From the NCBI GenBank assembly GCA_020072655.1, contig JAIQGH010000042.1, positions 1-32,071 on the forward strand: DNA of 32,071 nt, written 5' to 3'. A program made the position numbers and the translations under genes. Shown here in pieces: positions 1-32,071 of the stretch. The DNA comes from Terriglobia bacterium (GTDB lineage: Bacteria > Acidobacteriota > Terriglobia > UBA7540). The first letter of the stretch is position 1, and each line of letters begins with the position of its first letter. The notes beneath the pieces are model-generated. The model searched no databases. It was not told the DNA's origin and was given only the letters and a program-made list of their open reading frames with translations.

Positions 1-1320
1 ACCGGCTGGACGGACATCGCCTGCTACACCGATGAGCCGACGCAGAAACACACCCAGGAGATCTTCGAATACGCCGCGTCGATGTTCGACGAGATCATGA
101 TCGACGATTTCTGGTTCACCGATTGCCGGTGCGAGGAGTGTCAGAAGGCCCGGGGCGACAAAAGCTGGCCCCAGTATCACTGCGACCTGATGGTGAAAGT
201 CAGCCGCGAGCGGGTCTTGAAGCCGGCCAAGGCCGTCAATCCCAACGTCAAAATCATCATCAAGTATCCCCAGTGGTACGACACATTCCAGGAGCGCGGC
301 TACGCCGTGCATCAGGAGACGGCGCTCTATGACCGGATCTGGGTGGGAATGGAGCTGCGCGATCCCAGTTCCGATAAATGGGAGCACACGCAGCAATACG
401 CAGGCTTCTTCATTTACCGCTGGCTGAGCGAAATCGGCGGCGAGAAAAACGGCGGCGGCTGGTTCGATCCTTACGGCACCGACCCGACGTTCTATCTCGA
501 CCAGGCTTACCTCAGCGTGCTGGCCGGCGCGCCCGAGGTTTTGCTGTTTCACTATGGCGCGCTGATTTCACCGGAATATCACGCTCAAGCCGAGGCCTTC
601 GCGTCGCGGCGGGCGCAGCTTGAATCGCTCACGAAGTTCGTTGAAGGCTGGAGCGGCATTCCCGCTTACAAGCCGCCATCCAGTGAGCCCGGCAACGAGC
701 CGTACATCTTTGACGACATCGGGATGTTGGCTGTGCCCCTCGTGCCCGCGGCGAAGTTTCCCCAAAACTCGCGCGTCGCGCTCTTTACCAACCATGCGCT
801 CGAGGACACGGAGATTGTCACCGAGCTTGTGAGTTTCCTCAAGGCAGGCGGGACGGCGTTCGTGAGCGAAGGGCTGGCGCATCGCCTCAGCGGCGACCCG
901 CGTCTGCCGGCCAAAGAGCCGCTTGAACTGCCCAAAGGAAAGTACCTCCAGACGGCCGAACTGGACGGCGGGAAATTGATTGTCTTTTCGGACGCGCTGC
1001 CGCGCCTCTGTTATGTTGACGCCCAGGACCGCATCGCGCAGCCGACGCCCGCGCTGCGCGAGGCGCTCGAGGGCTTGCGCAACGCGGTGGCGGACTTTGC
1101 GCCCACCTCGCTCGACGCGCCGCCGCGCGTGGCGGTGTTCCCGCTCAAGGGCCGCGTGGCCGTGATGAATTTCACGGAACTGACCGTGAGTTGTCGTCTG
1201 ACCGGAATGGGGGGAATGATAAGCCGGCAGAAGAAAGTCTTTGCGACGCCGGGCGCCCTCCTGGGTTCAGACGGCGTGACGCTGAGGCTGCCCCCCCACG
1301 CGCTGCTAATTGTGGAGTAG
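1..1320 (+). CDS. Glycosidase-like TIM-barrel protein, 5' end missing
   Basis: The reading frame is open from the first base, so the gene starts upstream; about 439 residues are visible. The visible N-terminal part reads like a (beta/alpha)8-barrel glycosidase: a strand ending in DEIMIDDFWFTDC, then a Cys cluster (CRCEEC) and KARGDKSW, followed by a loop with acidic and aromatic residues (VGMELRDPSSDKWEHTQQY). The C-terminal half looks like a Rossmann/GATase-like domain (FTNHALEDTEIVTELVSFLKAGGTAFVSEG, split here in description only), as in beta-galactosidase trimerisation domains, followed by a beta-rich tail. The DDF and E residues are candidate catalytic acids, but this is inference. No characterised family is recognised with certainty and the substrate is unknown. 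The TAG stop lies inside a GTAG palindrome repeat. The neighbouring exported GH116 enzyme would fit a carbohydrate-degradation context. Confidence 0.6.
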   Translation, partial: TGWTDIACYTDEPTQKHTQEIFEYAASMFDEIMIDDFWFTDCRCEECQKARGDKSWPQYHCDLMVKVSRERVLKPAKAVNPNVKIIIKYPQWYDTFQERGYAVHQETALYDRIWVGMELRDPSSDKWEHTQQYAGFFIYRWLSEIGGEKNGGGWFDPYGTDPTFYLDQAYLSVLAGAPEVLLFHYGALISPEYHAQAEAFASRRAQLESLTKFVEGWSGIPAYKPPSSEPGNEPYIFDDIGMLAVPLVPAAKFPQNSRVALFTNHALEDTEIVTELVSFLKAGGTAFVSEGLAHRLSGDPRLPAKEPLELPKGKYLQTAELDGGKLIVFSDALPRLCYVDAQDRIAQPTPALREALEGLRNAVADFAPTSLDAPPRVAVFPLKGRVAVMNFTELTVSCRLTGMGGMISRQKKVFATPGALLGSDGVTLRLPPHALLIVE

Positions 1321-1339
1321 AGCCGGTCTTCAGGCCGGC
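1317..1339 (+). repeat. GTAG-headed palindrome (REP-like), copy A1
   Basis: GTAG at 1317-1320 is followed by one base and the hairpin GCCGG-TCTTCAGG-CCGGC at 1322-1339. The TAG of GTAG is the stop codon of the upstream gene. It faces copy A2 (1404-1426) in inverted orientation, the arrangement called BIME in REP elements. The sequence between the pair also holds two direct copies of GCGCCGGC. Calling it a REP element is an inference from the GTAG-plus-hairpin architecture. Confidence 0.55.
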
Positions 1340-1403
1340 ATCCCGAGGCGCCGGCACGTTGGCAGCGCCGGCCTTGAGGGCGACACCGTTGGATAACATA
1401 CGT

Positions 1404-1426
1404 GCCGGGCTAAAGCCCGGCGCTAC
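1404..1426 (-). repeat. GTAG-headed palindrome (REP-like), copy A2
   Basis: On the minus strand this reads GTAG, two bases, then a perfect hairpin with 7-bp arms GCCGGGC / GCCCGGC and a TTTA loop. The TAG of GTAG is the stop codon of the AlkD-like gene. It could also act as a weak terminator between the two convergent genes, though no T-run follows on either strand. Confidence 0.6.
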
Positions 1427-2019
1427 TTTGCGCTCCGCGTGCGGATCATCGCCACCGTCTTCTCGCTGGCTAGCTCGCGGAGCGCGTCGGCGGCGATCCA
1501 GCGTGCGGCTTTGGAATCCAGCCTTTGAATTTCCTTGCCAGCCTTGATCGCGGCGGCGCGCAGCTTCAGATTGCGCTTGCCCATCTGCCTTAGCGCCCAA
1601 TTCACGGCCTTTTTCACGAAATTTCTCTCGTCTGTCGCGCCGCGCTTGATGAGGGGCAGGTAGCGCAGGAACGTGCTGTCCCGCGCCCCCTTGTCGTGGA
1701 CCAGGCGGAAGAGATTATTGCAGGTGCCGTCCACGACGGCCCAGGAGTCGAAGTCCCGCGCCCAGCGTTCCATCTGCTCTTCCGTGACCCGCGCAGGGTC
1801 GTCGATGAGGCCCGCCAAGCCTTTCGCGTCGTGAATTCCCGAGGCCCACAGCCGCTCGGCCAGCGCGTGATCCTTGCGATGGACGCGCGCAATCCGCCGC
1901 AGCGCGGGCGCAGGGACGCCGTAGGCTTTCTTCACGTTAATGCCGAAGCGCGCCATACCCGCAATGTTGCGCGGGTTGTAGTAGGACTTCATCTTGTTCA
2001 GGATCTCGTGATATTCCAT
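1423..2019 (-). CDS. AlkD-like DNA alkylation repair protein
   Basis: The 198-residue product is a HEAT-like helical-repeat protein of the DNA alkylation repair family (AlkC/AlkD superfamily). These proteins bind DNA around N3/N7-alkylated purines and, in active members, excise the base. Family signals are GVPAPALRRIAR near residues 34-45, DSWAVVDGTC at 91-100, and FVKKAVNWALRQMGKRN at 124-140. Trp93 and Asp97 are candidates for the aromatic and acidic residues of the lesion pocket; this assignment is by analogy. The ATG has an AGGAG ribosome-binding site nine bases upstream. It is cytoplasmic, stands alone, and is divergent from the GH116 gene. Members differ in activity, so glycosylase function is likely but not certain. 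The C-terminus is short and basic and ends at a TAG within the adjacent palindrome. Confidence 0.85.
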   Translation of the reverse strand: MEYHEILNKMKSYYNPRNIAGMARFGINVKKAYGVPAPALRRIARVHRKDHALAERLWASGIHDAKGLAGLIDDPARVTEEQMERWARDFDSWAVVDGTCNNLFRLVHDKGARDSTFLRYLPLIKRGATDERNFVKKAVNWALRQMGKRNLKLRAAAIKAGKEIQRLDSKAARWIAADALRELASEKTVAMIRTRSAK

Positions 2020-2139
2020 GCCGTGTGACTCCTGGCGAATTGGGTTCGTACGGCGCGCCTGCGCCTCGGAAAGGATATACTGACCTGCATGCGACCCGAG
2101 AATATATTGTCCCGCTGCTCAGCCCCTTGGAGGTGTTCC

Positions 2140-4548
2140 ATGAGAGATCATCGGCCTTATGAGTCTAGCTGGCACTTTGTTCAGGCGATCATTTTCGTAG
2201 CCTTTGTGGTCCCGTCCATATCGGCCCAACAAATTCCCGAGGCGGCCTGGAGCCGGGGCATCGGCGAGTCGCTCGACAATCCCGGGGTCACAAAGGTACG
2301 AGGAAATATTGATGAAGGCTATTGGCAGGGTGTGCCGCTGGGCGGGTTCGGCAGCGGCAGCATCGGCCGCACGTATCGCGGCGATTTCGCGCGCTGGCAC
2401 CTGAAGACCGGCGTGCACAAATACCAGTCGATCGCCTCCAACGTCTTCGCGGCCTTCGAGCAGTCCGAGGGCGGCCCTCCGCAGGCGGTCGTGCTGCGGG
2501 CGGGAAAGCCCGAAGGCGCGGTGGCGCTCTCGGCCTGGAACTGGAGCTACCCGACGGGCGCGGGGAAATACTACGCGCTGTTCCCGAAGGCGTGGTTCGA
2601 CTACGAGTCCCCCGCTTTCCCTGTGCATCTCACCTGCGAGCAGTTTTCACCCGTCCTGCCGAACAACTACAAGGAGACCAGCTACCCGGTGGGCGTTTTC
2701 GTCTGGCACGCCAAAAACACTTCTGACAAGCCCGCAAAAGTCTCGGTTCTCTTTTCGTGGACGAACATGGTGGGCTGGTTCTCGGAATTCAATGGATACC
2801 TCAATCTCGGACTTGGGTCGGGCACATACAACAAGCCGCAATGGGAAAAGCTCGCGCCGGGCGGCATGATGAGGGGCCTTGTGTTCGACCGCGTGCGCAG
2901 CGGCCCGGCGGAAACGGACGCGGACGGCCAGTTCGCCATCGCGGCCCTTGAAGACCCGGATGTGAAGATTAGCTACCAGACGACCTTCGACGTCACAAGC
3001 GACGGCGCGAGCGTCTGGAACACGTTCGCACAGGACGGCACGCTGCATGACCTCCCGCACAACTGGCTGAGCTCGGGCGTCAATCCTGTGGGCGGGGCGA
3101 TCGCCGTAACCTTCACGCTCGCCGCGGGAGCCGCAAAAGATGTCCCCATGGTGCTCGCCTGGGATTTCCCCATCGTGCAGTTCGGCGCCGGGCGGCGCTG
3201 GTACAAGCGCTACACGGCCTTCTTCGGAACGAGCGGCAGCGCGGCGTGGCGAATCGCGCGCACGGGCCTCCAGAACTGGCGGCAGTGGAGCAAAGCTATC
3301 GACGAGTGGCAGCGGCCCATCGTCGCCGACGCGGCGAAGCCCCTGTGGTATCGCGGCATGCTCTTTAACGAGCTTTACTACCTCGCGGATGGTGGCACGT
3401 TCTGGGAGAACGGCGAAGTCGGCAAACCCGCGACGGGCCCGCATCACCATTTCAGCTACCTCGAGTGCTTCGATTACCCGTTCTACTCGACGCTCGACGT
3501 GCGCTTCTACGCTTCGTGGGCGCTGCTGAAGTTCTGGCCGGACCTGGAAAAAGAGGAGATGCGCCAGTTCGCGGACACCGTGCCGCTCGACTACCAGCAG
3601 TATCACCAGATCGGCTGGGACAAGAGCATCGCGCTGCGCAAGGCCGCCGGAGCGCTGCCGCACGACCTTGGCGCGCCCATTGAAGACCCCCTCCGGCGCG
3701 TGAACCAGTATGGCTATCAGAATGTGACGGTGTGGAAGGACCTGAACAGCAAGTTTGTGCTCCAGGTGTACCGCGATTTCGCCCTGACCGGCGGCAAGGA
3801 CCTGGAGTTCCTCCGCGCCACGTGGCCGGCGGTGAAGTCGTCGCTCGACTATCTCAAGAAGTTCGACACCAAAGGCGATGGCCTGCCGCAGAACGAAGGC
3901 ATCCCCGATCAGACCTACGACACCTGGCGCATGCGCGGCACGAGCGCCTATTGCGGCAGCCTATGGCTGGCTTCTCTCAAGGCGGCGGTGAGGATGGCCG
4001 CGAAGGTCGGTGACCCCGAGGCGGGGAAGGAATATCAGACCTGGTACGACAAGGCGCAGCCGAACTTCGTCAAAGAACTCTGGAACGGCGAGTACTTCAA
4101 TTACGACACGGAGAGTCCGTACAAGTCGAACGTCATGGCCGACCAACTCGTCGGGCAATGGTACGCCAACCTCTGCGGCTTGGGCGAAATCGTGCCGCAC
4201 AAGATGACTCGGAAGGCGCTGGCGACGGTTTTCAAGCTGAACGTCCTGGGATTCGAGAAGGGCGAGATGGGCGCTGTGAACGGCATCAACGCCGACGGCA
4301 CGCTCATCAAGGATAACGAGCAGACGGAAGAAGTCTGGGCAGGGACGACGCTCGCGCTGGCGTCGTTTCTGAAATCTGAAGGCATGCTCGACGAGGCCTA
4401 CAAGACCGTTTGGGGTGTCCACAACGTCGTGTATGTGAAGAAGGGCTACTGGTTCCGCACGCCGGAAGCGTGGGACCACGCCGGCAACTTCCGCGCCGAA
4501 CTCTACATGCGCCCGCAGGCCATCTGGGCGATGGAGTTCGGCCAATGA
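2140..4548 (+). CDS. Exported GH116 beta-glucosidase / glucosylceramidase-like enzyme
   Basis: The 802-residue product belongs to glycoside hydrolase family 116, the family of human GBA2 and bacterial beta-glucosidases. An in-frame ATG exists at 2089, but 2140 is preferred: GGAGGT lies six bases upstream and the product begins with a signal peptide ending near SISAQQ, so the enzyme is exported. The N-terminal domain has PLGGFGSGSIGR. The C-terminal (alpha/alpha)6 domain has FNELYYLADGG, whose Glu411 is the expected nucleophile, and DQTYDTW, whose Asp594 is the expected acid/base with Thr592 beside it. Glu776 (TPEAW) and Arg785 (GNFR) match the spacing of the glucose-binding Glu/Arg pair in the Thermoanaerobacterium enzyme. 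All catalytic residues appear intact. Likely substrates are beta-glucosides or glucosylceramide-like lipids; the precise one cannot be told from sequence. Confidence 0.93.
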   Translation: MRDHRPYESSWHFVQAIIFVAFVVPSISAQQIPEAAWSRGIGESLDNPGVTKVRGNIDEGYWQGVPLGGFGSGSIGRTYRGDFARWHLKTGVHKYQSIASNVFAAFEQSEGGPPQAVVLRAGKPEGAVALSAWNWSYPTGAGKYYALFPKAWFDYESPAFPVHLTCEQFSPVLPNNYKETSYPVGVFVWHAKNTSDKPAKVSVLFSWTNMVGWFSEFNGYLNLGLGSGTYNKPQWEKLAPGGMMRGLVFDRVRSGPAETDADGQFAIAALEDPDVKISYQTTFDVTSDGASVWNTFAQDGTLHDLPHNWLSSGVNPVGGAIAVTFTLAAGAAKDVPMVLAWDFPIVQFGAGRRWYKRYTAFFGTSGSAAWRIARTGLQNWRQWSKAIDEWQRPIVADAAKPLWYRGMLFNELYYLADGGTFWENGEVGKPATGPHHHFSYLECFDYPFYSTLDVRFYASWALLKFWPDLEKEEMRQFADTVPLDYQQYHQIGWDKSIALRKAAGALPHDLGAPIEDPLRRVNQYGYQNVTVWKDLNSKFVLQVYRDFALTGGKDLEFLRATWPAVKSSLDYLKKFDTKGDGLPQNEGIPDQTYDTWRMRGTSAYCGSLWLASLKAAVRMAAKVGDPEAGKEYQTWYDKAQPNFVKELWNGEYFNYDTESPYKSNVMADQLVGQWYANLCGLGEIVPHKMTRKALATVFKLNVLGFEKGEMGAVNGINADGTLIKDNEQTEEVWAGTTLALASFLKSEGMLDEAYKTVWGVHNVVYVKKGYWFRTPEAWDHAGNFRAELYMRPQAIWAMEFGQ

Positions 4549-4648
4549 AGGATGAAGTCTGAAGTGTAACAGATAAAAGGTCCCGAGTGGGGGGCTCCCT
4601 CGTCTGGATTCTTCCGCGCGGAATACTCTGTGCCGCCTCAAAACAAAG

Positions 4649-4723
4649 GAGTCCGGGGCGGCTCCGGCGAGTGGGGCGTGAAAGTGATAAGGGCGCCCTC
4701 ACCGGAGGAAGCCGCCCGGACTC
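4649..4723. repeat. Long imperfect inverted repeat between convergent genes
   Basis: Arms beginning GAGTCCGGGGCGGCT at 4649 and ending AGCCGCCCGGACTC at 4723 pair over about 28 bases with small bulges; the loop is short. It lies between the convergent ends of the GH116 and DUF5666-like genes, where it could stop transcription from both sides. There is no T-tract, so it is not a standard intrinsic terminator. Confidence 0.5.
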
Positions 4724-4753
4724 GCGTGCGTCTGGAACACGAGCGGGTAAAGC

Positions 4754-5416
4754 CTATTGTGGTCCCGGGCCCGTGTTGCCTTCCGGGCGCTGGCCACGCC
4801 CGCCCCAGCGTCCTTCGCCCATCATGCCGGACATGATTCGCGTGGCCGTGAATTCGCCGTTGACCTCTTTGCCGACGGCCATCACGCGGTCACCCACTTT
4901 CAGATCAGCGAGGGTTGCGGGCTGGCCCTGCTTCATGAAAGTGGTCTGCTCGTTGATCTTCACCACCCGCTCGCCCTGCCGGCGATTGCGCAGCGTCAAC
5001 TGATTCTTGCCGATGGCGATGATTTCGCCAAAAGCTCTATCTCCGCCACCCCCAAAGCGCTGCATCTGATCTTCGGTCACACGGCGCACCGCCAGCGCGG
5101 TGATTTCGTTATTGGCACCGGCGCGCCCCATCACGAAGACGTGGTCGCCCGGCTTGAGGTCTTCGAGCTGAATCTCCCGTTGAGCCTCTCGATAGCGCGT
5201 CTCAGCGCCGAGCAGGATTGTTTGTTCTTTTCCATCCCCAGTTTTCACCGTGATGCGGTCAACGCCCACCGACGCCACGGTTCCCATGATGCGCGGGCCA
5301 CCTGGTTCTCCTTGGAATCCGCGACCCCCGCTCGGCCCCGGCCCCTGCGCCGGGGGCGCTTGACTGAACCCCAGCAGGGGAAAAAGCAAGAACACGGTCA
5401 CCATCCATTTCGCCAT
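4754..5416 (-). CDS. Exported DUF5666-like protein with two beta-barrel repeats
   Basis: The 220-residue product has a signal peptide (residues 1 to about 19, cleavage near GFSQA) and a Gly/Pro-rich linker (20-41). It then has two copies of a small beta domain of the DUF5666 type, at about 42-112 (IMGTVASVGVDRITVKTGDG ... LEDLKPGDHVFVMGR) and 126-196 (AFGEIIAIGKNQLTLRNRR ... LADLKVGDRVMAVGKE). The tail is Gly/Arg-rich. These domains resemble OB-like surface or periplasmic modules; no enzymatic residues are visible and the function is unknown. The ATG is preceded by GGAGGAGGAG with ideal spacing. The gene is divergent from the TonB-dependent receptor, and a promoter with a palindrome in its spacer lies 35-63 bases upstream. 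The Gly-rich linker echoes the Gly-rich insert of the receptor, suggesting a shared envelope role. Confidence 0.75.
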   Translation of the reverse strand: MAKWMVTVFLLFPLLGFSQAPPAQGPGPSGGRGFQGEPGGPRIMGTVASVGVDRITVKTGDGKEQTILLGAETRYREAQREIQLEDLKPGDHVFVMGRAGANNEITALAVRRVTEDQMQRFGGGGDRAFGEIIAIGKNQLTLRNRRQGERVVKINEQTTFMKQGQPATLADLKVGDRVMAVGKEVNGEFTATRIMSGMMGEGRWGGRGQRPEGNTGPGPQ

Positions 5417-5450
5417 AGTCTCCTCCTCCGCAATCAGACGACGAGCCGGG

Positions 5451-5479
5451 ATGCAAGGTTACGGTGTAACCTGGGTCAA
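5451..5479 (-). promoter_or_regulatory. Predicted promoter with operator-like palindrome in spacer
   Basis: On the minus strand TTGACC (5474-5479) and TTGCAT (5451-5456) are separated by 17 bases. The spacer is almost exactly the 17-bp palindrome AGGTTAC-GGT-GTAACCT (5456-5472, plus-strand reading). The -35 box is good and the -10 is weak, as expected for a regulated promoter. Perfect 7-bp arms around a 3-bp centre resemble TetR- or MerR-type operators. It would drive the DUF5666-like gene and may also affect the divergent receptor operon. No regulator gene is adjacent. Confidence 0.45.
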
Positions 5480-5558
5480 GGCTTTCCCGTCAAACACAAG
5501 GTCAGGGAGAAAATCGAACACTCGGGAGTTCACGGTCGGGAGGCGGCGGTTATCTCAC

Positions 5559-8500
5559 ATGTTTGCTAAACGCTTCGTTTGGCTCGTCGTCCTGCTTGGC
5601 GGGCTTGCCACCTCAATCTGGGCACAGACGGGCGACGGTGGCGTGATTACGGGTCACGTGCGCGGTCCCGGCGGGGTTTCCGTGCCGGGCGCAACCGTGC
5701 AATTGATCGACCCGCAATCCGGCGAGCGCAAGGAGACGTGGACCGACGAGTCGGGCAACTATACGTTCAGTGGCCTTCATCCCGGCACATACAAGCTGGA
5801 AGTTTCATTGCTGGGATTCCGCACCGACGTTCGCGAGCCCATTCCGGTGGACGCGGGGAAGACCCTCAAGGTCAACGCCGCGCTGGTCTTTGCATACGGC
5901 GAGGAGAGCGGTCCGCAAGTTGCCCGCAGCAGCGGCCCGAGGAATGCCGGGGGGCCCCTACCAGCGGGATTGCCGCAGGGGGACGGCGGAATGGCGGAGC
6001 GGGAGGGCGGTGGCCAGGGCCCTGCGCTTGGCGGAGGAGAAGGCACAGTGCGCCTATCTGAAGCCGGGGGAAACGGCAACGGGAACGGGAACGGTAATGG
6101 CTTCCAAGAGGAAGCCCCTCCGGAAGGAGCTGATGCCTCGGCCAGCGCGGCGAATTCCTTCCTTCTCGCCGGAGGAAACGGCGTCAATGCCCCCACTCCG
6201 GGTGATCAAGAAGGGCGCTGGCGCGAGCGAATCCAGCAATACCGGACTATGGGCGGCGGAGGGCAGGAGGTTCCAGGATTCGGTGGCGGGGGCGGGGGGC
6301 CCGGCGGCCCTGGCGGCGGCCCTGGGCTCGGTGGCGGACCCGGGCCTGGCGGGATGGGCCCGGTAATGATCTTCGGCGGGGGACCCGGACCGGGCGGATG
6401 GGCGGGGCGGCGCTCGCAGGTCAACCGCATCCGCGGCAACATCTTTGATCGCTACACGAATTCCGCTTTCGACGCGCGACCTTATCCCTTGAACATCGCC
6501 GAGTCGCCGCAGATTGCCTCTTACCAGGAGAGTTTTGGCGTCGGGCTGGGCGGCCCGCTGGTCATCCCAAAAATCTACAACGGCGGCACGAAGACGAGTT
6601 TCTTCTTCAATTACAGCCTGCAACGGGGAAAGAGCCCCTTCGACAGCTTTGCGACGGTGCCGACGTTCGCCGAGCGCGGCGGTGACTTTTCCCAGGCAAC
6701 GATTTCCTCGGGCCCACTGGCTGGAACCGTGCCGACCATCTATAACCCCGCATCCAACCCGCGCACGCCGTTTTCGGGCAACGTCATTCCGACCGACCAA
6801 CTGAACCCCGCGGCGCTTGGGCTGCTGCAATTCATTCCCTTGCCCAACCTGCCGGGCGCCGTGCAGAACTTTCATCTCCAGGAATCGCTGCCCTCTTCGA
6901 CCGACCGCGTGATGGGAAGAATCGGCCATCAAATATCCAAGACGGACAGTCTGAATGCCTTTTACTTCTTCAATTCGGCGCGCAGGCAGTCGGTCAGCAG
7001 CTTTCCGGAATTGACCACCCGCACCTCCATCCGCAGCCAGAACCTGGCCCTGAGCGAAACGCATACCTTCGGCCCCGGCAGAATCAACGTGCTGCTGGTC
7101 AATTTCAACCGACAACGGACCTCCACGCTGAATCCCTTCGCGTTCACGCAAAACATCGCCGGCAACCTGGGCATCCAGGGGATCTCCAGCAATCCCTTTG
7201 ACTGGGGCATCCCCGTGATGCAGTTCACGAACTTCACCGCTTTGAACGACGTCCTCCCCTCGCTTACGCGGAACCAGACTGTCCGCCTGAGCGATATTCT
7301 GATGATCAATCGCGGCAAACACACGATCCGGCTTGGGGCCGAACTTCGCAGAGTGCAATTGAATACGCTGACCGATCCCGACGCGCGGGGGACGTTTACA
7401 TTTACGGGTTTTACCACCAGCGACTTTGTGAACGGATTTCCCGTCCCGAGTACCGGATTTGATTTCGCCGATTTCCTTCTAGGCCTGCCGCAGTCCACTT
7501 CGGTGCGTTTTGGCACGAGCAGCAATTATTTCCGGTCCTGGGTGACGACAGCCTTCTTCCAGGATGACTGGCGGGTTACATCGCGTTTCACGATGCAGTA
7601 CGGGCTGCGCTACGAATACTTTCTCCCCTTCTCTGAGAAATACGGGCACCTGTCGGACTTGGCGCTGGGGCCAGGATTCTCCTCGGCCTCGGTGGTCACT
7701 TCCTATACGGCTCCGAACTTGCCGAACTCTCTCATCCACAGCGATGCCGACACCTTTGCCCCTCGGATCGGCTTGGCTTTCCGGCCCTGGCTCGAGCGCC
7801 ATTGGGTTCTGCGCGCCGGGTACTCTATTTTCTACGATGGCAGCATCTACTCCCGCTTGGTGCCCAACTTGGCCAACCAGCCGCCCTTCGCCCAAGCCTC
7901 GACGCTGTTGACCAGCCCCACGCAGGTCCTGACGCTGCAGGATGGTTTTCCCACCGTCGCGCCGACTGTGGCAAGCAACACTTACGCCGTGGACAGCAAC
8001 TTTCGCACACCCTACGCCCAAACCTGGAACTTCAGCGTCGAAAATGAGATCGCCCCCAACGTGATCCTTTCCGTCGGCTACGTGGGGATCAAGGGGACCA
8101 AACTCGATCTCCTGCTTGCGCCCAACCAGGCAGCTCCGGGCTCCCCGCTGACCTCGCAGCAGCGGTTGTCGATTCCCGGCGCACTCTTCTTCGACTACGA
8201 AACATCCGGCGCCGCGTCGATCTATCACGGTTTGCAGGTCAGCCTGCGCCGGCAATTCCATGCTGGATTCTCGATGAGCGGCCAGTACACCTTCTCGAAG
8301 TCGATCGACGATGCCGCGAGTGTGGGAGGAGCCGGGCGCACCGTGGCGCAGAACAGTTACGACCTCCAAGCGGAACGCGGGCTTTCGGCCTTTGATGTCC
8401 GCCACCGGCTGATCATCAATCACACTTACGAATTCCCTTTCGGCGACCGGCGACGCTGGCTCAGCCACGGCGGACCAGCGGCGGCGATTCTGGGCAATTG

Positions 8501-8954
8501 GCAGCTCAGCGGCGTCACCACGTTCCAGTCCGGCACGGCCTTTACGGCGCGGGTGCTCGGCAACCAGAGTAACAACAGCGGCACCGGTCCCAGCTACTCC
8601 GAGCGCGCCGACGTAACCGGCCTTCCGGTCAGCCTGCCGAGATCCCAGAGGACGACGCTCGAGTATTTCAATACTGCGGCCTTCGCGCTTCCTCCCCCGG
8701 GGGAATTCGGAGACGCCGCGCGGAACACGATTCCCGGTCCAGGGACCGTGAATTTCAACATGTCCCTTTCACGGTTTATCACCCTCTCGCAGGAACGGGG
8801 CGTGCGAGCCGAGTTCCGTGTGGAGGCAGACAACCTCTTCAACACGCCGAATTTCAGCGGCCTGGCAACCGTGGTCAACGCTCAGGACTTTGGGCGCATC
8901 ACCAGCGTCAAGGCCATGCGCGCGCTCACGGTCTCAATGCGAGTGAGGTTCTGA
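5559..8954 (+). CDS. Oar-like TonB-dependent receptor, plug replaced by Gly-rich region
   Basis: The 1131-residue outer-membrane protein starts at 5559, where the product opens with a signal peptide (cleavage near SIWAQ); a GGGAGG lies 15 bases upstream. An in-frame ATG at 5451 would put about 36 hydrophilic residues before the signal and is less likely. Residues 28-112 form a carboxypeptidase-regulatory-like beta-sandwich (GHVRGPGGVSVPGATVQLID, GTYKLEVSLLGF). Residues 113-286 are low-complexity, with GNGNGNGNGNG at about 161 and a dense GGGGGPGGPGGG tract at 242-270. From about 287 to the terminal Phe is the beta-barrel typical of acidobacterial receptors (VGLGGPLVIPKIYNGG, TSFFFNYSLQRG, FFQDDWRVTSRFTMQYGLRYEY). 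No plug domain is recognisable in the usual place. Such proteins import large substrates or oligosaccharides via TonB; the ligand is unknown. One base separates its stop from the next start. Confidence 0.9.
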   Translation: MFAKRFVWLVVLLGGLATSIWAQTGDGGVITGHVRGPGGVSVPGATVQLIDPQSGERKETWTDESGNYTFSGLHPGTYKLEVSLLGFRTDVREPIPVDAGKTLKVNAALVFAYGEESGPQVARSSGPRNAGGPLPAGLPQGDGGMAEREGGGQGPALGGGEGTVRLSEAGGNGNGNGNGNGFQEEAPPEGADASASAANSFLLAGGNGVNAPTPGDQEGRWRERIQQYRTMGGGGQEVPGFGGGGGGPGGPGGGPGLGGGPGPGGMGPVMIFGGGPGPGGWAGRRSQVNRIRGNIFDRYTNSAFDARPYPLNIAESPQIASYQESFGVGLGGPLVIPKIYNGGTKTSFFFNYSLQRGKSPFDSFATVPTFAERGGDFSQATISSGPLAGTVPTIYNPASNPRTPFSGNVIPTDQLNPAALGLLQFIPLPNLPGAVQNFHLQESLPSSTDRVMGRIGHQISKTDSLNAFYFFNSARRQSVSSFPELTTRTSIRSQNLALSETHTFGPGRINVLLVNFNRQRTSTLNPFAFTQNIAGNLGIQGISSNPFDWGIPVMQFTNFTALNDVLPSLTRNQTVRLSDILMINRGKHTIRLGAELRRVQLNTLTDPDARGTFTFTGFTTSDFVNGFPVPSTGFDFADFLLGLPQSTSVRFGTSSNYFRSWVTTAFFQDDWRVTSRFTMQYGLRYEYFLPFSEKYGHLSDLALGPGFSSASVVTSYTAPNLPNSLIHSDADTFAPRIGLAFRPWLERHWVLRAGYSIFYDGSIYSRLVPNLANQPPFAQASTLLTSPTQVLTLQDGFPTVAPTVASNTYAVDSNFRTPYAQTWNFSVENEIAPNVILSVGYVGIKGTKLDLLLAPNQAAPGSPLTSQQRLSIPGALFFDYETSGAASIYHGLQVSLRRQFHAGFSMSGQYTFSKSIDDAASVGGAGRTVAQNSYDLQAERGLSAFDVRHRLIINHTYEFPFGDRRRWLSHGGPAAAILGNWQLSGVTTFQSGTAFTARVLGNQSNNSGTGPSYSERADVTGLPVSLPRSQRTTLEYFNTAAFALPPPGEFGDAARNTIPGPGTVNFNMSLSRFITLSQERGVRAEFRVEADNLFNTPNFSGLATVVNAQDFGRITSVKAMRALTVSMRVRF

Positions 8955-8955
8955 A

Positions 8956-11199
8956 ATGATCGTTGGTCGGAGCTCGAGGGAAAAGTTGGGGCTCGTTGGC
9001 TGCCTGGGCCTTGCGCTGGCCGCCCTGGGACTCGCCAGCTTAGGTCCTGTTCTGAGTTGGGCACAACGGCCTGCCGCGCCTGCCCGGGCGACTCTGCCGC
9101 AGACCGCGTCGTCCTATATCATCACCAGCCAGACGAATGTCGTTCTGGTGGATGTCCGCGTCGTCGACAAAGGCGGCAAACTGGTCACCGACTTGCAGCA
9201 ATCGGACTTTCGCCTTTGGGAGGATGGCGTCGCGCAGACGATCACTTCCTTCAGCCTCGAGGATATTGAGCGGCTGGCACAGGCGGGCACCGAAAACGGG
9301 CCGCCGGCGGTCATCGATCTTAGCAAGCTCCCTCCGAACGTGACACCTGCCGAGGTCGTCCGCGACCGCCGCCTGACCGTCCTCTTTTTCGACCTCACCT
9401 CGCTGGCGCCCGAAGACTTGATTCGCGCCTCGAAGGCCGCAGACGACTTTGTCCGCGAGCGCTTGAGCCCGGCGGACCTGGTGGCTGTCGTCAGCTATAC
9501 GTCCAGCCTGCGGGTCTTGCAGGACTTTACGAATGACCGCGACGCCCTGGAAAAAGCCCTGAAATCAATCCGCATCGGCGAGGAATCCTCGAACCTGGCC
9601 GAAGCCGGAACCGAGGGCGAGGCGGGCGGCACGAATGCTTCCGGCCAGGAGATCGTGGCTCAGGACGTCTCCGCTGCGTTCACTCCCGACGAAACGGAGT
9701 TCAACATCTTCAACACCGATGAGAAGCTGGCGGCGATTGAATCGCTCGCTCGCATGCTGCGCGCTATCCCCGGCCGAAAATCGCTGATACATTTCTCGAG
9801 CGGTGTGGAGCGTACTGGAATCGAGAACCAAGCCCAGTTGCGTGCCGCCACCGATGCCGCGAATCAGGCTAACCTTTCGCTCTACACGGTGGACTCGCGA
9901 GGCTTGGCGGCGCTGCCGCCGGGTGGCGACGCTTCGACCGCGTCCCCCTCCGGGACGGCAATTTATTCCGGTCAGGCGATTTTCTCTCAGGTTTCTGCGC
10001 TTCAAGGCAGCCGGGAGACACTCGCTTCGCTCGCTGCCGACACGGGCGGGAAGACCTTCTATGACTTAAACGATTTCTCGCCTGCCTTTGCCGAGGTGCA
10101 AAAGGAAAACTCGAGCTACTACCTCCTGGGCTATACCCCCTCGAACCTGCGGTCCGACGGACGCTTCCGCCGTATTCGCGTGGAGGTTGATCGGCCCGGC
10201 GTGAAAGTGGAAGCCCGGTCGGGGTACTTTGCGCCCAAGAACTTTCGCCAGTTCACGGCGGAGGATAAGGAACTTCAGCTCGAGCAGGCCATGAACCTTG
10301 ACTTGCCGTTTGTCGACCTTCCCTTTGTGGTGGAGGCGTCCTACTTTCGCCGCAACGACCGGAAGTACGACGTGGTTCTGGCGGCGAAGATTCCGGGCTC
10401 GGTGGTTCCGTTCCAGGGCAAATCCGAAAAACACGAGACGGCTTTCGATTTCGCCTGGCGCGTCACCGACGACCAGAACAGGGCGGTCGGAGCGTTGCGC
10501 GACACGCTGCCCGTGAAGGTGGCCGGCGAAGCTTACGAGATGCTCCTGGCCGGCAACATACTCTACGAAGGCAAGATCCAACTGCCCCCGGGCCAATATC
10601 GCCTGAAGGCCGTGGTGCGCGAGAATCAGAGTGGCAAGATGGGCACCTTCGAGGGCCCGTTGATTCTTCCCCAGATATCTGACGCCGGGCTGTCGCTAAG
10701 CTCGGTCGTCCTTTCCAACGAAGTCAAGAGCCCCGACAATCTCGGCAGCGGCGCTGGTCGCCGCGGGAAAGAGGCCGGGACGAACGGGCTGATTTTCGGC
10801 AATCGCGCCGTACTCCCTAGCGTCACGCGAGTCTTCCGAGGCGATCAGACCCTTTCCATCTACCTCGAATCTTATGCCGGGAAGAAAGAGGCGCCGAGCG
10901 CTCAGGATGGAACACCGGCGAGCGACAGCGGTTCACCTCCTGCCGTGGCCGTGGTTTTCTTCCGCGGCGGCCGGAGATTCGCAGAAGCCGGGCCGTTCGT
11001 TGGCAAGCCCGAAAAATCTTCGAGCGGGAAGGCCGTTTACTTCGTACAAATCCCGCTGGAGAAATTCCCGCCGGGGCGCTACACGCTCCAGACCAACGTG
11101 CTCGACCCCTCTGCCAACTGCGCGGCTTTTGCGCGCACCCCGCTGGCCGTGGTGCGGCCTCTCCCACGCACGTCGGGTGCGTCTTCGGGAGGCCAGTAA
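8956..11199 (+). CDS. Exported VWFA-related protein (acidobacterial type)
   Basis: The 747-residue product has a long signal peptide (cleavage near SWAQR, about residue 37). The N-terminal beta domain typical of TIGR03436-like proteins follows (VVLVDVRVVDKGGKLVTDL, QSDFRLWEDGVAQ). A von Willebrand factor A domain runs from about 138 to 390 (LTVLFFDLTSLAPEDL, VVSYTSSLRVLQDF, GRKSLIHFSSGVERTG, YYLLGYTPSN). The metal-binding DxSxS motif is degenerate (DLTSL), so metal-dependent adhesion may be lost. A beta-rich C-terminal region of about 330 residues follows. The start overlaps the context of the receptor stop (TGAAATG), so translation is coupled and the two proteins probably act in the same envelope process. 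The role of this family is not established. Confidence 0.85.
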   Translation: MIVGRSSREKLGLVGCLGLALAALGLASLGPVLSWAQRPAAPARATLPQTASSYIITSQTNVVLVDVRVVDKGGKLVTDLQQSDFRLWEDGVAQTITSFSLEDIERLAQAGTENGPPAVIDLSKLPPNVTPAEVVRDRRLTVLFFDLTSLAPEDLIRASKAADDFVRERLSPADLVAVVSYTSSLRVLQDFTNDRDALEKALKSIRIGEESSNLAEAGTEGEAGGTNASGQEIVAQDVSAAFTPDETEFNIFNTDEKLAAIESLARMLRAIPGRKSLIHFSSGVERTGIENQAQLRAATDAANQANLSLYTVDSRGLAALPPGGDASTASPSGTAIYSGQAIFSQVSALQGSRETLASLAADTGGKTFYDLNDFSPAFAEVQKENSSYYLLGYTPSNLRSDGRFRRIRVEVDRPGVKVEARSGYFAPKNFRQFTAEDKELQLEQAMNLDLPFVDLPFVVEASYFRRNDRKYDVVLAAKIPGSVVPFQGKSEKHETAFDFAWRVTDDQNRAVGALRDTLPVKVAGEAYEMLLAGNILYEGKIQLPPGQYRLKAVVRENQSGKMGTFEGPLILPQISDAGLSLSSVVLSNEVKSPDNLGSGAGRRGKEAGTNGLIFGNRAVLPSVTRVFRGDQTLSIYLESYAGKKEAPSAQDGTPASDSGSPPAVAVVFFRGGRRFAEAGPFVGKPEKSSSGKAVYFVQIPLEKFPPGRYTLQTNVLDPSANCAAFARTPLAVVRPLPRTSGASSGGQ

Positions 11200-11208
11200 T
11201 TCTCGTGC

Positions 11209-11248
11209 ACGTCAAGAGCATCTTTCCATAGCCAGATGTGCCTGACGT
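11209..11248. terminator. Imperfect hairpin downstream of VWFA gene
   Basis: ACGTCAAGAGCATCT and AGATGTGCCTGACGT form a 15-bp stem with three mismatches nine bases after the VWFA stop. No T-run follows, so terminator function is only a possibility. Confidence 0.25.
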
Positions 11249-11293
11249 CCTCCCCCCACACGGGGCGGCGGGCGCGAAGTTTTGAAAAGGCCA

Positions 11294-11322
11294 TTGACAG
11301 GACACGTTCTTCCGACTAATCT
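11294..11322 (+). promoter_or_regulatory. Sigma70 promoter of the SAM-riboswitch operon
   Basis: TTGACA (11294-11299, perfect consensus) and TAATCT (11317-11322) are separated by exactly 17 bases. Transcription would start near 11329, about 33 bases before the riboswitch aptamer. This is the best sigma70-type promoter in the window. Confidence 0.75.
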
Positions 11323-11361
11323 AGTTGACGACAATTGAATACGTGATTCAGTGACCCTGAA

Positions 11362-11470
11362 TCTCATCCAGAGTGGCTGAGGGACGGGCCCAAAGACGCC
11401 ACGACAACCGGCCGCCGAAGGTAAGGGCGGTGCTGGTGCCAACTCCCGCCCGGTATAGGGGAAGATGAGA
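11362..11470 (+). ncRNA. SAM-I (S-box) riboswitch aptamer
   Basis: The closing helix P1 pairs CTCATC (11363-11368) with GATGAG (11464-11469). The S-box consensus is present in order: the kink-turn core GAGTGGCTGAGGGAC (11371-11385), GGGCCC and the ACGACAACC segment (11401-11409), GGTGCTGGTGCCAACTCC (11429-11446), and the terminal GAAGATGAGA. The element senses S-adenosylmethionine. When SAM is bound, P1 is stable and the downstream terminator forms. When it is not, GAGAGG (11467-11472) can pair with CCTCTT (11492-11497) in the terminator's 5' arm, giving an antiterminator. It controls the thrC-metY-metX-metW unit. Confidence 0.93.
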
Positions 11471-11487
11471 GGGGCAAGCAGGATTTG

Positions 11488-11519
11488 AAAGCCTCTTCCC
11501 AACCGGAAGAGGCTTTTTT
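11488..11519 (+). terminator. Intrinsic terminator of the SAM riboswitch
   Basis: A perfect 9-bp stem GCCTCTTCC (11491-11499) / GGAAGAGGC (11505-11513) with loop CAACC is followed by six T residues and extended by A-T pairs. It lies 18 bases after the aptamer and about 87 bases before thrC, as expected for transcriptional control by SAM. Confidence 0.92.
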
Positions 11520-11605
11520 AGTTTCGGCTGCAATTTTCTGATTCCCCGCAAAGACTCGGGCGTCCTCGGTCAAACTCTGGTGCGTGACGGAAGGAGGGCA
11601 AGGCT

Positions 11606-12853
11606 GTGACTTACCTGCTCCACCTGCAATGCCGCGAATGCGGCCGCACTTACGCCGCCGACCCGATCGCGGCCTGCGAAGAATGTTGGGCGCCGCTCGA
11701 GGTGATATACGACTATGGCCGTCTGTGGTCGGATCTGCGGCGCCGGGACCTCGAGTCCCGGCCGCCCGATATGTGGCGTTACCGCGAATTGCTGCCCCTC
11801 GAGGGCGAGCCCTGGGTCGGCCGCCGGACAGGTTTCACGCCGCTACTCCCCGCGCCACGTCTGGCGAGGGCTCTGGGCGCGCGGAATGTTTACGTCAAGA
11901 ATGACGCTGTCAACTGTCCCACGCTCTCCTTCAAGGACCGCGTCGTGGCCGTTGCGCTCTCCAAGGCGCGCGAGTTTGGTTTCGAGACGGTCGGCTGTTC
12001 CTCGACCGGCAATCTTGCCAATGCTGTCGCTGCGCAGGCGGCGGCGGGCGGTTTCAAAGCCTTCATTTTCGTGCCTGCCGATCTTGAACCTGAGAAGATC
12101 GTCGGCACACAGGTCTTCGGCGCCACGCTCGTGCGCGTTGCCGGCCCCTACGACCAGGGCAACCGGCTTTGCTCCGAGGTCGCGCAGAAATACCCCTGGG
12201 GCGTCGTCAACGTCAACCTGCGGGCGTATTACTCTGAGGGTTCGAAGACCGTGGGCTTCGAAGTCGCTGAGCAGCTTGGCTGGCGCCTGCCGCAGAACGT
12301 CGTAGTGCCCATGGGCGGCGGCTCGCTCATTACCAAAACGGCGAAGGCATTTGAAGAGCTGAAGAAGCTGGGCTGGGTCGAATCTGTGCCCACGAAATTT
12401 TTCGGTGCTCAGGCCGCCGGTTGCTGCCCAATCACGACGGCAGTGAAGAAACGGACAAGCGAAATCCAGCCGCAAAAACCCAACACCATCGCGCGCTCGC
12501 TCGCCATCGGCAATCCCGCAGACGGCCCCAGTGCTGTGAAGGCCATCCTTGGAAGTGGCGGCGCAGGCGAAGACGCAAGCGACGAGGAAATCGTCGATGG
12601 AATCAAACTGCTGGCTGAGACCGAAGGCGTCTTCAGCGAGACGGCGGGCGGCGTCACGGTCGCCGTGGCACGGAAGCTGATCCGGGAGGGGAAGCTCAAC
12701 CCTGAGGAATCGATCGTGCTGTTTATTACCGGCAACGGCCTTAAGACCGTCGGTGCCGTGAAAGGCTGCTTCGGGGAAAATAACGCCATCCGGCCCAGGC
12801 TGGTGGACTTTGAAGAGCGCTTCCTGAATCTGGCCACGGCCGGGAGGGCCTAA
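11606..12853 (+). CDS. thrC: Threonine synthase
   Basis: The 415-residue PLP enzyme converts O-phosphohomoserine to threonine and phosphate in the cytoplasm. The N-terminus carries a zinc-ribbon-like Cys set (C9, C12, C24, C27). The PLP lysine is Lys110 in TLSFKDR. The phosphate-binding SSTGNLANAVA segment and the glycine loop PMGGGSLITK are present. It fits the length of bacterial threonine synthases with an N-terminal CxxC extension. The start is GTG at 11606, supported by GGAAGGAGGG eight bases upstream. It is the first gene after the SAM riboswitch, which is unexpected because ThrC draws flux away from methionine; thrB lies at the far end of the locus. A related PLP enzyme such as cysteate synthase is a less likely alternative. 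Confidence 0.88.
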   Translation: MTYLLHLQCRECGRTYAADPIAACEECWAPLEVIYDYGRLWSDLRRRDLESRPPDMWRYRELLPLEGEPWVGRRTGFTPLLPAPRLARALGARNVYVKNDAVNCPTLSFKDRVVAVALSKAREFGFETVGCSSTGNLANAVAAQAAAGGFKAFIFVPADLEPEKIVGTQVFGATLVRVAGPYDQGNRLCSEVAQKYPWGVVNVNLRAYYSEGSKTVGFEVAEQLGWRLPQNVVVPMGGGSLITKTAKAFEELKKLGWVESVPTKFFGAQAAGCCPITTAVKKRTSEIQPQKPNTIARSLAIGNPADGPSAVKAILGSGGAGEDASDEEIVDGIKLLAETEGVFSETAGGVTVAVARKLIREGKLNPEESIVLFITGNGLKTVGAVKGCFGENNAIRPRLVDFEERFLNLATAGRA

Positions 12854-12894
12854 GCGCGAATCTGTATTTGTGCTCCTTGCGATACCGATCGTGA

Positions 12895-14226
<1,332 letters not shown>

Positions 14227-14304
14227 CCAAGACTCGCGTGGCCTTCGCCGCGCCGGGTTCGCTCGGAGGGAGCGGAGGACAGGCGGCAACCAGCAGAGGA
14301 ACCA

Positions 14305-15459
14305 ATGCAAAGTACCATTGCGGAGGCGGGATCGGTCGGGATCGTTGAGACGAAGCACTTCACTTTTGCCGAGCCGCCCGACGAGTTCATTCTTGAGTGC
14401 GGGCGGCCTCTCGGCCCGATTACGCTGGCATACGAGACTTATGGAGAGTTAAATCCGGCAAAGGACAACGCCATCCTGATTGTCCATGCGCTTTCCGGGG
14501 ATGCCCATGCCGCGGGCTATCATCATCCGGCGGACAAGAGTCCCGGATGGTGGGATATGATGATCGGGCCGGGCAAGGCCTTCGACACGCGCAAGTATTT
14601 TGTCATTTGCTCGAACGTCGTGGGGGGATGCCAGGGCTCGACCGGGCCCAGTTCCGTCAACCCACAGACGGGGCGGCCCTACGGACTTTCCTTTCCGATG
14701 GTGACGGTCCGCGACTGGGTTAGCACGCAGAAGGTCCTCATCGACCACTTAGGAATTGACCAACTGCTCTCGGTGGTCGGCGGCTCGACGGGCGGGATGC
14801 AAGTGTTGCAGTGGGCGGTCAGTTATCCGGAGAGAGTCCGCCTGGCTATCCCTATCGCGACGGCTAGCAAGCTCTCCGCCCAAGCCATTGCTTTTAATGA
14901 GGTCGGACGACAGGCTATTCAGGCCGACCCGAACTGGAGGGAGGGGGATTACTATGGGAAAGCCGTCCCCCGCCGAGGTCTGGCGATTGCCAGGATGATC
15001 GGGCACATCACCTACCTTTCGGATCGTTCGATGCACCAGAAGTTCGGCCGCAAACTGCAAGACAAGGCGGCGTACGGGTACAATTTCTTGACGGATTTCC
15101 AGGTAGAGAGCTACCTTCGTTACAAGGGCGACCACTTTGTCAAGCGATTCGATGCGAACTCGTATCTGTACATTTCGAAGGCTATGGATTACTTCGACCT
15201 GGCCCAATCGTACGGGAGCCTTAGCCAAGCGTTTGCCGGGGTGCAGGCGAAATTCCTGGTTATCTCCTTCTCCTCAGACTGGTTGTTCCCGTCCTATCAG
15301 TCGAAGGAAATCGTCAGCGCACTGCGGCGTGTTCACGCCTACGTAATCTACACAGAGATTCAGACCGACCACGGGCACGACGCTTTTCTCCTGGAATCCG
15401 ACCAGCTCAGTTCCCTCATCACCAATTTCCTCAGCCACGGACGAAACGAGGCACCCTAG
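14305..15459 (+). CDS. metX: Homoserine O-acetyltransferase
   Basis: The 384-residue alpha/beta-hydrolase-fold enzyme acetylates homoserine with acetyl-CoA, the committed step to methionine. The nucleophile elbow [10 protein letters not shown] gives Ser161; Asp325 (SSDWLFP) and His358 ([11 protein letters not shown]) complete the triad. [15 protein letters not shown] and AYETYGELN are typical of MetX. Substrate preference for acetyl over succinyl cannot be proven by eye, but the neighbouring MetY fits acetylhomoserine. AGAGGAA precedes the ATG. Three bases separate its stop from metW, so the two are probably translated together; in several bacteria MetX needs MetW for full activity. Confidence 0.93.
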
Positions 15460-15462
15460 CAA

Positions 15463-16134
15463 ATGGGAGGGCTCGCCAAAGAAGTTCGCTTGAATGACAG
15501 CGCAACCGTCGTCCGCCTGACGGCGGAGCACGAAGTCATCATTGGGCTCATTGAGGAAGGCACCCGGGTCATGGACCTGGGCTGCGGGGAAGGCGACCTT
15601 CTCCTGGCGCTCAAGGTCTTGAAAAAGGTCCGAGCGGAGGGAATTGAGCTGTCCGAGGCGTGCATTCAGGCGTGCGTCGCCAAGGGCTTGCTCAACGTCC
15701 ATCATGGCGATTTGGACGAAGGATTGGCCGACTACCCGGACAAGTCCGTTGACTACGTCATCTCGACCAACACCATCCAGGTCTTGCATCGGCCCATGAT
15801 CCTGATCCGCGAGATGGCGCGTGTGGGGAAGAAGTGCATTATTAGCTTTCCCAATTTCGCCCACTGGTCGGTGCGCTGGCAACTGTTTTCTCAGGGCCAG
15901 ATGCCGAAAACGGACAGGCTTCCCTATGAATGGTATGAGACCCTCAACATTCACCTGACCACGCTCGTGGACTTTCGCGATTTTTGCGGGAAGGCTGGCC
16001 TCCGGGTGTTGCGGGAGGTCCCGCTTCGGACCTCAGCGTCCGGCCAATGCTCGGTGGTCAGGTTTCTCCCCAACCTGTTGGCTGACGAAGCGATTTTCGT
16101 GGTCGAAGAGGCTGGATCCGCTGCGAATCAATGA
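15463..16134 (+). CDS. metW: MetW methyltransferase-like protein
   Basis: The 223-residue class I methyltransferase-fold protein has the motif I signature VMDLGCGEGDLL at about 36-47. MetW hallmarks follow: GIELSEACIQACVAKGL, HGDLDEGLADYPDKSVDYVI, STNTIQVLHRP, SFPNFAHW, and PYEWYETLNIHLTTLVDF. MetW works with MetX in methionine synthesis. It begins three bases after the metX stop with only a weak ribosome-binding site, consistent with coupled translation. It is the last gene of the tight unit; a 7-bp-arm hairpin (16185-16210) lies downstream. Confidence 0.93.
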   Translation: MGGLAKEVRLNDSATVVRLTAEHEVIIGLIEEGTRVMDLGCGEGDLLLALKVLKKVRAEGIELSEACIQACVAKGLLNVHHGDLDEGLADYPDKSVDYVISTNTIQVLHRPMILIREMARVGKKCIISFPNFAHWSVRWQLFSQGQMPKTDRLPYEWYETLNIHLTTLVDFRDFCGKAGLRVLREVPLRTSASGQCSVVRFLPNLLADEAIFVVEEAGSAANQ

Positions 16135-16184
16135 AAGTGATGCGTTGAGGGGTGGCTCTCGCCGCAATCCCGTTCAGCCAAATC

Positions 16185-16210
16185 CCGAGCCTCACGTGGC
16201 TTTGGCTCGG
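16185..16210. terminator. Hairpin after metW
   Basis: CCGAGCC and GGCTCGG pair perfectly around a 12-base loop, 51 bases after the metW stop. A T-rich stretch (CTTTTTCTTG) follows only about 40 bases later, so this is at best a weak or factor-assisted terminator. Confidence 0.3.
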
Positions 16211-16323
16211 CGCCCTGGGCGGTCTTGCCCCAATCCCAGCTCCCTTTTTCTTGTTCTCCACCATTGTCGTTGCTGTCCTGAGTCGATTATGATGGCGCAT
16301 TCCGTTCGATGCGGGATGCAGCC

Positions 16324-17235
16324 ATGAGTCAGCGAATCTCCATACGGGTTCCGGCAACGAGCGCCAACCTCGGATGTCTCTTCGATTGTGCGGCTCTCGC
16401 GTTAAGCCTTCACTTGGACATCCATCTGACGCCCCGCAGCGATGGTGTCGTGGCCGTGCGCTATCGGGGAGTGAACCCGGAGCGAGTCGCGGAAGACTGC
16501 AACAACCTGGTTGCGCATACCATCCAGGACACTTTGCACCAATGGGGGAAAACGCGCGGCTTCGACCTGGAAATTGACAACCAGATCCCGATCGGCGTGG
16601 GTCTGGGTTCGAGCGCGGCGGCCATTGTCGGATCGCTGGCCGCCTGCCACTGGCTGGCGGATACGACGCTTTTCGACGAGGAGTTAATCTCCCTCGCCAC
16701 CCAACTCGAAGGCCATCCAGACAACGTCGCCGCCGCGTGGCACGGGGGGTTCACCGTCGCGCTCCAGCAGGAAGAGCGCGTGCTGGCCTATTCTTGCCCC
16801 GTTCCGGACTGGCTCAAGCTGGTGCTGGTGATTCCTGACTATGCTGTGCCCACGGAAGCGGCGCGCGGCGTCCTGCCCGCGCATTACTCGCGCGCCGACG
16901 CCATCCACAATCTCCAACGTGCCGTCGCCCTGGCGGCGCATTTGTTTTCCGGGAAGGCCGACATTTGTCGAAGTTTCTTCGACGACCGCTGGCACCAGCC
17001 GCATCGCGCGGCATTGGTCCCAGGCCTTGCGGAAGTACTCGCCTACTGCCATCCCGAATTGCTGGGCATCTGCCTGAGCGGCTCCGGGCCGAGCATCCTG
17101 GCCTTGGTCCGTGGGGCCGCCGAGGAGATCGGCGAAGCGATCCGCTCCATCCTCGCCCAGCACAACATTCAGTCGCAGCCGCGCGTCCTCGCCGCCGACA
17201 ACCTCGGCGCCAAGGGTTGGAGCCTTCCCGCCTGA
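16324..17235 (+). CDS. thrB: Homoserine kinase
   Basis: The 303-residue GHMP-family kinase phosphorylates homoserine to O-phosphohomoserine for ThrC. Motif 1 is VPATSANLG near the N-terminus, the ATP-binding motif 2 is PIGVGLGSSAA at 89-99, and motif 3 is ICLSGSGPSILAL near the C-terminus. Two in-frame ATGs are possible. Position 16324 is chosen because MSQRISIRVPATS matches the usual beginning, while 16309 adds five residues; neither has a strong ribosome-binding site. The gene lies 189 bases after metW, long enough for its own promoter (candidate TTGTCG-N18-TATGAT at 16264-16293, weak). It completes the homoserine branch point with thrC. Confidence 0.92.
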   Translation: MSQRISIRVPATSANLGCLFDCAALALSLHLDIHLTPRSDGVVAVRYRGVNPERVAEDCNNLVAHTIQDTLHQWGKTRGFDLEIDNQIPIGVGLGSSAAAIVGSLAACHWLADTTLFDEELISLATQLEGHPDNVAAAWHGGFTVALQQEERVLAYSCPVPDWLKLVLVIPDYAVPTEAARGVLPAHYSRADAIHNLQRAVALAAHLFSGKADICRSFFDDRWHQPHRAALVPGLAEVLAYCHPELLGICLSGSGPSILALVRGAAEEIGEAIRSILAQHNIQSQPRVLAADNLGAKGWSLPA

Positions 17236-17266
17236 GGGCGATTCGCTGAAATTGACCGCGATGGGT

Positions 17267-17356
17267 TGGCGGAGAGGGTGGGATTCGAACCCACGTCACG
17301 ATTTCTCGTGAACACGCTTTCCAAGCGTGCTCCTTCAGCCACTCGGACACCTCTCC
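17267..17356 (-). tRNA. tRNA-Ser (anticodon GGA)
   Basis: The 90-nt minus-strand transcript has acceptor stem GGAGAGG / CCTCTCC, discriminator G and an encoded CCA end (TGG at 17267-17269 on the plus strand). The anticodon loop is TTGGAAA between CACGC and GCGTG, giving GGA (17320-17322). The T arm carries GGTTCGAATCC. A class II variable arm (TCACGA-GAAA-TCGTGA) confirms serine identity. A TATACT -10-like box is present upstream (17417-17422, minus strand) without a clear -35. It reads UCC and UCU codons. Confidence 0.97.
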
Positions 17357-17443
17357 GCGCCGTCAAGCTCCGAGCGTGCCATCGTCAGCGGAGCGTTCTC
17401 CGCGACAACGCTGACCAGTATAGCATTGCCCATGACGAGCCGG

Positions 17444-18562
17444 CTAAGGCGAAGGCGGTGTGCCTTCTAGCGTGGGAGTCATGCTGGTCGTGACTCCGAC
17501 CGGTTTGGGAAGGGGGCGGTAGCCGCTCCGTGTCCGCACGCGATAGTTCTTCAACTTCTCGCCGACCAGCTTCACCGTGATACTGCGCCAGCCGTGATTG
17601 GGATTCGGCTGCGGGTAGTAACTAAGCGTGTAAAGGTGAGCGAGGTCATCCCGGATCGAGGCGAAGGCTCGCTGTTGGTCCCGCCAACGGCGAGCGAAAT
17701 AGGCTCTCCCGCCCGTCGTGGCGCTCATGCGCTCGAAGACCGCCGTGGAAAGGGGGTCCAGTCTGGCCTCCTGGGTGCTGATCATGTAAATGGGGATGCC
17801 TTCCGCTTGGGCCAGTTCACGAACGTCTTCGGGGGCGACCATGCTGGAGTTGTCGGGGCCGTTGGAGAAAACCACCACCGCTCTTCGCCCCGAAAACGCG
17901 GTCGCGTCTTTGAGGGTCAAAAGCAGAGAATTATAGAGCGCGGCGTCGTCTCCAGCTACGGTGGTGCGAATCTTGCGCAAGATCGTCGAGCGGTCGGAGG
18001 TGGGCAGGCAAGCCCGGGCGAAGTCGCGGCTGTAAGAGTAGAATGCCACCCGGTCGGGATGATCCAGGGACTTGATGAATTGCGCGATCGCATCCTGGGC
18101 AAAAACAAAACCCCGGTACATGTAGTTGCTAGTGTCGAAAAGGATAAACACGGTGGTGCCGGGCGTCGGGGCGGGGGTCTGAGCCGGTGCTACGCCCGGA
18201 GCGAGTTCTGCCGAAGAACCCTCGTCTCCGCGCCGGGCGTTTTTGGCATTGAGAGAGGCCACCAGAGTTGGCTTGCTTTCTCCCGGTTTGAAGTCCTCCA
18301 GTTTTCTGGGGGCCTCGTTTTCTTCACCGAAGCCGGCAACCTTCTGCAGAATCCCGTCCTCGTAAATGGCGAAGTCCCACGGACCGAGGCCGGCGACGTA
18401 GTTTTGCTTGTTGTCGGTGACCGCGACATCCAGTTGCACCATGTCCACCGTGACGTGAAAGGTGGTGATGTCGGGTGAGGGCTGCTGGGCGGTCAGGCAA
18501 GTTGCGCCAGCGGAGAGCACAGCCATCAGAAGCAGAGGGGCTAGAAAGCGTCGTTTTCTCAT
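17444..18562 (-). CDS. Exported VWFA-related protein, short form
   Basis: The 372-residue product has a signal peptide (cleavage near LTAQQ, about residue 25). The N-terminal beta domain of the acidobacterial VWFA group follows (DMVQLDVAVTDNKQNYV, PWDFAIYEDGILQKVAGF). A Pro/Ala linker at about 120-135 leads to a VWA domain from about 137 to 320 (TTVFILFDTSNYMYRG, SLDHPDRVAFYSYS, GRRAVVVFSNGPDN). The metal-binding motif DTSNYM is incomplete. The C-terminal segment LYTLSYYPQPNPNHGWRSI is typical of the family. The ATG has GGGATGG upstream. It lies 75 bases after the 1049-residue gene and probably shares its transcript. It lacks the long C-terminal region of the 747-residue relative in this window. 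Confidence 0.85.
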   Translation of the reverse strand: MRKRRFLAPLLLMAVLSAGATCLTAQQPSPDITTFHVTVDMVQLDVAVTDNKQNYVAGLGPWDFAIYEDGILQKVAGFGEENEAPRKLEDFKPGESKPTLVASLNAKNARRGDEGSSAELAPGVAPAQTPAPTPGTTVFILFDTSNYMYRGFVFAQDAIAQFIKSLDHPDRVAFYSYSRDFARACLPTSDRSTILRKIRTTVAGDDAALYNSLLLTLKDATAFSGRRAVVVFSNGPDNSSMVAPEDVRELAQAEGIPIYMISTQEARLDPLSTAVFERMSATTGGRAYFARRWRDQQRAFASIRDDLAHLYTLSYYPQPNPNHGWRSITVKLVGEKLKNYRVRTRSGYRPLPKPVGVTTSMTPTLEGTPPSP

Positions 18563-18637
18563 AAGTCAACCATCCCGCGATCGGGCCCCTTCACGTGAAG
18601 CAGGCCGCACAAAGTTCGCTCTACTCGACGTTCTATC

Positions 18638-21600
18638 TCAACGTGAGGGAGCGGTGCTCTGACTGGGCAAGGAAGCAACCTTGCCCCGGCGAAAATCGTC
18701 CCCGGTCTCCCGCAACGCGCGGAGCAGCGCGAGCCAATCTGCCAAGTGCGTGGCGGAGATCTTCTCGACCATCCGATGCGTGAGTTGCGGGACCAGGACG
18801 TTCAGCATCTCGGGCGGGAAGCCGCTCTCATCGGCCAGGCGCGCCCAGTACAAATTGTTGGAATCCCAGGACTCCGCCAGCAGGCGGCTGGAGTAACCCA
18901 TGAAAGTTGGAAAGGGCTTCACCGTCAGCAGTTCGCGGTTGTAAGTGTCCGCGAGCGCGGGATGCGGCACACCAAAATCCTCCGACAATCGCTCCCAGCG
19001 CACTTCCTGGGGATGCTGCTGCGCGAGTGAGTCCAGTTCCTGCCCCGCTTTCCCCCAGGGATGGCCCTCCCGGGGGAATCTTCTGCGAAACTCGGCCGCC
19101 AGATAGAAAGTCTCTGCCGGTGTCACGAGCGAAAGCGCCGCCTCTGGCCGCCCGCCGCGAAGCGCCTCCTCCACTTGCTCGGACCTTTCAGGGAGCATGC
19201 GATCGGAAAGGATGTTGATCGCCCGCTCGCGCAATTCTGCGTTTTGCCCGGCGGCGGCCAGAAGCTCCTCCCCATACCGCTGGTGAAGCGTAACGGCATG
19301 GAGTTCATTCCGAGTCACCTGCCACCAGCGCGGCAAGATCGCGCTGGTCAGCAGGGACGGGACCAAGTCCTCCCAGATCAGGGCTTGGACGTTTTGGGGG
19401 ACGATGAAATTCTGCTCGACTTGCGCCAGGACGTACGGCAAGTCGGCCAGGGAGCCGACCAGATGCGCGCCCCCACCGGCGGCGGAGCCACGACCGTACA
19501 GTCGGGGACTTTCCCAAGCATGGTCCCCTCCGGTGGTGATCTCTCCGCCGAAATCATGAGAACGCACGAAGAGTGCGTTGTGGTAGATCATATGAGCGCC
19601 CGGCGGCGCATAATAGGCATAATTCAGTCCCACCAGGGTGTCCCTGAGAAAGGGAACGAGCTGGCCGCGAGCCGCGGCGAATTCGCCGGGAGAGCTCGAC
19701 GACTTGAGGATTCCGGCCAAGTTCGTTTGCGTTTCCGCTTGCGTGTGGGGCTTGTTATAAAGCCCGTAGGCCCATTCGACTCTTTCGCCGGTCGTGAAGA
19801 GCGGCTTGGGCATCTCGAACTCCTGGAAATCTCCCGCCAGGGCGAGTAGGGCCGCCGTCGTGGTTTTCCCTTGCGCGACCTGATTCAGGCCGTCCCCCAG
19901 TGCCAACAACGTGTCGAGAGGCACAAGACGTTGCGCGCTAAGGACCGAGCGCGTCTTGTTGGCTAGCTCAAGTTCCACCTGCTGGCCGACGGGAGTGACC
20001 TGCTTCGGGCCTGCCAGCAAGGCAATGATTTCGTCCTGGGAAAGTTGCAGCCTGCCGGTGGCGGCGCGAAGGACTTCTCCGAGCGAGCTGCGGGCAACGT
20101 CGAAGAGCTGGGCCGAGGAATGGACGTTAGCAAAAGGGTAAATCACCCGCTGCCAGGAGGGGTTCCAATCGGCCAGGGGGATCTGACCCTGGCGGGCCAG
20201 GATTTGCCAAAGCCCGAGGTTGGCTTGCAGAAGACCCAAGGCGTCCGCGCGCACCTGGGGGTCTGAGACGCGGTTGACGTCCTCCGCCACGTTCAGGAAG
20301 CGCGTGATCGAGTCGCTGTTCAAGGTGCGAAATTCGGCGAAAATCGGGTACTGGCTGTGGAACTGCGGATATTTCTCTGCCAAGAGGCGGACGGTTTGGG
20401 GGCTTAAGCGCTGCTCCGGAGGACGCTCCCGGTCCAATTCGCTCAAGGTCAGAAAAACATCCAGTGGCCCCTTCACCGTCGTCACCCGGGACAGACCGAA
20501 CAGGCCTTCCACCACCTGGTCGGGGCTTTCCCAGTGGCGAGCACGCCTGGCCCATTCCGTGATCAGCTTGGAGTTACCCTTCTTGCCGAGGAATTGTTTC
20601 CACACTTGAAGATTGCCGGGGAGGTGCGGCTGGCCCGTGGGGTCGAAAGAGAGTCGGGTGACCAAGAGCAACAGCCCTGGGTCCGGGCGGAAGACGGGCC
20701 GCGTGGCGCCAGGATCGGGGCTTCTTCCTCGCAGCGCTTCATAGTTGCGACGCAGGCGGCGCGGCTCCGTAAAATACGCTTGCTGGGTCGAGTTGACCCG
20801 TGACAGGGCATCAAAATAAGCTGCCAGCCAGCCCGCGTCCTTCGCGAGCAGCCGGGCTACGAATTCTCCGGGCGAATCGGGGCTGGCCCCCACAAGGTCT
20901 TTCCAGACCGATTCGGCGCCAGCTCCCCCGGGCACGACGACACGCCCCGAGCGGATCGCGATTTGGCTGCCGTAAAAATCGAGGACCGGGGCGACCGGAA
21001 GGAGGCCTCCCAACCCTGGGGATCGCCACAACGCCGTTCGCGTAGGCTCATCGAGTTGAGCCAGAGCCCAATACAATCGGGCCAAGTTGGGATCGTGCAG
21101 TATCACTTCCAGCAGGTCCTCACTCTTATTTCTGGCTTTCGCCGTCCATTCGCTCGGGCTGAATAGGGCCGGCACCTGGGAGCTGGGGAACGGGTAGGCG
21201 AAGGGCTTGCCGCTGCGCAGGGTTTGTTCCAGGTCGGTCAGAGGGAATCCGGAATCGAGCGTCAGGAATGCTCGCCTGGGATCGGCGCCCTCCAGGGAGG
21301 CGCCAGGGCCGCAGGGTTGCGCGAGCCGGTAGCCGATGGCCGCGAGCAGCGGTTGCGCCTCCCCACAACTGGCAATATGGATGACACCTTCCGCGCCGGC
21401 CAGCGTTCGCAATTCTTTGGCCTGTCGAACGTAGGCCTGCAACAGGATCAGATACTCCGTCGGCGCCCGGTGGCTGCCGGTCCCGGTAAAGCCATGCATG
21501 GCCACATGCTGGGCGAGAAGGGGGACGATTTCCTCGGGAGAGATCTTCTGGCTGATAGCGGCCATGCGCAGGAAGGAGCGCAAAGGGCCGGGGATGGTGA

Positions 21601-21787
21601 GGGCGGATGAGGAGGCCACCGGGGCATCGCTCGAAGAGTGCAGCGCGCTGGCACTTTCGGAAGGGAAAGGCGAAGCCGCGCCCAAGGCGCTGCCCGGCCC
21701 GCCGAGAGGGACGCCTGGCGGCCAGCCAGCCCAGGTGAGCAGTGCGACAGTGAGAAGAAACTCCGACCGACCGAGGGGAGATCTCAT
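18638..21787 (-). CDS. Large exported protein of unknown function
   Basis: The 1049-residue product has a hydrophobic N-terminal signal (FLLTVALLTWAGW) followed by a Ser/Pro/Gly-rich stretch to about residue 65. I recognise no catalytic motif. The rest looks mainly alpha-helical, with many Leu/Ala-rich segments suggestive of helical repeats. A possible core motif appears around residues 710-790: NYAYYAPPGAHMIYHNALFV (rich in His/Tyr), then a Gly-rich turn with two His (GGGAHLVGS). GGGAGGA lies eight bases before the ATG, and a promoter is predicted at 21970-21998. The gene precedes a VWFA gene by 75 bases. The pair may form an envelope system in which the VWA protein is a partner, but this is inference from adjacency. 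It could be lineage-specific to Acidobacteriota. Confidence 0.8.
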   Translation of the reverse strand: MRSPLGRSEFLLTVALLTWAGWPPGVPLGGPGSALGAASPFPSESASALHSSSDAPVASSSALTIPGPLRSFLRMAAISQKISPEEIVPLLAQHVAMHGFTGTGSHRAPTEYLILLQAYVRQAKELRTLAGAEGVIHIASCGEAQPLLAAIGYRLAQPCGPGASLEGADPRRAFLTLDSGFPLTDLEQTLRSGKPFAYPFPSSQVPALFSPSEWTAKARNKSEDLLEVILHDPNLARLYWALAQLDEPTRTALWRSPGLGGLLPVAPVLDFYGSQIAIRSGRVVVPGGAGAESVWKDLVGASPDSPGEFVARLLAKDAGWLAAYFDALSRVNSTQQAYFTEPRRLRRNYEALRGRSPDPGATRPVFRPDPGLLLLVTRLSFDPTGQPHLPGNLQVWKQFLGKKGNSKLITEWARRARHWESPDQVVEGLFGLSRVTTVKGPLDVFLTLSELDRERPPEQRLSPQTVRLLAEKYPQFHSQYPIFAEFRTLNSDSITRFLNVAEDVNRVSDPQVRADALGLLQANLGLWQILARQGQIPLADWNPSWQRVIYPFANVHSSAQLFDVARSSLGEVLRAATGRLQLSQDEIIALLAGPKQVTPVGQQVELELANKTRSVLSAQRLVPLDTLLALGDGLNQVAQGKTTTAALLALAGDFQEFEMPKPLFTTGERVEWAYGLYNKPHTQAETQTNLAGILKSSSSPGEFAAARGQLVPFLRDTLVGLNYAYYAPPGAHMIYHNALFVRSHDFGGEITTGGDHAWESPRLYGRGSAAGGGAHLVGSLADLPYVLAQVEQNFIVPQNVQALIWEDLVPSLLTSAILPRWWQVTRNELHAVTLHQRYGEELLAAAGQNAELRERAINILSDRMLPERSEQVEEALRGGRPEAALSLVTPAETFYLAAEFRRRFPREGHPWGKAGQELDSLAQQHPQEVRWERLSEDFGVPHPALADTYNRELLTVKPFPTFMGYSSRLLAESWDSNNLYWARLADESGFPPEMLNVLVPQLTHRMVEKISATHLADWLALLRALRETGDDFRRGKVASLPSQSTAPSR

Positions 21788-21969
21788 GGCGGAAGTCCTC
21801 CCGCAAGCCTTAAGGCGGATATGGCGACGAAGCTCGGAGCGTCAAAGAGCGGGCGCTGGGGGTGGCCCCCCGTTCGGTGGTTCTTCCGCATGAGGTCTGT
21901 GAAGTCATCCAGTGGCTCGTGAAATCCGCATGACGTTCGGCGCCCAGGTCAATCGCGATTCAGTTTTAG

Positions 21970-21998
21970 ATTATACCCGCGCTCACAGGATAAGTCAG
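21970..21998 (-). promoter_or_regulatory. Predicted sigma70 promoter for the 1049-residue gene
   Basis: On the minus strand CTGACT (21993-21998) and TATAAT (21970-21975, perfect) are 17 bases apart. The predicted leader to the start codon is about 175 nt. No other element in the leader is recognised. Confidence 0.5.
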
Positions 21999-22063
21999 AT
22001 TGTCGTCCTGAGTCAATCATACTGCGCAGCCCCTTTTTGGCAGCCGCGCGGCTCCTGGGCTGG

Positions 22064-22088
22064 CGCCCCGATGACGTGCATCGGGGCG
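22064..22088. repeat. Perfect palindrome, copy 1
   Basis: CGCCCCGATG and CATCGGGGCG are perfect 10-bp arms around ACGTG. A second copy lies 98 bases downstream; between them is another hairpin, GCCGCAT / ATGCGGC (22100-22123). There is no GTAG head, so these differ from the REP-like elements. Confidence 0.6.
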
Positions 22089-22160
22089 AACCCGACCGTG
22101 CCGCATCGGTGGCATAATGCGGCTTGTGGGCGCTTCTTGCCCCCGCCAACCCGCGGGCGG

Positions 22161-22187
22161 GCGCCGCGATGACGTGCATCGGGGCGC
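22161..22187. repeat. Near-perfect palindrome, copy 2
   Basis: GCGCCGCGATG and GCATCGGGGCGC share the core GATGACGTGCATCGGGGCG with copy 1. One arm mismatch is present (G where C is expected). It ends only 20 bases before the start codon of the broken hydrolase gene, so its hairpin could affect translation. Confidence 0.55.
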
Positions 22188-22206
22188 TTCAACCAGGAGG
22201 GCAACG

Positions 22207-23201
22207 ATGGACCGTCACCTTGCAGGCAGGTTCTTCTTCGCGGTCACCGCGGTCGTATTCGCGACGTGCCCCGTGCTCGCGCAACGTCCCGCGCCGGAGG
22301 AAGGGAACTTCGTCGCGCGGGATTTTCATTTCAAGTCGGGCGAGGCGCTTCCTGAGTTGCGGCTGCACTACACGACGCTCGGCAAGCCCGCGCGCAACGC
22401 CGAGGGGCGCGTCACGAACGCCGTGCTCATCCTGCACGGCACCGGCGGCACCGGCCACCAGTTCCTTTCCCCGATATTTGCCGACGTCCTGGCCTGCGCA
22501 TGCGCTTCCCTCAATACGACTACGACGACATGGTGGCCGCGCAGTATCGGTTGGTGACGGAAGGCTTGGGCGTCAATCATCTTCGGCTGGTGATGGGCAC
22601 GTCGATGGGCTGCATGCATTCCTTTGTCTGGGGAGAAACGTATCCCGACTTTATGGACGCGCTCATGCCGCTCGCCTGCCTGCCGGTCGAAATCGCCGGG
22701 CGCAACCGCATGTGGCGCAAAATGATTCTGGAGGCGATTCGCAACGATCCGGCGTGGAAGGGCGGTGAATACACCGAGGAGCCGCTCCAGGGCCTTCGCA
22801 CGGCGCTGGATTTGTCCTTGATCGCGGGCAGCGCGCCACTCCAGATGCAGAAGGACTACCCGACACGCGAGGCTGCCGAGAAATACCTCGACGACTTCAT
22901 CAGCCGCCGCCTGGGCTCCCTGGATGCCAACGACATGCTCTATTACTTCAACGCTTCCCGCAACTACAATCCGGAGCCGCACTTGGACAGGATTAAGGCG
23001 CCGCTTATGTACGTCAACTTAGCGGACGATTTCATCAACCCGCCAGAGCTGGGCATTGCGGAGCGGGAAATCAAGAAAGTGAAGAACGGCCGCTTCGTCC
23101 TGCTGCCCATCAGCAACCAGACCTTCGGCCACGGCACCCACACGCATGCCGCAGTTTGGCAGCAATACCTGAAGGAACTGCTGGATTCCTCTGCGCACTG
23201 A
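22207..23201 (+). pseudogene. MetX-like exported alpha/beta hydrolase, internal deletion with frameshift
   Basis: The first frame (from ATG 22207, good CAGGAGGG site) encodes a signal peptide ending VLAQ, then FVARDFHFKSGEALPELRLH, YTTLGKP and the HGTGGTGHQFL oxyanion segment, as far as FADVL at about 22491. The sequence then shifts frame. From 22494 another frame continues with LRMRFPQYDYDDMVAAQYRL, the nucleophile elbow VMGTSMGCMH, and a His region (FGHGTHTH) to a stop at 23201. In intact relatives, as I recall them, some 35-40 residues lie between these blocks (substrate-side loop with GHGKSS). So a deletion not divisible by three removed them. The gene is probably inactive. A sequencing or assembly error alone would not explain the missing block. 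Confidence 0.8.
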
Positions 23202-23227
23202 TGGCGGGCGCAGTGGGCTCCTGCCCT

Positions 23228-23911
23228 TCACAACCATTGGTGCCGACTCGAGTAAAACGTCACCGGGCGGTCGGGGTATTTCTTCTTGAAGGCTTTGAAT
23301 TGCCGGAGAATCGCTTGATACCGCTGGTCGGAGGTCGTCAGCTTCTGGTGGGGCATCTTGATGAGGGCGCGCTCGACCGCCCGTACACTCCGTCGTGAGA
23401 GCCGCCAATCGCAGCGCCGGAGCGAACGCAGATCGAAGACGCCATAACCCTTGATGCGGCCCGAGCCATCCACATAAGGGTCGACGTAGCTCATCACCAA
23501 TTGACGCAGCGTGCGGAAAACGGGCTTGCGTCCGTGCAGGCCGGCATCGCGCGACCGGGCGACGGTGCCGTAGCGTCCGCGGTGCCGGAAGAGGAAGAGA
23601 ACGTGGTCGAGCAGGTCCTGCGATTCGAGGTCAAGCAACAACGGCGGATAACCGTGCTGCTCCAGGATGGTCGCCGCCGTCAGTGCCCCCTCCAGACAAT
23701 GCGCCTGCCAGTGTCGCACGACACCGCGAAAGGTTCGCAGCGTTTCACCCTGCTTCTCCCAGTTGTAAGGGAGCGCGCGCAGGAACTGCTGTACCTGGTG
23801 CGGCGTGCGATACCGCTCGATGACCGCCCACTCTTTGGGAGTAAAAGCCTCGCGGCCCGGCGGGGGAGGAAATTGCGCCGGGGGATTGCGCCCTTTGTGC
23901 TTTGGCTTCAT
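23228..23911 (-). CDS. Uncharacterised protein with conserved-looking Cys/His
   Basis: The 227-residue product has no signal peptide. The start at 23911 (ATG) is chosen over a GTG at 23950, which would add 13 residues; neither has a clear ribosome-binding site. The N-terminus is Pro-rich (PPAQFPPPPGREAF). The middle reads HWQAHCLEGALTAATILEQ (Cys72), then LLLDLESQDLLDHVLFLF (His103), then GRYGTVARSRD. A Cys on a helix followed by His on a strand is the layout of transglutaminase-like cysteine proteases, so that fold is possible. The rest is Arg-rich and basic. The stop is 26 bases from the end of the convergent broken hydrolase. Function is unknown. Confidence 0.65.
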   Translation of the reverse strand: MKPKHKGRNPPAQFPPPPGREAFTPKEWAVIERYRTPHQVQQFLRALPYNWEKQGETLRTFRGVVRHWQAHCLEGALTAATILEQHGYPPLLLDLESQDLLDHVLFLFRHRGRYGTVARSRDAGLHGRKPVFRTLRQLVMSYVDPYVDGSGRIKGYGVFDLRSLRRCDWRLSRRSVRAVERALIKMPHQKLTTSDQRYQAILRQFKAFKKKYPDRPVTFYSSRHQWL

Positions 23912-23962
23912 CTGATATCTGGAATTTGATATTTCAACGAGGATCTTCACGGGCCAACAGAT

Positions 23963-23982
23963 GACGCCAACCGCGTCGCTAC
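23963..23982 (-). repeat. GTAG-headed palindrome, single copy
   Basis: On the minus strand GTAG, one base, then GACGC-GGTTG-GCGTC. The architecture matches the other GTAG hairpins in the window though the stem sequence differs. It lies in the 255-base gap between the amidohydrolase and the uncharacterised gene, which otherwise holds only a small GCCCCGACGGGG hairpin. Confidence 0.4.
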
Positions 23983-24166
23983 TTCCGTTCTTCCCCTATC
24001 CAACCCTAAACCAAACCTTCCTCGGGTGGATTTGGACCTTGTTCAAGGGGGCCTGACGAGATGAGCCTGCAAGCGCCGATCAAAGGAAGCCTTGGCGGCC
24101 GAAGTCGCGCCCCGACGGGGACGCCGTCACGAGCGTGTGCGGCCCCCTGGAGGTGATGTGATTTCG

Positions 24167-25510
24167 TCATTTCACGGTGTTTCTGTAAATCTTCCCGTCC
24201 TTCATAATCAGCGCTAGATTCTCCTCCGGTTTTGTCAAGATGGATATGTCCGCCAACGGATTGCCGTTGATCAACAGCAGATCGGCGTACGCGCCTTCTT
24301 CACTCACGCCCAGCTTACCGGGATAGGGATTGCGCGGGCCGGACAAGGCGAGTAGCTCGGCCGCTTGGGAGGTCGCCTGCCTGAGGATTTCGGCGGGCGT
24401 GAACCACTTCGCGCGCAGTTCAAACTCTCGGGTGTTTCTTGCGAAGACCTCCGGATTGGTGATCACGTCCGTGCCGAAAACAATCTTGGTGAAGCCGATC
24501 TTCTTGGCCATCGTGAACATGTTGTCGACGCCGGCCAGGGCCTGATCGTGTTTGGCCTTCTGTTCGTCGGTATAGCCGAGCGGATAGCCCGTGAAAGTCA
24601 GAACCTGGGGGCTGAGCCAGATGCCCTTGTCTTTCATGAGCTGCAGGGTGGGCTCATCGAGCAGGTTGCCATGCTCGATGGACTTCACTCCGGCCTCGAT
24701 GGCCCGGCGGATCCCTTTGGTGTTGTAGACATGGGTGCAGACGTACGTGCCCCAGTCGGAGGCGGCCTGGACCGCGGCGCGCGTCTCCTCCAGCGTGAAC
24801 TCAGTTACGTCCAAGGGATCGTACTCGCTCCCCGTGCCGCCGCCGCTGGCGATCTTGATTTGGCTCGCGCCGTGACGAAGAACCTGGCGCACCGCGGTGA
24901 GTACTTGGGTTTCGCCATCGACGGTGATTCCCATCAATTGCCGTTCCATGAATGGAACGTGCCCACCGAGCAGCGTCGGCGGCTCAGTCAGAAAGCGTTG
25001 GTCGGCGTGACCGGAGGTTTGCGAAATCATCGGGCCCGAAGGGTAGATGCGCGGCCCCATCACCAACCCGCGGTCGATGGCCTTTTTCAGCGAAAAAGTG
25101 TTGCCGGCCACATCGCGCACGGTCGTGAACCCTTCGAGGAGTTCCGTCTTGGCCTGCTGCGCGCCAACATAGGCGATCCAGAGATCGTCGGAAGCCCGCA
25201 ATTGGGCGAAAGGCATCTGGGCCATCAGATGGATGTGGGCATCGATAAAGCCGGGTGTCATCACCCGGCCTTTGGCGTCGATCACGGTCGCGCCGGGGGA
25301 GGTGGCGATCTGGGCCTTCGAGATCTTCGCGATCTTGTTGCCCTCGACCAGGACGTTCATGCCGTCGGCAAGCGTGTCGGACTTGCCGTCAAACACCCGG
25401 GCGTTGGTGATCAGGATCTGGCTCTTCGCTTCCGCTTGGCTGTATGCCGGCGCGGCCAGGAAGTGGAGCGCAATCAAACCGACGACCAGGATAGAAGTCT
25501 TTTCTCTCAT
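24167..25510 (-). CDS. Exported metal-dependent amidohydrolase
   Basis: The 447-residue product belongs to the amidohydrolase superfamily (imidazolonepropionase/prolidase-like group). The frame stays open upstream to 25726, but the ATG at 25510 gives a proper signal peptide (LHFLAAPAYSQA), so the upstream extension is rejected. Metal ligands are visible in order: His92 and His94 (FIDAHIHL), Lys219 (IKIASGGG, probable carbamylated bridge), His260 (CTHVYN), His280 (SIEHGN) and Asp348 (FGTDV). The C-terminal small beta domain ends with YADLLLINGNPLADISIL. Secreted acidobacterial members commonly act as dipeptidases or on cyclic amides; the substrate here is unknown. The gene stands alone, and the ribosome-binding site is weak (GGAATTGAA). 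Confidence 0.9.
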   Translation of the reverse strand: MREKTSILVVGLIALHFLAAPAYSQAEAKSQILITNARVFDGKSDTLADGMNVLVEGNKIAKISKAQIATSPGATVIDAKGRVMTPGFIDAHIHLMAQMPFAQLRASDDLWIAYVGAQQAKTELLEGFTTVRDVAGNTFSLKKAIDRGLVMGPRIYPSGPMISQTSGHADQRFLTEPPTLLGGHVPFMERQLMGITVDGETQVLTAVRQVLRHGASQIKIASGGGTGSEYDPLDVTEFTLEETRAAVQAASDWGTYVCTHVYNTKGIRRAIEAGVKSIEHGNLLDEPTLQLMKDKGIWLSPQVLTFTGYPLGYTDEQKAKHDQALAGVDNMFTMAKKIGFTKIVFGTDVITNPEVFARNTREFELRAKWFTPAEILRQATSQAAELLALSGPRNPYPGKLGVSEEGAYADLLLINGNPLADISILTKPEENLALIMKDGKIYRNTVK

Positions 25511-25656
25511 TTCAATTCCGGATTTCCATTTGGAATTCACGATGGAGTGGGAACATACCCCCAACCACTTCTCAATGCAATCGTCAGCCGGGTTCTGAGC
25601 GTTCGTGGAGTCGCGCACCCTGACGCGTCGGGGTATGCGACCCAGAGTTGCAGCGG

Positions 25657-25694
25657 GTAGCGCAGAGGCACGCGTACTTTGCGTCCCTCTGCGG
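25657..25694 (+). repeat. GTAG-headed palindrome, cluster copy B0
   Basis: GTAG (25657-25660) directly precedes CGCAGAGG (25661-25668), which pairs with CCTCTGCG (25686-25693). A C/C mismatch (25669/25685) follows, then an inner stem ACGC / GCGT. It is inverted relative to copies B1-B3. Confidence 0.6.
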
Positions 25695-25754
25695 CTTTTC
25701 TTTACGCCCGCGTGCGCAGAAGTCACTGGCCGATTTTCTATTCAGAACAAGTGC

Positions 25755-25791
25755 CGCAGAGGAGGGCCAACTGCGCCCACCTCTGCGCTAC
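25755..25791 (-). repeat. GTAG-headed palindrome, cluster copy B1
   Basis: Minus-strand GTAG (25788-25791) heads a hairpin with outer arms CGCAGAGG / CCTCTGCG, an A/A mismatch (25763/25779) on the plus-strand reading, and inner GGG / CCC. It lies in a 46-bp unit (25751-25796) repeated in tandem with one change. Confidence 0.7.
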
Positions 25792-25800
25792 CTGCTGTGC

Positions 25801-25837
25801 CGCAGAGGAGGGCCAACTGCGCCCACCTCTGCGCTAC
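25801..25837 (-). repeat. GTAG-headed palindrome, cluster copy B2
   Basis: This is an exact copy of B1 displaced by 46 bases; the 46-bp units differ only at one position after the hairpin. The tandem identity points to recent local duplication. Confidence 0.7.
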
Positions 25838-25854
25838 CCGCTACCTCCCAGAGC

Positions 25855-25891
25855 CGCGGAGGAAGGCAAACCGCGCCTACCTCCGCGCTAC
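25855..25891 (-). repeat. GTAG-headed palindrome, diverged cluster copy B3
   Basis: Outer arms are CGCGGAGG / CCTCCGCG and inner arms AGG / CCT. Relative to B1, both arm changes are compensated (A-T to G-C, G-C to A-T). The A/A mismatch is kept (25863/25879) and GTAG is intact (25888-25891). A short tandem of CTTGATC-type heptamers follows at about 25902-25930. Apart from these repeats nothing is seen in the 419-base gap 25511-25929. Confidence 0.65.
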
Positions 25892-25929
25892 TTGGTGTGT
25901 GCTTGATCCTTGATCCTGAATCCTTGATC

Positions 25930-27849
25930 CTAGTTCTCTCCTTTCCCCCACCGGTCGTACCAGAGCTGGAAGCAAAGCAGCGTCCAGAGGGTTTTCCGGT
26001 GGTCGGCGTGGCCAGTCCAGTGCTCGTCGAGCAGGCGACGCACGAAGGCGGCCTCGAATAGCCCGTCCCGCTTCAGTTTCTCCTCCCGGAGCGTCTCATC
26101 GAGGAGGGGCCTCAGGCCACGTTTCATCCAGCTTGCGATTGGGACCGAAAACCCGCGCTTCTGGCGGTAGACGATTTCGTGCGGCAGCCACTTCTCCACG
26201 GCTTTCTTGAGGATGTACTTCAGCGTGAAGCGGCGCACGCGCAACTCAGACGGCAGTCCGGCGGCGAACTCGATGAGCCGCTGATCCAGGAAAGGCGTCC
26301 GTAACTCCAGCGAGCAGGCCATGCTGGCGCGGTCGATCTTCACCAGCAGATTGTCCTCGAGGTACATCCGGAAATCGAGATAAAGCATCTCGGCGACGCT
26401 GTCGTCGAATTGCGCGCCTTCCAGCACACGTGAGAGCGGATTGAAGATCACACTCGAGGGCGGACGCGGCCCTTGCCATTCTGGCGCGAAGAGTTGGTCG
26501 AGCTCGGTAGGAGAGAACATGCCGAACCAGATGTGGTGTCGCTCGGCCGGATCGCGCTCCGCGTGGGTGAGGAAGCGCCTGAGGAACAGCCCCTTCGGCA
26601 CCGCGGTCGAAGAAACGGGCAGGAAGCGCTTCAATCGGTCGAAGAATTGGCGGCGTACCAAACGTGGCAGCCGCAGGTAGTACTGGGCGAGGAGTGCCCC
26701 CATGTAGGTCGGATAGCCGCCGAAAAGCTCATCGCTCCCCTCGCCGCTGAGGGCAACCTTGATGCGCGAGCGCGCGAAACGGGAAAGGAGATACGTCGGA
26801 ATCACGGCAGGATCGGCGACGGGCTCGTCGAGATGGTCGGCGAGGATGTCCAGGGCCTCGCGCAAGGCTGTTTCGTCTGCGTTCAGTACGTGGTGCTGCG
26901 TCCGGAAATGACGCGCGACCAGGTTGGCGTAAGGCTCCTCGTTGAAGGTCTTCTCCGGGAAAGCCACCGAGAAGGTGTTGACGTTGCCCGGCGTCAACTC
27001 GCTCATGGTGGCCACCAGCGTCGAGGAATCTACGCCGCCGCTCAGAAAGACGCCTAGCGGAACGTCGCTCACGAGCCGTGAAATGGCCGCTTCGCGGAGC
27101 TTGCCCCTCAGGTCTTCGACAATCTCCACCTCCTGCCGAGCGGTGACCGGCGGCTTGCCCCGCCCGCGGAGATGGTCCTGCAAGCGCCAGTAGGGCTCGA
27201 TGCGAAGTTCCCCGTTTTCCACCACCATGCGGTGCGCGGCGGGGAGCTTCTTGATTTCCGCATAAATGCTGCGCGGTGTGGGAATGTAGCCGTAGAAAAA
27301 GTATTGCGCGAGCGCCTCACGATCGATCTCACGGCTGAGACCGGGATACTCGAAGAGGGCTTTGATTTCCGAGCCGAAGACCAGCGTCCGATTCCCGCGC
27401 CAGTAGTAGAGGGGCTTCTCGCCCGCGCGGTCGCGAGCCAGAATTAGGCGCCGCGCCCGGCCATCCCACAGCGCGATGGCGAACATGCCGTTCAACTCGC
27501 GCACGAAATCCGTGCCCTCGTCTTCATAGAGATGCGCGATGACTTCACCGTCGGAGCGTGTCCGGAAGCAATGCCCCCGCTTGATCAGCCTGTCGCGGAT
27601 TTCCTGAAAGTTGTAGATCTCGCCGTTGAAGACGAGGGCAACGTCCCCCGTCTCGTTGAAGAGCGGCTGGTTGCCGGTCACAAGATCGATGATGCTCAAG
27701 CGGCGGATGGCAAGCGCCAGATGCGGAAGCTCAAACTTCCCATCACTGTCAGGCCCGCGATGCACGATGCGGGCCGACATGGCATCGATACGCTCGCGAT
27801 GCGCGAGCGGCTCGAGCGCCAGGTTCATTACTCCGCAGATTCCACACAT
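25930..27849 (-). CDS. asnB: Glutamine-hydrolysing asparagine synthetase, AsnB type
   Basis: The 639-residue product has the N-terminal glutaminase domain with catalytic Cys2 (MCGICGVMN), RIVHRGPDSDG and FNGEIYNFQEIR. The synthetase domain follows with the ATP-binding PP-loop GVFLSGGVDSS at 257-266, later LSGEGSDELFGGYPTY and LDQRLIEFAAGLPSELR. It transfers ammonia from glutamine to an acyl-adenylate, classically aspartate. Many acidobacterial copies sit in polysaccharide loci and may amidate sugars or peptides instead. Here it follows a GT2 and an ArnT-like gene on the same strand with an 86-base gap holding two GTAG palindromes. All catalytic motifs look intact, so classical asparagine synthesis remains possible. 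Confidence 0.93.
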   Translation of the reverse strand: MCGICGVMNLALEPLAHRERIDAMSARIVHRGPDSDGKFELPHLALAIRRLSIIDLVTGNQPLFNETGDVALVFNGEIYNFQEIRDRLIKRGHCFRTRSDGEVIAHLYEDEGTDFVRELNGMFAIALWDGRARRLILARDRAGEKPLYYWRGNRTLVFGSEIKALFEYPGLSREIDREALAQYFFYGYIPTPRSIYAEIKKLPAAHRMVVENGELRIEPYWRLQDHLRGRGKPPVTARQEVEIVEDLRGKLREAAISRLVSDVPLGVFLSGGVDSSTLVATMSELTPGNVNTFSVAFPEKTFNEEPYANLVARHFRTQHHVLNADETALREALDILADHLDEPVADPAVIPTYLLSRFARSRIKVALSGEGSDELFGGYPTYMGALLAQYYLRLPRLVRRQFFDRLKRFLPVSSTAVPKGLFLRRFLTHAERDPAERHHIWFGMFSPTELDQLFAPEWQGPRPPSSVIFNPLSRVLEGAQFDDSVAEMLYLDFRMYLEDNLLVKIDRASMACSLELRTPFLDQRLIEFAAGLPSELRVRRFTLKYILKKAVEKWLPHEIVYRQKRGFSVPIASWMKRGLRPLLDETLREEKLKRDGLFEAAFVRRLLDEHWTGHADHRKTLWTLLCFQLWYDRWGKGEN

Positions 27850-27891
27850 AATGAAAGCTGACAGGTTACAGGGTTTGGCGGGCCGGGTCTA

Positions 27892-27914
27892 GTAGGGCCG
27901 GGCTTTGGCCCCGC
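27892..27914 (+). repeat. GTAG-headed palindrome, copy A3
   Basis: GTAG (27892-27895), then GCCGGGC-TTTG-GCCCCGC, nearly the same hairpin as copy A2 (one arm mismatch). It faces copy A4 in inverted orientation, repeating the arrangement seen at 1317-1426. Confidence 0.55.
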
Positions 27915-27917
27915 ATG

Positions 27918-27939
27918 CCGCGATGAATCGGGACGCTAC
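27918..27939 (-). repeat. GTAG-headed palindrome, copy A4, diverged
   Basis: On the minus strand GTAG (27936-27939) precedes CGTCCCGAT-TC-ATCGCGG, a hairpin with one mismatch. The TAG is the stop codon of the ArnT-like glycosyltransferase gene. Confidence 0.45.
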
Positions 27940-29741
27940 TTCTCCGCCGCGGGGATTTTCCAGATCGAGAATTCCCAATCGCTCCACAGAGGCTCCATCC
28001 GAACCACGGTCTGCGAAAGGCTCGTGACATTCTGATTTGGAACCAACACCAGCACGGGCCGCGACGCATGGAGAGACCGATTCCGCAAATCCGCCGCGTC
28101 AATGAGGAGCGGTTCGGGCTGCCCCGGGCCTGTCAAAGCGGCCGCCGAGCTGCGGCGCAATTCCGGCAAGTGCCGGGCGACGAAATGGCTCGTCAGCTCA
28201 ATTCCGTCAGTTGTCACCAGCCCCACTGGACGGCGCAAATAGAAAACCAGACTCGTACGAAACGAATAATAAGCGTAGATGGGCAAGTCTCTTTCGGGGC
28301 TCCGCAACAGAGTCTGCGCTAAGAGGCGGCTCGAGGCGCTTGCGTAGTAACTGCGGAGGGGGGCGATCCAGCGAATCAGCAGCAGCGGTACGACTATCGC
28401 CAGCATGACAAACGGCACCAGGGCCAGCGTCCTTCCGCGACTCCGCGCCGTCACGCGCCGGCCCACTAAGCCCAAAGCCACGAGGATGAGGCCGGAATAG
28501 AACAGCGCGGGCTTCATCAGTGCCACGACCGCGCCAGGGACTTTCCTGGTCAAGGCGATATCAACCGATGGAGCCCGGAAGGCCTGCGGGAGCGCCGCGA
28601 CCACCACACCCAAGACTACCAAGGCGACAAATCCGCCTTGCAGCCAGCGGGGTCGCGCTTGGGAGTCTTCGACACCAACTCCCTCCCAAGCGTTAGCGGT
28701 GAGCAGGCTGAGCGGGACCACCGCGGGAAGGAAATAGCCTGGGAGCTTGGATTGCGAGATCGAAAAGAAAATGAAAATGACAGCAACCCAGGCCAGTGCA
28801 AAGACGACGGCGGCCGACTTCTCTTCGCGGAGGAGTCGCCAAGATCTTCGCCTCGCCCATCCCGCTGCCATGACGAAAAAGCTCCAGGGGAAAAAGCCCA
28901 GCAGGAAAACTGGGACGTAGTAGAAGATGTTGCCGCCCCGGCGCGCACTGCTCGTCGCGAATCTTTGCAGGCTTTCCTCCCAGAGCGCGTAGCGTGGGAA
29001 AGCAGGGTTGCGCACCGAGACGGCGGCAAACCAGGGCAGCGTCGTCGCCAAGAAAACCGCGACACCCAGACCCCACCGCAGGCGCTTCAGTTCCTTCACC
29101 TCGCCGCGCACGGTCGCAAAGGCCAGGATCGTGAGCAAGGGGAGAAGGAATCCCACCGGGCCCTTGGTGATGGTCGCCACGCCCATCGCGGCGAACATCG
29201 TCACTTGGAGCCAAATAGACTTGAACGAGCTATCACGGAAAAGCCAGAAACACAGCAAAGCCGCAGTGACCAGGAAGGCCAACAGCATGTCGAAGATCAC
29301 CAGGCGCGAGAAAGCGATGGCAAGGGGCGTTGTGGCGAAAACAATTCCCGCCCGCACGCCTGCCGAGTTGCCAAACATGCGGCGCGCCGCAAACCAGGCG
29401 AGCAGCATCGTCCCCAGCGCCAGGAGTGCGGAGGGCATCCGCGCCGCCCCTTCGTTCACGCCCAACAGACGAAACGACCCGGCAACCAACCAGAAATAGG
29501 CGGCAGGCTTGTCGAGGTAAACCAGAGAATCGAAGTGGGGCGTGATCAGGTCGCCGGAAGTGAGCATCTCACGCGCCACCTCCGCGTTGCGGCCCTCGTC
29601 GGGCTCGAGCAAAGGCAACCGCCCGAGGCCAGCGAAACAAACGAGCCCCGCTACCAGCAACAAGATCAGTAAGGGCCGCGCGGGGAAAGCCGGCTGAGCT
29701 GGAGGAGAGGGACTCGGTTGGGAATTGATGTCCAAAAGCAA
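27936..29741 (-). CDS. ArnT/GT39-like membrane glycosyltransferase
   Basis: The 601-residue integral membrane protein resembles ArnT and the PMT family, which use polyprenyl-phosphate sugars to modify lipids or proteins at the outer face of the inner membrane. The N-terminal transmembrane helix (LLILLLVAGLVCFAGLG) is followed by the family's acidic loop LEPDEGRNAEVAREM, with Asp48 and Glu49. About eleven hydrophobic segments follow, including LVIFDMLLAFLVTAALL and YVPVFLLGFFPWSFFVM, plus ISQSKLPGYFLPAVVPLSLL typical of the group. A soluble C-terminal region of about 150 residues ends the protein. The start is TTG at 29741 with no clear ribosome-binding site, so it is uncertain. It lies 21 bases after the GT2 gene, which probably makes its lipid-linked sugar donor. 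Confidence 0.85.
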   Translation of the reverse strand: MLLDINSQPSPSPPAQPAFPARPLLILLLVAGLVCFAGLGRLPLLEPDEGRNAEVAREMLTSGDLITPHFDSLVYLDKPAAYFWLVAGSFRLLGVNEGAARMPSALLALGTMLLAWFAARRMFGNSAGVRAGIVFATTPLAIAFSRLVIFDMLLAFLVTAALLCFWLFRDSSFKSIWLQVTMFAAMGVATITKGPVGFLLPLLTILAFATVRGEVKELKRLRWGLGVAVFLATTLPWFAAVSVRNPAFPRYALWEESLQRFATSSARRGGNIFYYVPVFLLGFFPWSFFVMAAGWARRRSWRLLREEKSAAVVFALAWVAVIFIFFSISQSKLPGYFLPAVVPLSLLTANAWEGVGVEDSQARPRWLQGGFVALVVLGVVVAALPQAFRAPSVDIALTRKVPGAVVALMKPALFYSGLILVALGLVGRRVTARSRGRTLALVPFVMLAIVVPLLLIRWIAPLRSYYASASSRLLAQTLLRSPERDLPIYAYYSFRTSLVFYLRRPVGLVTTDGIELTSHFVARHLPELRRSSAAALTGPGQPEPLLIDAADLRNRSLHASRPVLVLVPNQNVTSLSQTVVRMEPLWSDWEFSIWKIPAAEK

Positions 29742-29762
29742 CCAGAAGGAACCGTATAAGGT

Positions 29763-30536
29763 CTAGACCATCGCCCGCTGCCCGACGGTCTCTCCAGAGG
29801 GAGCGGCATCCGCGGGCTCGATCACTTCGAGGTCATCCTGGAAGTTGATGATGTTTTTCTTCATCCAGCGCACTGCCCAGACGTCAGCCAACCCCTTCAC
29901 CATCCGCCCCCACGTCCCGTACTTGGTCTCGCCGTGCAGGCGGGGATGGTGGCTGACGGGGACCTGGGTAACCCGGCGGCCGCGCATCTTGAGCAAGGTG
30001 GGCAGAAAGCGGTGCATCCCCTTGTACAGCTCGAGGCGCTCGAGCGACGAGCGGCGAAAAGCCTTCAGCGTGCATCCTGTATCCACAATGTTGTCGCCCG
30101 TCGCCCAGTTCCGAAAGCCGTTGCCGATGCGCGAAGAGATCCGTTTCCACCGGCTGTCGCGGCGATGCACCCGAACCCCGCACACGCAATCCCAATCCTT
30201 GAGCATCTCGACGAGACGGGGAATATCCGCCGGGTCGTTTTGCAGATCGCCGTCGAGCGTAACGATGGCGTCGCCCTGCGCCAGCCGAAATCCCGCGGCG
30301 ATTGCCGCACTCTGGCCCAGGTTGCAGCGGAAATGGGCAATGCGAATGCGAGCTTCGCGCCGCTGCGCCCCCTTGAGGACTTCGAGAGTCGAGTCGGTGC
30401 TGCCGTCATCGATGAAGATGACTTCCAAGTCCTCACGCCACGCGGCCAGGGCGGACTGCAGGCGTTCGATGAGCGGATCGATATTCTCCGCCTCGTTGTA
30501 AACCGGGATCACGACGCTCAAGGAAATGTGCACCAC
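29763..30536 (-). CDS. GT2 glycosyltransferase, polyprenyl-phosphate sugar synthase-like
   Basis: The 257-residue enzyme is of the DPM1/ArnC-like GT2 group, which transfers a sugar from a nucleotide donor to a polyprenyl phosphate at the cytoplasmic face. Motifs: SVVIPVYNEAENIDPLI, FIDDGSTDST (43-46 DDGS), LGQSAAIAAGFRLAQGDA, and LDGDLQNDPADIP with the metal-binding acids at about 95-97. The later segments DTGCTLKAFRRS, HRFLPTLLKMRG and SHHPRLHGETKYG are typical. The C-terminus has no transmembrane helices, unlike GtrB-type members. It is the first gene of the minus-strand set with the ArnT-like gene and asnB. Confidence 0.92.
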   Translation of the reverse strand: MVHISLSVVIPVYNEAENIDPLIERLQSALAAWREDLEVIFIDDGSTDSTLEVLKGAQRREARIRIAHFRCNLGQSAAIAAGFRLAQGDAIVTLDGDLQNDPADIPRLVEMLKDWDCVCGVRVHRRDSRWKRISSRIGNGFRNWATGDNIVDTGCTLKAFRRSSLERLELYKGMHRFLPTLLKMRGRRVTQVPVSHHPRLHGETKYGTWGRMVKGLADVWAVRWMKKNIINFQDDLEVIEPADAAPSGETVGQRAMV

Positions 30537-30611
30537 AACGGCCTAGGTACGCAGCATCCAGCAGCGGGGCATCTCGACAGCCTTCATTCCTGGCACCCTT
30601 GGGGGACCCGG

Positions 30612-30639
30612 CCCAGCGTGTCATTTTAACACGCCTGGG
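30612..30639. repeat. Inverted repeat upstream of GT2 gene
   Basis: CCCAGCGTGT pairs with ACACGCCTGGG (one bulged base) around CATTTTA. It lies 76 bases before the minus-strand GT2 start and 170 before the lipoprotein start, between two divergent genes. It could be an operator or a weak terminator; nothing more is seen in this 275-base gap. Confidence 0.35.
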
Positions 30640-30811
30640 GCGCGGCACCGGAAAATCGACAGCCGTGGCAACTGCAATTGAATCCAGAGCTTCCGCCGCA
30701 TCCCGTTTCGGTTTAAACTTCTGGAAGGCGACGTGCATCCATTCGCCGTCAGGTGTGTATCAAAGGAAAGAGAAGAGACTCATGTATCAAGACTCACCGA
30801 GGGAGGCCAGT

Positions 30812-31822
30812 ATGCTCAGACGCCGAATCCCGCTTACGATTGCTGTGCTGAGCGGCATGTTGTTGCTGGGCGGTTGCAGCTATCTGCAAACGCTGCAGAA
30901 GCCAGACGATCAGGCCATTACCTCTGAAATCCAGGGGAAACTGTTTGCCGATTCCGTGCTAAAGACACGCGATATTCACGTATCCTCCCAGGGCGGGGTG
31001 GTCACGCTGACCGGCACCGTCAATACCGACCTCGAGAAAGCGGCCGCGGAACGGATTGCCGGTGAAGGGAAGGGCGTGAAGCACGTTCTGAACCAGTTGA
31101 CCGTGGGGCCGGCGGCAGCGGCGCCCGTTGAGCCGATGACCGCGGCTCAGCCCCAGGCAACCCCTCCTCCCGAACCGGCACGCGTCGAGCGAGCGAAGCC
31201 GGCGCGGCACCGGGAGCGAGCATCTTCGTCCACGAATGAGGCTGCTCAGGCTAGTGAACCTGAGACTCCATCTGCCCCGGCTGCAGCCCCGCCCGCGCAG
31301 CCAGCCCCAATGGCTGCCGCGGAACCTGCGCCCGCGCCACCTGTTCGCCAGCCCGTCCAGGTGACGATCCCGGCGGGATCTACCATTACCGTCCGCATGA
31401 TCGACGGTATCGACTCCGCCCGGAATCGGCCCCGGCCAATGAAGGCTCATGGAGACAGCTCCGGCGAGCGCTCCGAACAGAATGAAAGCCATGGCGGTTC
31501 CGACAGCCCGGCGCCACAGGAAGGGGTCCTGTGTATGGATATTTCCACCCGCGGTCTTGCTCACAAGCGCGGCGCGGCGGAAACCCCTCCGCTGGAGCTC
31601 CCTGAAGGCCCTGCGAGCCTCAGCTCGTTGTGCGAAGTAGCCTATGAGGATACCCGTTTCCACTCACTATCCTTGTATCACCATTGGGTCCAAGCTTCTC
31701 GGCATTGCGATGGATTTCACTCGGCAGGAATCTGCGATGCAACTTCGGAGCGTCCATCAGCCCGCGTCTCCGATCGAGAGGAAATGCTTGTATCAGGTTT
31801 TATGATAGCCGCGACACGATAG
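30812..31822 (+). CDS. BON-domain lipoprotein, 3' part replaced
   Basis: The start at 30812 is favoured by GGGAGG five bases upstream and gives a lipoprotein signal with lipobox LLGGC (Cys22); an in-frame ATG at 30782 is less likely. A BON domain spans about 35-98 (ITSEIQGKLFADSVLKTRDI, GGVVTLTGTVNTDLEKAAAE), followed by an Ala/Pro linker to about 185. Then VTIPAGSTITVRMIDGIDS begins what in relatives is a beta domain. After about residue 206 (near 31430) the frame reads through the antisense of another gene fragment, giving about 130 residues with no family features before a stop at 31820. The gene is therefore truncated, and its product may be unstable. BON lipoproteins bind membranes or peptidoglycan-side surfaces in the envelope. 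Confidence 0.7.
   Translation: MLRRRIPLTIAVLSGMLLLGGCSYLQTLQKPDDQAITSEIQGKLFADSVLKTRDIHVSSQGGVVTLTGTVNTDLEKAAAERIAGEGKGVKHVLNQLTVGPAAAAPVEPMTAAQPQATPPPEPARVERAKPARHRERASSSTNEAAQASEPETPSAPAAAPPAQPAPMAAAEPAPAPPVRQPVQVTIPAGSTITVRMIDGIDSARNRPRPMKAHGDSSGERSEQNESHGGSDSPAPQEGVLCMDISTRGLAHKRGAAETPPLELPEGPASLSSLCEVAYEDTRFHSLSLYHHWVQASRHCDGFHSAGICDATSERPSARVSDREEMLVSGFMIAATR
31436..31663 (-). pseudogene. 5' fragment of an unrecognised membrane protein gene
   Basis: The minus-strand GTG at 31663 has AAGGA eight bases upstream and begins a natural-looking protein of about 76 residues: METGILIGYFAQRAEARRAF, a basic stretch RGFRRAALVSKTAGG, HTQDPFLWRRA, then a transmembrane helix AMAFILFGALAGAVSMSL. The open frame continues to 30959, but beyond about 31436 it is only the antisense of the BON lipoprotein gene. 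The true gene therefore loses its 3' part at the same junction. The N-terminal pattern recalls the beginnings of large membrane-bound carbohydrate enzymes of Acidobacteriota, but I cannot name it. Confidence 0.5.
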
Positions 31823-31922
31823 TTAGTCCACAAGTATCGGCGGCCGTCACCGGCGGCATCGCCGATTCCCGACCAGACAGGCGACACAACAGAGCGCCGA
31901 TATGGCGCCGCGATAAATCAAT

Positions 31923-32071
31923 TTACATTACCTTTGCAGCTTTGTTGCTCGAAAAGTTCTCCCATCTCTTGACGGCCACATCCACAAAGACGGGCGAGAT
32001 ATCCATCGCATACACGACTCTTCCCCACTGCTCACCCGCAATGATCTGCGACCCTGAGCCACTGAACGGTT
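31923..32071 (-). CDS. DNA methyltransferase, C-terminal end only
   Basis: The frame runs in from the right edge and ends at TAA 31923-31925, giving 48 residues. It opens with PFSGSGSQIIAGEQWGR, the S-adenosylmethionine-binding motif I (usual form DPFxGSG or EPFxGSG; the preceding codon ends in AA and so could be Glu). It continues VVYAMDISPVFVDVAVKRWE and NFSSNKA, the standard C-terminal end of beta-class N4-cytosine/N6-adenine methyltransferases in which motif I comes last. Variants with EPF and VDVAVKRWE endings are common in phages and prophages, often fused to ParB-like domains. A GCGCC-GATAT-GGCGC hairpin (31894-31908) lies just after the stop. It suggests that a mobile region begins to the right. 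Confidence 0.8.
   Translation of the reverse strand, partial: PFSGSGSQIIAGEQWGRVVYAMDISPVFVDVAVKRWENFSSNKAAKVM

Follow-up and report, generated by a model that had tools for sequence, protein, structure and literature searches.

Results

The window, by which we mean the whole 32,071-nt stretch of DNA that was analysed, contains four hairpins headed by GTAG (B0 to B3, window 25657-25891). They lie in the 25511-25929 gap between an amidohydrolase gene and an asparagine synthase (asnB-like) gene (Table 1). In all four, GTAG leads straight into a perfect 8-bp outer stem; a mismatch separates this from a 4-bp inner stem, which is closed by a 7-nt loop. This confirms an earlier description made from the letters alone (the sequence-only reading), which had GTAG at the foot of an 8-bp outer stem, an internal mismatch and a short inner stem. 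The mismatch had been read as A/A three times and C/C once; this is borne out, B0 having C/C and B1 to B3 having A/A on the forward strand, which is T/T on the strand that carries the tag. B0 is inverted with respect to the others and keeps their geometry with a different inner stem (ACGC/GCGT), and B1 and B2 are indeed tandem duplicates. B3 is 80% identical to this tandem pair, and the two compensated stem differences attributed to it can be located: an outer A-T pair has become G-C and the G-C pair at the foot of the inner stem has become A-T. The B3 hairpin is identical to hairpins at C60:28723 and C159:4245.

Table 1. Features of the hairpin cluster and its neighbourhood in the window
Feature	Position	Strand	Description
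Amidohydrolase gene	start ~25510	-	
Further palindrome, left of B0	25611-25646		resembles the GTGG-CGCATACCCCGAC..GTCGGGGTGTGCG hairpins around the C159 PEHFH-type RAYT
REP B0	25657-25693	+	GTAG-CGCAGAGG-c-ACGC-gtacttt-GCGT-c-CCTCTGCG; left arm of REPIN-like doublet; conserved edge AGCGG from 25652
REPIN spacer	25694-25754		between B0 and B1
REP B1	25755-25791	-	GTAG-CGCAGAGG-t-GGGC-gcagttg-GCCC-t-CCTCTGCG; right arm of REPIN-like doublet; edge AGCAG
REP B2	25801-25837	-	tandem copy of B1, 46-bp period, 98% identical
REP B3	25855-25891	-	third subtype, GTAG-CGCGGAGG-t-AGGC-gcggttt-GCCT-t-CCTCCGCG
Asparagine synthase (asnB-like) gene	end 25930	-	cluster just behind its 3' end

GTAG followed by eight Watson-Crick pairs occurs four times in the window, always inside the cluster. 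In 200 dinucleotide shuffles of the window the same pattern had a mean of 0.035 and a maximum of 2, and there were never two within 250 bp. Counting the 12-mer GTAGCGCNGAGG alone in the window, at up to 2 mismatches, gives no clear excess over chance, so the evidence rests on the tag plus the stem. An Rfam scan of the window gave no known family at the hairpins and elsewhere only a tRNA and a SAM riboswitch, which is at 11361-11471 upstream of a row of methionine/threonine biosynthesis genes.

An exact search of the 4.36-Mb genome located the family at 10 places. The genome-wide covariance-model search that the sequence-only reading had proposed yielded 11 strong matches, which score 55-76 bits and all keep one fold. 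About 20 weaker matches represent sister families (beta, GTAGCGCRGACC..; delta, GTAGCGCAGAGTT..). The window family has three subtypes, with inner stem ACGC, with GGGC, and with AGGC and the CGCGGAGG outer stem. Dozens of sister-family hairpins occur in the genome, and they share its foot, AGCGG-GTAG-CGC...GCG-GCTCT. When the sister families are aligned on GTAG, their common edges are an AGCGG that precedes the tag and a GCTCT that follows the stem; beyond these edges there is almost no conservation in the large families. GTAG is unpaired at the stem foot in all the genome copies aligned. CGTC REPs, TIRYT inverted repeats and class 3 CnGA hairpins were considered and rejected, as the aligned family copies are all tagged GTAG. 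The window cluster is intergenic; other genome copies are overlapped by open frames and may or may not lie between genes.

The stem pairs of the aligned copies are standard pairs in 99.1% of cases and include nine double changes, a level that none of 500 shuffles reached; slid-stem controls gave no double changes at all. The mismatch is open (not Watson-Crick) in all but 2 of 81 copies (56 distinct hairpins, all genomes), while its letters vary, being mostly T/T but also C/T and C/C. Selection on structure had been suggested, and stem changes are indeed compensated and the fold kept. What the moving enzyme requires could account for the retained fold, which on its own is no proof of a host function.

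The four palindromes are all real but they are not independent, as B0 and B1 form an inverted doublet of the REPIN type to which extra REPs have been added. The doublet has an ACGC arm in forward orientation, a spacer and a GGGC arm in reverse, and the same doublet with a homologous spacer is found at two other loci, which makes three in all (C10, C177 and C108). The window spacer is identical at 47 of 54 bases to that of the C177:25485-25699 doublet and can be aligned to that of C108:4038-4239; the side next to the right arm is conserved and the internal part is shortened. B0+B1 is a REPIN, and at least three loci of the genome have probably received it as a unit. Local tandem duplication of B1 gave B2, and B3 is a member of a separate, singly occurring subtype. 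By eye, the doublet spacer seemed to derive from a RAYT gene's 3' end, but this was rejected, as the similarity of the spacers to known RAYT genes was not significant against shuffles.

The REP block at C177 is a 688-bp intergenic mosaic of delta, window-family and beta hairpins (L021 1433-2120). At the orthologous site of a relative, G003, it is replaced by 11 bp between flanks that are 75-77% identical. The block absent from G003 holds several REP families and not one doublet alone. A candidate empty site for the window cluster itself, in relative G001, was rejected: there is no clean junction because the asnB-like gene adjoins another gene and the amidohydrolase gene is absent. Directly beside the asnB-like gene of G001 there is a gene similar to window 23228-23950, which encodes a conserved protein of 240 aa whose match to Vasohibin is weak and falls below the cut-off.

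A search for RAYT (TnpA-REP) genes had also been proposed, and there are five in the genome over the curated NCBIfam cut-off (NF047646), plus pieces of others. The RAYTs at C164 and C33 and their relatives have the motifs DHWH and Y[IVM]HxNP, and the two H-W-H RAYTs of this genome carry sister hairpin types. Among the 209 contigs of the genome (96% complete) we found no RAYT with the window's hairpin family on both sides. The C159 RAYT, with a family copy about 950 bp away, was rejected as the cognate enzyme since its clade is PEHFH and the palindromes around it are of the GTGG-CGCATACCCCGAC type. In this region of C159 (L017 2588-3485) the gene has GTGG-CGCATACCCCGAC..GTCGGGGTGTGCG palindromes on its two sides, and a portion of its 5' end, together with the palindrome, is duplicated upstream. 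Hairpins of the type GTAG-CCACGRYGAGCG..CTCGYCGTGG, which flank the H-W-H RAYTs of L205 and L197, also occur in the genome studied here (L017 2588-2619 and 4349-4379).

The association was measured in 35 RAYT domains from this genome and its relatives, 22 of them H-W-H (one with the first H changed to Y, and four missed by the motif pattern and added by hand) and 13 others. GTAG hairpins lie within 200 bp on both sides of 16 of the 22 H-W-H RAYTs but of only 1 of the 13 others (Fisher p = 0.0003); for at least one side the counts are 18/22 and 4/13 (Fisher p = 0.004). On the RAYT tree, the product of a short search, seven REP stem types need six changes, which is the least possible, against a mean of 10.5 and a minimum of 9 in 300 shuffles; the types were assigned by hand, L107 being typed beta by its nearer hairpin with a window-family hairpin about 100 bp further out. 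The H-W-H group itself needs two changes on this tree because of two long branches.

In a relative, the Acidobacteria MAG YP4.bin42 (L119, L094), hairpins of the window family bound a RAYT gene, with a GGGC arm before the gene and an ACGC arm behind it. The proposal that GTAG plus an imperfect hairpin marks a REP moved by a RAYT is supported, with pairing to the exact family in relatives only. The unit is about 609 bp long and has the ends GCGGGTAG...CTACCCGC. About eight copies of it or its parts are present, 90-97% identical, in unrelated flanks and several of them internally deleted. Four lie in one 5.3-kb contig, three complete (338-344 bp) and one cut by the contig end. The nuclease motif of the full-length unit is mutated to PDYWH, so that its RAYT is probably no longer active; DHWH is read in a further copy that a contig end truncates. 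In the genome studied here, contig C138 carries a copy of the C164 REP-RAYT-REP unit that is 87% identical and has internal deletions, and the homology begins at the REP edge. The units lack tnpB, and their listed ends show no evident target-site duplication.

A scan of about 85,000 species genomes for GTAGCGCRGAGG-N8-20-CCTCYGCGG matched 44 stretches, 37 of which are in about 15 Acidobacteriota MAGs. The remaining seven are single matches in scattered taxa, possibly due to chance. The family model run over 41 genomes (this one and relatives) had matches in nine, all of the same family. G006 (Acidobacteria MAG YP5.bin2, 98% complete; L076-L081) has 47 copies, some in arrays (C38:122926-125237), and two profiles found no Y1 transposase gene in it. 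The G006 hairpins are an orphan REP population, which indicates that copies can outlive their enzyme. Further copies in the genome and in relatives, RAYT genes and an excess of GTAG-headed palindromes, on which the sequence-only reading had made its proposal depend, were all found.

Discussion

On the sequence evidence (the elements and their families, the doublet with its homologous spacer, the block missing from a relative, RAYT flanking and co-divergence, and the multicopy units), the cluster very probably consists of GTAG-tagged REP elements of a RAYT (TnpA-REP) system in soil Acidobacteriota, with B0+B1 a doublet copied as a unit. Such elements had been taken to occur mainly in Proteobacteria. 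This matches the literature, but hosts of GTAG REPs also include Cyanobacteria, Chloroflexi and PVC, with only TIRYT-type transposases listed for Acidobacteria (Di Nocera et al., 2013; PMC3733652). Our search of the open-access literature on RAYT/REP found no description of GTAG REPs in Acidobacteria; of the papers that it brought up only the surveys of 2013 (PMC3733652) and 2018 (PMC6006769) are relevant, and for this phylum they mention TIRYTs and class 3 enzymes.

The elements resemble the GTAG REP superfamily (PMC3733652) in the unpaired GTAG at the foot of a palindromic stem (5-13 bp in the superfamily), in alternative complementary stem bases and in their clusters, inverted dimers and RAYT association; they differ in that the conserved part reaches AGCGG before GTAG and GCTCT after the stem. 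The doublet is like the REPINs of Pseudomonas fluorescens, in which an inverted REP doublet with its spacer spreads as a unit (Bertels & Rainey, 2011; PMC3116915), but its arms differ in inner stem (ACGC versus GGGC) and only three family doublets were seen in the genome. GTAG with a mismatch-interrupted stem is shared with E. coli REP and TnpA-REP group 2, where C|T cutting needs an unpaired state and not a particular base (PMC8266576), and the variety of T/T, C/T and C/C found here fits this requirement. In contrast with that group, there is a single mismatch after 8 bp and the RAYT motif is H-W-H, which is outside the class 2 list of middle residues (L, V, I, F, Y and M, with W absent; PMC6006769). 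The HUH-Y1 enzyme, the hairpin ends with a guide tetranucleotide and the multicopy units and deletion derivatives of YP4.bin42 recall IS200/IS605, but here both ends are inverted GTAG REPs, the motif is Y-x-x-NP (class 2) and not Y-x-x-x-Q, and tnpB is lacking.

We infer enzyme activity, strand, cut site and an H-W-H RAYT as mover of the window copies, and these would work together as follows. When the region becomes single-stranded, each palindrome would fold on the strand that carries GTAG. GTAG would serve an H-W-H RAYT as the guide, and the hairpin, unpaired position included, as the structure to be recognized; the enzyme would cut at a nearby C|T, GCTCT being conserved just 3' of the hairpin. 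If two GTAG-headed ends were then joined, whatever lies between convergent REPs would move. This may be the RAYT gene (a REP-RAYT-REP unit of about 610-700 bp) or a gene-less miniature derivative. The mover of the window copies may have been an H-W-H RAYT that was formerly present, one that is unassembled, or a sister type acting in trans.

It is possible, although we lean against it, that the hairpins are dead relics, once mobile and now decaying, which recombination or slippage has multiplied locally in a species with no active RAYT of this type left. This is compatible with their identity as REPs and concerns present activity only. It would account for B1/B2 being a plain tandem duplication, for a genome in which no RAYT is flanked by the window family, and for G006, with its 47 copies and no Y1 gene found. 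Against it, nearly all copies retain an intact fold, tag and mismatch, the genome has two H-W-H RAYTs with an intact DHWH motif, and the C177 block is absent from the relative's site.

REPs elsewhere are known to affect mRNA ends, and the hairpins occupy the 25511-25929 gap just past the 3' end of the asnB-like gene, so they could be host regulatory structures, that is, terminators or mRNA-stabilizing 3' structures of this upstream gene on the reverse strand. We consider this very unlikely. A terminator scan gave no terminator-like site, and a terminator needs neither an invariant GTAG nor a conserved mismatch. These hairpins also turn up elsewhere, at unrelated loci, in either orientation and beside RAYT genes; G001 has an asnB-like gene without them. 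A MITE of a DDE insertion sequence, which the 145-220-bp doublets with inverted ends bring to mind, or another hairpin repeat merely resembling REPs (integron attC, CRISPR or ERIC-like) can hardly be right given that no target-site duplication is evident at the listed unit ends, that the arms differ in inner stem and loop, that RAYT genes encoding an HUH nuclease motif lie between the same arms and that Rfam has no family for the hairpins.

To return to REPs moved by a RAYT, such systems have been described as domesticated, single-copy and no longer self-moving (PMC2817692; PMC3116915; PMC6006769): RAYTs are single-copy genes that show none of the mobility of an IS (PMC2817692; PMC3116915), and movement of a REPtron as one unit is not apparent (PMC6006769). 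The copies in YP4.bin42 and at C138 point the other way and suggest that RAYTs of this group are multicopy and IS-like, contrary to the reported state. Recombination between REPs may possibly account for some unit copies, and the limits of MAG assembly apply. We put the chances at about even that the H-W-H RAYT branch, as yet unclassified, is undomesticated and spreads as a REP-bounded, IS-like unit, that its deletion derivatives become REPINs and REPs, the window cluster included, and that in one bacterial family RAYT lineages have repeatedly split in step with their REP stem types.

The kind of element is already known and ordinary and will interest REP specialists; the notable addition is the IS-like spread of RAYT units. 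The family is new, in a phylum for which our literature search brought up no GTAG REPs, and its RAYT branch, likewise without a description in the papers found, looks self-mobile. With several co-diverged RAYT/REP pairs in one family, the rules of recognition (mismatch, stem and guide) could be compared. Taken together, the multicopy REP-RAYT-REP units, their deletion derivatives and the gene-less REPINs would form a natural series from insertion sequence to REPIN.
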